Assembly: GCF_025770765.1 (NCBI RefSeq)
Contig: NZ_JANZKY010000016.1
Span: forward strand, 1-64,000
From: Propionivibrio soli
Lineage (GTDB): Bacteria > Pseudomonadota > Gammaproteobacteria > Burkholderiales > Rhodocyclaceae
Length of the DNA stretch: 64,000 bases
Direction: 5' to 3'
Positions within the stretch are counted from its first letter, which is position 1. Each line of letters begins with the position of its first letter. This document shows, piece by piece, positions 1 through 64,000 of the stretch. The position numbers and the translations under genes were made by a program. A model generated the notes under the pieces. The model was not told where the DNA came from. It ran no database searches and saw only the letters and a program-made list of their open reading frames with translations.

Positions 1-96
1 CAAACCAAACTGCTCGGGCATCTGCGAAGCCTGCAAAAACAGCCTGAACGGATTCGGTCGTACTTCAAACACGAAAAAATTCGCTATGCCGCCTGA
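1..96 (+). CDS. C-terminal fragment of an unidentified protein, possibly a transposase
   Basis: The first 96 bases read open in frame 1 and end in TGA, giving the last 31 residues of a protein that starts outside the window. The tail is basic and ends in RSYFKHEKIRYAA. That kind of Arg/Tyr-rich ending resembles the extreme C-terminus of some IS4/IS1380-type transposases, but 31 residues are too few to decide, and I see no clear terminal inverted repeat in the 138 bases that follow. Treat the transposase idea as a guess; the open frame and stop codon are what the sequence shows. Confidence 0.35.
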   Translation, partial: QTKLLGHLRSLQKQPERIRSYFKHEKIRYAA

Positions 97-234
97 GCTG
101 TTTGGTAATTTGTTGCCGGGTTAATAGCAATCATCACCCAGCCCTGTTACACTTCCCTCGGCACGCATGCGTAACTGTGGATAACAGATCAAATAAAGCA
201 TAAGCAACATTTCGATTTCATCGGGGGAAGTCGA

Positions 235-1380
235 ATGAATAAGGCGCTAAAGCTGCACAAGGGGCACATTCGTGTGGGGAAGCCGTTGCCTTGGGACGTT
301 TACGACAGCGCGGATCAGTTGCTTCTCAGTCGGGGTTTCGTGATCGACAAAGAGAGTCAACTCGAAGCCTTGCTCGATCGCGGCATGTACGTCGACGCGG
401 CCGATCTGGAAGCGGCAGTGGAAAAGCCCCACCCTGTCGCCAACGACCCATTCTGGATATGGGACGATCTGACCGCGAAGCTCGGCTACCACCTCGCCCA
501 CCCATATAGCGATAACGGTTTTGCGCGCCGGACCGGAGAACTCGCGCACGCGGTTCAGGCGCTGGTACAGAAGAGCTCGGATGCCACCATTGCGATCATC
601 ATGACGACGATGGACCACCGGCGTTATCCGATCGTACATGGGTTGCAGGTTGCTGCACTCTGCGAACTCGTCGCCGCGCGCCTTGGCTGGGAGAAGGAAC
701 GCCGGCGTGACCTGGTTTGTGCTGCACTGACCATGAACATCGGCATGCTCGAACTGCAACAGCAACTCACGAATCATCGCGGACCACTGACGCCGGAACA
801 GCATCATGAGGTTCGTGAGCACCCCTTGCGCGGCACTCAAATTCTTCGCGATGCAGGTGTCGAATCGGGAAGCTGGCTGACGACTGTCGAAAACCACCAC
901 GAGACGGCCAAAGGTACGGGATACCCGCGCGGAATCAGGGAACTCAATGAAGAAGCGTTGCTGCTGAGAACGCTCGACGTTTATTGCGCGAAGATCAGCC
1001 CACGCATGCACCGCAAGCCGATGACCGGTACGCAGGCTGAGCGCATGATCTTCACGGATGCAGAGATGGCCTGCGACAATCCGTTCATTCCCACGCTCAT
1101 CAAGGAGATCGGCGTTTATCCCCCTGGTACTTTCGTCAGGCTACTCAACGGCGAGATCGCGATCGTCCATAAACGATCAGGCAGCATAAAGACCCCTCAG
1201 GTGTTGAGCCTGATCAACGCCAAAGGGGAGCCGCTTATCGAACCGATTCGCCGCGACACCTCGCGCGACGGATATACCGTGAGCAATGACGTGCCGCGCG
1301 AAGTCATCCTGATCAGCATCAACCCGGCGAGATTCTGGCAGGAACGTTCCGGTATCGCGGAAATGCGTCACTGGGGGTGA
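235..1380 (+). CDS. HD-GYP-like domain protein with degenerate HD motif
   Basis: This 381-residue protein matches the HD-GYP family, cyclic-di-GMP phosphodiesterases. Seen: the first metal-site His in IVHGLQVA (H135), the HP pair near 196, HHE at 221-223, GTGYPRG at 227-233 and the downstream Asp of RTLDVY (D248). The residues that give the family its HD name are replaced: where ALLHDIGK is expected the sequence reads AALTMNIGM, so Met167-Asn168 stand in place of His-Asp. The N-terminal 110 residues are a variable domain without membrane segments, so the protein is probably cytoplasmic. A GGGGGAAG ribosome site 4 bases before the ATG supports the start. Losing two metal ligands suggests weak or absent hydrolysis, perhaps a c-di-GMP-binding or scaffolding role. 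It has no obvious operon partner. Confidence 0.82.
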   Translation: MNKALKLHKGHIRVGKPLPWDVYDSADQLLLSRGFVIDKESQLEALLDRGMYVDAADLEAAVEKPHPVANDPFWIWDDLTAKLGYHLAHPYSDNGFARRTGELAHAVQALVQKSSDATIAIIMTTMDHRRYPIVHGLQVAALCELVAARLGWEKERRRDLVCAALTMNIGMLELQQQLTNHRGPLTPEQHHEVREHPLRGTQILRDAGVESGSWLTTVENHHETAKGTGYPRGIRELNEEALLLRTLDVYCAKISPRMHRKPMTGTQAERMIFTDAEMACDNPFIPTLIKEIGVYPPGTFVRLLNGEIAIVHKRSGSIKTPQVLSLINAKGEPLIEPIRRDTSRDGYTVSNDVPREVILISINPARFWQERSGIAEMRHWG

Positions 1381-1593
1381 CTTCAACGACCTTATGGTCG
1401 ATTGGCCCCGCTGTGTCACTCGGCTCACCACGTTGATCGCCGCGTAAGCAGTGACTACGGAGACGAGGTGCGCCACAGGGTGCGTTTGTTCATACCCTCT
1501 TTGAACGTTAGCTATTAGCTAGTCAAACGCGCTTGGCTGATTCTTCGACTCGCGACGAAAGATGAACCGATTCGGCGCTTTTCGGTCATTACG

Positions 1594-3066
1594 ATGGACG
1601 CAATCGAACAAAAGGACTTCATCGAAATGAAACCGGCCAGGGAAGAACCACAGCATTCGGACGCCCTTGTGCTTTTTGGCGTTACCGGCGACCTCGTCTA
1701 CAAAAAGCTGTTCCCCGCCATCTATGCGATGGCCAAGCGCGGCGCGCTCAACGTCCCCGTCGTCGGCGTCGCCTCGTCAAAATGGTCGCTGCAGCAGTTG
1801 CACGAACGGGCGGCCAACAGCATCCGGGACGCCGGAGGCATCGACAACCCGCAAGCCCTTGACCATCTGCTTTCAAGGCTTAAGTACGTCAGCGGCAACT
1901 ACAACGACCCCAAGACATTTGCGGCGCTTCGCGAAGCGCTCGGCGACGCTCGGCGCCCCGCGCATTATCTCGCCATCCCACCCGCCATGTTCGAGACGAT
2001 GATCCAAGGCCTTGGCACCTCGGGTCTTGCCGACAATGCACGCGTCATCGTTGAAAAGCCGTTCGGTCGTGACCTGTGTTCGGCCCGAGAACTCAATCGG
2101 ATCGCGCATATGGTTTTCCCTGAGGATGCCATCTTTCGCATCGATCACTTCCTCGGCAAGGAGGCGATCATGAACATCCTCTATTTCCGGTTCGCCAATT
2201 CTTTCCTCGAGCCGATCTGGAATCGGGATCATGTGAGCAGCGTCCAGGTCACTCTCTCGGAGAACTTCGGTGTCGGAAGCCGTGGAGCCTTCTACGAGAC
2301 GGCCGGGTGCCTGCGCGACGTTATTCAGAACCATCTTTTTCAGATCGTCGCTTTGCTCGCCATGGAGCCGCCGCCTTATCGGGGCTTCGGCGCGGTACAC
2401 AAACAGACTGCCGATGTTTTTCGGGCCATGCGCCCGCTCTCACCTTCCGATCTCGTGCGCGGCCAATACACCGGCTATCGCGGGGAGCCGGGGATCAAGG
2501 CGGACTCAGACGTGGAAACATTCTGTGCGTTGCGCCTCTTTATCGACTCCTGGCGTTGGCAAGGCGTTCCCTGGTATCTGCGTTCCGGCAAATGCCTGCC
2601 GGAAACGGCCTGTGAAGTCACGGTGCAGATGAAGCCGCCGCCCCAGCGCCTGTTTGCCGATTCGGCGCCCGAGGATGGCACCGCTAATTACCTGCGCTTC
2701 CGGCTATCGCCGAATTCCGCGATAGCGTTGGCCGCTCGTGTAAAGCGTTTCGGCAAGGATTTCATCGGCGATCAGCGTGAGCTGCTGCTTGTCGATGAGC
2801 GGCCGGCGGAAGAAACACCTTACGAGCGGCTGATTGGAGATGCAATGGCAGGTAACGGTGCCCTATTCATCCGGCAGGATGCTGTTGAAGCCGCGTGGGA
2901 AGTCGTCGACCCGGTGCTGGAAAACCACGCGCCGATCTATCCGTATGCGCCCGGCACCTGGGGTCCCTGTCAAGCCGACTCGCTGATCGCTGTCGACGGT
3001 CGTTGGCACAACCCCGTGGTACACCTGGAGACAGGAAAGCCGGGCACAACGACCCGGCCGCTTTGA
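1594..3066 (+). CDS. zwf: Glucose-6-phosphate 1-dehydrogenase
   Basis: Oxidises glucose 6-phosphate to 6-phosphogluconolactone with reduction of NADP (or NAD), the entry step of the oxidative pentose phosphate and Entner-Doudoroff routes, in the cytoplasm. The 490-residue length is normal. The Rossmann motif LFGVTGDLVYKKLFPAIY lies at residues 28-44, EKPFGRD at 154-160 and the substrate-binding active-site motif RIDHFLGKE at 182-190. The start is uncertain: ATG at 1594 has no clear ribosome site, while an in-frame ATG at 1627 lies 11 bases after AAAGGA. No pgl, edd or eda gene is adjacent. It converges on pta, with 48 bases between the stop codons and no strong terminator there. Confidence 0.95.
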   Translation: MDAIEQKDFIEMKPAREEPQHSDALVLFGVTGDLVYKKLFPAIYAMAKRGALNVPVVGVASSKWSLQQLHERAANSIRDAGGIDNPQALDHLLSRLKYVSGNYNDPKTFAALREALGDARRPAHYLAIPPAMFETMIQGLGTSGLADNARVIVEKPFGRDLCSARELNRIAHMVFPEDAIFRIDHFLGKEAIMNILYFRFANSFLEPIWNRDHVSSVQVTLSENFGVGSRGAFYETAGCLRDVIQNHLFQIVALLAMEPPPYRGFGAVHKQTADVFRAMRPLSPSDLVRGQYTGYRGEPGIKADSDVETFCALRLFIDSWRWQGVPWYLRSGKCLPETACEVTVQMKPPPQRLFADSAPEDGTANYLRFRLSPNSAIALAARVKRFGKDFIGDQRELLLVDERPAEETPYERLIGDAMAGNGALFIRQDAVEAAWEVVDPVLENHAPIYPYAPGTWGPCQADSLIAVDGRWHNPVVHLETGKPGTTTRPL

Positions 3067-3114
3067 AAACGAGGCGGAATGGAACGATGCTCTCGCTCCT
3101 TCCCGCCCTTGCCG

Positions 3115-5190
3115 CTATTTTCCTGCTGCCGCGGCCCGCGCGATTTCCTGCGCCTGAATCGCCGTCAACGCGATCGTGAACACGATGTCGTCGACTAGAG
3201 CGCCGCGGGAAAGATCGTTGACCGGCTTACGTAGCCCCTGCAGCATCGGCCCGACGGAGAGCACGTTGGCGCTGCGCTGAACGGCCTTGTAAGTGGTGTT
3301 GCCGGTATTCAGATCGGGGAAGATGAAAACCGTGGCCTGCCCGGCCACCGGACTGTTCGGCGCCTTCTGCCGGCCAACGTCCGCCACCGAGGCCGCGTCG
3401 TACTGCATCGGCCCGTCGAGGACCAGATCCGGGAAGTCCCGGCGCGCGATCTCTGTTGCTTCACGCACTTTCTCGACGTCCTGCCCGGCACCGGAACTGC
3501 CCGTGCTATAGCTGATCATCGCCACCTTCGGGGTAATGCCAAACGCCGCCGCGCTATCCGATGTCTGCTTGGCGATCTGCGCCAGTTCTTCAGCGGTCGG
3601 GTTCGGATTGATCGCGCAGTCGGCATAGGCCAGCACCTGGTCCGGCATCAGCATGAAGAACACCGACGAGACGATGGACGAGCCCGGCGCCGTTTTGATC
3701 AATTGCAGGGCCGGGCGCACCGTATTTGCCGTCGTATGTACGGCCCCCGAAACGAGGCCGTCCACTTCGCCAATCGCCAACATCATGGTCCCGAGGACAA
3801 CCGTATCCTCGAGCTGAGCGGCCGCCATCTGGGGCGTCAGCCCTTTTGACTTGCGCAGTTCGACCATCGGCGCGATGTACCGCTCGCGGACACTGTCCGG
3901 ATCGAGTATTTCGAGATTCTTCGACGGCAGCGTAATTCCCTGCGAGGCCGCCACGGTTTCGATCGTTTCGCGCTTCCCAAGCAAAACGCAGTGTGCGATG
4001 CCTTTCTCCGCGCAGATCGTCGCGGCGCGAACCGTACGCGGCTCGTCGCCTTCCGGCAGCACGATGCGCTTCTGTTCGGCACGGGCCTTTTGGATAAGCT
4101 GATAGCGGAAAGCCGGCGGCGAAAGCTTGATGCTTTCCGGAATCCGGAAAGAAGCCGTCATGGTCTGCGTATCCAGGTGTTCGGCCACCGTATCCAGCGC
4201 GGCGTTCATACGTCCCAGATCATCGCGTGGCACAGCATCCGGGATGTGGCTCACCAGCCGCGCCGTGGCATAGCTGTCGCCGCCCGTGCGCAGAATCGGC
4301 AAGCCGGTGTTGAGCGCCGGGCCGGCGAGATCCATCACCTGCGGCGAGATGGAGCTGTTATGCGTCAGGAGCAATCCGGCCAACGGAATCCCGCGGCTCG
4401 CTGCCAAGGCGACGGTCATCATGATGTCGTCGCGGTCGCCGGTCGCTATCACCAGCGTCCCGGGGCGCAGGCGCGGAATGAAGTTAGCGGCCGAACGCGC
4501 GGTGATGATCGTATCCGTCACCCGACGTGTGGCTATCTCGCCTTCGACGATGGTTTCCGCATTAATGTGGCGCGCGACATCAAGGGTACGCGGCGCGCGC
4601 AGAAGCGCATTCTCATGCACGACGCCCCAGATGGCAGTATTGCCGAGTTGGCGCTTCGCCGCCTCGACGTCGAAGTCCTCCGGGGCCTTGTTGAAGATCG
4701 CGCCGGCGACCTTGCACCCGCTGTTCGCCGCTTGCCGGGCGCCGAGGCGAAGGTCGGCAATGGCCGTGGGAACGGAGGCATCGGCGACGACTATAACCTC
4801 GGCATTCAGGCTGCGCGCGATGTCGAGGTTGAGTTGCGACGTAAAGGAGTGTGACGAATCGGAATGCAGCCCCTCAACCACAAGCACGGTGGCGTCGGCG
4901 CCCGCCTTCATGCATAGCGCCATCACCTGTTCCAGGAGTTCGCTCCCCTGGTTGGCCGCAATCCGCTCCGATGCCTCCTCGAGCGAAATGGCGTCCGGAA
5001 CCGGAACCTGGAAGATTTCCCGGGCAAAGAACGTGGAACTGTCGTCCGTCTCCTGAGCGACCGGCTTTGCGAAGCCGACGGCGACCCCGAGACGCTGCAA
5101 TGCACGCACGATCCCCAGGGACACCGAAGTCAGCCCGACTCCCTGGCGGGCTGGCGTCACCAGGAATGTTTGCGTAAACCGCTGATTCAT
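3115..5190 (-). CDS. pta: Phosphate acetyltransferase (long form)
   Basis: Interconverts acetyl-CoA plus phosphate with acetyl phosphate plus CoA; with acetate kinase this yields ATP during fermentation or activates acetate. The 691-residue protein is the long form: an N-terminal P-loop-like dethiobiotin-synthetase-type domain (TPARQGVGLTSVSLGIVRAL near residue 12), a central DRTGG-type domain around 210-330 and a C-terminal catalytic PTA domain from about 370, with RIVLPEGDEPRTVRAA and later SYSTGSSGAG. A GGAGTAG ribosome site precedes the ATG. No ackA gene is in the window, so the partner kinase must lie elsewhere. Acetate released by the citrate lyase encoded at 51-56 kb could feed the same acetyl-phosphate node, which is an inference. 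Confidence 0.95.
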   Translation of the reverse strand: MNQRFTQTFLVTPARQGVGLTSVSLGIVRALQRLGVAVGFAKPVAQETDDSSTFFAREIFQVPVPDAISLEEASERIAANQGSELLEQVMALCMKAGADATVLVVEGLHSDSSHSFTSQLNLDIARSLNAEVIVVADASVPTAIADLRLGARQAANSGCKVAGAIFNKAPEDFDVEAAKRQLGNTAIWGVVHENALLRAPRTLDVARHINAETIVEGEIATRRVTDTIITARSAANFIPRLRPGTLVIATGDRDDIMMTVALAASRGIPLAGLLLTHNSSISPQVMDLAGPALNTGLPILRTGGDSYATARLVSHIPDAVPRDDLGRMNAALDTVAEHLDTQTMTASFRIPESIKLSPPAFRYQLIQKARAEQKRIVLPEGDEPRTVRAATICAEKGIAHCVLLGKRETIETVAASQGITLPSKNLEILDPDSVRERYIAPMVELRKSKGLTPQMAAAQLEDTVVLGTMMLAIGEVDGLVSGAVHTTANTVRPALQLIKTAPGSSIVSSVFFMLMPDQVLAYADCAINPNPTAEELAQIAKQTSDSAAAFGITPKVAMISYSTGSSGAGQDVEKVREATEIARRDFPDLVLDGPMQYDAASVADVGRQKAPNSPVAGQATVFIFPDLNTGNTTYKAVQRSANVLSVGPMLQGLRKPVNDLSRGALVDDIVFTIALTAIQAQEIARAAAAGK

Positions 5191-5558
5191 CTGCTACTCC
5201 TTCACGTGAACGGAACCCCGGTGGGCCGGGGATTAGTATTTGTAGTCGTCGTGGGGACTCCATCGGATTGGGCGAAAGCTTGCTCGGGCACCGTCGTCGT
5301 CAACCGCATTCGAGGCGGTTCCGGGCCATCCATGCGCCCTGCATGGACAAGGCGCGATTATACTCCGCCCCTCCTACGCAGCCGCATCGCGCGGACAATC
5401 TGCGGGGTAGAACGATGGGCCGGCGGCCATCAAACGCCCCCTGCCACCTTCCCATGAACGGTCCGCCGTGTCGCCGTACGAGCCTTGAAGACAGGACGTA
5501 GAAACGCAAGAAAGAAGGCGGGCCTTAACGAAAAGACCCGCTGAGCAGCGAGATCGCC
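5191..5558. promoter_or_regulatory. Intergenic region with candidate pta promoter
   Basis: These 368 bases hold no convincing gene. On the minus strand a perfect TATAAT (plus-strand ATTATA at 5357-5362) could be the -10 box for pta, giving a leader of roughly 160 bases. No good -35 box is seen 16-18 bases upstream, so the site would need an activator or is weak. Near 5521-5541 an imperfect short stem (GGG-C-CTT against AAG-A-CCC) lies just beyond the stop of the nuclease gene at 5559 and may end its transcript. Confidence 0.35.
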
Positions 5559-6971
5559 CTACAAGGTGAAGCGCTCGCCGGCTTGAGGAAGCCGCACGTT
5601 GCCCCACCCGAGCTGAGCGTGGATCGCTTCAGCGAACGCCGCCGACGCCAGACCTTCACCATGCACGACAAACGTGTTGCGCGGCGCCTTATGGAAGCCG
5701 CGCAGCCAATCGAGCAACGTGGGTTGATCCGCATGCGCCGACAATCCGCCGACCGTGTAAATCCGCGCACGCACGGAAACCGGCTCTCCAAAGATGCGCA
5801 CCATTCGCGCGCCGTCCACCAACCGGCGCCCGAGCGTCCCTGCGGCCTGGAAACCGGCGATCAGGATGCTGCATTCGCTACGCGGCAAGTTCTCCCGCAA
5901 GTGATACTTGATGCGGCCGGCTTCACACATCCCGCTGGCCGAAATGATCACCGCTCCTGACCGGACATTGTTAAGGGCTCGCGAGTGCTCCACGTCGGAG
6001 ACGAAGTCGATCTTCACCTTGCCCGGGTTGGCCTCAAGCCAGCGCAGCAGATCCCCGGTCTCTGCGTCGAGCAATTCCGGATGCGACAACGTGATGCGAG
6101 TTGCCGTGTTCGCCATTGGCGAATCGACGTAAATGTGTAGAGGACGAAGCCGCTCGCGCCTGACCAGATCGGCTAACACGTAGATGATCTCTTGCGTGCG
6201 TCCAACGGCGAACGACGGGATGACAAGGTTTCCGTGCGTCGCCTGCGTTCGGTTGAAGGCGGCGACGATTTCGTCCTCCGTTTCGTGCATCGAACGGTGC
6301 TGGCGATTGCCGTATGTGGACTCGATGACGAGAACGTCGGCGTCGGCGATCACCTTTTCGGGGTCCTTGAGCACGGGACGACCGTACATGCCAAGATCGC
6401 CCGAAAAAACCAGCTTGCGCGGTTTGCCTTCGTCACTCACCGTGATCTCGATCCACGCCGACCCGAGAATGTGTCCGGCCTCATGAAAACAAACCTTGAC
6501 CTTTTCCGCCGGTTGAATCGTCTCTCCGCAGCGGACCGCCTTGAGTAGCTTCAAGGCCGCCATGGCCTCTACCACCGTATAAAGCGGCGCATTGACGGCG
6601 CGCTCGTCCTTTCCCCGGCGATGCTTATTACGCAATTGCCACTCGGTTTCCTTTTCCTGGATGTGCGCGCTGTCCGGAAGCAACACGGCAAGCAGGTCAA
6701 CCGTCGCCGGCGTGGCGTAGATCGGTCCCCGGTAGCCGAGCACGGCCAAACGGGGAATCAGGCCGGTATGGTCGATGTGCGCGTGGGTCAGCAACACGAA
6801 ATCGAGCTGGCGCACATCGAAACCGAAATTTAGCGCGCGCAGGTTCTTCACTCGCGCCTCAGGCCCACCTTGGAACATCCCGCAATCGACCAGGAAGCGT
6901 ACTCCGCCCGTCTCCACAAGCGTGCACGATCCCGTCACCTCACCCGCTGCCCCCATGAATCCCAGCCGCAT
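5559..6971 (-). CDS. Beta-CASP metallo-beta-lactamase ribonuclease
   Basis: A 470-residue member of the MBL-fold beta-CASP family (CPSF73/YSH1-like), zinc nucleases usually acting on RNA. Seen: the zinc motif HAHIDHTG (HxHxDH) near residue 63, the further His of FHEAGHILGSAW, the Asp of VFSGDLGMYG, the beta-CASP signature ESTYGNRQH, and C-terminal ISASGMCEAGR and VGGLSAHADQ. Length and motif order are normal, and all metal ligands appear present, so the enzyme should be active. Start chosen at ATG preceded by a GGGGAGAGA ribosome site. Bacterial members of this type often have no assigned substrate. It stands alone between pta and a divergent small gene. Confidence 0.9.
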   Translation of the reverse strand: MRLGFMGAAGEVTGSCTLVETGGVRFLVDCGMFQGGPEARVKNLRALNFGFDVRQLDFVLLTHAHIDHTGLIPRLAVLGYRGPIYATPATVDLLAVLLPDSAHIQEKETEWQLRNKHRRGKDERAVNAPLYTVVEAMAALKLLKAVRCGETIQPAEKVKVCFHEAGHILGSAWIEITVSDEGKPRKLVFSGDLGMYGRPVLKDPEKVIADADVLVIESTYGNRQHRSMHETEDEIVAAFNRTQATHGNLVIPSFAVGRTQEIIYVLADLVRRERLRPLHIYVDSPMANTATRITLSHPELLDAETGDLLRWLEANPGKVKIDFVSDVEHSRALNNVRSGAVIISASGMCEAGRIKYHLRENLPRSECSILIAGFQAAGTLGRRLVDGARMVRIFGEPVSVRARIYTVGGLSAHADQPTLLDWLRGFHKAPRNTFVVHGEGLASAAFAEAIHAQLGWGNVRLPQAGERFTL

Positions 6972-7178
6972 TCTTCTCTCTCCCCGGTTTTAGTCGCGGC
7001 GTAGCATGAACCGCTTCGCCGTCGAAAGCAAACGTCGCTGAGCAGGCTCACCGCCTGCTCTCGACATACAAAGGTTTGTAACATCTTCTGCTCTTGCGAT
7101 CCCTCATTCAACGCTTTACCCAAACGGTCGCCTTTTCTTACATGAGGCGTACCGCAGTGTTCGAAGTCACCCTTATTT

Positions 7179-7222
7179 CGTGAAAACGTTCACGGGAATT
7201 GCCCCGTGGCACGTTTTGCGCT
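7179..7222 (+). promoter_or_regulatory. Palindrome and -24/-12-like element upstream of a small gene
   Basis: A 16-base element at 7179-7194 has perfect arms CGTGAA and TTCACG around AACG. Just downstream, TGGCAC at 7207-7212 carries the GG of a sigma-54 -24 box, and a GC pair at 7220-7221 falls at the right 12-base offset, although the TT normally preceding it is absent. If real, transcription would begin near 7233, ahead of the gene at 7256. The palindrome is solid; the promoter reading is tentative. Confidence 0.35.
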
Positions 7223-7255
7223 TGTTATCCAGCGTCGCATCTTGAGGACGAAACC

Positions 7256-7552
7256 ATGCCTGCCACTATCAGGATTTTCAGTGTCGGCGAAAAGAGTTTC
7301 AGCCACGTCATGAACCGGTTCGATGGCTCGGTCGAACTCCATGACGAAAACGACGCCGTTCTACTGGTTTACGACGCCGGCGCCAAGGTTGCCAACGACG
7401 CGGGTCGGATGGGCTCGTTTCACGTCGAGTTCCTCGACGATGGGCCGCGTTGGGTTTTCTACGAAACGGGGGTCGAGACACCGACCATCTTCGGCCCCGA
7501 TCTCATGACGGCTGAGGTGGAGTTGTCGAAACGCTACCTCGCACGCGCGTAA
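7256..7552 (+). CDS. Small hypothetical protein
   Basis: A 98-residue soluble protein with no signal peptide or membrane segment and no family I recognise. It is rich in beta-forming stretches (ATIRIFSVG, VELHDENDAVLLVYDAG, PRWVFYETG), so a small beta-sheet domain is likely. The ATG at 7256 was chosen over one at 7199 because it follows a GAGGA ribosome site and begins the well-formed part of the protein; the upstream 19 residues look like leader sequence. It converges with the hydrogenase maturation operon (72 bases between stops). No function is proposed. Confidence 0.65.
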   Translation: MPATIRIFSVGEKSFSHVMNRFDGSVELHDENDAVLLVYDAGAKVANDAGRMGSFHVEFLDDGPRWVFYETGVETPTIFGPDLMTAEVELSKRYLARA

Positions 7553-7575
7553 TCCCCGGTAGATTTTGCCGGATC

Positions 7576-7591
7576 GGCGGCAACCGCCGCC
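7576..7591. terminator. Hairpin between convergent genes
   Basis: GGCGGC and GCCGCC form a perfect 6-bp stem around AACC between the stop of the small gene at 7552 and the stop of hydE at 7625. No T-run follows on either strand, so it may be only a weak bidirectional terminator. Confidence 0.35.
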
Positions 7592-7624
7592 ACTCGCACA
7601 AATTTCGGTCTCCGTAGCAAAGAG

Positions 7625-8806
7625 CTATGGACGCGGGCGGTCACCCCACTGATTCCTAAGCATTGACCGACCCACCGACTGGATGCGCCGTTCGAGGCAA
7701 TCGGCGCATTGCCCCGCGTCGTCATCGAGGCACGGCTTTCCATCGTAGAGCGTATAGGCGCGGCGCACATGCGGTGGCGTAACCTGCGGCATGATGACGT
7801 TGGCGCCAAAGCGCAACCCTTGTTCCCGTCCGTCAGGAGCGAGAGTTTGCAGAGCGGTGGTAGCGGCGATGTTGATATCCGGCATCGCCAGCCGGGCCGC
7901 GGCAATCATCTTGAGCGCCAACGACAATCGGGCTGCAGTGTCGGGAATGGTCGCCGCCCCGCGAAGGGGCGCTTGCGCATGCGGGATGTAAGGCCCCATG
8001 CCGATCATGTCGATGCCGAAGTCACGAAAGAACATCACATCGTCGGCGAGATCATCGATCGACTGGCCCGGCACGCCGATCATGACGCCGGTGCCGACCC
8101 TGTACCCGATCGATTTCAGCGTATGGAGACAAGCGAGGCGGGCAGCGTGGCTCTGCGATACGGGATGCAGCGTACGAAACAACGTCGGCGATGAAGTCTC
8201 GATGCGCAACAGGTAGCGATGAGCACCAGCCGCGAACCATTGCTCGTACGTGGCTGCGTCCTGCTCACCCACGCACAGCGTTATCCCGACGCCCTCGGGG
8301 AGTACAGGGGAACGGGTAGCGGCCTTGATGGCGCGTACGGCATCGGTGACGAAACGGGCGAACTTCGGGTCACGCCGCTCGCCCGACTGCAGGACAACCG
8401 ATCCATAGCCTTTCGCCGCGCTCCACTCGGCTGTCTCGACAATCTCATCGAGATCCAGCGTGTAGCGCTCAATCGCCCGATTGCCTCGCCGTATGCCGCA
8501 GTAATAGCAGTTGGCGGTGCAGCGATTCGAAAACTCGATCAACCCGCGCAATCGAACGGTGTCACCACAATGCTCGAGCAGAACACGCTCCGCGGTACGC
8601 CGAACGGTTTCCACTTCGTCCGGTTCCCTTACGCCAAGAATGCGTCGGACAGTCTGCCTGTCCAGGGGCGACTGCGTCAGCCGCTCCGCGAACTCGCACG
8701 CTACAGGGCGCTCGTCAGGCCCACTCGATGACATGCCGGTCGCGAGCCCGTCTGCGGTAGCAACCCTTGACCGGATTTTCCACTCGATGCGTACCGCTTG
8801 CGTCAC
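7625..8806 (-). CDS. hydE: [FeFe] hydrogenase H-cluster radical SAM maturase HydE
   Basis: HydE is a radical SAM enzyme needed to build the diiron part of the hydrogenase H-cluster, acting on the product of HydG before HydF delivers it. The radical-SAM cluster motif is in NRCTANCYYCGIRRGNR (CxxxCxxC), followed by the glycine-rich SAM-binding stretch VVLQSGERRD and a TIM-barrel body. The frame is open further upstream, but the GTG at 8806 has GGAG 7 bases before it and sits 1 base beyond the hydF stop, giving 393 residues. An internal ATG at 8734 would give a 369-residue protein nearer the usual HydE length. Last gene of the hydrogenase operon. Confidence 0.92.
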   Translation of the reverse strand: MTQAVRIEWKIRSRVATADGLATGMSSSGPDERPVACEFAERLTQSPLDRQTVRRILGVREPDEVETVRRTAERVLLEHCGDTVRLRGLIEFSNRCTANCYYCGIRRGNRAIERYTLDLDEIVETAEWSAAKGYGSVVLQSGERRDPKFARFVTDAVRAIKAATRSPVLPEGVGITLCVGEQDAATYEQWFAAGAHRYLLRIETSSPTLFRTLHPVSQSHAARLACLHTLKSIGYRVGTGVMIGVPGQSIDDLADDVMFFRDFGIDMIGMGPYIPHAQAPLRGAATIPDTAARLSLALKMIAAARLAMPDINIAATTALQTLAPDGREQGLRFGANVIMPQVTPPHVRRAYTLYDGKPCLDDDAGQCADCLERRIQSVGRSMLRNQWGDRPRP

Positions 8807-8807
8807 G

Positions 8808-10043
8808 TCAATCTCCTGCCATGCCACGTCGATAGGCGTCCAGCGCGGCCGGGAAACATTCGAGCGCACGTTCGATGACGCCTTGCGATACCGAGATCGC
8901 CATGCCGTAATTGGTCATCGGCACCTTCTGGCGCGCCGCCCGATACTGGCGCACGAGCATCTGCTTGCGCGTCACCGAGCAGCCGCCGCACTGGACGATC
9001 AATTGGTACGGACTCAGGTCCTCCGGAAAATCATTGCCCGCGCGCACGTCGATCTCAAGGCTGCCACCGGCATATTGCCGCAGCCAGCGCGGAATCTTGA
9101 CCCGGCCGATATCGTCTGCCAAGGGGTGGTGTGCGCAAGCTTCGGCAATCAGCACGCGGTGGCTGGGCCGCAACCGAGATATCGCGCCGGCGCCGGCCGC
9201 AAATCCAAGGAAATCCCCCTTGAAGCGCGCCATCAGGATCGAGAACGTCGTCATCCGAATCGCCGACGGCGTATCGGCGGCGACCTTGAGGACGACTTGC
9301 GAGTCACAGACAACGAGTTTCGGCGCCTCCGGCATACGCGCCAAGGTCGTCGCGAGCTCACGCTCCTTGACTACTAGTCCCGCAGCGTCACTATCGAGAA
9401 TGTCGCGCAGCGTCTGCACCTGGGGCAGGATCAGCCGGCCTTTCGGCGCCCCGAGGTCGATCGGCACGACGAGCACGACAAGATCGCCCGGACCGATCAG
9501 GTCGCCGACCAGCCGCGGCTCGTCAACGCAGGTTTCCGGCGCCTGCCGGAACAGGGCTTCCTTGACCCGGTCGATGCCCGTGCCTTGGGTCGCGGAAACC
9601 ACGACGGTCTCTATATCGCGGCTCTGCAATGTAGCTAGCTGCTCCGCTGACGGCGCACCGAGATCGGCTTTGTTGAAAGCGACGACGAGCGGGGTTTCCG
9701 CCTCGCACAGAGCGTCGATCAACTCATGCTCGAAGGAACCGAGGCCTTCCGACCCTACAATGACGACGCCGATGTCGGCGCGTTCCAGCACATCCCGTGT
9801 CCGCTGTACGCGCAGAGTGCCGAGGGCACCGACGTCGTCGAAACCGGCCGTATCAATAAAGACTACCGGTCCGATCGGCGACAATTCGAAGGTCTTCTCC
9901 ACCGGGTCGGTCGTCGTTCCCGGCTCCGGCGACACGATCGAAACAGGTTGCCCGATCAGCGCGTTCATCAACGTCGATTTCCCGCTGTTACGGCGCCCGA
10001 AAAGGCCGATATGCAGACGCAAGCCTTTGGGTGTGTCCTGCAT
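8808..10043 (-). CDS. hydF: [FeFe] hydrogenase maturation GTPase HydF
   Basis: HydF is the scaffold GTPase on which the 2Fe subcluster is assembled and from which it is transferred to apo-HydA. The G domain is N-terminal: P-loop GRRNSGKST, switch region DTAGFDDVG and NKADL specificity motif. The C-terminal cluster-binding domain carries EACAHHP and QCGGC, the CxH...CxxC arrangement used to hold a [4Fe4S] cluster. ATG at 10043 is chosen because AAGGAG lies 8 bases upstream; the GTG nine bases earlier would overlap that site. The aspA stop is 5 bases upstream and hydE follows, so translation is likely coupled. Confidence 0.94.
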   Translation of the reverse strand: MQDTPKGLRLHIGLFGRRNSGKSTLMNALIGQPVSIVSPEPGTTTDPVEKTFELSPIGPVVFIDTAGFDDVGALGTLRVQRTRDVLERADIGVVIVGSEGLGSFEHELIDALCEAETPLVVAFNKADLGAPSAEQLATLQSRDIETVVVSATQGTGIDRVKEALFRQAPETCVDEPRLVGDLIGPGDLVVLVVPIDLGAPKGRLILPQVQTLRDILDSDAAGLVVKERELATTLARMPEAPKLVVCDSQVVLKVAADTPSAIRMTTFSILMARFKGDFLGFAAGAGAISRLRPSHRVLIAEACAHHPLADDIGRVKIPRWLRQYAGGSLEIDVRAGNDFPEDLSPYQLIVQCGGCSVTRKQMLVRQYRAARQKVPMTNYGMAISVSQGVIERALECFPAALDAYRRGMAGD

Positions 10044-10048
10044 CGGTG

Positions 10049-11440
10049 TCACTCCTTCACATAGCCGAGCGCGGTCATCGCGTCGGCGGAAAGCAGTCGA
10101 TCCAGCACTGCGGGCGCTAGCAATCCCCGAGCGATAACAACGGCACGGACCGTACTGCCGCTGCGTTGTGCCTCTCCCGCAACATCGGCGGCGAGTTCAT
10201 AACCGAGCACGGGAACGAGCGCTGTGACCTGCGCATGCGAGTGTTCCAGAAGATCGGCACAGCGTGCCTCATTGGCCGAGAGCCCCTCGATGCAACGCTC
10301 GCGGAATACCGTGTCGGTCCGAGTCAAAAGTTCGAGATTGCCGAGCAGCGCATGGGCGATCAACGGCAAAAAGGCGTTGAGTTCAAGCTGACCCGATTGA
10401 GCCGCCAGCGTCACCGCCAAGTCCTGGCTCATGACCTGCAACGCGGACTGCCCGACGGCTTCGCAAATGACCGGATTCACCTTTCCCGGCATCACGCTTG
10501 AGCCGACCTGCATGGATGGAAGTACGACTTCGGCCAGCCCGGCATGGGGCCCCGAAGCAAGCAAGCGCAAGTCCGACGAAATCTTGAACAGATTCACCGC
10601 GTGCGCCTTCAGAATGCCCGAGACCTCGACGAAAACGTCGGCATTTTGCGTCGCATCGACCAGGTTCTCTGCACGCGCCAGTCCCAGCTTCGTCACTTCG
10701 CGCAATTTTTCGATGACGCGAAAGATGTAGTCGCGCGGCGCCGTCAGCCCGGTCCCGATCGCCGTGCCACCGAGGTTGATGACACGTAGCCGTTCCTCGC
10801 ACTTGAAGACCCGCCAGCGGTCACGGCCCATGGCTTCGGACCACGCTGACACTTCGCTACCGAGCGTCATTGGACAGGCATCCTGCAATTGCGTGCGGCC
10901 AACCTTCACGATTTTGGCAAAGTCCTGTTCCTTAACTTGAAACGCGCTCTGGAGAGCAGCGATCGCCTTTTCCAGGCGGCGCAGGGCTTCGATCGCCGCG
11001 ATCCGGAGCGCCGTTGGAAAGACGTCGTTGGTCGACTGATGCAAATTCACGTGATGTAGCGGATGCACACGGCGGTACTCGCCACGCCGGCCGCCGAGAA
11101 TCTCCTCAGCGCGGTTGGCGAGTACCTCGTTGACGTTCATGTTGAGTGACGTACCGGCCCCGCCCTGCAAGGCATCGACGACCACCGCCTCGCGCAACCC
11201 GCCTTCGGCCATCTCAAGACTCGCGTCCGCAATCGCGGCGGCCACTTCGGCGTCGAGATAGCCTAGGTCCGCATTAGTACGGGCGCAGGCGAATTTGACG
11301 AGCGCGATGCCGCGCACAAGACCCACCGCGCAATGCATCCCGGAGAGCGGGAAGTTGGCGAGCGCGCGTGCCGTATGGATGCCGTACAGCGCCTCCTCGG
11401 GCACCGGGAAGGCGCCGAGCGAATCCGTCTCCGTGCGCAT
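10049..11440 (-). CDS. aspA: Aspartate ammonia-lyase (aspartase) in hydrogenase operon
   Basis: A 463-residue member of the aspartase/fumarase superfamily, which eliminates ammonia from aspartate to give fumarate. Seen: QSTNDVFPTALRIA, RTQLQDACPMTLG and the catalytic-loop signature GSSVMPGKVNPVICEA. Related fumarases carry similar motifs, so the aspartase call rests on overall pattern and context. The ATG follows GAGG and lies 11 bases past the hydG stop. Aspartase genes are found beside H-cluster maturation genes in other bacteria. A possible reason is supply of ammonium for the bridging dithiomethylamine ligand, which is an inference. Alternatively it makes fumarate for anaerobic respiration. 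Confidence 0.85.
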   Translation of the reverse strand: MRTETDSLGAFPVPEEALYGIHTARALANFPLSGMHCAVGLVRGIALVKFACARTNADLGYLDAEVAAAIADASLEMAEGGLREAVVVDALQGGAGTSLNMNVNEVLANRAEEILGGRRGEYRRVHPLHHVNLHQSTNDVFPTALRIAAIEALRRLEKAIAALQSAFQVKEQDFAKIVKVGRTQLQDACPMTLGSEVSAWSEAMGRDRWRVFKCEERLRVINLGGTAIGTGLTAPRDYIFRVIEKLREVTKLGLARAENLVDATQNADVFVEVSGILKAHAVNLFKISSDLRLLASGPHAGLAEVVLPSMQVGSSVMPGKVNPVICEAVGQSALQVMSQDLAVTLAAQSGQLELNAFLPLIAHALLGNLELLTRTDTVFRERCIEGLSANEARCADLLEHSHAQVTALVPVLGYELAADVAGEAQRSGSTVRAVVIARGLLAPAVLDRLLSADAMTALGYVKE

Positions 11441-11451
11441 ACCGGCTCGCC

Positions 11452-12861
11452 TCAGCAGTAGATATCGCGCCGGCCGGCGCGAATCTTGGTCAGCATCCGC
11501 TCGGCCGCACGCCGGGCACGGTCGCTCATGCCGCCGAGTTCGCGCGCGATCGCCTGCTCGCCCGCACAGCGCGCCGACGTCGGCGCGTAGTCGATCAAGT
11601 ATTCCTGGAACGTCGTAACGGCGTTCGGATCGCACTTGAGCTTGATCAAGCCCGGTTTGGCGAGATCCATGAAATCCTGCCCGGTGCGGCCAAGCCGGTA
11701 GCATGCCGTGCAGAACGACGGAATGAAGCCCATCGTCGCCAGCTCCTCGACAATTTCTTCGAGCGTGCGATGGTCGCCGAGTTGAAACTGGCCTGCAGCT
11801 GTTTCGCCTTCGCTGTAGCCCCCCGGATTCGTCCGGCTTCCCGCCGAAATCTGGGAGATGCCCAGTGCATAGCATTCACGGCGAATGGCAGCAGATTCCC
11901 TTGTCGACAGGATCAGCCCGGTATAGGGAACGGCCAGCCGCAGGATGGCGATGATCTTGCGGAAATCGGTATCGGAGACGGGCGCCGGCGGTGTCATCGA
12001 AAGCGGCGATCCGTCGGCCGGTTCAATCCGCGGCACGCTGATCGTATGGCAACCGACGCCGAACACCGCCTCCAAGTGCCGGATGTGCTGCATGAGGCTG
12101 AGCACTTCGAAACGCCAGTCATGCAAACCGAACAGCACGCCCATCCCGACGTCGTCGACACCGGCTTCCATGGCCCGGTCGAAGGCGGTGACACGCCAAT
12201 CGAAATCACGCTTGCGGCCGCTCGGATGCACCGTCGCATACGTGCCGCGATGGTAAGTCTCCTGGAATAGCTGGTATGTACCGATCCCGGCGGTTTTCAG
12301 CTGCCTGAATTCCTCAACATCCAGCGGCGCAAGATTGACGTTCAAACGCCGGATGTTCCCTGTCGCATCGGTAACGTCATATACCGCCGCAATCGCGTCG
12401 AGGATGTACCGGAAGCCGCCTTTGGATGCCGGATAACCTTCGCCGGCCACGAGCAATAGCCGCTTGTGCCCTTGCCGGACGAGTTCCGCCGTCTCGCGGC
12501 GAATACCGTCCATATCGAGCGCTGTACGGGGCAACGATTTGTTCGAACTGCGAAACGCGCAATACGTGCATTCGTTGCCGCAGACGTTGGAAATGTACAA
12601 CGGCGCAAAGAGCACCATGCGGTGTCCGTAGATTGTTTCCTTAACCGCACGCGCGGTAGCGAAGAGTTCGTCCAACTGTTCGGGCGTGTTCGCCTGGCAG
12701 AGCGTGGCCACGTCGGCCATGTCCAACCCCTTCAATTCCTGCGCCTTTTGCAGCACGGCGCGGAACCGTCCGCCGTCGACGTCAGCATCGCGCCCGGCGT
12801 TCCGCAGGACCTCATCAACCTCGTCTGAAGGCAACCAATCCACGACTTCCTGACCGCTCAT
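11452..12861 (-). CDS. hydG: [FeFe] hydrogenase H-cluster radical SAM maturase HydG
   Basis: HydG cleaves tyrosine with radical SAM chemistry and makes the CO- and CN-bearing iron synthon of the H-cluster. The 469-residue protein shows the radical SAM motif CGNECTYC (C94, C98, C101), a ThiH-like barrel with VAGEGYP and GVGCHTISVPR, and the C-terminal auxiliary-cluster motif CTACYRLGRTGQDFM, which binds the second cluster where the synthon forms. The stop of hydA overlaps the hydG ATG (ATGA), so translation is coupled. The ribosome site GGAG is unusually close to the ATG, in line with reliance on re-initiation after hydA. Confidence 0.95.
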   Translation of the reverse strand: MSGQEVVDWLPSDEVDEVLRNAGRDADVDGGRFRAVLQKAQELKGLDMADVATLCQANTPEQLDELFATARAVKETIYGHRMVLFAPLYISNVCGNECTYCAFRSSNKSLPRTALDMDGIRRETAELVRQGHKRLLLVAGEGYPASKGGFRYILDAIAAVYDVTDATGNIRRLNVNLAPLDVEEFRQLKTAGIGTYQLFQETYHRGTYATVHPSGRKRDFDWRVTAFDRAMEAGVDDVGMGVLFGLHDWRFEVLSLMQHIRHLEAVFGVGCHTISVPRIEPADGSPLSMTPPAPVSDTDFRKIIAILRLAVPYTGLILSTRESAAIRRECYALGISQISAGSRTNPGGYSEGETAAGQFQLGDHRTLEEIVEELATMGFIPSFCTACYRLGRTGQDFMDLAKPGLIKLKCDPNAVTTFQEYLIDYAPTSARCAGEQAIARELGGMSDRARRAAERMLTKIRAGRRDIYC

Positions 12862-14675
12862 TTCTCCGTACGCCCTCCGCCTTGCGTCTGCAGTTCATCC
12901 CACGCCGCGCCGATGTCAGCACCGCTGGTCGACCGGTAGGGACGCGGCGCATAGTGCGTGTGCAACATGTGGTGCGCCTTCTCCGAATGCGGCTCCTCGA
13001 GATAATCGGCGTAAAGACGTTTTACCTGCTGGTTGTTGTGCGACTGGCGCACCTTTGTCTTGCGGTCGATGTTGAAGATTGTTTCGCGCCGCTTCATCGC
13101 GTACGGCAGATACGACTTCTTCGAACGCAGCGTCCCACCGCCGTCCACACAACCGCCCGGGCAGGCCATGATCTCGATGAAGTCGAAATCCGCCGTTCCG
13201 TCGAGCACCGCTTGCACGAGCTTGCGCGTGCCTTTCAGGCCGTGACACATCGCGACCTTGATTTCGCCGTACTGGCCGCCGAGATCGACGTTCGCCGAGC
13301 GTACGTTCTCGAATCCGCGCAACTGCGAGATTTCTACGTGTTCGAGTTCCTTGCCGTTAACCACGTAGTACATCGTGCGCACCGCCGCCTCCATGACGCC
13401 TCCTGTGGTGCCGAAGATCGCTCCGGCGCCGGAGTACTCGCTCATGAACGGATCGTCGTACGCGGAAGGCTCTAGCGTCTTCAGGTCGATGCCCTCCCGG
13501 CGCAGCAACCGGGCGAATTCGCGCATCGTGAGGACGACGTCGACATCGGGAACACCGTTGGAGCCGAGAACTGGCCGCGCCGCCTCCTCCTTCTTCGCGG
13601 TGCACGGCATGATCGAAATCATGCGCATCATTTTCGGGTCGAATCCCCGCTTCTCGGCGAGATAGGTCTTGGCCACCTTGCCCATGACGGCCTGGGGCGA
13701 CCGTGTGGTCGACAGCAACGGCAGGATCTCGGGATAGTGTTTCTCGGCGAAGTTGATCCAGGCCGGGCAACACGAGGTGAACGTCGGCCGTTTCTTTTCG
13801 CGCAAGTGGCCGAGCAGCTCGGTACCCTCTTCCATGATCACGACGTCGGCCGCAAAGTTGGTATCGAGGATTACGTCGGCGCCGAGCTTGCGCAGGGCCG
13901 CGATAATCTGCCCTTCGACGTTCGTTCCGGGAGGCAATCCGAACTCCTCGCCGAAACCGACGCGGATCGCCGGGGCCGTCTGAAATACCGTAACGATGTC
14001 CGGATCGGCGAGGTAGTCGAGCACCTCCTGGACCTGGTCACGCTCGGCCAGCGCACCGGTTGGGCACACCATCACGCATTGCCCGCAGGTCACGCACGGC
14101 GAGGCGTCGACCGACCCGCCCTTGAGGCGTATGCCGGCCGTGTTGCCCCACCCGGTCATTTCTAGAGCATCGACGTTCTGCACGTTGCGGCAGACGGCAA
14201 CGCAACGCTGGCAACGAATGCATCGGCTGCGGTCGTAGATGATCGGCTGCGTACCGGTATCCGGCGGCAGGTCCTTCCAACCTTGCTGATAGCGGAAACG
14301 GACATGTTTCAGCCCGACCGATTGCGCCGCGACGAGCAGCTCGCAGTTGCCGGTACGCGGGCACGTCGAACAGTCCTGACGATGGTCCGCCATCGTCATT
14401 TCCATCTGCAATTGGCGCATTTCCTGCACCTTGTGCGTACGCGTCAGGATCTTCCATCCTTCGCCGAGCGGTGTGTCGCAAGCCGTGAGGTACGCCGGCC
14501 CCGTTTCGCCATCCCGATGCACTTCAACCAGACAAACGCGGCAGGTGCCGGGCGCATGGTCGATGTCGTTAAGCTCGCACAGCGTCGGGATGTGCACGCC
14601 ATTTCGCCGCGCCACTTCGAGGATCGTTTCGTTGGCCTCAAAGGAGTATTCGGTACCGTTGATGTGCGCCTTCAT
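12858..14675 (-). CDS. hydA: [FeFe] hydrogenase catalytic subunit
   Basis: A 605-residue cytoplasmic [FeFe] hydrogenase, interconverting protons and H2. Domains in order: [2Fe2S] ferredoxin domain (C33, C45, C48, C66), His-Cys cluster (H98, C102, C105, C111), two [4Fe4S] clusters (C152/155/158/162 and C194/197/200/204), and the H-cluster domain with TSCCPAW (C302, C303), MPCTAKKEEA (C358) and MACPGGCVDGGG (C505, C509). The tail after about 545 resembles the small-subunit domain. There is no Tat signal. All cluster ligands and the proton-relay Cys are present, so the enzyme should be active. The ATG overlaps the stop of the upstream flavoprotein gene. Such enzymes are uncommon in Betaproteobacteria. 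Confidence 0.96.
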   Translation of the reverse strand: MKAHINGTEYSFEANETILEVARRNGVHIPTLCELNDIDHAPGTCRVCLVEVHRDGETGPAYLTACDTPLGEGWKILTRTHKVQEMRQLQMEMTMADHRQDCSTCPRTGNCELLVAAQSVGLKHVRFRYQQGWKDLPPDTGTQPIIYDRSRCIRCQRCVAVCRNVQNVDALEMTGWGNTAGIRLKGGSVDASPCVTCGQCVMVCPTGALAERDQVQEVLDYLADPDIVTVFQTAPAIRVGFGEEFGLPPGTNVEGQIIAALRKLGADVILDTNFAADVVIMEEGTELLGHLREKKRPTFTSCCPAWINFAEKHYPEILPLLSTTRSPQAVMGKVAKTYLAEKRGFDPKMMRMISIMPCTAKKEEAARPVLGSNGVPDVDVVLTMREFARLLRREGIDLKTLEPSAYDDPFMSEYSGAGAIFGTTGGVMEAAVRTMYYVVNGKELEHVEISQLRGFENVRSANVDLGGQYGEIKVAMCHGLKGTRKLVQAVLDGTADFDFIEIMACPGGCVDGGGTLRSKKSYLPYAMKRRETIFNIDRKTKVRQSHNNQQVKRLYADYLEEPHSEKAHHMLHTHYAPRPYRSTSGADIGAAWDELQTQGGGRTEK

Positions 14676-16690
14676 TGCCGCCTGCCCTGTAACGTTGAAC
14701 TGGAATGACCACCGTTACCCTCGGGTATGAGGGCCTTCGCGGTGACGACCGAATACATCCGATAGCAGCGCAGGCACCGGCTCGCCTCTTCATACGCCTC
14801 GTCCTTCGACATGGCGGTCTCGACCTCGGCAAAGGTGCCGACGCGGGCCGCAGCATCGAGCTCGTGTACCTTGGCGGGTGGTTTCCGGGGTGGAATCTTC
14901 CCAAGGCACTCGTTACCCAGCAGCTTGTTGCGCGCGAGGAATCGCTGCATGTACGAAGCCGGCTTGACGTGCACGTCGCCGTGCAGGAGATAGTCACAAA
15001 TGCTGGCCGCCGCCCGTTCGCCGTGGTCGAGCGCATTGACGAGCGTCAGCGGCCCCAACACGCAGTCGCCACCGGCGAAAACGCCCCGGCGCGAGGTTTC
15101 GAGCGTGTCCGGATTGACGACGATGCAGTTCCAGCGATCGAGTTCGATTCCTTCTTCGGGAGACAAAACGGCCTTGTCCACCTGCTGCCCGATCGCTGCC
15201 ACAAGCAAATCGCACTTCATGAGGCTCTCGCTTCCAGGAATCGCTTCGACGCTGCGGCGCCCGCGGGCATCGAGCTCGGTCTGGCGCATCTGGACCACTT
15301 CCACGCCTACGAGCCTGCCGTTTTCCACCACGAGCGCAGAGGGATTCGTCAGGCAGTGAAAGATGATACCTTCATGCTCGGCAGCAACGATCTCGTCGCG
15401 CTCGGCCGGCATGTCCTGGACTGTGCGGCGATAGACAAGGTGAACGGAACGCGCACCCATGCGGCGGGCCGACCGCACACAGTCCATGGCCACGTTGCCG
15501 CCACCGACGACGATCACGTCACCTGATACCTTGAAGGGCTCTCCGTACTCGACGTGTTTATGAACGTCGAGCAGGAAATCGATGCCTGAGGCATAACCTT
15601 CGGGCTTCGGGTTTTCGTTGCGAATGCCGAGCTGCGTTCCCTGGCTGGCACCGTAGGCGAGAAACACCGAGTCATATCCCTTGTCCAGCAGATCGTCCAC
15701 CGTGAAATCCCTGCCCAACACCTTGCCGTAATGAAACTCGCCACCCAGCTCGCGAACGACGTCCTCGCTCTCGGCTTTCAGCACATCCTTTGGCAACCGG
15801 TAGCTTGGGATGCCGACCGACGCCATGCCGCCCGCCGCTCGGTGGGCATCAAATACGTCGACCTGGAAGCCATCGAGCAGCAGCTTGTAGGCGCACGTGA
15901 TGCCAGCCGGTCCTGCCCCGACGATTGCGATACGCTGATGGCGGCGCTCGGTGCTTTGAGCAAAGCGAAGCTGTCCGCCATGCAGCGCTTGGTCCGCCGC
16001 GTACCGCTTGAGCATACGGATGGCGACTGGACCCTCGGCTTGTGCGCGACGGCAAGCGTGTTCGCAGAAACGCACGCACACGCGGCCGCAGGTCGCGACC
16101 ATCGAATACCGATCGAGAACAACACCGAGTGCGAAGTCGAACTTACCCGCCTTCACGCCATCGACATAGCGTGGAACATCGACCTTCGATGGACAGGCTT
16201 CGATGCACGGAGCCGTCGTATAAACGTAGCTGTGCTGAAAAACCGCCTGTGCCGGGGATAAAGGAGTGAAATCGGCGCGGAAGTGGTGCAAGGCGTCAAG
16301 CAGGCTGCGAGCGCAGGTCTGGCCCAGGCCGCACAATGCCGTTTGCGTAACCTGCGCCGCGATCTCCTCAACCTCGTCGAGTACTTCGCCACCGGCTTCG
16401 CCATCGGCAAAACCCCGCAGCAGATCCCGTATGCGTTGCGTACCGACTCGGCACGGCGTACATCGGCCGCATGACTCGTCAGCGGCGCGGCTCATATACT
16501 GGCAGAAAGCCTCGGCAAGGCTTATATCGGGATCGAGAACCAGGAAACCTCGATCAGCAATGAATGCCTTGGTGGTGTTGTCAGGAGCAAATTCGCCAAG
16601 ATCTGCCAGAGTTACTGCCGAGCCAGAAGAAGCCGACGCGCGCGTGTCGTGCGCGACGCCGTCCCAGACTCCATAAACCGAAGTATTCAC
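14672..16690 (-). CDS. NuoF/GltD-like iron-sulfur flavoprotein, hydrogenase electron-transfer subunit
   Basis: A 672-residue fusion. Residues 50-150 match only the C-terminal cluster domain of NuoF (ESCGRCTPC, C74/C77/C80, and C120); the NuoF FMN and NADH domain is absent. Residues 160-235 hold the cysteine-rich N-terminus of the glutamate synthase small subunit (C162, C166, C201, C205, C209, C213). From 253 follow the FAD motif AIVGAGPAG and, near 395, the pyridine-nucleotide motif VIVVGGGNVAMD, then AGGDCVLGP. It probably passes electrons between NAD(P)H and HydA, as in the glutamate-synthase-linked hydrogenase class. Start is GTG after GGGGGAGAC. First gene of the operon; its stop overlaps the hydA start. 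Confidence 0.85.
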   Translation of the reverse strand: MNTSVYGVWDGVAHDTRASASSGSAVTLADLGEFAPDNTTKAFIADRGFLVLDPDISLAEAFCQYMSRAADESCGRCTPCRVGTQRIRDLLRGFADGEAGGEVLDEVEEIAAQVTQTALCGLGQTCARSLLDALHHFRADFTPLSPAQAVFQHSYVYTTAPCIEACPSKVDVPRYVDGVKAGKFDFALGVVLDRYSMVATCGRVCVRFCEHACRRAQAEGPVAIRMLKRYAADQALHGGQLRFAQSTERRHQRIAIVGAGPAGITCAYKLLLDGFQVDVFDAHRAAGGMASVGIPSYRLPKDVLKAESEDVVRELGGEFHYGKVLGRDFTVDDLLDKGYDSVFLAYGASQGTQLGIRNENPKPEGYASGIDFLLDVHKHVEYGEPFKVSGDVIVVGGGNVAMDCVRSARRMGARSVHLVYRRTVQDMPAERDEIVAAEHEGIIFHCLTNPSALVVENGRLVGVEVVQMRQTELDARGRRSVEAIPGSESLMKCDLLVAAIGQQVDKAVLSPEEGIELDRWNCIVVNPDTLETSRRGVFAGGDCVLGPLTLVNALDHGERAAASICDYLLHGDVHVKPASYMQRFLARNKLLGNECLGKIPPRKPPAKVHELDAAARVGTFAEVETAMSKDEAYEEASRCLRCYRMYSVVTAKALIPEGNGGHSSSTLQGRRQ

Positions 16691-16782
16691 GTCTCCCCCG
16701 TTAGCTTGATGCTACTCGCGTCGACAGAACCTATCCAGCCAAGCGTCGTCGAAGCCCTCCTGCTCCGCTCGAAGCCCTCATA

Positions 16783-16800
16783 TTGCAGGAGTCGAGCCAA
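16783..16800 (-). promoter_or_regulatory. Candidate sigma-54 promoter of the hydrogenase operon
   Basis: Read on the minus strand the sequence is TTGGCTCGACTCCTGCAA. It agrees with the -24/-12 consensus TGGCAC-N5-TTGCW except for one base in each half, and the essential GG and GC are correctly spaced. Transcription would begin near 16774, about 83 bases before the GTG start of the first operon gene. The match is by eye only. Confidence 0.45.
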
Positions 16801-16842
16801 CGCACGAAGAAAGTCTATCGAGGCGGATGCGCTATTGATAGT

Positions 16843-16871
16843 TAAACTTAGTTTGTTTTAGCTTAAGTTTA
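16843..16871. promoter_or_regulatory. AT-rich inverted repeat upstream of the hydrogenase operon
   Basis: Perfect 8-base arms TAAACTTA (16843-16850) and TAAGTTTA (16864-16871) are separated by 13 bases in an unusually AT-rich patch. The 349-base gap 16691-17039 between divergent genes otherwise shows nothing I recognise. The centre lies about 83 bases upstream of the start predicted from the sigma-54-like element, where an enhancer-binding activator would sit. It could equally serve the divergent metal transporter gene. Confidence 0.4.
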
Positions 16872-17039
16872 GCTTGCGAAAAGGCCTGCGTGTCGCCTGC
16901 GTTTCTTCTGTGCTTTTTGGCGGTCGCCCAGCTATCTTTATCTCTAGGACGTGCTTCCGCGAACGCTCTCGGGCAACCCGCTTGCCGGCATGACGAATTC
17001 GCGAATTTGTTCCCGATACCCACGAAAGCTTTCCAGATC

Positions 17040-17744
17040 ATGCTAAGACTCAACCGCCGCCACACCGAACGTCACCGTACCGAACGCATCGGCTGGTTAC
17101 GTGCCTCGGTGCTGGGCGCCAACGATGGCATCGTTTCCACGGCCAGCCTCGTCGTCGGTGTCGCAGCGGCAAATGCGGACCACTCGAGCATCTTGATCAC
17201 TGGTATCGCGGCACTCGTCGCAGGCGCCATGTCGATGGCCGCGGGCGAGTATGTTTCGGTCCACTCGCAAGCGGATACGGAGGCTGCCGACTTGTCGCGC
17301 GAGCGTGCCGAACTGGCCAGGGACCCGCTCGCCGAACGCCAGGAACTGTCGGCCATCTACGTCGGCCGCGGCCTTGACCCGACGCTTGCGCAGCAAGTCG
17401 CCGAGCAACTGATGGAACGCGATGCGTTGGGTGCCCACGCGCGGGACGAGTTGGGCATTTCCGAAAATACCCAAGCGCGCCCGGTGCAGGCCGCTCTTTC
17501 ATCGGCGGCGAGTTTCGCCGTCGGCGCCTTGCTGCCCTTGATCGTCGCCGCGCTGACACCCAGCCGAGGGCTGATCTTGGCGGTATCCGGTACATCGCTG
17601 GCCTTCCTCGCCATTCTTGGCGCGCTCGCTGCCCGAGCGGGCGGTGCCAGCGCTCGAATAGGTGCGGGAAGAGTCACGTTCTGGGGAGCGCTCGCCATGA
17701 TCGTCACGGCGGGGACCGGAGCGCTGGTGGGGCCGGTCATTTAA
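17040..17744 (+). CDS. VIT1/CCC1-family Fe2+/Mn2+ transporter
   Basis: A 234-residue inner-membrane protein of the VIT1/CCC1 family, which exports iron or manganese from the cytoplasm. Seen: the typical opening GWLRASVLGANDGIVSTASL, a second helix ending AGAMSMAAGEYVSVHSQAD, an acidic cytoplasmic stretch (residues about 80-140, rich in Glu, the metal-binding domain) and three more helices. The ATG at 17040 was chosen because the protein then begins like the family; an open frame from 16890 adds 50 unrelated residues. No strong ribosome site is seen. It is divergent from the hydrogenase operon. Confidence 0.88.
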   Translation: MLRLNRRHTERHRTERIGWLRASVLGANDGIVSTASLVVGVAAANADHSSILITGIAALVAGAMSMAAGEYVSVHSQADTEAADLSRERAELARDPLAERQELSAIYVGRGLDPTLAQQVAEQLMERDALGAHARDELGISENTQARPVQAALSSAASFAVGALLPLIVAALTPSRGLILAVSGTSLAFLAILGALAARAGGASARIGAGRVTFWGALAMIVTAGTGALVGPVI

Positions 17745-17772
17745 CCCCTTTCAGCCCCTTTCAACCCCTTTT
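17743..17772 (+). repeat. Three tandem 10-base repeats
   Basis: The unit [A/T]ACCCCTTTC-like occurs three times in a row at exact 10-base spacing (aacccctttc, agcccctttc, aacccctttt), starting at the stop codon of the metal transporter gene. It may be slippage-derived; no function is evident. Confidence 0.5.
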
Positions 17773-17932
17773 CCGTCCTTGGTGCGTCGGGAACCGCTTC
17801 CGTACGGACAGTCAAATCTGCGACAATCGGGCGATACGCCGCCATGCGGCACGAACGACGTAGACCGGCATGGCCGGATCGCCTTTTTCGCCACCGACTC
17901 GTTGCGGTGTGCATGACCCCACGACTGCATGC

Positions 17933-19345
17933 ATGAACCCCGCCCTTTTCCGTGAACCGCTTGTTTTCGTCGACTTGGAGACAACGGGAGCCAACTTCGC
18001 CAACGACCGCATCATTGAGATCGGGTGCGTTGTCGTCGACGAAGACGGCGCGCGCGAGTGGAGTGCGTTGATCAATCCCGAGACCCCGATCTCGCCGTTC
18101 ATCACCGGCCTTACCGGAATCGACGATGCCATGGTCGCCGATGCCCCAACGTTCGCGCAACTGGCACCGACGATCATGGAAAAGCTGCGGGGACGATTGT
18201 TCATCGCACATAACGCACGCTTCGACTACACCTTCCTCAAACGCGAGTTCAAACGTCTGGACATCGACTTCCGCGCCCCGAACCTGTGCACCGTGAAGCT
18301 CTCGCGCAAACTGTTTCCCGAACACCACCGCCATAGCTTGGACACGCTGCTCGCGCGCTACAACCTCGTCGTCGACGACCGACACCGGGCGCTGGCCGAT
18401 GCACGTGCCCTTTGGGATCTCTGGCAGTTGTGGCATGAATTGCTGCCGTGCGAAGACGTACGGCAAGTCATCGACATCATCGTCGGCCGACCGGATCTGC
18501 CGGCGCAGATCGATCCGACGATTGTCGACGACCTACCCGAGGCCCCCGGCGCCTATGCGATGTATGCGCAGGACGGAACGTTGCTGCTCGCCAAGCGCGG
18601 GATGAACCTGCGTCAAAATGTCCTCGCGCACTACGCCTCGGCCAATCGAGATTCGGCGCTGGTGCGGGACACGTGCCACATCGAATGGCGAGAAGCGGCA
18701 GGAGAACTCGGCGCTCGCTTGCGGGAGCTGGAGCTTGCCGCTCCCGCCCGCAAGCCTGGAGAAGATCTGTGTTCCTGGCAATTGGTCCGACACGGAGAAG
18801 GGGATTTCCGGCCACAACTGGTTTATGCCCGCGACGTCGATTTCACGATCACCGAGGACCTGTTCGGCCTCTACATGAACCGTCGGGAAGCGACCAACGC
18901 TCTACGAAAGCTCGCCGAAGCACACAAGCTTTGCCAGAACCAACTGGGGCTGACGGGCAAATTGGGGGAACCCTGCGCCGCGTTCAAGCAGAAAAGCTGC
19001 CGCGGCGTATGCGCCGGCAGAGAACCGATTTCGTTGCATAGCGCGCGGGTCATGGCTGCCCTCGCTAAGTTCCGTATCGCGCCTTGGCCGTACCCGGGGC
19101 CGATCGCCCTTGTGGAGCGCGACGAATACGGCATGCGCGAGGAGTATCACGTGTTCGATCGTTGGTGCTATCTGGGCACTGCCCACAGCGAAGCCACGCT
19201 CGCCGAACTGCTGGAGAACCGCCACGATACCGCCGGTGGGTTCGACCCGGAAATCTATCGCCTTGTCGGCAAAACACTCAAAACAGGAAAGGTCCGGGTC
19301 AAGGAACTGGCCGTTCGCCGGCCGGAAGCCGATTTTTCACTTTGA
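17933..19345 (+). CDS. DEDDh 3'-5' exonuclease with UvrC/Cho-like C-terminal part
   Basis: A 470-residue protein joining a DnaQ-type exonuclease (residues 1-175) to a region resembling the N-terminal half of UvrC/Cho. Exonuclease motifs: FVDLETTG (Asp and Glu), HNARFDYTFL and HRALADA (HxAxxD). The second part starts at APGAYAMYAQDG and continues LLLAKRGMNLRQNV, which aligns with the GIY-YIG pattern PGVY...YIGKAKNLRKRV but has lost the second Tyr-Ile-Gly and the catalytic Arg. Later CAAFKQKSCRGVCAG resembles the Cho/UvrC cysteine region. The exonuclease should be active while the second domain is probably a non-catalytic DNA-binding module. Start is the ATG nearest the exonuclease fold. A role in DNA repair is an inference. 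Confidence 0.82.
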   Translation: MNPALFREPLVFVDLETTGANFANDRIIEIGCVVVDEDGAREWSALINPETPISPFITGLTGIDDAMVADAPTFAQLAPTIMEKLRGRLFIAHNARFDYTFLKREFKRLDIDFRAPNLCTVKLSRKLFPEHHRHSLDTLLARYNLVVDDRHRALADARALWDLWQLWHELLPCEDVRQVIDIIVGRPDLPAQIDPTIVDDLPEAPGAYAMYAQDGTLLLAKRGMNLRQNVLAHYASANRDSALVRDTCHIEWREAAGELGARLRELELAAPARKPGEDLCSWQLVRHGEGDFRPQLVYARDVDFTITEDLFGLYMNRREATNALRKLAEAHKLCQNQLGLTGKLGEPCAAFKQKSCRGVCAGREPISLHSARVMAALAKFRIAPWPYPGPIALVERDEYGMREEYHVFDRWCYLGTAHSEATLAELLENRHDTAGGFDPEIYRLVGKTLKTGKVRVKELAVRRPEADFSL

Positions 19346-19993
19346 CAGGTCGATCACCATCGATTTGCCTGAACGCCCGCCCGCCGCACGCAGCACCGAC
19401 TCGATTTCGGTGTTTCGGCTCTTCAACGCCCAGTCGACGGCCGTTTCGCCGTTTTCATTGGTAATCGTCGGATCGGCTTCGTTCTTGAGCAGCAGGTCGA
19501 CAACCTTCGCATGGCCGTACCGCGCGGCGAAAAACAGCGCCGTGGAGCCATTCTCGGTCTTGGCGTTCACGTCGGCGCCGTGCTTGATCAAGTATTCAGC
19601 GACATCGACATGGCCATTGAACGCCGCATACGAGAGCGGCGGCCATCCGAAAAAATTCACGTCGGCGCCGGCATCGACAAGCCGCTTAACGTAGTTCAGC
19701 TTGCCCGTATAAGCCGCGATACTGAGGGCGGTTTCGCCGTTCCGATTGCGGATGTTGAGCCGGGCCCGATGCTGCATGAGGTAGTCGAACAGATCCGGAA
19801 TGTCCTGCCGGATGGCTTGCGTCAGCAGGGTGTTGCCCACGCGGTCAACGGTATTCACGTCAACACCCCGGTTGATGAGGTTGATCACCGCGCTTGCATC
19901 ACGGCGAATCAGGGCTTCCTCCATGTCTTCGTAAGCACCGGCAGACGCCAACGCGGGTAACAGAAGAGCGAACAGAAATGCAAATGCCTTCAT
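19337..19993 (-). CDS. Exported ankyrin-repeat protein
   Basis: A 218-residue protein with an N-terminal signal peptide (MKAFAFLFALLLPALASA) and about five ankyrin repeats, recognisable from repeated patterns such as GNTLLTQAIRQ, GETALSIAAYTGKLNYVKRL, GHVDVAEYLIKHGADVN and GSTALFFAARYGHAKVVDLL. It is likely periplasmic and binds a protein partner. The ATG at 19993 is preceded by an in-frame TTG; AGAGGTCAGG lies upstream. Its last 9 bases overlap the convergent exonuclease gene. The location between the exonuclease gene and tatD is not informative about function. Confidence 0.85.
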   Translation of the reverse strand: MKAFAFLFALLLPALASAGAYEDMEEALIRRDASAVINLINRGVDVNTVDRVGNTLLTQAIRQDIPDLFDYLMQHRARLNIRNRNGETALSIAAYTGKLNYVKRLVDAGADVNFFGWPPLSYAAFNGHVDVAEYLIKHGADVNAKTENGSTALFFAARYGHAKVVDLLLKNEADPTITNENGETAVDWALKSRNTEIESVLRAAGGRSGKSMVIDLSK

Positions 19994-20014
19994 CAACCTG
20001 ACCTCTCAAGAATC

Positions 20015-20782
20015 TCAAGCTATGTGTGGGAAAAGGCGAAAGAAGTTCGCCGTCGTCGCCGCAGCGATATCCGCAACCGGTACTTCGCGCAGCCGTGCGA
20101 TCTCCTCCGCCACGTACTTGACGTAGGCGGGCTGGTTGGTTTTTCCGCGATAGGGAACGGGGGCGAGATACGGCGCGTCTGTCTCGACCAGCAACCGATT
20201 GAGCGGAACCCGGCGAGCCACGTCCTTGACGGCGTGCGCGTTCTTGAACGTCACGATGCCGGACAACGAGATGTGGAAGCCGAGCGCCAACGCCGCCTCG
20301 GCTGTCTCCCAGTTCTCCGTAAAGCAGTGCATGATGCCGCCCACCCGTTCGGCGCCCTCTTCCTTCAGCAGTCGCAGCGTGTCAGCGGTTGCATCGCGGT
20401 TGTGGATGACGAGCGGCTTGCCGGTCTCGATGGCGGCCCGGATATGCACCCGGAAGCGTTCGCGCTGCCACTCGGGCGCATCCTTATGCCAGTAGTAATC
20501 CAGCCCCGTTTCGCCGATTGCGATGACCTTCGGATGCTGTGCGAGTCGCACGAGTTCGTCGACCGTCGCCTCACGTACGCCTGTGTTTTCCGGGTGAACG
20601 CCAACGGACGCAAAAACGTTGGAGTGAGCCTCGGCGATAGCGATAATGCGCGGCAAATCCTCCAGCGCCACGCCAATGCATACGGCGTGGCCAACGCCGT
20701 TTTGCTGCATCAGGTCTAGCAGTGGCGGGAGGTTTTCGGCGAGGTCAGGAAAATCGAGATGGCAGTGGGAGTCGACAAGCAT
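20015..20782 (-). CDS. tatD: TatD-family metal-dependent deoxyribonuclease
   Basis: A 255-residue amidohydrolase-fold nuclease of the TatD/YcfH family. Metal-site motifs: DSHCHLDFP at the N-terminus, GETGLDYYW near 94-102, VIHNRDA near 130 and LLVETDAPYLAPVPYRGK near 200-217. Length and motifs are normal, so it should be an active 3'-5' DNase. It is the last of the pilZ-side genes in the mltG-tmk-holB-pilZ-tatD series on the minus strand, 20 bases past the pilZ stop, an order seen in many Gamma- and Betaproteobacteria. Confidence 0.93.
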   Translation of the reverse strand: MLVDSHCHLDFPDLAENLPPLLDLMQQNGVGHAVCIGVALEDLPRIIAIAEAHSNVFASVGVHPENTGVREATVDELVRLAQHPKVIAIGETGLDYYWHKDAPEWQRERFRVHIRAAIETGKPLVIHNRDATADTLRLLKEEGAERVGGIMHCFTENWETAEAALALGFHISLSGIVTFKNAHAVKDVARRVPLNRLLVETDAPYLAPVPYRGKTNQPAYVKYVAEEIARLREVPVADIAAATTANFFRLFPHIA

Positions 20783-20802
20783 CAGTCTTCGCTTACGTGG
20801 CT

Positions 20803-21183
20803 CTACATGGTATGGGTCGGCCGCGCCGACTGCATCACGCCACCGAGCAGCCCTTCGATCTTGCGTTTGGCTTCGATTCCGCTTTCGTCGCTCTTGAAAT
20901 GCACGCCAATTCCCTGCGCTTTGCTGTTCTGCGCTCCGGCTGGCGTAATCCAGACCACCGTACCGGCAATCGGCAGCTTCGCCGGGTCGTCCATCAAGGA
21001 CAACAACATGAAAACTTCATCGCCGAGTTTGTATTGCCGGGTCGTCGGAATGAAGATTCCGCCGTTGCGCAGCATCGGCATGAAAGCGGCATAAAGCGCC
21101 GATTTCGAGTTGATATTGAGCGACAGGACGCTCGGGCGCGCCCCGCCGGTCACCGGCGGCTTCGAATCACCGAGTTCTGCCAT
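20803..21183 (-). CDS. pilZ: Type IV pilus assembly protein PilZ
   Basis: A 126-residue single PilZ-domain protein. Core seen: LSLNINSKSALYAAFMPMLRNGGIFIPTT, then GDEVFMLLSLMD, AGTVVWITP and GIGVHF. The RxxxR c-di-GMP-binding motif expected near the N-terminus is missing, as is usual for the founding PilZ of pilus assembly, which works by protein contacts (PilB, FimX) and not by nucleotide binding. The position directly after holB is the standard location of pilZ in proteobacteria. No other pilus genes are in the window. Confidence 0.9.
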   Translation of the reverse strand: MAELGDSKPPVTGGARPSVLSLNINSKSALYAAFMPMLRNGGIFIPTTRQYKLGDEVFMLLSLMDDPAKLPIAGTVVWITPAGAQNSKAQGIGVHFKSDESGIEAKRKIEGLLGGVMQSARPTHTM

Positions 21184-21198
21184 AGGGTTTCAAACGTC

Positions 21199-22230
21199 TC
21201 AATGGGTTTCAAACAGCGCTGCATAGCGAAGAAAAAAGTCTTCCAGAAACAGGCGGCTGTTCAACGGTTGCTCACATTCCATTCGGTATTGTATCGCTTT
21301 CCGGCTGAAGGCCAAGACTCCACCGACATCGGATGACTTCGCCAACTCCCGCAGCACCTTATGTTGCGTCTGAAAATAGCGCGGCGCCAGGTCGACGCTT
21401 ACCAATGCGAGATCGAATACCCACTTCTGTACCCATTCGACCAGCCGCTTCAACGGCGCCGGTCGCGTCTCCGCCTTCACCGCCCGATCCAGAATAACCG
21501 CCGCGGTCAACGGTTCGATACCTGGACCGCGCGCCAATTCCTTGATCAAGGCATCGACCAAGCCGCGCTCTCCGTCCCCGCCCAACTCCTCGGCAAGTAA
21601 TGGTGCCCCACCCGCGAGCGCCAACCAACGGTCAGCGTCATTGACCCCGACATCCTGGAGCCATGCCATGGCGCGATCATGCGGGGGAAGCGCCGCTACG
21701 ACGACTTGGCACCGGCTACGGATCGTCGGCAGCAAGCGCTCGGGTTCGCTCGTTACGAGGATGAAAACGGTTCCCTCCACCGGTTCTTCAAGCGATTTCA
21801 GAAGCGCGTTCGCCGTCGCCCGGTTCATCGCCTCGGCGGGGTTGATGAGGATTACGCGGACGCCCTGTCGATGCGTCCCGACATGGAGGAAATCGTCCAG
21901 CGAGCGTACTTGCTCGATGGTGATCTGCTGGCTCGGTTTTTTCTTGCTCGCGGATTCGGTAACGACGCTGTCATCCTCGGACAAAGCGTCGGGCTGGACC
22001 AGGCGAAAATCGGGATGGTTGCCCTGGGCGAGCCAACCGCAGGCGAGGCAAGCCCCGCACGCCACGTTATCTTGCCCGGGGTTCTCGCACAGCAACGACT
22101 CGGCGAAACGTCGGGCCAATTCCGATTTGCCGATTCCCCGCTGTCCGGCGATGAGCAGTGCGTGCGGCAACTGCGCGCGTCGCCGTCCGAGCTGATCCCA
22201 GGTTTCGCGGTGTAATTCGATTGCGTTCAT
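21199..22230 (-). CDS. holB: DNA polymerase III subunit delta'
   Basis: A 343-residue clamp-loader subunit. The AAA+ domain opens with LPHALLIAGQRGIGKSELARRF (P-loop), then the zinc-binding cysteines around CGACLACGW, followed by VRVILINPAEAMNRATANALLK and the sensor region SLEEPVEGTVFILVTSEPE. The rest is the helical C-terminal part. The ATG at 22230 lies 5 bases beyond the tmk stop; an apparent upstream extension overlaps tmk and is rejected. It acts in loading the beta clamp at the replication fork. Confidence 0.93.
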   Translation of the reverse strand: MNAIELHRETWDQLGRRRAQLPHALLIAGQRGIGKSELARRFAESLLCENPGQDNVACGACLACGWLAQGNHPDFRLVQPDALSEDDSVVTESASKKKPSQQITIEQVRSLDDFLHVGTHRQGVRVILINPAEAMNRATANALLKSLEEPVEGTVFILVTSEPERLLPTIRSRCQVVVAALPPHDRAMAWLQDVGVNDADRWLALAGGAPLLAEELGGDGERGLVDALIKELARGPGIEPLTAAVILDRAVKAETRPAPLKRLVEWVQKWVFDLALVSVDLAPRYFQTQHKVLRELAKSSDVGGVLAFSRKAIQYRMECEQPLNSRLFLEDFFLRYAALFETH

Positions 22231-22234
22231 ACGT

Positions 22235-22855
22235 TTATAGGTAACGGTTGGCGATCGTTCCCTGCACCTGCGCCTTGATCGCCTCAACGCTTTGACCGGC
22301 ATCGATGACACAGATTCGCTGCGGGGCGGCGGCCGCGCGTTCGAGGTAGGCCTCGCGCACCCGGGCGTGGAAATCGGCACGTTCTTGTTCAAACTTGTCG
22401 AGGTCGCGGCCTTGTGCAGCGATCCGCTCGCCGGCAATGGCCGGGGCGAGATCGAAGAGGAAGGTGAGGTCGGGATGCAGGTGACCATGGACCCACTGTT
22501 CGAGCGCTTCGAACTTTGTCTTGTCGAGCCCGCGCCCCCCCCCTTGGTAGGCGTACGTCGCGTCGCTGAAGCGATCACAGACCACCCACTCGCCACGCGC
22601 GAGTGCCGGTTCGATAACCTCCGCGAGGTGTTCCCTGCGTGCGGCAAACATTAGCAGCGCTTCGGTCTCAAGGTGCATCCGTTCGTGCAGCAGCAACTCG
22701 CGGAGCTTCTCCCCCAGCGGTGTCCCGCCCGGCTCGCGCGTACACACGACGCTGTGGCCATGTTGGCGGAGAAGCTCCGCGGTCCCGGCGATATGAGTAC
22801 TCTTGCCCGCGCCGTCGATTCCTTCGAATGTGATGAACCTGCCTCGTTTTTGCAA
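22235..22855 (-). CDS. tmk: Thymidylate kinase
   Basis: Phosphorylates dTMP to dTDP. The 206-residue protein starts [20 protein letters not shown], with the P-loop GIDGAGKST, the DR(Y/F)-type motif [15 protein letters not shown] and [11 protein letters not shown]; all are normal. The start chosen is a TTG at 22855, preceded by GGAGAAG with 7 bases spacing and giving the usual family length. An open extension back to 22978 has no such support. The gene sits between mltG (31 bases upstream) and holB (5 bases downstream), so it is co-transcribed. Confidence 0.94.
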
Positions 22856-22886
22856 CGTATCTTCTCCGAGATAGCGGTCAGCGGCG

Positions 22887-23876
22887 TTATTTAGCCGATT
22901 TCTGGTAACGATTAACCGCCTGATTGTGCTCTTCCAGGGTACGCGAAAAGTGGCTGCTGCCATCACCCCGGGCAACAAAGTACAGTGCCTGGCTCGGCGC
23001 CGGATGAAGGGCGGCCTGCAAGGAGGCGAGACCCGGCATCGCGATCGGCGTCGGCGGCAGTCCTGCTCTTACATAGGTGTTGTACGGCGTGTCCTGCAGC
23101 AAATCGCGCTTGCGCAAGTTACCGTCGAACTTTTCACCGATCCCGTAGATAACCGTCGGATCGGTCTGCAGCAGCATACCCTGCCGCAACCGGTTGATGA
23201 ACACGGCCGCAATCAACGGCCGGTCCTGGACGCGACCGGTTTCCTTCTCGACGATCGACGCCAGTGTCAGTGCCTGATAAGGATCGGCAAACGGAAGTCC
23301 GACCGCACGGGTCTCCCATTCACGCGCTAGATGGCGCTCCATCGCACGGTACGCCCGGGCGAGGATATCGACATCGCGACTCTGCTTGGCAAACAGATAG
23401 GTATCGGGGAAGAAGAGACCCTCGGCAACGTTCCGAGTGGCACCGACAAGTCGCATCACCTCGGCTTCCGGCAACCCCTTGGTGTCATGCCGTACATCGG
23501 GATGTGCGTCGAGTCGCTCCCGCATCTGGCGGAAGGTCCAGCCCTCGATGAAGACCATCTCTGCCTGGGACACATCCCCACGGGTCAGCTTGCGCAAAAG
23601 CTCCAACGTCGTCACACCGCGAGTGATCTCGTAGCTCCCCGCCTTGATCGAAGTTTCCGCCCGCAGCAGTTTGCCTAGCACGATCAATGCCCAAGGACGA
23701 ACCGAGACTCCCGCGCCTTGAATATCGTTTGCAGCAGCCCGCATCCCGCTCCCCGGCATGATGTGGAACTCGACACGTTCGCTAATCAGCGACAGGGGCG
23801 AAGAAACGTACCAATAGAAGCCGCCAGCCAGGGCGGCCATCACGAACAGTCCAAGGGCGATGAGTTTTCTTATCAT
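22887..23876 (-). CDS. mltG: Endolytic transglycosylase MltG (YceG-like)
   Basis: A 329-residue inner-membrane enzyme that cleaves nascent peptidoglycan strands and helps set glycan chain length. One N-terminal membrane helix (residues 5-25) is followed by a LysM-like region and the YceG catalytic domain: [11 protein letters not shown], the catalytic-Glu motif ASIVEKETG near 223, [23 protein letters not shown] and [20 protein letters not shown]. Length is typical. It heads the mltG-tmk-holB-pilZ-tatD series and is divergent from ygfZ, with 236 bases between them holding both promoters. Confidence 0.94.
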
Positions 23877-24112
23877 TTTCGGTAGTGAGCTGTCGCGGCA
23901 AGGAAGCGCGGACCCGGACTGAGGTACGGCGGCGGGTGCGGGTGTCTATATAATATCCGAAAGCGTGCCTATGAACCGCGCATGCGGGTCGCCGGTCGAA
24001 GCTCGGCTTGCAGGGCTTTTCCTGCGGACAGGCATCGCCGTCGGACCTGGACTGAATCCCCCGGCCGCCTTCGATCTCGTTCAACTCTTACATCACGGAA
24101 AATCACCCAACG

Positions 24113-25129
24113 ATGAACTCCAGTTGGCAGGAACACCTCAAGGGCTTGGGAGCCCATATCGAAAACGATTTCGTCGGTGACTTTGGGGATCCGGCCGCCG
24201 AACGCCTCGCCGCTCGCGACGGAACCGTGATCGCGCCGCTCGTCCATCTCGGTCTCCTTGAGTGTTCTGGCGAGGACGCTAAGGAGTTCCTGCATAACCA
24301 GCTCACAAGTGACGTCAAGCACCTCGGTGCCGGGGCGGCGCAGCATTCCGCGTGGTGTACCGCGAAAGGTCGAATGCTCGCTAGTTTCGTTCTCTTCCTC
24401 AACGGTCCGGACTACCGCGCCTTGCTCTCGGCCGATCTGCGGGAAGCGATTGCCAAACGGCTACGCATCTATGTGTTGCGCTCGAAGGTGAAGATCGCCG
24501 ATCTGACCGCGAACTACGAGTTCATAGGACTCTCCGGACCACGCGCTGAAGCGGCCCTGCAAGGCATCGACCTGCCGGTACCGACGGCGGCGCTCGGCGC
24601 GACGCCGTTCTCCAATGGCACCGTAATCCGCCTCGGCGGTTCACGCTTCGCCATCGTCGCCGCCTCAGAAGCTGCGCCTGGCATCTGGTCAGGACTCGCC
24701 GAAAAGGCGCGCGCGGTGGGCACGCCGGTTTGGCACTGGCTCGATGTGCAGGCGGGCGTTCCGTTGATCAGCGGGCCGACGAGTGAAGCTTTCGTGCCCC
24801 AAATGGCGAATTTCGACAAGATCGGCGGCGTCAGCTTCCACAAGGGTTGTTATCCAGGCCAGGAAGTGGTTGCCCGCACCCAGTACCTGGGCAAGGTCAA
24901 GCGCCATCTTTATCGCATTCACACCACAACGCCGGTGGTCCCGGGTGCGGCTATCTATCTCGCGCAAAACGCCGAGCAGGCCTGCGGCATGGTGGCGAAC
25001 GCGGCGCCCGCCCCGGGGGAAGGGACCGACGCTCTCGCCGTAGTACAAGAAGGCTTCAGCAGCGCCGCCGATCTCCGGCTAGAAGGCGCGGATGCACGCT
25101 TGGTGTCGATCGAACCTGTGGTGGTGTAA
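24113..25129 (+). CDS. ygfZ: tRNA-modifying/iron-sulfur-repair folate-binding protein YgfZ
   Basis: A 338-residue homologue of YgfZ, a folate-dependent relative of glycine-cleavage T protein that supports iron-sulfur enzymes such as MiaB. The diagnostic motif KGCYPGQEVVARTQY is present near 242-256 with its Cys. The N-terminal part reads LLECSGEDAKEFLHNQLTSDVK and WCTAKGRMLASF, both typical. It is divergent from mltG, as in related genomes. Two HydE/HydG-type radical SAM enzymes in this window would also depend on cluster maintenance, but no direct link is shown. Confidence 0.92.
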   Translation: MNSSWQEHLKGLGAHIENDFVGDFGDPAAERLAARDGTVIAPLVHLGLLECSGEDAKEFLHNQLTSDVKHLGAGAAQHSAWCTAKGRMLASFVLFLNGPDYRALLSADLREAIAKRLRIYVLRSKVKIADLTANYEFIGLSGPRAEAALQGIDLPVPTAALGATPFSNGTVIRLGGSRFAIVAASEAAPGIWSGLAEKARAVGTPVWHWLDVQAGVPLISGPTSEAFVPQMANFDKIGGVSFHKGCYPGQEVVARTQYLGKVKRHLYRIHTTTPVVPGAAIYLAQNAEQACGMVANAAPAPGEGTDALAVVQEGFSSAADLRLEGADARLVSIEPVVV

Positions 25130-25154
25130 CCGACACTCCACAGTCTTGGGGAGT

Positions 25155-25637
25155 TTAGTCCTCGGTAATTTCGACCGGGGTGTAGGGCGGTGTGAGATCG
25201 AACAACTCGATGATGTCGGTGTTACGCATTCGAATGCAGCCATGCGAACCCGGATCGCCCATGGCCGCCGACTCTGGAGCGCCATGGATGTAGATGTAGC
25301 GGCGCATCGTATCGACGTCCCCGAGGCGGTTTCTTTCCGGCTCGCAACCGGATAGCCAAAGAATTCGCGTAAGAATCCAGTCGCGCTCGGGATAGGCGGC
25401 CCCCAGCGCCGGCGTATAGATTTCTCCCGTGGCGCGCCGACCAGCGAAGACCGCATTTTCCGGCAGCCCATTCCCAATCTTGGCACGCACAACGTGTTTG
25501 CCACGTGGCGTCTGGTAGCTCCCGCGCCGTTCGCCTGCACCTTTAAGTGCGGTGGAGACGGAGTATGTACGTACGGCCGACCCTGCGTCGTCGAATAGCG
25601 TCAAGACTTGGCGCGCAAGCGAGATATGGATGCGCAC
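25155..25637 (-). CDS. L,D-transpeptidase (YkuD domain)
   Basis: A 160-residue protein made almost entirely of a YkuD catalytic domain. It carries HGAPES and the active-site motif GSHGCIRMRN, with the nucleophilic Cys and the upstream His. Such enzymes crosslink peptidoglycan peptides or attach proteins to it. No signal peptide is visible. GTG at 25637 is the only good start: it follows GGGGGTG and begins just after the tadA stop (TAAccGTG). An upstream extension to 25697 lies inside tadA and is less likely. The lack of an export signal is odd for a periplasmic enzyme, but small YkuD proteins of this kind are common in Proteobacteria. Confidence 0.87.
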   Translation of the reverse strand: MRIHISLARQVLTLFDDAGSAVRTYSVSTALKGAGERRGSYQTPRGKHVVRAKIGNGLPENAVFAGRRATGEIYTPALGAAYPERDWILTRILWLSGCEPERNRLGDVDTMRRYIYIHGAPESAAMGDPGSHGCIRMRNTDIIELFDLTPPYTPVEITED

Positions 25638-25639
25638 GG

Positions 25640-26753
<1,114 letters not shown>

Positions 26754-26990
26754 AGGAACTCCTGCTCGACGGAAACCCGCTACAGACGCTGAGAGCGCAT
26801 GGGGAAGCGGTGAAAAAGTGGACGGCAATATTATCAGTTGTGAGCAGCCTGAAACCGTGGCAAAGGTGTTTCGTTACTGCTATTTAAGGTAATCGCCTCA
26901 GCCCACCGAGTTTGTGCAACACAGTTGCATTTAGCTCTAGTTTCCGGCAGCATGAGGGCCTCTGATCCTCGCCATCGGAGATCCGTCGCG

Positions 26991-27134
26991 ATGCCCCTGC
27001 ATCATTCCTACCCACCGTCGACCTCGTCTGCCATGCCCGGAAGCGTTCTACGCTCAGGCCTGGCTGCCCGGCTCACTTGCGCCGCGGGGGCGCTCGCCCT
27101 GTTGTGGATCACAATTCTGTGGGCGCTCGCATGA
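26991..27134 (+). CDS. Possible small single-span membrane protein upstream of znuC
   Basis: A 47-residue frame starting ATG with GGAG 10 bases upstream and ending in TGA that overlaps the znuC start (ATGA). The C-terminal half, SGLAARLTCAAGALALLWITILWALA in part, is one hydrophobic helix, with an Arg-bearing N-terminal side. Overlap with znuC suggests translational coupling. It matches no family I know, and a short frame in GC-rich DNA may be chance. Confidence 0.35.
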   Translation: MPLHHSYPPSTSSAMPGSVLRSGLAARLTCAAGALALLWITILWALA

Positions 27135-27934
27135 AAGCCGACAACGCGGCGATCGTCCGTTTCGAGAATCTGACGCTCGGGTACAACCACCATCCAGCCG
27201 TGCACCATCTCCATGGAGAGGTTGCGCCCGGAACGCTGTTGGCGATCGTGGGCCCGAACGGCGCCGGGAAATCGACGCTGCTCAAGGGGATCGCTGGTGA
27301 GTTGCGCCCATTTCAAGGAACCATCCATCTTCACGGTGTGCGCAAGGAAAACATCGCGTACCTGACGCAACAATCGACGCTTGATAACACGTTCCCGATC
27401 GTCGTCCAGGATTTCGTCGCCATGGGTCTCTGGCGACACTTCGGTGCCTTCCGGCGGTTCGATGCGACGGCCGAACGACGTATCGCCGAGTCGCTGGCGG
27501 CTGTGGGCCTGACGGGACTTGAGAATAGGCCGATCGGTCAGTTGTCCGGCGGACAATTGCAACGTGCACGGTTTGCCCACGTCATGCTGCAGGACTCGCC
27601 GCTCGTTCTGCTGGACGAACCCTACAGCGCGATCGACGCCAATACTGTCCATGATCTCGCTGGACTCGTACGACGCTGGAACACCGAAGGCCGTACGGTC
27701 ATCAGTGTACTCCACGATCTAGAACACGTTCGTTCAGAATATCCCGAGACGCTGCTGCTGGCGCGCGAGGTCATCGCACGAGGCCCGACCGAGGCGGTAC
27801 TTACGGCGGAAAACCTCAAGCGCGCGCGGCAATTGGCCGAGGAACAGGGCGAACTCGTCGGTGCGCCCGTCTGCGCGGCTGACGAGGACGCGGAACAGGC
27901 TATCCATGCTCACCTGGGACACAAGCACGGATGA
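27131..27934 (+). CDS. znuC: Zinc/manganese ABC transporter ATP-binding protein
   Basis: A 267-residue ABC ATPase: Walker A GPNGAGKST, signature LSGGQLQRARFAHVM, Walker B PLVLLDEPYSAID and the switch His in SVLHDLEHV. It belongs to the metal-uptake (ZnuC/MntB-like) branch. The C-terminus contains HAHLGHKHG, a His-rich tail often seen with zinc systems. The start at 27131 gives the usual family length. The permease gene overlaps by 4 bases (ATGA). Zinc is favoured over manganese because of the His-rich tail and the His-rich loop in the binding protein. A weak TTAC-N11-GTAA dyad at 26874-26892 might be a regulator site. Confidence 0.88.
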   Translation: MKADNAAIVRFENLTLGYNHHPAVHHLHGEVAPGTLLAIVGPNGAGKSTLLKGIAGELRPFQGTIHLHGVRKENIAYLTQQSTLDNTFPIVVQDFVAMGLWRHFGAFRRFDATAERRIAESLAAVGLTGLENRPIGQLSGGQLQRARFAHVMLQDSPLVLLDEPYSAIDANTVHDLAGLVRRWNTEGRTVISVLHDLEHVRSEYPETLLLAREVIARGPTEAVLTAENLKRARQLAEEQGELVGAPVCAADEDAEQAIHAHLGHKHG

Positions 27935-28818
27935 GCCTCGTCGATACCTTAGCAAGCGTTCCTGTTCTCTCACCGTTCATCGAGTTCGCCTTCATGCGGC
28001 GCGCGCTGGCCGGTTGCCTTGCCCTGTCGCTAGGCGCAACGCCCATCGGGGTCTTTCTGATGCTCCGGCGCATGAGCCTCGCCGGTGATGCGATTTCTCA
28101 CGCCATCCTGCCCGGCGCCGCGATCGGTTATCTGTTGGCCGGCCTCTCGCTGCCCGCGATGACGATCGGCGGATTGGTGGCCGGTGTCGCGGTGGCCTTG
28201 TTGGCGGGCGGCGTCGCACGCAATTCGGTCATCAAGGAAGACGCCAGTCTGGCGACCTTCTACCTGATCTCGCTTTCCGCCGGTGTTCTGATCATCTCGA
28301 TGCGCGGAAGCAGTGTCGATCTATTGCACATTTTGTTCGGCAGCGTTCTGGCGCTAGACGATACCGCGCTGCTGCTGCTCGCCGCTTTCGCCTCGCTGTC
28401 GATCGTCGCCATCGCCGCCGGACTGCGCCTCATCGTCCTCGAATGTTGCGATCCGGCTTACCTCGCGCGGATCAGCCACCTCGGTGCGGTTGCGCATTAC
28501 GGGTTCATGGCGTTGGTCGTTCTCAATCTGATCGGTGGGTTTCACGCGCTCGGCACGCTGATGGCCGTCGGCATCATGATTCTGCCATCGGCTGCCGCCC
28601 GTTTCTGGGTGCAAACGATCGCACCGCTGATCCTCGTCGCGATCGCCCTCGCCTTTGCCGGGTCAGTAGTCGGGCTGCTTCTCTCGTACTACGTCGACTT
28701 GCCGGCCGGGCCGGCAATCGTCCTCACGCTCGGCGGACTTTATTTGCTCTCGATGATCGTTGGGCCACTCGGGCCGCTGGTCAGCCGGCGTCGCCCACGC
28801 TGGCATTTCACGCGCTGA
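27931..28818 (+). CDS. znuB: Zinc/manganese ABC transporter permease
   Basis: A 295-residue integral membrane protein of the ABC-3 family with about eight or nine hydrophobic helices. Typical stretches are RRMSLAGDAISHAILPGAAIGYLL (the conserved cytoplasmic coupling region in part) and GTLMAVGIMILPSAAARFW. It forms the channel of the metal importer with the ATPase encoded just upstream, whose stop overlaps this ATG, and the binding protein encoded 18 bases downstream. Confidence 0.9.
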   Translation: MSLVDTLASVPVLSPFIEFAFMRRALAGCLALSLGATPIGVFLMLRRMSLAGDAISHAILPGAAIGYLLAGLSLPAMTIGGLVAGVAVALLAGGVARNSVIKEDASLATFYLISLSAGVLIISMRGSSVDLLHILFGSVLALDDTALLLLAAFASLSIVAIAAGLRLIVLECCDPAYLARISHLGAVAHYGFMALVVLNLIGGFHALGTLMAVGIMILPSAAARFWVQTIAPLILVAIALAFAGSVVGLLLSYYVDLPAGPAIVLTLGGLYLLSMIVGPLGPLVSRRRPRWHFTR

Positions 28819-28836
28819 AATCAAAGGAGAAGATCG

Positions 28837-29793
28837 GTGCAAAGAGGTCATTCAGTTTCCCGTCGTCCGTCGTTTGCAAAGTTGCGGAAAATTTTGCTTG
28901 CCGTCGCAGGCCTGTGTGCAGTCATCGGCAGTACCCAGGCATTGGCCGAGACACTGAACGCAGTGGCGACTTTCAGCATCCTGGGCGATATGGTTCGGCG
29001 CGTGGGCGGCGACCGCGTGCAGGTTCACAATCTTGTTGAAGCAGGAAATGATGCGCACGTTTTCCAACCGACGCCGGCCGACGCGAAGAAGATCGCCGGC
29101 GCCAACCTCGTTGTCGTCAACGGTCTTGGCTTCGAAGGCTGGATCGATCGGTTGATCAAGTCTTCCGGCTACAAAGGCCGGGTCGTGGTAGCCACGACCG
29201 GCATCAAGGTTCTGAAACAAGCTGAAGACCACGAAGAATCGGCACACGAGGGCCACGCTCATGGGGCCGTTGACCCGCACGCCTGGCAGGATCTGGCCAA
29301 TGCCGATCGTTATGTCGCGAACATTGCCCAGGCACTGAGCGAGGCGGACCCGGCGGGTAAGAACGTTTACGAGGCCAATGCCGCTGCCTATCGAAAAGAA
29401 CTTGGGTCGCTGGACACCGAGATCAAGGCAATCTTCAACGCGATCCCGAAAGAACGGCGCAAGGTCGTCAGTTCACACGATGCCTTCGGTTACTTCAGCC
29501 GAGCCTATGGCGTGCGGTTCGTTTCCCCGGTTGGCATCAGCACGGAGGCGGAACCTTCCGCCGCAGGTACGGCTCGCATCATCAAACAAATCCGCGCCGA
29601 GAGGATTCCCGCCGTCTTCATGGAAAACATCTCAAGCCCGCGTCTGATCGAACGGATTCAAAAAGAATCCGGGGCCAAGGTAGGCGGCGTACTCTATTCG
29701 GACTCTCTCTCGCCAGCCTCCGGACCGGCGGCGACCTACCTCGATCTGATGCGACACAACGCACAAGTGATCGGCGACGCCCTGAGGCCCTAA
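28837..29793 (+). CDS. znuA: Zinc ABC transporter substrate-binding protein
   Basis: A 318-residue periplasmic cluster-A1 metal-binding protein. It has a signal peptide after a basic start (hydrophobic ILLAVAGLCAVIGSTQALA), then TFSILGDMVRRVGGD. Likely metal ligands are the His of NDAHVFQPTP, the His of DPHAWQDL, the Glu/Asp in the C-lobe and the SHDAFGYF His. A short His-rich loop EGHAHGAVDPH is typical of zinc-binding forms. Start is GTG at 28837 after AAGGAG. It completes the znuCBA-type operon. Manganese cannot be excluded. Confidence 0.88.
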   Translation: MQRGHSVSRRPSFAKLRKILLAVAGLCAVIGSTQALAETLNAVATFSILGDMVRRVGGDRVQVHNLVEAGNDAHVFQPTPADAKKIAGANLVVVNGLGFEGWIDRLIKSSGYKGRVVVATTGIKVLKQAEDHEESAHEGHAHGAVDPHAWQDLANADRYVANIAQALSEADPAGKNVYEANAAAYRKELGSLDTEIKAIFNAIPKERRKVVSSHDAFGYFSRAYGVRFVSPVGISTEAEPSAAGTARIIKQIRAERIPAVFMENISSPRLIERIQKESGAKVGGVLYSDSLSPASGPAATYLDLMRHNAQVIGDALRP

Positions 29794-29879
29794 CTAGCCG
29801 TTGCGGCAGGATACAAGCGCGCCACGGATCCCGATTTGTCAGACAACCGGGCCACCGCAGTAGTTTTTGCAGGTAAAAT

Positions 29880-29900
29880 CCCAAGGAATTGTTTCCTGGG
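29880..29900 (+). promoter_or_regulatory. Stem-loop covering the ribosome site of the antiporter gene
   Basis: CCCA-a-GGAA (29880-29888) can pair with TTCCTGGG (29893-29900) around TTGT, with one bulged A. The right arm includes the GGG of the GGGAGAG ribosome site for the gene starting at 29910, so folding would mask it. This could give thermal or ligand control of translation, or be chance. Confidence 0.35.
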
Positions 29901-29909
29901 AGAGTCTCA

Positions 29910-31259
29910 ATGACAAAAACAGCAGTCCGAGCGTGTCTTTCCATCCTCGTCTTAGCCGGGTTCACCTCCCCCGCTTGGGCCGGCGAACTCATAGTGGTCG
30001 GTGGAATACCGCTCGATTTCATCCTTTTTGCCCTTACTCTGCTGGGCGTCGCGCTTTTTCATAACCATACGCTCTACGTCGGTCTCACCGGAATGGTGAC
30101 GATCGCGCTTTACAAGCTGATCTTCACGGGCTTCAAAACCGGTGACGGATTTCAAGGACTCTCCCTCCATTTGCAGCACGAATGGGTTGTTCTCGCCAAC
30201 CTGTTCTGCCTGTTGATGGGTTTTGCCCTGCTCTCCCGGCATTTCGAGAAGAGCCACATCCCCGTTGTTCTCCCCAAGTACCTGCCGAACGACTGGAAAG
30301 GTGGTTTCGTACTGCTGGTCATGGTTTTCGTCCTATCGAGCTTCCTCGATAACATCGCGGCCGCACTGATCGGTGGCGCCATGGCGCACCAGCTATTCAA
30401 GTCCAAGGTGCATGTGGGGTACTTGGCGGCCATCGTCGCGGCCTCGAATGCCGGCGGCTCTGGATCGGTCGTAGGCGACACGACCACGACCATGATGTGG
30501 ATCGACGGTGTCAGTCCGCTGAATGTCTTTCATGCCTACGTGGCGGCCGCCGTCGCCCTCTGCATTACCGCCTACTTCGGCGCCAAGCAGCAGCACGCCT
30601 ATTCTCCGATGATCAAGCATGCGCACGAGAGCACCCGGGTCGATACCGCCCGGGTTGGCATCGTTGCCTTGATCCTGATCTTCGCGATCGTCACCAACGT
30701 CGTGATCAACGTCAAATTCAATCATCTGGCCGATCTCTTCCCCTTCATCGGGGTTGGCGTCTGGGTCGCGATTCTCCTTTCCGTTCCGGTGCGCCGGCCT
30801 GATTGGGAGGTCCTGCCCGACACCTTCAAAGGGTCGGTCTTCCTGCTCTCGTTGGTAACCTGCGCTTCGATGATGCCGGTGGAAAAATTGCCGCCCGCGT
30901 CCGCGATGGCGGCGCTCACGCTCGGCTTCGTCTCCGCCGTATTCGACAATATTCCGCTTACAGCCCTGGCGCTCAAGCAAGGCGGCTATGACTGGGGTGG
31001 CTTGGCTTATGCCGTGGGCTTCGGCGGCTCGATGATCTGGTTCGGCTCTTCGGCCGGCGTCGCGCTTTCGAACATGTTCCCCGAGGCCAAATCAGTTGCA
31101 AACTGGCTCCGGCACGGGTGGCACGTTGCCCTCGCTTACGTCGTCGGCTTCTTCGTCCTTCAGGCGACCTTGGGCTGGAATCCGGAGGCGCCTCACAAAT
31201 CGGCCCCGGCTGCCGCGGTTGAATTACCCGCGGTTCAGGAGTCGGGCGCCGCACAGTGA
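29910..31259 (+). CDS. NhaD-like sodium:proton antiporter (ion transporter superfamily)
   Basis: A 449-residue inner-membrane protein with a cleavable-looking N-terminal segment (ILVLAGFTSPAWAGE) and about 11-12 helices. It belongs to the NhaD/ArsB/citrate-transporter superfamily. Repeated motifs include SSFLDNIAAALIGGAMAH in the first half and FVSAVFDNIPLTALAL in the second; the paired DNI segments are typical of NhaD antiporters. AASNAGGSGSVVGDTTTTMMW is also NhaD-like. The ATG at 29910 follows GGGAGAG. Since annotation of this superfamily often drifts, organic-acid transport is an alternative. It is followed by a hairpin at 31308. Confidence 0.8.
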   Translation: MTKTAVRACLSILVLAGFTSPAWAGELIVVGGIPLDFILFALTLLGVALFHNHTLYVGLTGMVTIALYKLIFTGFKTGDGFQGLSLHLQHEWVVLANLFCLLMGFALLSRHFEKSHIPVVLPKYLPNDWKGGFVLLVMVFVLSSFLDNIAAALIGGAMAHQLFKSKVHVGYLAAIVAASNAGGSGSVVGDTTTTMMWIDGVSPLNVFHAYVAAAVALCITAYFGAKQQHAYSPMIKHAHESTRVDTARVGIVALILIFAIVTNVVINVKFNHLADLFPFIGVGVWVAILLSVPVRRPDWEVLPDTFKGSVFLLSLVTCASMMPVEKLPPASAMAALTLGFVSAVFDNIPLTALALKQGGYDWGGLAYAVGFGGSMIWFGSSAGVALSNMFPEAKSVANWLRHGWHVALAYVVGFFVLQATLGWNPEAPHKSAPAAAVELPAVQESGAAQ

Positions 31260-31307
31260 TTGCTTAGCGGAAGCGTGCTTCCACTTCCCTTCCCGGCCGA
31301 CAAAGCA

Positions 31308-31331
31308 CAACGCCACCTTTCGGTGGCGTTG
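31308..31331 (+). terminator. Hairpin after the antiporter gene
   Basis: CAACGCCACC and GGTGGCGTTG form a perfect 10-bp stem with a TTTC loop, 49 bases past the antiporter stop and before the convergent regulator gene. It lacks a clear T-run, so it may work in both directions or with Rho. Confidence 0.6.
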
Positions 31332-31413
31332 TCATATCTGGAAGCATAAAGCACCGCGCTTCCGGGCGCGCTTGTCCGAGTCCCCGGAATTCAATCAGTT
31401 CGGCGGCCGTGAC

Positions 31414-31686
31414 CTATTCGGGAATCCGGTCGTCCGGTTCCTTCCGCGCTCCCGGCTTTCTTCCGCGCGCGGGCGCGGGGAGATCGCATGACAGCCGGCA
31501 ACTGGTACCTTCGATCTTCTTGCCGTCAATGAACCGCGTGACTTTGCAGCAGATGATCTCGCCCGACGCCGCCAGTTCGGCGACCAGATTCGTGAGTTGC
31601 CCCATCGGGATGCGGAGCGCCTCCGAAATCTCGGAATCAAGCTGTTCGCCATTGGCTCTCAAGTACTTAAGGATGGATGCGTTCAT
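31414..31686 (-). CDS. Small winged-helix transcriptional regulator
   Basis: A 90-residue protein. Residues 3-60 (ILKYLRANGEQLDSEISEAL, RIPMGQLTNLVAELAASGEI, then ICCKVTRFIDGKKI as the wing) look like a winged helix-turn-helix. The C-terminus, rich in Arg, Lys and Pro, is probably disordered. Two adjacent Cys (ICCK) in the wing and a third later might respond to redox or metals, but this is speculative. It stands alone between the antiporter and the VTT-domain gene, and no target is evident. Confidence 0.7.
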   Translation of the reverse strand: MNASILKYLRANGEQLDSEISEALRIPMGQLTNLVAELAASGEIICCKVTRFIDGKKIEGTSCRLSCDLPAPARGRKPGARKEPDDRIPE

Positions 31687-32001
31687 CGACTACCCCGAAA
31701 TGCGTCTGTGAAGATGCGGTGAAAAACGAGGCGTAGTTTGCCGTGGTTTCCCTGCCGTTGCAAATGAAGCGTCATCGCCGCGCGGCAACCCCCGACTGGA
31801 AGCTGATAAAGGGCCGCGCGACACAGGGCAATACGGCTTCTCAAATCCAACGGCGGCCTTATCTGCGGCCGGTCAGTTCAGCGTCGAGAGCGGGCGAGGC
31901 GCGATACCGTCAACGGTTCCGGCCACGAAGGGCTCGGACCACCAATTGCCACTATGGCAAGCGCGAAGGCTCTCTATCTCATTCGTTCAAGAAGCTACGC
32001 T
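31687..32001. other. Intergenic stretch without recognised gene
   Basis: These 315 bases between divergent genes contain only poorly coded frames of Arg/Ser-rich composition. No tRNA, known riboswitch or strong promoter was recognised; promoters for both flanking genes must lie here. Confidence 0.5.
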
Positions 32002-32709
32002 ATGAATGCCAAGGCGGTCGCGTTTCGCTCACTGGCAGTAATTCTGCTGGTCGGCCTCGTCCTCGCTTGGGTGATTCTTTTCCTCGGCAGCCCGGTCGAT
32101 TTCGCCGACGTGAAGAGTCGGCAAGCTGACTTGGTTGCGTGGGTTAACCAGCACCCACTGAGCGCGCCCGTCACGTTTTTCGTCGCCTACACCGTATTTT
32201 CCGCCCTCTCCATACCGGGCGGCGCCGTGATGACGCTTCTCGGTGGAGCCCTGTTCGGCGTTGGCTGGGGCGTCCTCCTCATTTCGTTTGCGTCGACACT
32301 CGGAGCGACGATCGCCTTCCTCGCTTCACGCCACGGCCTCCGGCGTTTGTTCGAGCATCGGTTCGCACTGCGTTTGCGCGGCATCAACGCCGGCATTGAG
32401 AAAGACGGGGCTTTTTACCTGTTCTCGCTGCGCCTGGTTCCAGTTTTTCCATTTTTTCTGGTCAACGTGCTTCTCGGCCTCACGCGTATGAGGTTACGCA
32501 CCTACTATTGGGTCAGCCAGCTTGGAATGCTGCCGGGAACGATCATCTACGCGAACGCGGGCGAGCGGCTCGCCGAACTTGCCTCCCCGTCCGATATCCT
32601 CTCCCCGGCTACGCTTGCTTCTCTCGCCTTGATCGGCCTCCTTCCCTTGCTGCTGCATAAAGGGCTGGCGGTCGTCAGAAAACGCCGAAGACTCAGACAA
32701 CGAGGGTGA
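32002..32709 (+). CDS. VTT-domain (TVP38/TMEM64, DedA-like) membrane protein
   Basis: A 235-residue inner-membrane protein. It has a first helix (residues 8-28), then the SNARE-associated/VTT core: FSALSIPGGAVMTLLGGALFG, FASTLGATIAFLASRHGLRR, FSLRLVPVFPFFLVNVLLG and LGMLPGTIIYANAG. The conserved Arg-Leu-(I/V)-P motif and the glycines are present. VTT/DedA proteins are linked to lipid flipping and membrane homeostasis. The start at 32002 was preferred over 31954 because it removes a non-homologous leader, though the ribosome site (AAGAAG) is weak. Confidence 0.85.
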   Translation: MNAKAVAFRSLAVILLVGLVLAWVILFLGSPVDFADVKSRQADLVAWVNQHPLSAPVTFFVAYTVFSALSIPGGAVMTLLGGALFGVGWGVLLISFASTLGATIAFLASRHGLRRLFEHRFALRLRGINAGIEKDGAFYLFSLRLVPVFPFFLVNVLLGLTRMRLRTYYWVSQLGMLPGTIIYANAGERLAELASPSDILSPATLASLALIGLLPLLLHKGLAVVRKRRRLRQRG

Positions 32710-32972
32710 CCCGTCCCCAAAAAGGTACAAATACTCGCCGTCCGACGGCGGAATCATGCACCTCTGTATCGTCATCCTGGCGGCACTCAACACCGCTTTC
32801 TGAGAACACGCCACTCGGATTAAACTTGACGCCAGCACAAGAAAAACGCCGCCGGATCGATCCATGCTCGTTCCGGGCACCGAAGGGGGATGCCCGTCTT
32901 CGGAAAACCGTTTGCCCGAGCGGCAGACAAAGAGATCAACAATATGTAATCCGAAAGTGTGGAGGAAGTTAT

Positions 32973-33986
32973 ATGAAAAAGAGATGGGTATCCGAATTGT
33001 CGACGTTTGCCCTTGCCGCGATGCTGGCCGGCTGTTCGAACATGCAGATGGGGTCGGCCGACGCGAAAACCGAGGCAACCGGCTCGGCCGGCGGTTCGGA
33101 AAGTCAGAATGCCAACAACAAACTCGAACGCTGCGACGCGACGCTCGGAACGATCACCGTCGTCGAAGATACGTCGGCGCCTTGGTACGGCATCCTGACC
33201 GGGCAATACCACCTGGGCTCGACGACCCCCGTGCTCAAGCTGATGATCCAGCAGTCGAACTGCTTTGTGGTCGTCGAGCGCGGCCGCGCGATGAACAACA
33301 TGATGCAAGAGCGCGCGCTGAATCAGGCCGGCGAGTTGCGCACTAACTCGAACTTCGGAAAGGGGCAGATGGTCTCGGCCGACTATTCGCTGTCGCCCTC
33401 GATCACCTTCTCGAACCAGAACGCGGGCGGTCTTGGCGGTGCGATCGGCGGGCTGTTCGGCTCTGTCGGCGCGGCAGTCGGCGGCAGCCTGAACGCGAAG
33501 GAAGCGAGCACGCTGCTGACCCTCGTCGATAATCGCTCGGGCGTGCAACTCGCTGCATCCGAAGGTAGCGCCCGCAACTGGGATTTCGGCGCCGTTGGCG
33601 GCATTCTTGGCTCACACTTGGGTGCGGCTGGGGGTGGCTACGCCAACACCGCCGAAGGCAAAGTGATCGTCGCAGCGTTGATGGACTCATACAACGGCGT
33701 CGTGCGCGCCGTGCGCAGCTACAAGGCGCAAACCGTCAAGGGTGGCCTGGGCACCGGCGGGCAACTGGCGGTACAAGGCGGCAACACCCCGGCGACACCG
33801 AGCGCGTCGCCCATGACCGTTCTTGAAGCGCAGACAAAACTGAACGAACTCGGATTCAGCGTCGGCAAGCCAGACGGCAACATGGGACCGCGCACCAAGG
33901 CGCAGTTGAGCAAATTCCAGCAATCCCGCCGCCTCCCGGTGACTGGAATGTTGGACGCGCCAACGATCGCCGAGTTGTCGCGATAG
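32973..33986 (+). CDS. CsgG-like lipoprotein with C-terminal peptidoglycan-binding domain
   Basis: A 337-residue exported protein. The N-terminus is a lipoprotein signal (TFALAAMLAGC, lipobox LAGC with Cys near 20). The middle (about 45-245) resembles CsgG/curli-assembly or LpoB-like domains: LGTITVVEDT, VLKLMIQQSNCFVVVERGRAM and glycine-rich helices LGGAIGGLFGSVGAAVGG. The last 65 residues form a PG-binding-1 domain (QTKLNELGFSVGKPDGNMGPRTKAQLSKFQ). It is probably an outer-membrane lipoprotein contacting the cell wall. No csgABEF genes are nearby, so curli export is unlikely. A GGAGGAAG ribosome site supports the start, and a strong terminator follows at 34041. Confidence 0.83.
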   Translation: MKKRWVSELSTFALAAMLAGCSNMQMGSADAKTEATGSAGGSESQNANNKLERCDATLGTITVVEDTSAPWYGILTGQYHLGSTTPVLKLMIQQSNCFVVVERGRAMNNMMQERALNQAGELRTNSNFGKGQMVSADYSLSPSITFSNQNAGGLGGAIGGLFGSVGAAVGGSLNAKEASTLLTLVDNRSGVQLAASEGSARNWDFGAVGGILGSHLGAAGGGYANTAEGKVIVAALMDSYNGVVRAVRSYKAQTVKGGLGTGGQLAVQGGNTPATPSASPMTVLEAQTKLNELGFSVGKPDGNMGPRTKAQLSKFQQSRRLPVTGMLDAPTIAELSR

Positions 33987-34040
33987 ATCGATAGTTGCGC
34001 CGCGAAAAGCGGCACGTGCAGCACAAGAACACGCTTTGCT

Positions 34041-34074
34041 AACGAAGGTCGGCACCAGCCGGCCTTCGTTTATT
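34041..34074 (+). terminator. Rho-independent terminator
   Basis: AACGAAGGTCGGC and GCCGGCCTTCGTT make a 13-bp stem with one G-U pair and an ACCA loop, followed by TTTAT, 54 bases after the CsgG-like gene stop. It insulates that gene from the cstA1 promoter region. Confidence 0.8.
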
Positions 34075-34179
34075 CACGCCCCGCCCGCGGCGCGTCTGGA
34101 GGTCTGTCGCCAGTAGGTCGCGAATAATTCCCGCCTTCATTCTCCCGTGGAAGCTGTGCCGCTTCGCACGAGGAATTCC

Positions 34180-34228
34180 GCCGCTCGCCCTCCCCGGCAA
34201 CCGCTCGCCGCGCTTGACGACCGTTCGC
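34180..34228 (+). promoter_or_regulatory. Triple 20-bp-spaced direct repeat upstream of cstA1 (candidate BtsR-like operator)
   Basis: GCCGCTCGC at 34180, ACCGCTCGC at 34200 and ACCGTTCGC at 34220 are spaced exactly 20 bases start to start, on one face of the helix. The last repeat ends 80 bases before the cstA1 ATG. Direct repeats about two turns apart are how LytTR regulators bind, and the core resembles the ACC(G/A)CT(C/T)A site I recall for E. coli BtsR. The same arrangement recurs at 40252 and 41759. Confidence 0.78.
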
Positions 34229-34308
34229 AAAATAACCGAGGAGCGACTGAAACGAATTCCTCAGACCCGCTATCTGAAGCGGTGCTTCATCACAAGACCG
34301 GAGGAGTC

Positions 34309-36372
34309 ATGAATCTCGTTTCCAAACATCTGATCTGGTGGTTATTAACCGCCGTCGGCGTCTTTTCGCTCGGGACTGTCGCCCTCTCGCGCGGCGAGAC
34401 CATCAACGCGCTGTGGATCGTCACCGCCGCTGTCTCGATCTATCTCGTCGCGTATCGCTATTACAGCCTGTACATCGCCCAGAACGTGATGCAGCTCGAC
34501 CCGACGCGGATGACGCCTGCGCTGCGCCACAACGACGGACTCGACTACGTTCCGACCAACAAACACATTCTCTTCGGCCATCACTTCGCGGCGATCGCCG
34601 GCGCCGGGCCGCTCGTCGGCCCGGTCCTCGCCGCGCAGATGGGCTACCTGCCGGGAACGTTGTGGATCATCGTCGGTGTTGTACTAGCCGGTGCAGTACA
34701 GGACTCCATGGTGCTCTTCGTCTCAACGCGCCGCGACGGCCGCTCGCTTGGCGATCTGATCAAGTCCGAACTCGGCAATGTACCCGGGATCATCGCGTTG
34801 TTCGGCGCTTTCATGATCATGGTGATCATTCTCGCCGTCCTGGCGCTGATCGTCGTCAAGGCGCTCGCCGCCAGCCCCTGGGGAACCTTCACCGTCGCGG
34901 CAACCATCCCGCTCGCCATGTTCATGGGTGTGTATCTGCGCTTCATCCGCCCCGGGCGCGTCGGCGAAATCTCGGTTATCGGCTTCGTGCTGCTGATCGC
35001 CGCCATCATGCTCGGCGGCCAGGTCGCCGAAAGTCCGACGTGGGCACCGGTGTTCACGTTCGATGCGAAAACGCTCACCTGGATGCTGATCGGCTACGGA
35101 TTCATCGCCTCGGTCCTTCCCGTCTGGCTGCTCCTTGCGCCGCGCGACTATCTGTCAACCTTCCTGAAGATCGGCACCATCGTTTGCCTGGCGGTTTCCA
35201 TTGTCTTCGTCGCACCCAGCCTGAGCATGCCGGCCGTCACGCAGTTCGTCGACGGCACCGGCCCCGCGTGGTCGGGCAGCCTGTTCCCGTTCATCTTCAT
35301 CACCATCGCCTGCGGCGCGGTTTCGGGGTTCCACGCATTGATTTCGTCAGGGACGACGCCGAAGCTCATCGACAATGAGAAGAACGTGCGCTACATCGGC
35401 TACGGCGGCATGCTGATGGAGTCGTTCGTTGCCATCATGGCGATGGTCGCCGCGTCGGTGATCGACCCGGGCGTCTATTTCGCGATGAACAGCCCGCCCG
35501 CCGTGATCGGCGCGACCGCCGCGAACGCCGCGCAGGTCATCTCGCAGTGGGGCTTCGTCATCACGCCCGACGTGTTGATCCAGACGGCGAAGGATGTCGG
35601 CGAAACGAGCATCATCTCGCGCGCCGGCGGCGCGCCGACTCTCGCCGTCGGCATGGCGCAAATCTTCTCGCACGTGATTGGCGGCAAAGCGATGATGGCG
35701 TTCTGGTACCACTTCGCCATCCTGTTCGAAGCGCTCTTCATCCTCACCGCGTGCGACGCGGGGACGCGCGCCGGACGCTTCATGTTGCAGGACCTCCTTG
35801 GCACTTTCGTGCCGGCGCTCAAATCCACGCGCTCCTGGCCGGCCAATCTCATTGCCACCGGGCTTTGCGTTGCCGCGTGGGGCTACATCCTTTACCAGGG
35901 CGTCATCGACCCGCTGGGAGGAATTAATAGCCTGTGGCCGCTGTTCGGCATTTCGAACCAGATGCTTGCCGGCGTGGCACTCATGTTATGCACCGTCGTC
36001 CTGTTCAAGATGAAGCGGCAAAAGTACGCCTGGGTAACCATCCTGCCGACCGCCTGGCTCCTCGTCTGCACACTGACGGCCGGTTGGCAGAAGATCTTCC
36101 ACGCCAGTCCGAAGATCGGGTTCCTGGCGCTCGCCGACAAGTTCCAGGCGGCACTCGACAAAGGCGAAGTTCTGGCACCGGCGAAGAGTATCGAGCAGAT
36201 GCGGCAGATCGTCTTCAACAACCAGCTCGACGCCGTACTGACGATGTTCTTCATGTTCGTCGTCGTCAGCATCCTGTTCTACACCATTGCCGCCTGCCTC
36301 AAGGCCTTGCAGGAAGGCGCGCCGACAAGCCGCGAAGTGCCTTACCAGGCAACCCCGGCCGTCGAGGTGTAA
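34309..36372 (+). CDS. cstA: CstA/BtsT-family pyruvate or peptide carrier (first copy)
   Basis: A 687-residue inner-membrane carrier of the CstA family. E. coli members transport pyruvate (BtsT, CstA), and peptides were proposed earlier. About 16-18 helices are visible. Family motifs: NKHILFGHHFAAIAGAGPLVGPVLAA, CGAVSGFHALISSGTTPK, AFWYHFAILFEALFILTACDAGTR and LWPLFGISNQMLAGVAL. The start at 34309 follows GGAGGAG and gives the standard length. It overlaps nothing and is followed 2 bases later by the YjiX-type gene and then a YjiA-type GTPase, the same order as btsT-yjiX-yjiA in E. coli. Regulation by the BtsS/BtsR-like pair at 37.8-40.2 kb is likely. Confidence 0.9.
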   Translation: MNLVSKHLIWWLLTAVGVFSLGTVALSRGETINALWIVTAAVSIYLVAYRYYSLYIAQNVMQLDPTRMTPALRHNDGLDYVPTNKHILFGHHFAAIAGAGPLVGPVLAAQMGYLPGTLWIIVGVVLAGAVQDSMVLFVSTRRDGRSLGDLIKSELGNVPGIIALFGAFMIMVIILAVLALIVVKALAASPWGTFTVAATIPLAMFMGVYLRFIRPGRVGEISVIGFVLLIAAIMLGGQVAESPTWAPVFTFDAKTLTWMLIGYGFIASVLPVWLLLAPRDYLSTFLKIGTIVCLAVSIVFVAPSLSMPAVTQFVDGTGPAWSGSLFPFIFITIACGAVSGFHALISSGTTPKLIDNEKNVRYIGYGGMLMESFVAIMAMVAASVIDPGVYFAMNSPPAVIGATAANAAQVISQWGFVITPDVLIQTAKDVGETSIISRAGGAPTLAVGMAQIFSHVIGGKAMMAFWYHFAILFEALFILTACDAGTRAGRFMLQDLLGTFVPALKSTRSWPANLIATGLCVAAWGYILYQGVIDPLGGINSLWPLFGISNQMLAGVALMLCTVVLFKMKRQKYAWVTILPTAWLLVCTLTAGWQKIFHASPKIGFLALADKFQAALDKGEVLAPAKSIEQMRQIVFNNQLDAVLTMFFMFVVVSILFYTIAACLKALQEGAPTSREVPYQATPAVEV

Positions 36373-36374
36373 CG

Positions 36375-36572
36375 GTGTTTAGCGACCTTTCAAAGGTTGG
36401 GAAGTATCTCGGGCAGGCGGCCAGACTCATGGTCGGCTTGCCCGACTACGCCACCTACGTCGCACACATGCGGGCCACGCACCCCGAGCGGCCGATCCTC
36501 AGCGAGGCGGAGTTTTTCCGCGACCGCCAGGAAGCGCGTTATGCCTCCGGTCGCTCCGGTGGTTGTTGTTGA
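36375..36572 (+). CDS. yjiX: YbdD/YjiX family small protein
   Basis: A 65-residue cytosolic protein of the YbdD/YjiX family, found next to cstA/btsT genes and without a firmly known role. Seen: the typical RLMVGLPDYATYVAHM and HPERPILSEAEFFRDRQEARY, ending in GGCC. The start is GTG at 36375, preceded by GAGGTG within the end of cstA. The frame is too short to stand out alone, but the match to the family and the gene order make it real. It probably acts with the carrier. Confidence 0.9.
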   Translation: MFSDLSKVGKYLGQAARLMVGLPDYATYVAHMRATHPERPILSEAEFFRDRQEARYASGRSGGCC

Positions 36573-36606
36573 AGTACCGCCTCACACTCGTCGGATTGAG
36601 AAAGAG

Positions 36607-37671
36607 ATGAACGCCGCACCTTCAGTTGCCCCGATCCCGGTCACCCTTCTTTCCGGTTTTCTCGGGGCCGGCAAGACGACTGTCCTCAACTATCTGCTGG
36701 CCAATCCGATGGGACGACGCTTCGCGATCGTCGAGAACGAGTTCGGCGCCATCAACATCGATAGCGGGCTGATCTCCGATCGACGCGGCGGGGTCGTGGA
36801 GCTGACCAACGGCTGCGTGTGCTGCACGATCAACGCGGACCTGGTACGCGGGCTGCAGGAGCTTGCTCGGCGTCGGACAGCCGGTGAATTGTCGTTCGAC
36901 TGGATCATCATCGAAACGACGGGTTTGGCCGACCCCGGCGCCGTCGCTCAGACATTCTTCGCCGCGCCGGAACTGCGCGATACCTTCCTGCTCGACGGCA
37001 TCGTGGTCGTCGTAGACGCGCTTCATGGCGCCGGGCAACTCGATACACGCCTCGTTGCTCAACGGCAGGCCGGCTTCGCCGACCGGTTGCTGCTCGCGAA
37101 GAGCGACCTCGTCGATGAAGGTGCGGTCGCCACGCTGTCGGAGCGGCTTTCCAGTATCAACCCGCGCGCGCCGATCAGCGTTCTCGATCGTGGCCGCGTC
37201 GACCCGGGCCTGTTGCTCGGAATCGGCGGTTTCAACCTCGACGCGTCATTGCTCGCCGCCGAAGCCGCCGATCGTGAATCCGTACGTTATCGTCCGCTTT
37301 CGATATCCCCATCTGGTGTCTTCCATAAACGTAACAACGCGACCGACGCCATCCGGGCCTTCGTCGTGGAGATGGGCGAAATCGATCTCAGCCAGATGAG
37401 CGACGCCATGCAGTCGATGATCGACGAGTTCGGCGACAAATTGCTGCGCTACAAGGGCATCCTCGCCGTCGGCGGAGAAGATCGCCGCCTCGTCTTCCAG
37501 GGCGTACAGCGCGTCGCCGGTTTCGACTTCGACGCACTGTGGGCCCCCGACGAGCCGCGCGTCTCACGCCTGGTGGTGATTGGCGAAAACCTCCCCGAGG
37601 CATCGCTGCGGCAGCGTTTGCTCGCCTGCGCTATCTCCCCACGGAATGAAACCGCCCCCGCCTGCGGCTAA
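36607..37671 (+). CDS. yjiA: COG0523 (CobW/YjiA) G3E GTPase
   Basis: A 354-residue metal-associated P-loop GTPase. Walker A GFLGAGKTT, metal motif GCVCCTINADL (CxCC), Walker B region IIIETTGLADPG, KSDLVDE specificity motif, and a C-terminal CobW domain ending with RLVFQGVQRVAGF. These proteins bind zinc or other metals and are thought to be metallochaperones; YjiA itself accompanies btsT-yjiX in E. coli. The start is ambiguous: ATG at 36607 begins just before the P-loop, but an ATG at 36541 has a good AGGA site and would add 22 residues of low-complexity Val/Pro sequence while overlapping yjiX. Confidence 0.88.
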   Translation: MNAAPSVAPIPVTLLSGFLGAGKTTVLNYLLANPMGRRFAIVENEFGAINIDSGLISDRRGGVVELTNGCVCCTINADLVRGLQELARRRTAGELSFDWIIIETTGLADPGAVAQTFFAAPELRDTFLLDGIVVVVDALHGAGQLDTRLVAQRQAGFADRLLLAKSDLVDEGAVATLSERLSSINPRAPISVLDRGRVDPGLLLGIGGFNLDASLLAAEAADRESVRYRPLSISPSGVFHKRNNATDAIRAFVVEMGEIDLSQMSDAMQSMIDEFGDKLLRYKGILAVGGEDRRLVFQGVQRVAGFDFDALWAPDEPRVSRLVVIGENLPEASLRQRLLACAISPRNETAPACG

Positions 37672-37826
37672 CTGTGGGTAGCCGCGGGCAGCAACATCCA
37701 CCCGAGCCAACGTCTGAGGGCTGAAACCGTCGCGCCGCCCAAGTTGGCGGCATCAGGCCGGACGACCACCCTTTTTCGCGCAGACTCGTACAATCTCCGT
37801 TAGTCGTTTTCCGGACCCGCTACATC

Positions 37827-39533
37827 ATGCTCGAAGAAATCAACCACTTGGCGTTAATCGGCAGCCTGGTGCAGCAGATGTGCGTCTACCTCGTCGTTGC
37901 CTATCTGCTGAGCAAGACGCCGCTGTTCGCGCCTTTGATGCAGGTCACCGTGCGCCTGCCCGACAAGCTCGTCTGCTACCTCGTCTTCTCCGGTTTCTGC
38001 ATCATGGGCACCTACCTCGGTTTTCAGATCGAGGACGCAATCGCCAATACCCGCGCCATCGGGGCCGTACTCGGGGGCATTCTCGGCGGACCGGTTGTCG
38101 GCCTCGCAGTCGGACTCACCGGCGGCATCCACCGTTATTCGATGGGTGGTTTCACCGCCTCGGCGTGCGCCGTGTCGACCACCGTGGAGGGACTCATCGG
38201 TGGCCTGTTTCACTTTTACCTGCTGCGCCGCCATCGTGCCGACCGCTTGCTGAGTCCATTGTTCGCGCTCGGCGCCACCATGCTCGCCGAAATGACGCAA
38301 ATGCTCATCATCCTCGCCATGGCGCGGCCATTCGACCACGCGGCGCGGCTTGTCGCACACATCGCGCTGCCGATGATCGTGGCCAACTCCATCGGGGCCG
38401 GTTTGTTCATGCGCCTTATCCTCGACCGGCGCGAGACGCTCGAAAAATACTCGATCGCCTTCTCGGCGAAGGCCTTGCGCATCGCCGAACGCTCGGTCGG
38501 CGTATTGATGCAGGGTTTCAACGTCGACAATTGCACGCGCCTCGCCAAGATCATCCGCGAGGAAACCGGCGTCGGCGCGGTGGCCATCACCGATTGCGAG
38601 AAGCTGCTTGGCTTCGTCGGCACCGGCGCCGACCACCATATTCCCGGCACCCCTATCTCGTCGCCGCACACCTTCTACGCCATCAAGAACAACGAGGTCG
38701 TCTATGCCGACGGCGTCGACATCGTTTATTCGTGCGCGGTTTCGAAGGACTGCAAGCTCGGCTCCTGCCTGGTCATCCCGCTGCGCGGCGAGGAGAACCG
38801 CGTCATCGGAACGATCAAACTCTACGAACCGAAGACCAAGTTTTTCTCGTCGCTCAACCGAACGTTGGGGGAAGGTATTGCCCGCCTGCTCTCCAACCAG
38901 GTCCTGGCTGGCAAGATCGAGGAACAGAAGCGCTTGCTGGCGCAATCGGAAATCAAGTTGCTGCAGGCGCAGATCAATCCGCATTTTCTGTTCAACGCGC
39001 TCAATACACTGGCGGCCGTCATCCGACGTGACCCGGAGGCCGCACGCCAGCTCGTCCTCTACCTCTCGACCTTCTTCCGCAAGAGCCTGAAGCGCCTCGG
39101 CAACGAGGCATCGCTTGAAGATGAAATCGAGCACGTCAACGCTTATCTTCAGATCGAACTGGCACGGTTCGCCGACCGGCTCGAAGTGGTGATGGCCATC
39201 CCGGACGAGTTCATGCACTTGCGACTGCCCGCTTTTTCGTTGCAGCCGATCGTCGAGAACGCCATAAAATACGGCATCTCGCAAATGATCGAGCCCGGGC
39301 GCATCACGATCAGCGCTCAACGCACTGACGGCGTGCTCTCGATCTTCGTGGAAGATTCCGCGGGCCTTTACCAGCCCGCGGCCGAAAGGAACGGACTGGG
39401 TATGAGCCTCGTGGATCGGCGCATCAAGATTCGCTACGGCGCCGCCTACGGCATCGACGTGGCGTGCGAGCCGGAAACCTACACGCGCGTCGCCATCCGC
39501 GTCCCGGTCGAAGAAGAACTTGTGCCATGCTGA
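37827..39533 (+). CDS. btsS: LytS-type sensor histidine kinase, BtsS (YehU)-like
   Basis: A 568-residue membrane kinase. Residues 1-200 form the 5TM-5TMR LYT sensor region (several helices, with the typical GGILGGPVVGLAVGLTGGIHRYSMGG loop in part). Next comes a GAF-like domain (about 220-365), then the LytS kinase core: phospho-acceptor His386 in INPHFLFNALNTL, N-box QPIVENAIKYG and a G-box ending GLGMSLVDRRIKIRYG. BtsS of E. coli senses extracellular pyruvate and, with BtsR, induces btsT. Length, domain order and neighbouring cstA-yjiX-yjiA make the same role likely. It overlaps the regulator gene by 7 bases. Confidence 0.86.
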   Translation: MLEEINHLALIGSLVQQMCVYLVVAYLLSKTPLFAPLMQVTVRLPDKLVCYLVFSGFCIMGTYLGFQIEDAIANTRAIGAVLGGILGGPVVGLAVGLTGGIHRYSMGGFTASACAVSTTVEGLIGGLFHFYLLRRHRADRLLSPLFALGATMLAEMTQMLIILAMARPFDHAARLVAHIALPMIVANSIGAGLFMRLILDRRETLEKYSIAFSAKALRIAERSVGVLMQGFNVDNCTRLAKIIREETGVGAVAITDCEKLLGFVGTGADHHIPGTPISSPHTFYAIKNNEVVYADGVDIVYSCAVSKDCKLGSCLVIPLRGEENRVIGTIKLYEPKTKFFSSLNRTLGEGIARLLSNQVLAGKIEEQKRLLAQSEIKLLQAQINPHFLFNALNTLAAVIRRDPEAARQLVLYLSTFFRKSLKRLGNEASLEDEIEHVNAYLQIELARFADRLEVVMAIPDEFMHLRLPAFSLQPIVENAIKYGISQMIEPGRITISAQRTDGVLSIFVEDSAGLYQPAAERNGLGMSLVDRRIKIRYGAAYGIDVACEPETYTRVAIRVPVEEELVPC

Positions 39534-40243
39534 CCGCTCTGATTGTCGACGACGAGGCGCCGTCCCGCGAGGAACTCAAAGCGCTGCTCGGCGAGGCGCC
39601 GGACGTCGAAGTCATCGGGGAATGCGCTAACGCCATCGAAGGCCTGTCGGCGATTCATCGGCTGCGGCCCGACGTCGTCTTTCTCGATATCCAGATGCCG
39701 CGCATCAGCGGGCTCGAGATGGTGGGGATGATCGAGCCCTCGGCGCTTCCGCACATCGTTTTCGTCACCGCCTACGATCAGCACGCGCTCAAGGCTTTCG
39801 AGGAGCACGCCGCCGATTACCTCGTCAAACCCGTCGACCCGGAGCGTCTGGCGAAGACGCTCGACTGGCTGCGTTCCGGTGCGCGCCCCTCGACGAAGGC
39901 GTTTCCCGGGGCCGACAGCAGGCTGCAACAGATCCCCTGCATCGGTCGTAACCGCATCTTCCTCGTTGCCCTCGACGAGGTCGAATACGTCTACACGGAT
40001 ATCTGTGGCGTCAACGTCGTTGCCAGCGAACGGCAAGGAGTCACCGAACTCACCCTCAAGCTCCTCCAGGAGCGGACGCCGCTCGTTCGCTGCCACCGTC
40101 AGTACCTCGTCAATCTCGACCGGGTCGCCGAAATCGAACTGCTCGAAAACGGGGCCGCGGAGATCATCACCCAAAGCAGCAAGCGCGTCCCTGTCAGCCG
40201 GCGACACCTCAGAGAACTCAAAGACCGGCTGCTGATCGTCTAG
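39527..40243 (+). CDS. btsR: LytTR response regulator, BtsR (YehT)-like
   Basis: A 238-residue regulator: receiver domain (residues 1-120; acidic DDE at 8-10, phospho-acceptor Asp54 in VFLDIQMP, TAYDQHALKAFEEHAADYLVKP) and C-terminal LytTR DNA-binding domain (from about 140, with FLVALDEVEYVY, RCHRQYLVNLDRV and RVPVSRRHLRELK). LytTR domains read direct repeats placed two helical turns apart, and three such repeat sets lie in this locus (34180, 40252, 41759). The first repeat after the gene starts 9 bases past its stop codon. The kinase gene overlaps its start. Confidence 0.88.
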   Translation: MLTALIVDDEAPSREELKALLGEAPDVEVIGECANAIEGLSAIHRLRPDVVFLDIQMPRISGLEMVGMIEPSALPHIVFVTAYDQHALKAFEEHAADYLVKPVDPERLAKTLDWLRSGARPSTKAFPGADSRLQQIPCIGRNRIFLVALDEVEYVYTDICGVNVVASERQGVTELTLKLLQERTPLVRCHRQYLVNLDRVAEIELLENGAAEIITQSSKRVPVSRRHLRELKDRLLIV

Positions 40244-40251
40244 CCCGAGCT

Positions 40252-40300
40252 GCCGCTCGCCCACCTCCCCAACCGCTCGTTCGCGCTACCGACCGTTGGC
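40252..40300 (+). promoter_or_regulatory. Triple 20-bp-spaced direct repeat upstream of the binding-protein gene (candidate BtsR-like operator)
   Basis: GCCGCTCGC at 40252, ACCGCTCGT at 40272 and ACCGTTGGC at 40292, again exactly 20 bases apart. The set begins 9 bases past the btsR stop and ends 130 bases before the ATG at 40431. Order and spacing mirror the set before cstA1 (G, A, A as first base; the third unit has CCGTT in both), so this is not chance similarity. Confidence 0.78.
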
Positions 40301-40430
40301 CGGAAAACGCGCACCTGGCACTCGCCTTATGCGATCGTTATCCTGCGGCGCGGTCAGCGTGAGAGCCAAGACCGACCCCGGCAGCATGTACCAGGCACCT
40401 GTCGAACAACAATCACTCGGGGAAACGACG

Positions 40431-41720
40431 ATGCAGTTTTCTTGCGGCCACCGCGGGTTAGGCAATCAATTCAGCCATCTATATCGGTCGACAGAGGCTA
40501 CGAGTCCCTACGTCTTCGTACGCCGTTTCGCCGCGCTTCTCGTATTCGCATCTGCGCTCGCGTCCACGGCCTACGCTGCGGACACGATACGCGTCGGAGT
40601 TTCTTGCCCGATGAGCGGTGGATCGTCGGACATGGGTATCAGCCTGCGTAACGGCGTCCAGCTGGCGGCCGACGAGATCAATGGATGGGCAGGCGGCGCA
40701 CTCGGCAAGAAGATCGAACTCGTCATACGCGACGACAAGGCGGACAACGCCATCGGCAAACAAGTGGCGGAGGATCTTGTGCGCGAACAGAAAGTCTCGG
40801 CGACGATCGGCATATGTAATGCTGGCGTCGGCCTCGCCAGCCTGGACGCTTACCAGAACGGCAAGGTGCCGCTGCTGATCGCCGTCTCGGCAGGAACTCC
40901 GTTGGCCGAACGCTTGGCGGCGACGCCCGATTTTTACGTCTTTCGCAACGCCCCGCGCGATGAAATCCAGGCCGAGTTTCTGGTGCGCGAAGCCCTTAAA
41001 CGCGGGTTGCGAAGAATTGCCGTGTTTGCCGACACGTCGGCCTACGGCGAGTCGGGTCTGAGCTACGTCAAAAAAGCGCTTGCCGAACAGAAGCTGGCTC
41101 CGGTTTCCGTGCAACGTTTTCCGATCGGTGTTACGTCGCTGGCCGAGCAGGCGACTGAAGCAAAAGCGTCCGGAGCCGACGCGGTGCTGGCCTGGACCGT
41201 GGGGCCGGAAGCCGCCGTCATCGCGAAAAGCGTAGCGCGACAAAAATGGCCGGTGCAGATCTTCGGTAGCTGGCCGCTATCGTGGCGCAACTTCATCGAC
41301 GGTTCGGGCCCGGCGGCGGAGGGGACGCTGGTCGCCGTGTCGTTCGTTCAGCAGGCCGGTTTTCAAACGCGTAACGCGTTCATCCTCGCCTATCAAAAGA
41401 AGTATGGCACCGGCGTTATCCCGGCCCCGATGGCCGCCGCGCAAGGTTACGATGCGATGATGATCGTCTATCAGGCGATTCTGCAGGCGCGTAGCGACGA
41501 ACCGGTGAAGATCAAAGCCGCGCTCGAGAATCTTGACCGGCCGATTGCCGGCGCGGTCACGACGTACCAGACGCCATTCTCGAAAACCGACCATGACGCA
41601 ATCAGCGAGAACATGCTGGTGCTCGGTATTGTCCGCCAAGGCCAGATCGACTACGCCAACCGGGAAGATGCAATGAAAACGTTCTCGGTGCAGCGAAAAT
41701 CGGTTCGTCCCGCCATGTAG
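40431..41720 (+). CDS. Orphan LivK-type periplasmic binding protein
   Basis: A 429-residue type I periplasmic binding protein of the branched-chain amino-acid family. A long basic leader precedes a signal peptide (FAALLVFASALASTAYA), then DTIRVGVSCPMSGGSSDMGI, ATIGICNAGVGLASL and LLIAVSAGTPLAERLA as in LivJ/K-like proteins. The start follows GGGGAAACG. No ABC permease or ATPase gene is present, so it is an orphan. It lies between btsSR and a second cstA and has the same triple-repeat operator. It may bind an organic acid or amide for uptake or sensing by this locus, which is inferred from context; the ligand is unknown. Confidence 0.82.
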   Translation: MQFSCGHRGLGNQFSHLYRSTEATSPYVFVRRFAALLVFASALASTAYAADTIRVGVSCPMSGGSSDMGISLRNGVQLAADEINGWAGGALGKKIELVIRDDKADNAIGKQVAEDLVREQKVSATIGICNAGVGLASLDAYQNGKVPLLIAVSAGTPLAERLAATPDFYVFRNAPRDEIQAEFLVREALKRGLRRIAVFADTSAYGESGLSYVKKALAEQKLAPVSVQRFPIGVTSLAEQATEAKASGADAVLAWTVGPEAAVIAKSVARQKWPVQIFGSWPLSWRNFIDGSGPAAEGTLVAVSFVQQAGFQTRNAFILAYQKKYGTGVIPAPMAAAQGYDAMMIVYQAILQARSDEPVKIKAALENLDRPIAGAVTTYQTPFSKTDHDAISENMLVLGIVRQGQIDYANREDAMKTFSVQRKSVRPAM

Positions 41721-41758
41721 ACGGCCGCCTACTCGCGCCAGATTCCCGATGCAACCCC

Positions 41759-41807
41759 ACCGCTTACCCCGTTAAGCGGCCGCTTAATCCGGCCACCGAC
41801 CGCTTGC
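41759..41807 (+). promoter_or_regulatory. Triple 20-bp-spaced direct repeat upstream of cstA2 (candidate BtsR-like operator)
   Basis: ACCGCTTAC at 41759, GCCGCTTAA at 41779 and ACCGCTTGC at 41799, exactly 20 bases apart and on the same strand as cstA2. They end 168 bases before its ATG. The middle unit lies within a 16-base palindrome TTAAGCGGCCGCTTAA (41772-41787). Just downstream is a second perfect palindrome, GCCCCTTCACGAAGGGGC (41818-41835), which may be an additional operator. Confidence 0.76.
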
Positions 41808-41975
41808 AGGATTCCAAGCCCCTTCACGAAGGGGCGGCGTTAGATTGGCATAGCGGACTCCCAGGCGAGCAGCCGGAAATCCGTCGAGACCGGGGGCACG
41901 AAACAAGAAGAAGCGCGGCGAACCAGGGGGCTTCGCCAGAGAATCCGGATTCAAAACCAACCTAAGGGGAAGTTG

Positions 41976-43790
41976 ATGCATTCATTAACCATGATCTTTG
42001 CGGCGGCGTGCGTATTCGCCATAGCCTACCGCTTCTACGGTCTATTTTTGGCCAACAAGGTTCTCGGCTTAAAGGCGGAACGGGATACGCCAGCCGTCAC
42101 CATGGCCGATGGCCATGACTACTTGAAGACCAACAAGTTCGTTCTGTTCGGTCACCACTTCGCCGCCATCGCGGCCGCCGGACCGCTGCTCGGTCCGGTT
42201 CTCGCCGCGCAGTTCGGCTACATGCCGGGCGCTTTGTGGATCCTCGTGGGCTGCGTGCTGGCCGGCGGCGTCCATGACGCGGTCGTGCTGTTCGCCTCGG
42301 TACGTCACCGGGGCAAGAGCCTGTCGGTCATCGCGGAAACCGAGATCGGCAAACTTACCGGCAAGATCGCCTCTGTCTCGATCCTGTTCATCCTGATCCT
42401 GACGCTGGCCGGTCTTTCGATCGCTGTCGTCAACGCCATGTTCAACAGCCCGTGGGGCACCTTCACCGTCTTTGCGACGATCCCCATCGCGATGGTCATG
42501 GGCGTGTATATGCAGAAGGTCCGCCCGGGTGACATCAAGGGCGGCAGCATCATCGGGGTCGTCCTGCTGGCGCTGTCGATCATCGTCGGCCCGCACGTGG
42601 CCGCCAACCCGACGCTCGCCGCGATGCTGACCTTCACCAAGAAGGAACTCGCGATCATCATTCCCGCGTACGGCTTCTTCGCCTCGGCTTTGCCGGTGTG
42701 GTTCCTGCTCGTTCCCCGCGACTACCTGTCGACCTATCTGAAGATCGGTACGATCGGCGCACTGGCCATCGGCATCATGTTCGTCAACCCGGTCATGCAC
42801 ATGCCGGCTATGACGGACTACGTCTTCGGCGGCGGCCCAGTGATTCCAGGAGCGCTCTTCCCATACTTGTTCATCACCATCGCCTGCGGCGCGCTGTCCG
42901 GCTTCCACGCCATCATCGGTTCGGGAACGACACCGAAGATGATCGCCAACGAGCGCGATATCCTGTTCGTCGGCTACGGCGCGATGTTGACCGAAGGCTT
43001 CGTCGCCATCATGGCGCTGATCGCTGCTTGCGTGCTCGTTCCGGCTGACTACTTCGCGATCAACGCAGCGCCGGCGGCCTTCGCCAAACTGGGGCTGAGC
43101 ACGGTCAACCTGCCGGAACTTGCCGCACAGGTCGGTGAGCAAGTGCAAGGTCGGCCAGGCGGCGCGGTCTCGCTGGCCGTGGGCATGGCCTACATCTTCT
43201 CTTCAGTGCCGTTCATGAAGGGGATGATGGCTTACTGGTACCACTTCGCGATCATGTTTGAAGCGGTGTTCATCCTAACCGCCGTCGATGCCGGCACCCG
43301 CGTCGGCCGTTACCTGCTCCAGGAAATGCTCGGTCGCGTCTACAAGCCGTTCGCTGACAACTCCTGGACGCCAGGCGTGATCATCTGCAGCGCATTGTTC
43401 ACCTCTGCTTGGGGGTACCTGGTCTACACCGGTGACATCTCGACGATCTGGCCGTTATTCGGCATGGCGAACCAACTGCTTGCTTCGTGCGCGCTGATCG
43501 TCGGCACAACGATGCTCATCCGCCTCGGCAAGGCCCGCTACGCCTGGGTCACAGCTACTCCGGGGCTGTTGGTGTACCCGACCGTGATGTGGGCGGGATA
43601 CCTGAACATCACGCTGAACTACATGCCGAAGCAGCTCTACTTGCTGTCGACGATGTCGGTCATCCTAATGGTCCTCATCACCGCGGTCTTCATCGGCGCC
43701 TTCAGCCGTTGGAGTTCTCTGCTGAAGATCGACCGACTGATCACCGACAAGGACGGCGACGAAGTTCTCGCCCTCGTCGAAACCAACTGA
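41976..43790 (+). CDS. cstA: CstA-family carrier (second copy)
   Basis: A 604-residue CstA-family inner-membrane carrier, shorter than the first copy and clearly a paralogue, not a recent duplicate: LKTNKFVLFGHHFAAIAAAGPLLGP and CGALSGFHAIIGSGTTPKM are shared, while much of the rest differs. It lacks the long C-terminal helices of the 687-residue copy. Start is ATG at 41976 after AGGGGAAG; a TTG immediately precedes it. No YjiX gene follows, and a very strong terminator ends the unit at 43811, so it is transcribed alone. The triple repeat upstream suggests shared control with cstA1. Substrate could be pyruvate or another organic acid. Confidence 0.9.
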   Translation: MHSLTMIFAAACVFAIAYRFYGLFLANKVLGLKAERDTPAVTMADGHDYLKTNKFVLFGHHFAAIAAAGPLLGPVLAAQFGYMPGALWILVGCVLAGGVHDAVVLFASVRHRGKSLSVIAETEIGKLTGKIASVSILFILILTLAGLSIAVVNAMFNSPWGTFTVFATIPIAMVMGVYMQKVRPGDIKGGSIIGVVLLALSIIVGPHVAANPTLAAMLTFTKKELAIIIPAYGFFASALPVWFLLVPRDYLSTYLKIGTIGALAIGIMFVNPVMHMPAMTDYVFGGGPVIPGALFPYLFITIACGALSGFHAIIGSGTTPKMIANERDILFVGYGAMLTEGFVAIMALIAACVLVPADYFAINAAPAAFAKLGLSTVNLPELAAQVGEQVQGRPGGAVSLAVGMAYIFSSVPFMKGMMAYWYHFAIMFEAVFILTAVDAGTRVGRYLLQEMLGRVYKPFADNSWTPGVIICSALFTSAWGYLVYTGDISTIWPLFGMANQLLASCALIVGTTMLIRLGKARYAWVTATPGLLVYPTVMWAGYLNITLNYMPKQLYLLSTMSVILMVLITAVFIGAFSRWSSLLKIDRLITDKDGDEVLALVETN

Positions 43791-43810
43791 TTTCGTACTC
43801 GGCAGCTCTT

Positions 43811-43849
43811 GGCGCAATCCGCCTCACGGCGGGTTGCGCCTTTTCTTTT
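43811..43849 (+). terminator. Strong Rho-independent terminator
   Basis: GGCGCAATCCGCC pairs with GGCGGGTTGCGCC (13 bp, one G-U) around TCAC and is followed by TTTTCTTTT. It lies 21 bases after the cstA2 stop. Confidence 0.92.
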
Positions 43850-43961
43850 CAGGAACGAGTGAAGGAGAATTGGCGAGTTCAGAAAACAATGCCGCCGGGC
43901 TTCGTTGGGAGAGCGCTGCCGTACGTGAAGGTTGGAAAGACGATCAACGGAAGCCGCGCAT

Positions 43962-44261
43962 TTAGCGCCGGCCCGGATAGAGTTCCCGGCCCGCGTCCTT
44001 GATGTCGCGCCGCAACTGCTGACGCTCTTCGGGCGACAACCTCTCCCCTCGCTGCGCATCGCGCCCCTGATCGCGCTGATAGTACTGACGCCGATCGTCA
44101 TCCTGTCTGGAAGCGCGCTGGTTCTCATACCCCGCAGGCCCGGGTCCGTTGCGACTCCAGCCGTTTCTCCATGGGCTGTCGGCTTGCACGGCCGGCGCCG
44201 ACAAAGCCAAGGCGAGCAGGACCGCGAGCGTGCTCCTCATCCGTTTGCCCAGTCGAACCAC
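43962..44261 (-). CDS. Small secreted, Arg/Gln-rich protein
   Basis: A 99-residue protein with a signal peptide (basic start, then STLAVLLALALSAPAVQA) and a charged mature part rich in Arg, Asp and Gln (ENQRASRQDDDRRQYYQRDQ), ending LSPEERQQLRRDIKDAGREL. Mature chains of this kind occur in many betaproteobacterial exported proteins of unknown role. GTG at 44261 is the start because AAGGAGG lies 6 bases upstream; an in-frame ATG at 44240 is an alternative. No function is proposed. Confidence 0.72.
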   Translation of the reverse strand: MVRLGKRMRSTLAVLLALALSAPAVQADSPWRNGWSRNGPGPAGYENQRASRQDDDRRQYYQRDQGRDAQRGERLSPEERQQLRRDIKDAGRELYPGRR

Positions 44262-44466
44262 AGCCAACCTCCTTACCCCTTCAATTCAATCGCCCGCCCC
44301 ACAGCGCGCATCGACGCGTATTTTGCCCTGACTCGAGCCGCCAGGAAACGCTTCGCCGCTACTCTTGGACGCAAGTCTGCGCCAAACTTGTTACCGTGGT
44401 TTATTCAAATGGTGGGAAGTTGTAAGAATTGGTTTCCGGAAGGGATCTCCGGCCACCATTAACTCA

Positions 44467-44490
44467 CGTTCAGCGCCATAGCGCTGAACG
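44467..44490. terminator. Perfect hairpin beyond the LysR gene
   Basis: CGTTCAGCGC and GCGCTGAACG form a perfect 10-bp stem with a CATA loop. It lies in the 361-base gap 44262-44622, which otherwise holds no recognised gene and should include the promoter of the small secreted protein. Without a T-run it may be a Rho-aided terminator for the LysR transcript. Confidence 0.45.
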
Positions 44491-44622
44491 ACCGAGCAAG
44501 ACAATCGACGGCCTTGTTCCATGGAGCGGCAGGCCTGAACCCGCGATCTCATCCGCCCATCCACAGACGAGGCGGGCGAAGCGAGACAGACTGCTTCCGC
44601 TCAAAAACCCAGCCTCCCATCC

Positions 44623-45516
44623 TCAAACCTCGAACCGGTAATCCTTGAGGAGATTGAAGAAAGCGTCGGCCGCTGGAGACAACGTGCTCTTTTTTCGTTT
44701 GGTCAGCACGACCTTCCGTTTTACGACGGGTCCAACAAGGGGAATGCGCCTGATGCCCTGGCGATCGCCTTCTTCGAGCGTAGACGCGGGCAGTATGGCG
44801 CAACCGACGCCGGCGGCCACCAGACTGATGGCCGTGGCGTGGTGCCGGACCTCGTACGCTCCGCTCAACCTGATACCTCTTTTTGCCAACTGATAGTCCA
44901 TGACGACTCTGGTCGCCATCATGTTGCTCACGACGATCAAGTCCGCACGACTCATGTCCGACCAGCTAACAGAGCTCTTGTTGCTGAACGGATGCGAGTC
45001 TCGGCAGAAGAACATGAGGCGATCGTCGAACAGCGGGATTTCGGCGAGCTCATCGTTGCGTTCGCCCATGATGCATATTCCAAGTTCAGCGAAATTGTTG
45101 AGCACCGCATTCCGGACCTCATAGGATGTCGCGTCAAGCAACCGGATTCGATTGCCCGGACAGATGTCGGCATACTGCCTGATGAACTCCGGCAGGATGT
45201 GCGCGCACATGCTGGGAACGCAGGCGAGCGTAAAGCTGCCATGCGATCGTTTGGACATGTCCTTGAGTCCCTCGATGGACCGCGTCACCTCTCCCACGAT
45301 AACCCTTGCCTGAGGCAGAAAGTCGCGACCGACGGCCGTTAGTTCGACATACCGAGTGGTCCGGTCGAACAGTTTCAGCCCGAGGTAAGCCTCAAGCTTC
45401 TGCAGTCGCCGCGTCAATGCCGTCTGTGTGACGTGCAGTTGCTCGGCGGCTTTGCCAAAGCCCCCCAGCTCGGCAATCGCAACAAACGCCTGAATCCCGT
45501 CGAAATCTACCTTCAC
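44623..45516 (-). CDS. LysR-family transcriptional regulator
   Basis: A 297-residue LysR regulator: N-terminal winged helix (FVAIAELGGFGKAAEQLHVTQTALTRRLQKLEAYLG in part, residues 10-45), linker helix, then a two-lobe effector domain (TLACVPSMCAHILPEFIRQY onwards). Start is a GTG. It diverges from the prpF-tctCBA genes 189 bases away, the classic LysR layout, so it probably activates them in response to a tricarboxylate or an isomerisation product. The intergenic dyad at 45576-45598 is a candidate site. Confidence 0.9.
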   Translation of the reverse strand: MKVDFDGIQAFVAIAELGGFGKAAEQLHVTQTALTRRLQKLEAYLGLKLFDRTTRYVELTAVGRDFLPQARVIVGEVTRSIEGLKDMSKRSHGSFTLACVPSMCAHILPEFIRQYADICPGNRIRLLDATSYEVRNAVLNNFAELGICIMGERNDELAEIPLFDDRLMFFCRDSHPFSNKSSVSWSDMSRADLIVVSNMMATRVVMDYQLAKRGIRLSGAYEVRHHATAISLVAAGVGCAILPASTLEEGDRQGIRRIPLVGPVVKRKVVLTKRKKSTLSPAADAFFNLLKDYRFEV

Positions 45517-45575
45517 TGCGTCTCCTTACGTCCGAAATCTGGTTGGTTCCACCGTGATTGATTCATGCACAAACA

Positions 45576-45598
45576 GCAATAATCAAACAATTTATTGC
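45576..45598. promoter_or_regulatory. Inverted repeat in the LysR/prpF divergent region
   Basis: GCAATAA (45576-45582) and TTATTGC (45592-45598) are perfect arms around 9 bases. A further pair TTGATT (45558-45563) and AATCAA (45581-45586) overlaps it. The position, 60 bases upstream of the LysR start and about 107 before prpF, fits a LysR recognition and activation site. Confidence 0.5.
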
Positions 45599-45705
45599 AT
45601 TTCTACCGCAAACCGAAAGTACTTACCATGGGTCGCAAAAAACCAGCCGTTCGCTGGCGATAAAAAGGCCCTGGCCGAAAAAACCAAACGCTTTCGGAGC
45701 AAGAC

Positions 45706-46866
45706 ATGCAGATGGAGTTCGTGAAGATTCCGGCCGTTTATATGCGGGGCGGGACAAGCAAGGGGGTTTACCTGATGGAGAAGGATCTACCCTCAGATCC
45801 TGCCGCGCGCGATCGCGTTATCCTCGATATCTACGGTAGTCCCGATGTTCGCCAAATCAATGGAATGGGCGGAGCTGACCCTCTTACCAGCAAAGTTGCC
45901 TTGTTGTCTCCCTCTCGTCGCCCCGGGGTGGATATCGACTATACGTTCGGTTATGTCGGCATCAAGGAAGCCGTCGTCGACTACGAGGGGAACTGCGGCA
46001 ATATCTCTTCGGGAGTCGGTGTCTATGCCATCCGCCAAGGGTTGGTGAAGGCCGTCGAACCGGTCACGAAGGTGGTCATCTTTAATACCAACACCAGCAA
46101 GATCATCGAAGCGCTCATACCAGTCCGGGACGGCGAAGTCACCTTCGAGGGCGACTATACGATCGCGGGCGTTCCTGGAAAGGGCGCAAGGATCGTAATG
46201 AATTTCCCGAACTCGGCTGGTTCGAAAACCGGCCGGCTGCTTCCAACCGGAAACGTGCAGGACACCATGGCGCTGAACGACGGACGCTCAATCCGGGTCA
46301 GTCTGGTGGATGCGGCAAACCCATCCGTGTTCGTCAGAGCCAGCGACATCGGCCTGACCGGCAAGGAGTTGCCGGAAGACTGCGAACGCAACCCGAGCAT
46401 TCTCTCCATCATGGAGGAAATCCGTGTAGCCGCCGGCGTCATGATGGGGCTGGCAAAGAACAAGGACAAGGTCGGTCCGGCTGTTCCGAAAGTTGCCTTC
46501 GTCGCCCCCGCGCAAGACTATGTTTCGAGCGAAGGTTCGCTGATCGGATCCGATGAAGTCGATCTCCTCGCCCGGACAAAGGCCATGGCTCAGATGCACA
46601 AGACGTATGCCGTGACCGGGGGAATCTGTATTGCCACCGCGGCTCGGATCGAAGGCACCGTTGTCAATGAAATCGCATCGGCGCGTGCCAAGGCCACAGG
46701 GGAAGTACGCGTTGGGCATCCATCCGGAGTACTCGAGGTTTTTGTCGGGATTGAACGATCTGAAAACGGGGGCTGGAACCTCTTGCAGGCTGGTGTCTGC
46801 CGCACCGCTCGCCCGATCATGGATGGAGAGGTCTATGTTTCGCGCAAGGCTTACCTGTCGCCGTAA
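45706..46866 (+). CDS. PrpF-family (aconitate/oxalomesaconate-type) isomerase
   Basis: A 386-residue member of the PrpF family, cofactor-free isomerases of the diaminopimelate-epimerase fold that shift double bonds in tricarboxylates (methylaconitate, aconitate, 4-oxalomesaconate). Seen: the opening IPAVYMRGGTSKGVY, GNCGNISSGVGVYAI with the first catalytic Cys region, and the C-terminal HPSGVLEV. The genetic context, with tricarboxylate import and citrate lyase but no methylcitrate genes, favours an aconitate isomerase or similar over PrpF proper; this is inference. An ATG 6 bases downstream (45712) is an alternative start. Confidence 0.8.
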   Translation: MQMEFVKIPAVYMRGGTSKGVYLMEKDLPSDPAARDRVILDIYGSPDVRQINGMGGADPLTSKVALLSPSRRPGVDIDYTFGYVGIKEAVVDYEGNCGNISSGVGVYAIRQGLVKAVEPVTKVVIFNTNTSKIIEALIPVRDGEVTFEGDYTIAGVPGKGARIVMNFPNSAGSKTGRLLPTGNVQDTMALNDGRSIRVSLVDAANPSVFVRASDIGLTGKELPEDCERNPSILSIMEEIRVAAGVMMGLAKNKDKVGPAVPKVAFVAPAQDYVSSEGSLIGSDEVDLLARTKAMAQMHKTYAVTGGICIATAARIEGTVVNEIASARAKATGEVRVGHPSGVLEVFVGIERSENGGWNLLQAGVCRTARPIMDGEVYVSRKAYLSP

Positions 46867-46950
46867 TCTGTTCCGAGGGAAGAGAGTCGGCGCATCTATA
46901 AGAATGGCGATTTCCAACAAATATTCGATTTTTACTCGGAGGAGTCAACA

Positions 46951-47931
46951 ATGAAAGTACGAGGCATCGCGATGGTGGCTGTAACGGCCATCCTGGCTGC
47001 ACTGAGCAGCGGGGCGGCCGCTCAGAACTACCCGAAACGCCCGGTCGAAATGGTCATTCCGTTTGGCGTGGGCGGCGCGAGCGACATCTTTGCCCGCCAG
47101 TACTCGCAGATCGCCGAGAAATACCTCGGCAAACCGCTGGTCGCCGTCAACAAGGGCGGCGCCGGTACCATCGAAGGCTTGCTGCACGCGTTCGGCGCAC
47201 CGGCCGACGGATACACCATTCTCGAAATCACGCCGTCGCTTCTGATCGTCGAGGCCCAAAACAAGAGTTCGGTCAAGTTCCGCAAGGAATTCGAGCCGAT
47301 CATGAAAGTGCAGTCCGATGTGGTGCTCTTCGGTGTGTCCGCGAAGAGCAGCTACAAGACGCTCGACGACCTTCTGGCCTTCGCCAAGGCCAACCCCAAG
47401 AAGCTGAAGATCGGCGGTCTGTCGCCCGGCGGGTTGGACGATTACATCGCCAACGGTTTTGCCCGGGCAGCTGGCATCCAATGGACCTATGTTCCCTACA
47501 AGTCCGGTTCCGAACTCAAAGCCGCCGTTCTCGGTGGCGAGTTGGATGTCTATCAGGACAAGCTGATTTCTTTCATGAGCCTGATGTCCGGCGGCGACGT
47601 GCGGCCGGTGGTGGTACTCAACGACAAGCGCCTTGACGTTCCGGCACTGAAGGATGTTCCAAGCTCAGTCGAGAAAAAGATCAACTTCACTCAAGGGTCG
47701 TGGCGCGGGTTCGTGGTCAAGAAGGGAACGCCGGAACCGGTCAAGAAGATCATCATCGAGGCATTCCAGAAGGCTTACGACGATCCGGCCTACAAGGAAA
47801 TGGAAAAGAAGGAAATGACCAACCTCGTTCCCGGCTACATGAAGGCAGACGATTTCCGCAAGTCGTGGGATGCAGAATTTGAAGGGTACTCAACAGTCTT
47901 CAAGGAACTTGGGCTGGTCAAACAGAAATAG
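46951..47931 (+). CDS. tctC: Tripartite tricarboxylate transporter substrate-binding protein
   Basis: A 326-residue periplasmic receptor of the Bug/TctC family, with a signal peptide (VAVTAILAALSSGAAA), then YPKRPVEMVIPFGVGGASDIFAR, the canonical start of the mature domain, and later GLSPGGLDDYIANGFARAAG and VPYKSGSELKAAVLGGELD. A GGAGGAG ribosome site precedes the ATG. It delivers a tricarboxylate (citrate, aconitate or related) to the TctAB membrane pair encoded next, so the operon is complete. Confidence 0.92.
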   Translation: MKVRGIAMVAVTAILAALSSGAAAQNYPKRPVEMVIPFGVGGASDIFARQYSQIAEKYLGKPLVAVNKGGAGTIEGLLHAFGAPADGYTILEITPSLLIVEAQNKSSVKFRKEFEPIMKVQSDVVLFGVSAKSSYKTLDDLLAFAKANPKKLKIGGLSPGGLDDYIANGFARAAGIQWTYVPYKSGSELKAAVLGGELDVYQDKLISFMSLMSGGDVRPVVVLNDKRLDVPALKDVPSSVEKKINFTQGSWRGFVVKKGTPEPVKKIIIEAFQKAYDDPAYKEMEKKEMTNLVPGYMKADDFRKSWDAEFEGYSTVFKELGLVKQK

Positions 47932-48022
47932 CACCAGGCTTCTGGCAACTAAGAACGACCAGGGGCCCCAGGTTTCGCCCCCAGTCGTGCAAATCAGATA
48001 GTTCAAGAGGGGGCGTCATTTC

Positions 48023-48508
48023 ATGGCAGCAGAAATCGTATTCAACATACTTATCGGGCTGGGCGTCCTGTTCTATCTGGCGCAAGCGATACAACTCCCG
48101 GCCACGGACAACCCGGCTGACGTGCTCGGTGCCGGGGGGTTCCCGATCATCATAGGCGTCATCGCTCTGATCGGCCTGGCGATGATCACCATTCACACCA
48201 TCAAGGAAAAACGCAAGGTCGACATTCCGATGCTGAACCTGCGCTCCGTCGACGGGCGCATGGTGTTCATCAACGTGTTGGTATTGGCCGCCTATGTCGG
48301 ACTGCTCGACGTCATCGGGTTCGTACTGGCCACCTTGATCTACCTTGTGGTTGCACCTCTTTCCATGGGATACCGCAAGCCCGCGGCACTCGCCGTCTTT
48401 TCAGGCGTCACCACCGCCGTCATGGTCGTCGTATTCGGGATCCTGTTCTATGTTCCCCTGCCGCGCGGCGCGGAGCTCTTCCGTGATTTGAGCTACCTGA
48501 TCTACTGA
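48023..48508 (+). CDS. tctB: Tripartite tricarboxylate transporter small membrane subunit
   Basis: A 161-residue membrane protein with four predicted helices: residues about 3-20, 38-58, 78-112 and 120-148. Typical TctB features are the DVLGAGGFPIIIGVIALIGL start of the second helix region and MGYRKPAALAVFSGVTTAV. It pairs with TctA, encoded 17 bases downstream. Sequence conservation in TctB is low, so the call leans on gene order. Confidence 0.85.
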   Translation: MAAEIVFNILIGLGVLFYLAQAIQLPATDNPADVLGAGGFPIIIGVIALIGLAMITIHTIKEKRKVDIPMLNLRSVDGRMVFINVLVLAAYVGLLDVIGFVLATLIYLVVAPLSMGYRKPAALAVFSGVTTAVMVVVFGILFYVPLPRGAELFRDLSYLIY

Positions 48509-48525
48509 CCGAAGGAAACCAGTCA

Positions 48526-50031
48526 ATGGATATCATCATTCAATCCCTGGTCGCCGTGTACAACCCGATGACCTTTCTGCTGGTTTGCGTCGGTATGCTT
48601 TTCGGCATGATATGCGGCGCACTTCCCGGCCTCAGCACGTCGATGGCGATCATTCTGCTTCTACCTTTCACCTATTCGATGGACCCGATCATGGCCATCA
48701 TCCTCATGGTGTCGTGCTACGTTGGCGGCTCCTGCGGCGGATCGATTTCGTCGATCCTGCTCAAGACCCCGGGCACTCCGGAGGCGGTTGCGACTACGTT
48801 CGATGGTTACCCGATGGCGCAGAAGGGCAAGGCCGGAGAGGCGTTGGGGCTGGCGGTCACCGCGTCGTCTTTCGGTACCATCTTCTCGGCCTTCGTCATG
48901 CTTTTGGCGTCCCCCATGCTGGCACAGGCCGCGCTGTCTTTTCAGAGCGCTGAGTACTTCGGCTTGGGCTTGATCGGTCTAAGCTGCATCACCAGCCTCG
49001 GCGCCAAGAACCAGACCAAGGCGGTCGTCTCCGTGATGATTGGCCTGATGATTGGCACCATCGGGATAGACAGCATCAACGGCGTCGAACGCTTTGCTTT
49101 CGAACAACCGTCGTTACTTAACGGAATCAACTATATATCGGTCATGATCGGAGCATTTGCGGTTGCGGAAGTCTACAAGAACATCGAGGAGTACCGTCAC
49201 GTCGATACGTCGCTACGCTCCGAGCATAAGGTCAAGATCAAGCTCCTGAAATTCTCCGAGATGGCCAAGATGTGGTCCAGCTTCATCCGAGGCTCGGTCA
49301 TCGGCACGATTATCGGCATCATTCCCGCGGCGGGCGGCTCGATCGCCAGCCTGATAGCCTACGGCTCGGAAGCCCAGAATGAGAATGCCAATCCGAAGTT
49401 CGGTGAAGGCAATCCGCGCGGAATCATCGCCCCGGAGTGTTCACACAATGCGGCCGTCGGCGGCTCGATGGTTCCCACGCTGACGCTCGGCATCCCGGGC
49501 AGCCCGGTTGCCGCGGTCATCATGGCCGCCTTCTTGATCATCGGACTGACACCTGGACCGATGTTGCTTCGGGAACAGCCGATCATGCTCAACGCCATCT
49601 TCCTGGCCTTGATCACGGCCGCGCTGTTGCTGTTCGTGGGCGGGCGATTCGTCACCAGCCAGTTCGGACACATCCTGAAGCTGCCCTATCCGCTGCTCGG
49701 TTCGCTGATCATCACGCTCGGCCTTGTCGGCGCCTACTCGCTCAAGAACAGCTTCTACGACGTCCTGATCATGTTCGTGTTTGGCCTCGTTGGCTATTTC
49801 TTTGACAAGTTCAAGTACTCCAACGCCGCGGTGATTCTTGGCCTGATCCTTGGCGAAATCATCGAAAATTCGTTGCGCAAGCAGATCATCATCGGCGATG
49901 GCAGCGGCATGGGTTTCGTAACCCGCCCGGTGTCCGTCCTGGTTCTCACGGTGGCCGTCCTGACTTTCCTGTGGCCGATGATGAGCAAGAAAATCAAGAA
50001 AAACAAGTTGGCCAGACAAGTCAGCCAGTAG
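48526..50031 (+). CDS. tctA: Tripartite tricarboxylate transporter large membrane subunit
   Basis: A 501-residue integral membrane protein with about 12 helices. TctA signatures are clear: GMICGALPGLSTSMAIILLLPFTYSM, VGGSCGGSISSILLKTPGTPEAVATTFDGYPMAQKGKAGEALG (each in part) and PAAGGSIASLIAYGSEA, plus PTLTLGIPGSPVAAVI in the second half. The duplicated glycine-rich loops line the transport path. It uses a cation gradient, not ATP. It ends the core tctCBA set; a binding protein gene follows after 312 bases. Confidence 0.93.
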   Translation: MDIIIQSLVAVYNPMTFLLVCVGMLFGMICGALPGLSTSMAIILLLPFTYSMDPIMAIILMVSCYVGGSCGGSISSILLKTPGTPEAVATTFDGYPMAQKGKAGEALGLAVTASSFGTIFSAFVMLLASPMLAQAALSFQSAEYFGLGLIGLSCITSLGAKNQTKAVVSVMIGLMIGTIGIDSINGVERFAFEQPSLLNGINYISVMIGAFAVAEVYKNIEEYRHVDTSLRSEHKVKIKLLKFSEMAKMWSSFIRGSVIGTIIGIIPAAGGSIASLIAYGSEAQNENANPKFGEGNPRGIIAPECSHNAAVGGSMVPTLTLGIPGSPVAAVIMAAFLIIGLTPGPMLLREQPIMLNAIFLALITAALLLFVGGRFVTSQFGHILKLPYPLLGSLIITLGLVGAYSLKNSFYDVLIMFVFGLVGYFFDKFKYSNAAVILGLILGEIIENSLRKQIIIGDGSGMGFVTRPVSVLVLTVAVLTFLWPMMSKKIKKNKLARQVSQ

Positions 50032-50343
50032 CTTCGAGAGTCGTCGAGGCGTAAGCGAACCACCATCCGCCACCATGAGTATCAAGCCAGCGACAGGATA
50101 CTTCCTGAAGAGGTTTGGTGCCCTTGGTGGCTTTTGGCGCGCTCTCATCCACGCAGCACCACTGGCATTCGCTACACAGCGGCGACATCGGACGCCAACT
50201 TAATCTCGGATTGCGCAAGCAGAAACAAGAGGGAAGAACCCGCCGTCGTCCAAGTTCTTCTGCACGACTATCCCGCCGATGTGCGCCACCGCCGTCTGGC
50301 GCAAACACTGCCGAAGATTATTCATAACGTAGGAGGAAGAACG
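50032..50343. other. Intergenic stretch between tctA and the ModA-like gene
   Basis: These 312 bases have no credible gene. An in-frame extension of the downstream gene back to 50134 reads as non-conserved leader. The length suggests that the ModA-like gene may have its own promoter; none was clear. Confidence 0.5.
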
Positions 50344-51132
50344 ATGTCATCGATCCGTGGGCTATTGGTTGCCTGCCTGTGTGCGTTGCCGTTCGTGGCT
50401 ACCAAAGGCGTGGCCGCCGAAGTGGTCGTCATGAGTTCGGGTGGCTTTTACTCGGCCATGGAAGAACTCGGGCCGGCCTTCGAGAAGGCGACGGGACACA
50501 AGATCGTGCTCATCTCCGGTTCGTCTATGGGCTCGTCGCCGACGGCAATCCCGGCTCGTATCCAGCGCGGCGAAGCAGCCGATCTGCTGATGATGGCCGG
50601 CACCGAACTTGACAAGCTGATCGAGCAAGGTTTCGCCATTCCAGGCAGCCGCGTCGATCTCGTGCATTCGAAGATCGGCATGGTGGTGAGAGCCGGGCAG
50701 CCGAAGCCCGACATCGGTACCAAGGAAGCTTTTGAGAAGGTGCTCCTCGATGCCAAATCGATCGGCTATTCCGCAAGTGCGAGCGGCGTCTACCTCTCGC
50801 AAGAGGTCTTCCCCAAGATCGGCGCGGAAGGCCGGATCATGAGCAAGGCCAAGGAGATCGTGAAAGATCGTGTCGCCACCTGGGTGGCACGCGGAGACCT
50901 CGAACTCGGATTCCAACAGGTGAGCGAACTGCTGCCGATCCCGGGAGTCGATTTCGTCGGCGCAATACCTGAGCCGTATCAGAAGGTGACGGTCTTTTCG
51001 GTCGGTGCGGCCAAGACGTCGAAGGAACCAACCGCGGCGCAGGAACTGGTCAGGTTCCTGATATCGCCGGTCGCCTATCCGATCATCGAAAAGCAGGGCC
51101 TCGAACCTGCGGCTCTCGCCACCAAGAAATAA
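50344..51132 (+). CDS. ModA-like periplasmic substrate-binding protein
   Basis: A 262-residue type II binding protein with a signal peptide (LLVACLCALPFVATKGVAA). It resembles molybdate-binding ModA: VVVMSSGGFYSAMEELGPAFEKATG, SGSSMGSSPTAIPARIQRGEAADLLMMAG and later SASASGVYLSQEVF. ModB/ModC are absent. Similar orphan proteins are found in carboxylate-utilisation loci, and a tricarboxylate or related oxyanion is possible; the ligand cannot be inferred from sequence. The start has GTAGGAGGAAG upstream. Confidence 0.8.
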   Translation: MSSIRGLLVACLCALPFVATKGVAAEVVVMSSGGFYSAMEELGPAFEKATGHKIVLISGSSMGSSPTAIPARIQRGEAADLLMMAGTELDKLIEQGFAIPGSRVDLVHSKIGMVVRAGQPKPDIGTKEAFEKVLLDAKSIGYSASASGVYLSQEVFPKIGAEGRIMSKAKEIVKDRVATWVARGDLELGFQQVSELLPIPGVDFVGAIPEPYQKVTVFSVGAAKTSKEPTAAQELVRFLISPVAYPIIEKQGLEPAALATKK

Positions 51133-51144
51133 AGCACAGCGAAA

Positions 51145-51174
51145 GCAGAGCGCCCGGTTCGCCGGGCGCTCTGC
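51145..51174. terminator. Hairpin between convergent ModA-like and citG genes
   Basis: GCAGAGCGCCCGG and CCGGGCGCTCTGC form a perfect 13-bp stem with a TTCG loop that ends exactly at the citG stop codon. No T-run, but the stem is very stable and could stop transcription from both sides. Confidence 0.75.
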
Positions 51175-52038
51175 TCACCCCGCAGCCAGAACGGCCTGAA
51201 CCGGGGTTTCCGCATCGACCGGTGCAATCTCCGCCCCGGCGGTTAGCCAGCCAAACGCGATACCCAGCATGTCGGCGACGCCGCCAATCGTCAGGTTCCG
51301 GCTTTTGTACTCGCGGTTGAGTTCTTCGAGATACGGAATGAATTCGCCACCGTCGGCGATGATCCGTTCGAGTTCGCCCCCATCCCGCCGTACGCGCATC
51401 AAACCCTCTGGTCCGCCGCGGTGCAGCGTGGTCGTATCGTCGACCGTTTGCATTAGCTGCGCCATCATGGCAAACGATGCCGTAGTCATGCATCCGCTCT
51501 GTGCGAGAGTCTGACGGAACACCGGCAGCGCAGTATCGAACAGCGACGGATAGCCCCCTGTCGCCTCGCGGATAATGCCACCCGCCTTGAACTGACGACG
51601 GGCCCTGGCACCGTTGGAGTCGGTGTCGACGGCCGAGTGGAAAAACACTTCCGAGATCGACGATAGAGAGACACGCACCGACGCCTCATCGCTTCCATCG
51701 GCATGATAAAACGCGATCAGCAGCATACCGCTGAGGAAGATGTACCCTTTGTGCGTATTCGTTCCAAGCTCTCTGTAAAGCCGCTGCTCGGCGCGGATGG
51801 CAATGGCCTGCTGACGCAAGAACGGCTCGCCGGCGATGAGTGAGGCAACCAGTTCTCCTAGGTAATCCTCGACGATGCCGATTGATCGCTCCATGATCGG
51901 AACCGAGAGATCCGGGTGCGAACCGTTGTCCATGAGGTCCACGAGACCGGGCTTCGGCGTTAGGTAGAGTTCCATGCTCGCCCCTCTTCCCAGGGCGATA
52001 GCCAAGCGCTCAAGCTCGGAATGGCGCGAGGAGTTCAT
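51175..52038 (-). CDS. citG: Triphosphoribosyl-dephospho-CoA synthase
   Basis: CitG makes the precursor of the citrate lyase prosthetic group from dephospho-CoA and ATP. The 287-residue protein has LYLTPKPGLVDLMDNGSHPDLS, ELGTNTHKGYIFLSG and SNGARARRQF with EATGGYPSLF, all typical of the family. ATG at 52038 is used; it overlaps citX by 29 bases and has only a weak GGAAAAG. An upstream ATG at 52068 is possible. It is the last gene of the cit operon. Confidence 0.9.
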   Translation of the reverse strand: MNSSRHSELERLAIALGRGASMELYLTPKPGLVDLMDNGSHPDLSVPIMERSIGIVEDYLGELVASLIAGEPFLRQQAIAIRAEQRLYRELGTNTHKGYIFLSGMLLIAFYHADGSDEASVRVSLSSISEVFFHSAVDTDSNGARARRQFKAGGIIREATGGYPSLFDTALPVFRQTLAQSGCMTTASFAMMAQLMQTVDDTTTLHRGGPEGLMRVRRDGGELERIIADGGEFIPYLEELNREYKSRNLTIGGVADMLGIAFGWLTAGAEIAPVDAETPVQAVLAAG

Positions 52039-52531
52039 GGACTTTTCCGATCGTTTGTTCAAAAGCATGGCGCTTGCTGCGGATGCAGTCGACAGCGCGC
52101 TCGTTGCATAGGAGGCAGGTACGACTAGGAAGGCCCAGCGCCGCACGGTCAACCTGCACTCCACCAACGGCGTAAACGTCGAGATCGACGAGACGCGCCG
52201 ATGGCCGTAGGGCCTCAAGCTCCACGCAGCGACGCTTGATCGACTCTGGCTCTCCGTCGATGCCGAGAATGGAATACGGTCCAAGCAAATCGCATGCGGC
52301 GATAAGTACGACACGTCGCGGGAAAACGGATGCAATCTCACCGAGCATCCACGAAAAAAGCGCCTCCGCACCGGGAGGCGTCTTTTCTTGTCCTGGAATG
52401 TTGAGCGACATGAACAGCGTCGCTCGATGCCCCGCGCTCAAGGCTTGAGCGAGGGCATCCTGGCGGCTGTCCCGCGCGTCCAGGTAATTACGGCTTGACC
52501 TGGCGGACGACGTCAATGATGGAGCCGTCAC
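52010..52531 (-). CDS. citX: Apo-citrate lyase phosphoribosyl-dephospho-CoA transferase
   Basis: CitX attaches the prosthetic group to the Ser of apo-CitD. The body fits the family: LDARDSRQDALAQAL (like the E. coli RDERQ region), FMSLNIPGQEKTP, DLLGPYSILG and PSRTCLLCNERAVDC. The start is uncertain because no ATG lies in the right place. GTG at 52531 gives 173 residues and the same N-terminal length as E. coli CitX; TTG at 52516 and CTG at 52483 are alternatives. It overlaps the citF end and the citG start. Confidence 0.85.
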   Translation of the reverse strand: MTAPSLTSSARSSRNYLDARDSRQDALAQALSAGHRATLFMSLNIPGQEKTPPGAEALFSWMLGEIASVFPRRVVLIAACDLLGPYSILGIDGEPESIKRRCVELEALRPSARLVDLDVYAVGGVQVDRAALGLPSRTCLLCNERAVDCIRSKRHAFEQTIGKVHELLAPFRA

Positions 52532-54026
52532 GGTACTCGATGAGAGCAACGATCTTGTCCTCGAACTCAACCGGCTTCGGAATACCGGTAACCGAGTAGA
52601 TCTCATCGCGGAGCTGGCGGATATCCTTCACCGGCGCCCCGCGCTTGATCAGTTCGGCCTTGAGGTCGGGCAGATTGTCGTTTACGGCGATGCCGCGTTC
52701 CGTGACGATGACGCCGACGGTTTCGCCCGGCGTAGTAATCGTCGTCACTTCGTCGCGGACGATCGGCAGACGACCGCGGATCGACGGAGCCACAACGATC
52801 GAGACCTTGGCACCGGCCGCGACGTCGCAGTGGCCGCCTGTGTTGTGCAACAGGTAGCCCATCGATTCGGTATTGACGTTGACGTTGAAGTTGACGTCGA
52901 TTTCAGTCGCGCTAAGGATCGCGCAGTCGAGGCGATCGACCACGGAACCGCAGTTGAACGGGTTGGCGTACGTGCCGGCCGTCATCTCGACGTGCTTCTG
53001 GTTGCGCCCGATCGACTCGACGGCCTTGAGGTCGAAGCATTGAACGTCGAACAAGGCCTCGAACAGGCCCTCCTCAAGCATGTCGACGAAGTAGCCGGTG
53101 ATGCCGCCGCAACCGAAGCTGCCCTTGATGTTGCCCTTGCGCATCATGTTGCGTACGTGTTCGGCCACCGCCAGCGAAATGCCGCCGGTTCCGGTCTGGA
53201 ACGAGAAGCCGGTCTTCATGTAGCCCGATGACTCGATCACCATCGCCGCGTACTTGGCAATCTGCAGGCCGATCGGATCGGTCGTAACCTTGGTCGTCGA
53301 CGACACGATTTTCTTCGGATCGCCGAGGCGCGGCACCTGACAAACGAAATCGACCACGGTTTGCGGAATGCCGACCGGCACCGCGGGGAACGGTACTAGG
53401 TTGTCGGTGACGGCGACCACCTTGTGCGCATGCTGCGCATCGACCAGCGCGTAACCCAAGCTGCCGCAGGCCGACGGGCCGTAGAAGCCGTTGAAGTTGC
53501 CGTACTCGTCGCAATACGGAGCGGCGAGGAAGGCGACGTCGACGGGCACTTCGCCGGTGATCAGGGAACGCGCGCGGCCGCCGTGCGATCGCACGATGAT
53601 CGGGCAATCGAGTTCCCCCTTCGACACGAGTTCGCCGATCGGGCCGTTGACGCCGCATTCGAAGGCCGTGATGACGCCCTTGCGAATGTAGGGAATCAAC
53701 TCCGCGTGCACGATATGCACCGAACTCGACGCGATCTTGATGTCGCGAATGCCGAGCGCATCGATCTCCTTGACCAGTTCATTCAGCAAGTAATCGCCGT
53801 TGCGCAGGCTGTGGTGCGTCGAAATCGTCATTCCGTCCTTGAGCCCCGACGCGATGATCGCATCGCGCAGGCCGCCGACGAGTTTGCTGCCGTTATGTGT
53901 GAGCCGCCGAATCGCCCGTGTCGAACGTTCCGCATGCGGCTGCAGGGACCAGGGATCGCTGTACGGGATGAGTTTCTTGCCAGCAAATGTCTCCGGGATC
54001 TCCCGTCCCACGCTATTCCGTGCCAT
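52488..54026 (-). CDS. citF: Citrate lyase alpha subunit (citrate:acetyl-ACP transferase)
   Basis: A 512-residue CoA-transferase-type subunit that moves the acetyl-ACP group onto citrate. Seen: HHSLRNGDYLLNELVKEI, SSVHIVHAELIPYIRKG and later GSFGCGGITGYFVDMLEEGLFEAL and VGVIVTERGIAVN. Length is typical. The ATG at 54026 overlaps the citE stop by 14 bases, so translation is coupled. With CitE and CitD it forms the citrate lyase complex. Confidence 0.95.
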   Translation of the reverse strand: MARNSVGREIPETFAGKKLIPYSDPWSLQPHAERSTRAIRRLTHNGSKLVGGLRDAIIASGLKDGMTISTHHSLRNGDYLLNELVKEIDALGIRDIKIASSSVHIVHAELIPYIRKGVITAFECGVNGPIGELVSKGELDCPIIVRSHGGRARSLITGEVPVDVAFLAAPYCDEYGNFNGFYGPSACGSLGYALVDAQHAHKVVAVTDNLVPFPAVPVGIPQTVVDFVCQVPRLGDPKKIVSSTTKVTTDPIGLQIAKYAAMVIESSGYMKTGFSFQTGTGGISLAVAEHVRNMMRKGNIKGSFGCGGITGYFVDMLEEGLFEALFDVQCFDLKAVESIGRNQKHVEMTAGTYANPFNCGSVVDRLDCAILSATEIDVNFNVNVNTESMGYLLHNTGGHCDVAAGAKVSIVVAPSIRGRLPIVRDEVTTITTPGETVGVIVTERGIAVNDNLPDLKAELIKRGAPVKDIRQLRDEIYSVTGIPKPVEFEDKIVALIEYRDGSIIDVVRQVKP

Positions 54027-54933
54027 TGATGTCCTCCTCGTTGATGACGATATCGACCATGCCGTGGGCACGGGCGGTGTTCAGCACGCGCGCGGCGCGC
54101 ACAACCACCGGTCGGTCGATCATCTTGCCCTTCAGTGAAATGACGCCTGTTCCCATCTCGCGCGCACGCTTGATGGCGTCCATCACCTCCAGTGCGTAAT
54201 CAACTTCCTCCTGCTTCGGCGCGAAAACCTCGTGGATGATGTCGATCTGGCGCGGGTTGATCATGCATTTGCCGGTAAAGCCGAGCTTCTTGATGAGTTC
54301 GGTTTCCTTGCGCAGCGCCTCCATGTCGTTCACATCGGCGAAGATCGAGTCGATCGCCTGAATACCGGCTGCCTTGGCGCCCCACAGCACGTTCATCCGG
54401 GCGTTGAACAATTCCTCGCCGGTCTTGGTGCGGTTGATTTCCATCGTCGCCGTGTAGTCCTCGGCGCCGAAGGCAAGGCCAATCAGGCGGTCGGACGCGC
54501 GCGCGGTTTTTGGCGCGTTGAGCACGCCTTCGGCAGTTTCGATCGAGGGCAGAATCTTGAAGTGACCGACGCGCAAACCGAGTTCTTCTTCGTATTCGGT
54601 CAACAACGTATCGAGGTGCTCGACAACCTCCGGTGTATCCGCCTTCGGCAGGCGAATACCATCCGGTTTCGCCGGCAACACGGTCTTCAGATCATCGAGA
54701 GCCCACTTGGTGTCGAGCCCGTTGATACGCACCAGGATCTCCTTGTTGCGCACCTTGTAGTTGTCGAGGAAGCGGCGCACCAGAATCCGCGCGGCGTCTT
54801 TCTCGGACAATGGCACGGCGTCTTCCAGGTCGATCTGAACGGCATCGCACTGGAACAGCGGAATGTTCTGGAGCATCGAGGGCATGTTGCCCGGCACGTA
54901 GAGCAGCGAGCGGCGCAGTTTGAAATCGGCCAT
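54013..54933 (-). CDS. citE: Citrate lyase beta subunit (citryl-ACP lyase)
   Basis: A 306-residue TIM-barrel lyase that splits citryl-ACP to oxaloacetate and acetyl-ACP. Conserved: RRSLLYVPGNMPSML, DAVQIDLEDAVPLSEKD with the acidic metal/substrate pocket, LVRINGLDT, AFGAEDYTATM and GKCMINPRQIDIIHEVF. A GAGGAATAACC site precedes the ATG, which lies 2 bases past the stop of the PPC-domain gene. The 306-residue length is normal for CitE. Confidence 0.95.
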   Translation of the reverse strand: MADFKLRRSLLYVPGNMPSMLQNIPLFQCDAVQIDLEDAVPLSEKDAARILVRRFLDNYKVRNKEILVRINGLDTKWALDDLKTVLPAKPDGIRLPKADTPEVVEHLDTLLTEYEEELGLRVGHFKILPSIETAEGVLNAPKTARASDRLIGLAFGAEDYTATMEINRTKTGEELFNARMNVLWGAKAAGIQAIDSIFADVNDMEALRKETELIKKLGFTGKCMINPRQIDIIHEVFAPKQEEVDYALEVMDAIKRAREMGTGVISLKGKMIDRPVVVRAARVLNTARAHGMVDIVINEEDINGTE

Positions 54934-54935
54934 GG

Positions 54936-55418
54936 TTATTCCTCCGCAAAGTAGATGGTTGCCGTACCGCCGCTTTGCGACTTGTGGCGTTCGACGCCTT
55001 CGACCATCAACTCGACGAGGACAATTTCGCAGGTCGCAAACACCTCGGCGTCCTCGAGCTGTCCACCGACCACGTCGCCCGATGCCTTGCCGGCGATTAT
55101 ATGCAAATGGCAATCCGGTTGGTGATCTTCCCCGGGAATGATATTTCCGGTCAGGCCGAGCAGCTCGAGCGGCCCTTCCAGTTCATGGGGCGTGAGGCGC
55201 GCGCGCGTGATCGGCAGCTTGGCGCCGCTCTTGATACCATTGATGCGCACTTTGCGGATCGAACCAAGCGCTGACAGGATGACCGCGGACTTCACGCTCT
55301 CCTTCACCACCAGCTTCTTGATGTTTTCGACCAGCGATTGGCCCGGCAGGATTTTGAGCAGGAAACGACGCCCCTGCTTGTATTCCTTGTATCTGAATGT
55401 CGTGTTCTCGTTTTCCAT
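54936..55418 (-). CDS. PPC/DUF296 domain protein within the citrate lyase operon
   Basis: A 160-residue protein made of a PPC (DUF296) domain, residues about 10-155, with SAVILSALGSIRKV and HLHIIAGKASGDVVGGQLEDA. The domain forms trimers, and in plants accompanies AT-hooks; bacterial stand-alone forms are of unknown function. It lacks an AT-hook here. It sits between citD and citE, starting on the last base of the citD stop (TAATG), so it is a co-translated member of the operon. It might stabilise the lyase complex or act in regulation; neither is shown. Confidence 0.83.
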   Translation of the reverse strand: MENENTTFRYKEYKQGRRFLLKILPGQSLVENIKKLVVKESVKSAVILSALGSIRKVRINGIKSGAKLPITRARLTPHELEGPLELLGLTGNIIPGEDHQPDCHLHIIAGKASGDVVGGQLEDAEVFATCEIVLVELMVEGVERHKSQSGGTATIYFAEE

Positions 55419-55681
55419 TACGCTCCCCCTGCCCGCTGCAACGCGGCTTCCAGACGCGCCTCAATCGCGTAATCGAGCGCCCCGCGATCGCTGATGCTTA
55501 CCTTGCCGGATTTGACGGCATTCTTGGCCAGCACTTCCTCGAGTTTGGCGCGGATCAGATGCTCAAACTGCTTCTTCACCGTCGACTCGATCTCGATCAA
55601 GAGTCGGTCGGCCGGCTCGACAGTGACCATCAGGTCACTGGACTGCATCGTGCCCGCCTGTCCTTTCTTCAGTATTTCCAT
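55418..55681 (-). CDS. citD: Citrate lyase acyl carrier protein (gamma subunit)
   Basis: An 87-residue carrier protein whose Ser14, in AGTMQSSDLMV, is the attachment site for the 2'-(5''-phosphoribosyl)-3'-dephospho-CoA group; the surrounding GT-(L/M)-x-S-x-D matches the Klebsiella protein. A strong AGGAGGTAACGT site precedes the ATG. It overlaps the PPC-domain gene by one base and follows citC by 3 bases. It carries the acetyl group between CitF and CitE. Confidence 0.94.
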   Translation of the reverse strand: MEILKKGQAGTMQSSDLMVTVEPADRLLIEIESTVKKQFEHLIRAKLEEVLAKNAVKSGKVSISDRGALDYAIEARLEAALQRAGGA

Positions 55682-55684
55682 ACG

Positions 55685-56752
55685 TTACCTCCTATTGTCA
55701 TACCGCAATGTGTTCCGAATCGGTTCCGCTTCGTCGCTCGTGAGGAAATCGAGGGTAGTTTGAGGCACGTAGTCCTTCAATTGCCCTACATCGTCGCTAA
55801 GCAATAGTTCACGCACCTTCGATGCGCTGATTACTCCCGTTGTCGCCTGTTTGCGCTCGATCTCGACGAGTTCGATCCCATACTCGGGGAGCAACCGCTT
55901 CATCGTTTCGTTGTAACCGTTCGTCAGACGGCAGTTGGGTTCCGTCCCCACGAAACGGCGCGTGATGCCGAAGTAAGGTGCAATCCGCGAAGCGAAAAGA
56001 ATGACGTCCAGTTCCATCTGGATGCGCGCCACGGGATCGTCCTTCTTGAGGAAATAGGTCGGGAACGTCGCACCGCTCACGATATAGCGCGACGTATCGA
56101 GGAGGATTACGTTCGCGAGATCGCGTACGCCCTCTTTCACCAGCCGGAAACGGACGTCGAACGGAAACACGGACCGGTCTTCGCGCACGACGAAAACGTA
56201 CAGATTCTCGACGGCCTTTGCGGCACTTTCGATGACGTAACGATGCCCGAGGGTAAACGGGTTACAGTTGACGACAATCGCGCCGTTCAGTCCTGGTTTC
56301 ACCAGAGCGCTGTTCGAGGCCAGCCAACACTTCAGGCCTTTGCCGTACTCAAGCAGGGCGACCTTTCCCTGATTGGCGAGCAAGGTGAAGTTGAGCGATT
56401 GGAACGTCATCGCATAGGCGGGCTTGGTGAATACGAATAGAGACTCGTACCCGGCTTCCAGCCCGCGGGAAACGAGTGCCGTAACAAGCTCACCGAGCAA
56501 GGAGCCGCCTTGATGCGAGGGCTCCACGGCAAGCATTTTCAGGATGTTGCCTGCCCGCGCGCCAACGGCGACGAGCGTGCCGCTCTCGTAAATGCCGAAC
56601 AGCTCGTCGTAACCTTCCTCGAAGGAAAGCTCGTTGCGCTCGATCAGTTCTCGTGCCGAAGCAACGTCGGATCGGGATACCAGCTGTGCGATCACCCTGT
56701 TCGCTTCCCTGTTTTCTTTCTCGTAATGTCGCCGGCCCGCCCTCCGCCCCAC
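55685..56752 (-). CDS. citC: Citrate lyase ligase (acetate:SH-citrate lyase ligase)
   Basis: Activates citrate lyase by acetylating the thiol of its prosthetic group using acetate and ATP. The 355-residue protein has a GNAT-like N-terminal part (LAVEPSHQGGSLLGELVTAL) and a nucleotidyltransferase C-terminal part with NCNPFTLGHRYVIE and later ISASKVRELL. The start is a GTG in a GC-rich tract without a clear ribosome site; an internal GTG at 56695 would remove 19 residues. It heads the cit operon, 69 bases after the icd stop. Confidence 0.92.
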   Translation of the reverse strand: MGRRAGRRHYEKENREANRVIAQLVSRSDVASARELIERNELSFEEGYDELFGIYESGTLVAVGARAGNILKMLAVEPSHQGGSLLGELVTALVSRGLEAGYESLFVFTKPAYAMTFQSLNFTLLANQGKVALLEYGKGLKCWLASNSALVKPGLNGAIVVNCNPFTLGHRYVIESAAKAVENLYVFVVREDRSVFPFDVRFRLVKEGVRDLANVILLDTSRYIVSGATFPTYFLKKDDPVARIQMELDVILFASRIAPYFGITRRFVGTEPNCRLTNGYNETMKRLLPEYGIELVEIERKQATTGVISASKVRELLLSDDVGQLKDYVPQTTLDFLTSDEAEPIRNTLRYDNRR

Positions 56753-56821
56753 CCCGGGAACGAGGGGGCGGCCGGAGTCCCCCTTTTAATCAAGCTCAGT
56801 TAAACAAGTACTGCCGCTGCC

Positions 56822-59693
<2,872 letters not shown>

Positions 59694-60464
59694 ATGACGG
59701 AAAAGCGGGAACTCGATAAACGCGACTGGATCGCTGGTCTCGACAAAGGCATCCGCATCATCGAAGCCTTTAACGACGCGCATCCTCGCCTAACTGCCTC
59801 GACAGCCGCCCGTCGCACCGGAATCACGCGGACGGCGGCACGCCGTTACCTGCGCACGCTGGAGCACCTCGGATACGTAGAAAGCGACGGCCAAATGTTC
59901 TGGCTAACGCCGCGTGTCCTCCGGCTCGGCTGGTCATACTTCGATTCAGCAAAACTCCCACGCGCCGTCCAGCCGTACCTGCAGCGCATCGCTGTTGCGC
60001 TCGGCGGGGCGACCTATTACGCCGTGCTCGACGAAACCGATGTCGTATTCGTGGCACGCGACGGATCGAGCCAAATACAGAATGTCGGCTTCGTACTCGG
60101 TGCCCGGGTGTCTGCCAACCTCGCCGCGGCCGGCATTGCGATGCTCGCGTACCGCCCCAAGGAAGAGGTCGACGCCTGGCTGGCCGGAAGAAAATTCGTT
60201 CCGTACACGCAGCACACGGCTACGACGGCCGACGCCGTGCGTGAGAACATCGACAATGCCCGCGTTCGTGGCTACGCGCTGCTCGAACAGCAACTAGCCC
60301 CCTCGGTGCGCGGTATTGCAGTCGCCATCCGCAAGCGCGACGGCACAATGGTTGGCTCGATCAGCGTCAGCTTGCCGATGGGCACCGAGACGTCCGAACG
60401 CGCCGTGGCCCGCTCGCTCCCTTATCTGCGCGAAGCCGAATACGCTCTGATGTCCGCTTTCTGA
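59694..60464 (+). CDS. IclR-family transcriptional regulator (PcaR/PobR-like)
   Basis: A 256-residue regulator: winged HTH (residues 12-75, with LTASTAARRTGITRTAARRYLRTLEHLGYV in part) and a C-terminal IclR ligand-binding domain (GATYYAVLDETDVVFVARDGS, NLAAAGIAMLAY, REN(I/V)DNARVRGYALLEQQL). The HTH with many Arg residues is like that of PcaR/PobR-type regulators of aromatic acid pathways; no such pathway genes are here. It is divergent from icd. The targets are unknown. Confidence 0.88.
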   Translation: MTEKRELDKRDWIAGLDKGIRIIEAFNDAHPRLTASTAARRTGITRTAARRYLRTLEHLGYVESDGQMFWLTPRVLRLGWSYFDSAKLPRAVQPYLQRIAVALGGATYYAVLDETDVVFVARDGSSQIQNVGFVLGARVSANLAAAGIAMLAYRPKEEVDAWLAGRKFVPYTQHTATTADAVRENIDNARVRGYALLEQQLAPSVRGIAVAIRKRDGTMVGSISVSLPMGTETSERAVARSLPYLREAEYALMSAF

Positions 60465-60499
60465 CGCGTGCCACGCTGCCAATGGCCCGTGTCCCTTTT

Positions 60500-60519
60500 G
60501 CATCACCGGATGGTGATGC
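60500..60519. terminator. Hairpin after the IclR-family gene
   Basis: GCATCACC and GGTGATGC form a perfect 8-bp stem with a GGAT loop, 35 bases past the IclR stop. On the minus strand it is followed by AAAA, on the plus strand by TATACG, so its terminator strength is doubtful; it could instead be an operator for the two-component genes. Confidence 0.4.
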
Positions 60520-60649
60520 TATACGCCAGGACAATGCGTGCATCATTCCGTTGTTCTACCCGCCATTCCTTCGGTACCCCCCGATCCGGCCGCCTTTACG
60601 CGAGCACCGGCCCCTTTTCGCATCCGACGCTTCCGGTTAGGATTGCCGC

Positions 60650-61372
60650 ATGGCTGAAAGAAAAATCCTCGTCGTAGATGACGACCGCCGGCTCCGCGAT
60701 CTGCTCCAACGCTATCTTGGAGAGCAAGGGTTCGCCGTCAAGACGGCTGAAGCTGCGGAGGCAATGGACAAATGGTTGGCGCGCGAGAGCTTCGACCTGA
60801 TCGTGCTTGACCTCATGCTACCCGGTGAGGATGGACTCTCGATCTGCCGCCGACTGCGAGCTGCCGAGCCGCTACAGGCAATCATCATGTTGACGGCCAA
60901 AGGCGACGAAATCGATCGCATCGTCGGGCTTGAAATGGGTGCCGACGACTATCTGCCCAAGCCATTCAATCCCCGCGAACTCGTTGCGCGCATCCAAGCC
61001 GTTTTGCGTCGGAGAGGAAGCTCGGTTCCCGGGGCACCGACATCCGAGGACAAAATCATCGTTTTTGGCGACGTCGAGGTCGACCTCGGAATTCGCACAC
61101 TAAAGCGCAAAGGGGAAATCCAGCCCTTGACGACCGGCGAGTTCGCGGTGCTCAAAGCACTGCTCGAACACCCGCGTCAGCCGCTCTCGCGCGACCGGCT
61201 GATGACTCTGGCGCGGGGACGCGAGCAAGGGCCCTTCGACCGCGCCATCGACGTCCAGGTATCCCGGTTGCGCAAGCTCGTCGAACCCGAGCCATCGACC
61301 CCCCGCTACCTGCAAACCGTCTGGGGCTTCGGCTACGTCTTCATCCCCGACGGTCAGGTACAGACAAAGTAA
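60650..61372 (+). CDS. ompR: OmpR-family response regulator
   Basis: A 240-residue regulator: receiver (DDD at 10-12, phospho-acceptor Asp54 in LIVLDLMLPG, the Lys of LPKPFNPREL) and winged-helix DNA-binding domain (FGDVEVDLGIRTLKRKGE, LTTGEFAVLKALLEHPRQPLSRDRLMTLARGRE, IDVQVSRLRKLVE, QTVWGFGYVFIPDG). It closely resembles OmpR. The kinase gene starts 29 bases later. Homologous OmpR/EnvZ pairs in Betaproteobacteria respond to envelope or osmotic signals; the local targets are not visible. Confidence 0.9.
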   Translation: MAERKILVVDDDRRLRDLLQRYLGEQGFAVKTAEAAEAMDKWLARESFDLIVLDLMLPGEDGLSICRRLRAAEPLQAIIMLTAKGDEIDRIVGLEMGADDYLPKPFNPRELVARIQAVLRRRGSSVPGAPTSEDKIIVFGDVEVDLGIRTLKRKGEIQPLTTGEFAVLKALLEHPRQPLSRDRLMTLARGREQGPFDRAIDVQVSRLRKLVEPEPSTPRYLQTVWGFGYVFIPDGQVQTK

Positions 61373-61401
61373 GACTGGCCCGTCAAACGATTGCTCAAAA
61401 C

Positions 61402-62730
61402 TTGTTCGTGATCTCCCTGCGCAGATTCGTCCCGAGGACTTTGCTGCTGCGGGCATTTTTGCTCCTCAGTCTGCTTCTCCTGATTTCGGTGGCTACATGG
61501 CTCACCTTGTTCAGCCTCGCGGAACAAGAACCGCGCGCACGCCAGGTGGGCGAACTGGCAGCAAGTGTGGTCAACCTCACGCACGCCGCGCTCGTCAATG
61601 CGCAGCCCGCAAAGCGTCTCAACCTGTTGCGCGATTTGGCGGAGAGCGAGGGGGTCCATATTTATCCCGCCGAGCAGGACGATGATGTGGACTCGCTGCC
61701 GGACACGTTCTTCTTCCGCATCGTGGCCGAAACCATCCGCGACCTCCTCGGTCCCGATACGCGGGTGGTTGGCACGGTGAACGGCCAATCAGGCATCTGG
61801 ACGAGCTTTTCGATCGGCAACACCGCCGACGACGACTATTGGCTCATGCTCCCCGGCGAACGGGCGGAGACCGCTTTCCCCTGGCAATGGCTCGCCTGGG
61901 CGGCCGCCTCCCTGGCCCTGACGCTCGCTGTCGCCTGGGTGATCGTGTCGCATATCACGCGCCCTTTGCGCCGGCTCGTCGGCGCGGCACGCGAAGTCGG
62001 CCAAGGACGGCACCCCAAGCCGGTTCCCGAGGAAGGCGCGGCGGAATTATGCGAACTCGCCGAGGCCTTCAATCGCATGTCGGACAGCCTGCAGCGCATC
62101 GACGCAGAACGTGCCGAAGTCCTCGCCGGCATCTCGCACGATCTGCGCACCCCGCTCGCGCGATTGCGGCTGGAACTCGAACTGGCCATTTCGGACGACG
62201 ACGCCCGCGAAGGAATCGCGCAAGACATCGAGCAGATGGACGCCATCATCCGGCAGTTCCTCATCTACGCGCGCGGCGAAGGCAAGGAGGCGCCGGAACG
62301 GCTTGACGTGAATGCGCTGATTACGCAGGTGGCAAGCGCGCAGGAACGAAGTGGTCAGCATCCCCAGCTTAACCTCGGGAAACTGCCGCCCGCGTCGGTG
62401 CACCGTCAGGCTCTGACACGCGCGGTCACCAACCTGATGGAAAACGCGCGGAAATACGGCGATGGAGAAATCCGGGTCGAAACGCGCCACGAGCAGGGCG
62501 ACATTCTGATCGACGTACTCGATCGGGGTCCCGGGATTCCGGAGGACGAAGTCGAACGCTTGAAGCGACCGTTCACCCGACTTGAAAACGCGCGCTCGAA
62601 CGCGAGTGGAACGGGTCTGGGGCTGGCGATCGTCGAACGGATAGCCCGCCTACATGGCGGCCGGCTGGAATTGCTCAATCGGGAAGGCGGCGGACTCATC
62701 GCACGCCTGCGTTTTCCTCGCCGTCCGTAG
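61402..62730 (+). CDS. EnvZ-like sensor histidine kinase
   Basis: A 442-residue membrane kinase: helix 1 (about residues 12-35, LLLRAFLLLSLLLLISVATWL), a periplasmic domain to 155, helix 2 (WLAWAAASLALTLAVAWVIVSHI), HAMP linker (PLRRLVGAAREVGQG), H-box with His246 in GISHDLRTPLARL, then N-box NLMENARKYGDGE and G-boxes DRGPGIPEDE and GTGLGLAIV. The periplasmic loop is not similar to anything I recognise. Start is TTG at 61402 or GTG at 61408; both lack a strong ribosome site. It partners the OmpR-type regulator. Confidence 0.88.
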   Translation: MFVISLRRFVPRTLLLRAFLLLSLLLLISVATWLTLFSLAEQEPRARQVGELAASVVNLTHAALVNAQPAKRLNLLRDLAESEGVHIYPAEQDDDVDSLPDTFFFRIVAETIRDLLGPDTRVVGTVNGQSGIWTSFSIGNTADDDYWLMLPGERAETAFPWQWLAWAAASLALTLAVAWVIVSHITRPLRRLVGAAREVGQGRHPKPVPEEGAAELCELAEAFNRMSDSLQRIDAERAEVLAGISHDLRTPLARLRLELELAISDDDAREGIAQDIEQMDAIIRQFLIYARGEGKEAPERLDVNALITQVASAQERSGQHPQLNLGKLPPASVHRQALTRAVTNLMENARKYGDGEIRVETRHEQGDILIDVLDRGPGIPEDEVERLKRPFTRLENARSNASGTGLGLAIVERIARLHGGRLELLNREGGGLIARLRFPRRP

Positions 62731-62745
62731 AGATAGCCTAAGCGC

Positions 62746-62780
62746 AAAAAAAAATCCGCCGACCGAAACGGCCGACGGAT
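62746..62780 (-). terminator. Rho-independent terminator for ppdK
   Basis: On the minus strand an 11-bp stem (ATCCGTCGGCC with GGTCGGCGGAT, two G-U pairs) with a GTTTC loop is followed by nine T residues. It lies downstream of the ppdK stop and is the main terminator there. Confidence 0.85.
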
Positions 62781-62794
62781 CTGCTGCCCCACAA

Positions 62795-62824
62795 CGTCCA
62801 GCGCCTATCAGATGGCACTGGACG
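62795..62824 (-). terminator. Second hairpin just after the ppdK stop
   Basis: CGTCCAGTGCC and GGCGCTGGACG (minus strand) make an 11-bp stem with one G-U pair and an 8-base loop. It begins 11 bases beyond the stop codon and lacks a T-run. It may protect the mRNA 3' end or assist the terminator at 62746. Confidence 0.6.
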
Positions 62825-62834
62825 CCTTATTTGC

Positions 62835-64000
62835 TTACTTGTTGCTGATCGCTGCTTGCGCCGCCGCCAGACGCGCGATCGGCACACGGAACGGCGAGCA
62901 GCTCACGTAGTCGAGACCGACGCGATGGAAGAAATCGATCGACGCCGGGTCGCCGCCATGTTCGCCGCAGACACCGAGCTTGATGTTCGCACGCACCGAG
63001 CGGCCCTTCTGGGCAGCCATCTGTACCAACTGGCCGACGCCCTTCTGGTCGATCGACTGGAACGGGTCCTGCTCGTACATGCCGTCCTTCAGATACACCG
63101 GCAGGAACTTGCCAATGTCATCACGCGAGAAGCCGAGGGTCATCTGCGTCAGGTCGTTGGTACCGAACGAGAAGAACTCGGCCTGCTTGCCGATGCTGTC
63201 GGCGACGAGTGCGCCGCGCGGAGTTTCGATCATCGTGCCGACCATGAAGTCGATCGTCGCCTTACGCTCGGCAAATACCGCTTCCGCTGTACTCCGGATC
63301 ACTTTTGCCTGGGCGTTGAATTCGCGCACCGTACCGACGAGCGGGATCATGATCTCGACCTTCGGGTTGATACCCTGGGCCTTGCAGTTGAGCGCGGCTT
63401 CGATAATTGCGCGAGCCTGCATTTCGGTGATTTCCGGATAGGTGATACCGAGGCGGCAGCCACGGTGTCCCATCATCGGATTGGCTTCGTGCAGATCATC
63501 GACGCGATTCTTGATCTCCTCGTACGAGAGGCCCATTTCCTTGGCCATCTCGCGCTGGTTGGTCTCATCATGCGGCAGGAATTCATGCAACGGCGGATCA
63601 AGCAGGCGAATGGTGACGGGCAGCCCGTCCATCGCCTTGAAGATGCCTTCGAAGTCGCCACGCTGCATCGGCAGCAGCTTGGCGAGCGCCTTGCGGCGCC
63701 CTGCTTCGTCTTGAGCAAGGATCATTTCGCGTACCGACTTGATCCGATCGCCCTCGAAGAACATGTGTTCGGTCCGGCAGAGGCCGATGCCCACGGCGCC
63801 GAAATTGCGTGCGACGCGCGCATCTTCAGGCGTATCCGCATTGGCGCGAACAGCGAGGCGCTTGTAACGCTCGGCGAGTTCCATCAGCTTGCCGAAGTCG
63901 CCCGAGAGATCCGCGTCCTTGGTCGGAACCTGGCCTTCGTAGACCTGTCCCGTCGACCCGTCGAGTGAAACCCAGTCGCCTTCCTTGTAGACCTTGCCGC
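62835..64000 (-). CDS. ppdK: Pyruvate, phosphate dikinase, C-terminal part (runs off the window)
   Basis: The open frame continues past 64000, so this is the last 388 codons of a roughly 880-residue enzyme. It interconverts pyruvate, ATP and phosphate with PEP, AMP and PPi. Seen: the end of the phosphohistidine swivel domain ([20 protein letters not shown]), then the PEP/pyruvate TIM barrel with [61 protein letters not shown] and the catalytic Cys motif [10 protein letters not shown]. The PEP synthase family shares this barrel but the wording here is PPDK. It matters in this window because pyruvate taken up by the CstA carriers would feed it for gluconeogenesis. Confidence 0.93.

Follow-up and report, generated by a model that had tools for sequence, protein, structure and literature searches.

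Putative three-unit BtsR operators at a BtsS/BtsR-type locus of Propionivibrio soli

At a locus of Propionivibrio soli (Table 1), both CstA-type carrier genes and a binding-protein gene are each preceded by three units arranged head to tail and spaced by about two helical turns; the locus was studied within a window of 64,000 nucleotides, the whole stretch of DNA analysed. The genes of the BtsS/BtsR pyruvate two-component system lie between these triplets, which are most probably (roughly 0.85) its operators, each being a three-unit array. The sequence-only reading of this DNA had proposed triplets of the consensus RCCGYTYRC as a new operator layout of a local BtsR regulon. All nine units are present on the forward strand, 20 bp apart, where that reading had placed them, and the regulon itself is supported by the BtsS/BtsR pair, by the likeness of the sites and by the co-occurrence with BtsR. 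Yet the three-unit layout is not peculiar to the locus: E. coli btsT has three units, as do 35 of 38 BtsR-associated targets. Since the three-copy layout is found in relatives as well as in the E. coli promoter, the locus is a further case of the known BtsR system; the third docking site of that system seems to have escaped notice so far.

Table 1. Operator units, -10-like hexamer and genes of the locus (window positions; units read from the sequence)
Feature	Position	Strand	Details
cstA1 operator unit 1	34180..34188	+	GCCGCTCGC
cstA1 operator unit 2	34200..34208	+	ACCGCTCGC
cstA1 operator unit 3	34220..34228	+	ACCGTTCGC; without -10-like hexamer in the usual register
cstA1, CstA/BtsT-type carrier, 687 aa	34309..36372	+	Pfam CstA 871 bits; 63% to E. 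coli BtsT
YjiX/YbdD-type small protein, 65 aa	36375..36572	+	Pfam PF04328
CobW/YjiA-type GTPase, 354 aa	36607..37671	+	Pfam cobW; 41% to E. coli YjiA
BtsS-like LytS-type sensor kinase, 568 aa	37827..39533	+	5TM-5TMR_LYT + His_kinase; 62% to E. coli BtsS
BtsR response regulator, 238 aa	39527..40243	+	NCBIfam NF008677; 54% to E. coli BtsR
Binding-protein-gene operator unit 1	40252..40260	+	GCCGCTCGC
Binding-protein-gene operator unit 2	40272..40280	+	ACCGCTCGT
Binding-protein-gene operator unit 3	40292..40300	+	ACCGTTGGC
Periplasmic branched-chain-amino-acid-type binding protein, 429 aa	40431..41720	+	Peripla_BP_6; between btsR and cstA2
cstA2 operator unit 1	41759..41767	+	ACCGCTTAC
cstA2 operator unit 2	41779..41787	+	GCCGCTTAA
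cstA2 operator unit 3	41799..41807	+	ACCGCTTGC
-10-like TAGATT of cstA2	41841..41846	+	42 bp from unit 3 start, 82 bp from unit 1 start
cstA2, second CstA-family carrier, 604 aa	41976..43790	+	Pfam CstA 716 bits

Genes of the locus and rarity of the triplets

The identity of the two-component pair, earlier suggested from domains and neighbours, is supported by the domains and by the NCBI curated equivalog NF008677, which the regulator passes well above the cut-off (359.2 bits against 246). Residues R76, R103, C114 and S117 of the kinase correspond to E. coli BtsS R72, R99, C110 and S113, and the passages of PMC10653868 consulted name Arg72, Arg99, Cys110 and Ser113 as the residues needed for pyruvate. 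The kinase is thus BtsS-like, with all four pyruvate residues kept, and a predicted pyruvate sensor. The first carrier scores 1182.3 bits against the NCBIfam CstA equivalog NF011590 (cut-off 1188), and the position of cstA2 behind btsR is found in several relatives too. A close copy of the binding protein occurs in one of 28 genus genomes, namely the present one; a structure search (best PDB 4q6w at 1.7e-28) and a plasmid search (best match 44%) retrieved distant relatives alone, and neither indicated a ligand.

Over the 27 positions of each array, the triplets at 34180, 40252 and 41759 have 0, 2 and 1 mismatches to RCCGYTYRC, respectively. At a spacing of 20 and up to 2 mismatches they are the only three of the window, all on the + strand, and 100 first-order and 100 third-order Markov resamplings of the window yield none. 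When spacings of 9-60 are scanned on both strands with up to 4 mismatches, spacing 20 gives four triplets (the three and one shifted register) and every other spacing at most one. The 4.76 Mb genome, scanned at the 20-bp spacing with up to 3 mismatches, likewise contains no triplet beyond this locus: there are four forward matches, the fourth being an overlapping shifted register at 41779, and no reverse match, against 1+1 matches for the reversed-pattern control, although this uniqueness is partly circular because the consensus was derived from the same nine units. Pairs of units were rejected as a regulon search (15 genome pairs at up to 1 mismatch, 18 for the reversed control). The looser consensus RCCRCTYR, at spacing 20 or 21, adds one window triplet with 2 mismatches at 50807 on the - strand; the - strand pair 50779-50807 lies inside a reading frame and is regarded as a chance occurrence.

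The exact gapped triplet has 22 matches in 8 of the 28 genus genomes, 7 of them at cstA and 15 in tandem repeats. Since most matches are tandem repeats and the reversed control gives 5, the pattern by itself is no proof of an operator. The abundance of such repeats, all 15 in the genomes G763, G764 and G774, could suggest that the triplets of the locus are themselves minisatellite-like remnants without a regulatory role. Nevertheless, the spacers in these three genomes are near-identical and those of the locus's three arrays agree with one another at just 10, 8 and 12 of 22 bases; moreover, arrays stand before BtsR-associated carriers, mostly at a fixed distance from a -10-like hexamer. A repeat origin is therefore barely conceivable.

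Co-occurrence of the triplets with BtsR

That the triplets accompany BtsR is borne out across genomes. A triplet passes at p < 0.05 (200 Markov resamplings each) in 33/35 targets of genomes with a BtsR-type regulator, counts that are not independent events because the sequences are related, versus 1/25 regions upstream of cstA where no BtsR is known, in 7 of which (same genus) the absence of BtsR was judged from the retrieved stretch around cstA and not from the whole genome. The controls exclude L104 and L105 (retrieved stretch without a CstA match), L121 and L130 (no start there) and duplicates of loci that were already included; one that was retained, L087, has a receiver close by that partly resembles BtsR (46% over 115 residues). 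The 8-base consensus RCCRCTYR was loosened after inspection of the relatives' units. Both failures among the 35 targets are cstA3 genes directly behind cstA2 (L111 and L113). Three further cstA genes were scored by mismatches alone. Two have a triplet: L134 (0 mismatches), in a genome whose two BtsR genes are both on other contigs (G269), and L138 (1 mismatch), on the same contig as, and upstream of, its btsS (G620). The third, L135, lies 54 kb from BtsR in G634 and has no array (best 5 mismatches). Both sets combined, 35 of 38 BtsR-associated targets carry a triplet, and the alpha-, beta- and gammaproteobacteria all contribute BtsR-associated cstA genes preceded by an array. Class-wide BtsR searches returned few genomes, and the four additional ones of the class that have BtsR-like matches lack CstA.

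The E. coli BtsR site, of which Kraxenberger 2012 is reportedly the primary description, we take to be a pair of ACC(G/A)CT(C/T)A. Comparison with the E. coli sequence agrees with the likeness proposed earlier: the target promoters of the locus carry direct repeats of this type. A scan of the E. coli btsSR and btsT regions (23 kb in total) finds at the btsT promoter not two but three units, GCCGCTCAA-20-ACCGCTTAC-21-ACCACTCAG. All three are contained in the published 'yjiY YehT bs' oligonucleotide, as given in the part of the source at hand. A third BtsR unit is mentioned in none of the literature listings and text passages covered, which come from sources other than Kraxenberger 2012. The canonical LytTR operator has exactly two repeats, and there are three here and in 35/38 BtsR-associated targets. 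Because of this proportion, as compared with 1/25 in the controls, and because E. coli btsT has a triplet as well, the triplet looks like the general BtsR operator.

Alternatively, the arrays could be read by another regulator, such as a second LytTR protein encoded in the genome; G000 contains a further match to the BtsR model (C35:129710-130438, 150 bits, below the cut-off). Similar sub-threshold matches, however, occur in genomes with an array-less cstA (e.g. G010, G078 and G116), the arrays accompany BtsR over genomes and the E. coli BtsR site is the same in sequence, which makes this alternative very unlikely.

Array geometry and the first unit

The claim that the spacing is always exactly 20 bp is true of the three window arrays but not of the relatives. 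Over a set of 34 arrays, 21+20 is the commonest arrangement (22/34, with 20+20 in 10/34); in close relatives the spacing is lost only to the extent that 20 often turns into 21. These 34 arrays correspond to a set of 33 minus the first array of L043, plus L134 and L138, the array-less L135 not being among them. In the 33-array set, the two operon-internal cstA3 genes were left out and the binding-protein row stands in register 40231/40252/40272, which scores the same as the register of Table 1 with the looser consensus. Among these 33 arrays, the positions 20-21 bp outside the array lie on average at background level, with mean mismatches of 3.9 and 4.3 against a background of 4.0 (from histograms). 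Each of the three units is conserved in its own right.

Of the 34 arrays, 28 have a -10-like hexamer at 41-43 bp from unit 3, and such hexamers occupy 13 of 3630 positions upstream of arrays. Among those with none at this distance are E. coli btsT, L044, L043's array and, within the window, the arrays of cstA1 and of the binding-protein gene. Within the locus, the hexamer is thus in register at cstA2 only, which might mean that the cstA2 array alone belongs to a working promoter and that the other two are copies whose matching core promoter was lost or never present. The cstA2-behind-btsR order shared with several relatives would fit, as would the overall likeness of the cstA1 and binding-protein arrays, the most alike pair (35/49 bases). 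Yet both arrays are intact, their spacers agree at 10/22 bases versus 12/22 for binding protein and cstA2, and E. coli btsT, which BtsR activates according to the part of PMC10653868 consulted, likewise lacks the hexamer by the same criterion. Such a restriction to cstA2 seems unlikely, though less so than the other alternatives.

The literature passages at hand usually describe LytTR sites as two repeats, and base 9 is less conserved in unit 1 (0.42 bits) than in either of the other units (0.69 and 1.48). It might accordingly be asked whether units 2 and 3 work alone, unit 1 being a decayed site or a chance look-alike. Nevertheless, C2, C3 and T6 of unit 1 are kept in 34/34 arrays, and its distance to the hexamer is the steadiest: among the 30 arrays that have a hexamer, the two are 82 bp apart in 23 (the commonest distance accounts for 19 with unit 2 and 18 with unit 3). 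E. coli points in the same direction. The DNA upstream of btsT unit 1 is of three different kinds in nine sequences (K-12 and 8 strains) and between-strain homology starts at unit 1 in 9/20 rows, among the matches listed, yet the unit-1 core CCGCTCA is kept in 9/9. K-12 has a fourth unit-like word, GTCACTTAA (1 mismatch), 20 bp before unit 1, which is missing in strains with other upstream DNA. A two-unit operator is improbable.

Under the preferred reading of three working units, extracellular pyruvate would activate BtsS, and phosphorylated BtsR would occupy the three units on the same face of the DNA. Unit 3, at about -53 to -45 if the hexamer is the -10 element, would bring BtsR next to RNA polymerase on a promoter that lacks a clear -35, with units 2 and 1 contributing cooperative binding. 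The regulon of the present genome would comprise the two carriers and the orphan binding protein with its own array. Since, of the three units, unit 1 holds the most constant register to the core promoter, BtsR may activate as a three-protomer assembly and not as one dimer. With moderate confidence, we extend this to a three-unit BtsR operator throughout proteobacteria, including an unremarked third site upstream of the usual two at E. coli btsT, and to the entry of the orphan binding protein into the pyruvate regulon. A conserved third unit would alter the stoichiometry expected of regulators usually modelled on two repeats, and the array could help to find BtsR targets where btsSR and the carrier are far apart, once tandem repeats have been screened out.

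Comparison with known systems

Other LytTR operators share some of these features. YpdB/PyrR of E. coli is also a LytTR response regulator of a pyruvate system, and the repeats of its yhjX operator are direct and 21 bp apart in the published oligonucleotide, as far as the source passages go. Unlike the present units, the repeat is GGCATTTCAT, with two sites and sequential 'AB-BA' binding (passages of PMC4847170). For the operators of the LytTR-domain CO regulators RcoM and CoxC, passages of PMC11347149 describe three LytTR-read direct repeats about two turns apart, all three reported as necessary for efficient binding by CoxC. Their repeat is nevertheless TTNNNGCN rather than RCCRCTYR, and CoxC is, according to the same passages, a repressor with a membrane MHYT sensor domain and not a two-component regulator. 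An assignment of the locus arrays to this type was rejected, the units being RCCGYTYRC and not TTNNNGCN. The E. coli BtsS/BtsR-btsT system, finally, shares with the locus a BtsR-family regulator, a BtsS-family sensor with the pyruvate residues, a CstA-family target with yjiX and yjiA homologues behind it in the same order and three RCCRCTYR units 20-21 bp apart. It differs in its 20+21 spacing and in the location of btsSR far from btsT, whereas here two carriers and a binding protein, each with its own array, share one locus.

Repeat arrays and regulator in the window

The sequence-only reading placed nine repeat units upstream of three genes, and direct reading of the sequence bears out their coordinates (see the table). 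Triplets with a spacing of 20 and at most two mismatches to RCCGYTYRC occur three times in the window, whereas its 200 Markov resamplings contain none. The genome-wide scan it had proposed, at the same spacing over all 4.76 Mb with up to three mismatches, retrieved four forward matches (the cstA2 array is among them twice, once in a shifted register) and none outside this locus; the reversed-pattern control gave two. This uniqueness is partly built in, since the consensus was derived from these same nine units.

Coordinates of the features in the window
Feature	Position	Remark
Array of cstA1	34180/34200/34220	+ strand
btsS	37827-39533	
btsR	39527-40243	
Array of the binding-protein gene	40252/40272/40292	+ strand
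Array of cstA2	41759/41779/41799	+ strand
Inverted repeat CCCCTTCACGAAGGGG	41819-41834	after unit 3 of the cstA2 array and before its -10-like hexamer; found by eye
Hexamer TAGATT of cstA2	41841	82 bp from unit 1

The proposed BtsS/BtsR-like nature of the pair encoded between the arrays also stands. The regulator scores 359 bits against the NCBI BtsR model (cut-off 246) and shares 54% identity with E. coli BtsR. For the kinase, identity to E. coli BtsS is 62%, and it keeps the equivalents of Arg72, Arg99, Cys110 and Ser113, described in section 7 of PMC10653868 as essential for pyruvate sensing. The genes after cstA1 are of the yjiX and yjiA types, the same order that follows btsT in E. coli. 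In most relatives, a carrier gene comes after btsSR; in the window, btsR and cstA2 are separated by the binding-protein gene with its own array. In a set of 28 genomes of the genus, not all of them complete, this gene was found only here, and its sole other match is 33% identical. Its array is closest overall to that of cstA1 (35/49 bases), but a recent copying is unsupported by the spacers, which agree at 10/22 positions with cstA1 versus 12/22 with cstA2.

Distribution of the three-unit array

Inspection began with the intergenic sequences of 21 related loci and was followed by 35 targets from genomes with a BtsR-type regulator (E. coli btsT, the window's three and 31 others), each tested with the 8-base consensus RCCRCTYR at spacings of 19-22 against 200 first-order Markov resamplings. 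A triplet was recovered at p < 0.05 in 33 of the 35; the two exceptions are the cstA3 genes of loci L111 and L113, each immediately after a cstA2. Among control cstA upstream regions 1/25 passed (L091, p = 0.04, four mismatches), about the level of chance; for 18 of the controls, no BtsR-model match in the source genome reaches the cut-off, and for the other seven, from the same genus, the absence of BtsR is established for the fetched stretch only. Three later cstA genes were scored by mismatches alone. The array of genome G620 has one mismatch and adjoins its btsS. The single cstA of G269 (L134) has a perfect array (0 mismatches) on a third contig, and the two BtsR-model matches of that genome (L084, L085) lie on two contigs, neither carrying cstA. 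No array was found at the cstA of G634, 54 kb from btsR (best, five mismatches). Arrays thus accompany 35/38 targets, or 32/35 excluding the window, in species that share kinship and do not represent independent events. The suggestion that the three-unit layout was peculiar to this locus is therefore abandoned, E. coli btsT being among its bearers. Arrays precede three different CstA subfamilies and, judging from record titles plus E. coli, span alpha-, beta- and gammaproteobacteria.

BtsR itself is patchy: matches of 1e-60 or better occur in 4/199 genomes sampled from the family, 4/200 from the order and 5/369 from the class, this genome being counted in each. In relatives (L023-L044, L109-L119), carriers of three subfamilies (cstA1, cstA2 and the shorter cstA3) are found behind one and the same btsSR pair, as if regulator and operator had stayed in place while the carrier was swapped. 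Genome G392, devoid of CstA, has a weak array (L074:2833; two mismatches, 21+20) near a BtsR-model match and upstream of an ORF beginning MITTLRNTMSNLGPGLLYAG; it could be another target or a chance occurrence. Contigs G763:C74, G764:C26, G774:C136 and C265 carry tandem repeats with a period of ~19-21 bp that include CCGYTYR units and have near-identical spacers.

In E. coli K-12, the btsT promoter contains GCCGCTCAA, then ACCGCTTAC 20 bp on and ACCACTCAG 21 bp further. All three lie inside the oligonucleotide that Table 1 of Behr 2016 (PMC4847170) gives as 'yjiY YehT bs'; the paper treats LytTR sites in general as having two repeats. The promoter query matched 5,333/5,426 E. coli genomes, and 9 of the 20 matches listed started at the second base of unit 1 (query base 58). 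In the sequences read closely (K-12 and eight strains), the DNA upstream of unit 1 is of three kinds, adjoining tsr, a hypothetical protein gene or a 4-hydroxyphenylacetate monooxygenase reductase gene; the two main types disagree at 5/11 bases of the spacer behind unit 1, and 9/9 sequences retain CCGCTCA as the core of unit 1. A further unit-like word in K-12, GTCACTTAA, 20 bp ahead of unit 1, belongs to its upstream DNA and is missing from the other types. Comparison of L165-L171 with L022 likewise shows that the gene upstream of btsT varies by strain and that homology starts with the first BtsR unit, as though recombination joints respected the operator edge.

Array anatomy and promoter register

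Spacings among 34 arrays are 21+20 (22 arrays), 20+20 (10), 20+21 (1, E. coli) and 21+21 (1). Positions 20-21 bp outside the arrays are on average at background level; three units are therefore the rule, not an open-ended series. Most arrays have A at the end of unit 2 and GC at the end of unit 3, often followed by CAGAT. In 28/34 arrays, a hexamer of the form TA...T with at least 4/6 matches to TATAAT lies 41-43 bp downstream of the unit-3 start, against a background of 13/3630 positions upstream of arrays; cstA2 shares the common geometry, and in the arrays of cstA1 and of the binding-protein gene the common register holds no hexamer. No -35 consensus was seen by eye. Among the 30 arrays with a hexamer, its most frequent distance is 82 bp from unit 1 (23), 61 bp from unit 2 (19) and 41 bp from unit 3 (18). 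From unit 3, the hexamer of 20+20 arrays lies at 42 (6), 41 (2) or 47 (1; none in 1), that of 21+20 arrays at 41 (16), 42 (1) or 43 (3; none in 2), and that of the 21+21 array at 40. Since changes in array length are often compensated 3' of unit 3, the pattern suggests that unit 1 keeps a set register to the promoter, a pointer rather than a proof because the relatives share descent.

Proposed mechanism and known systems

By analogy with E. coli, from which every step beyond the sequence is inferred, extracellular pyruvate would activate BtsS, and BtsR would bind all three units along the same DNA face, with unit 3 adjoining RNA polymerase, and turn on uptake carriers and, here, also the periplasmic binding protein. 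The control of CstA-type carriers by BtsS/BtsR is already known. Three-repeat LytTR operators are also established: according to PMC11347149, those of RcoM and CoxC have three repeats, and all three are reported to be needed in the case of CoxC. No description of a third BtsR unit was found in the passages of the literature that were searched, and a general three-unit BtsR operator may be the part that specialists would not expect.
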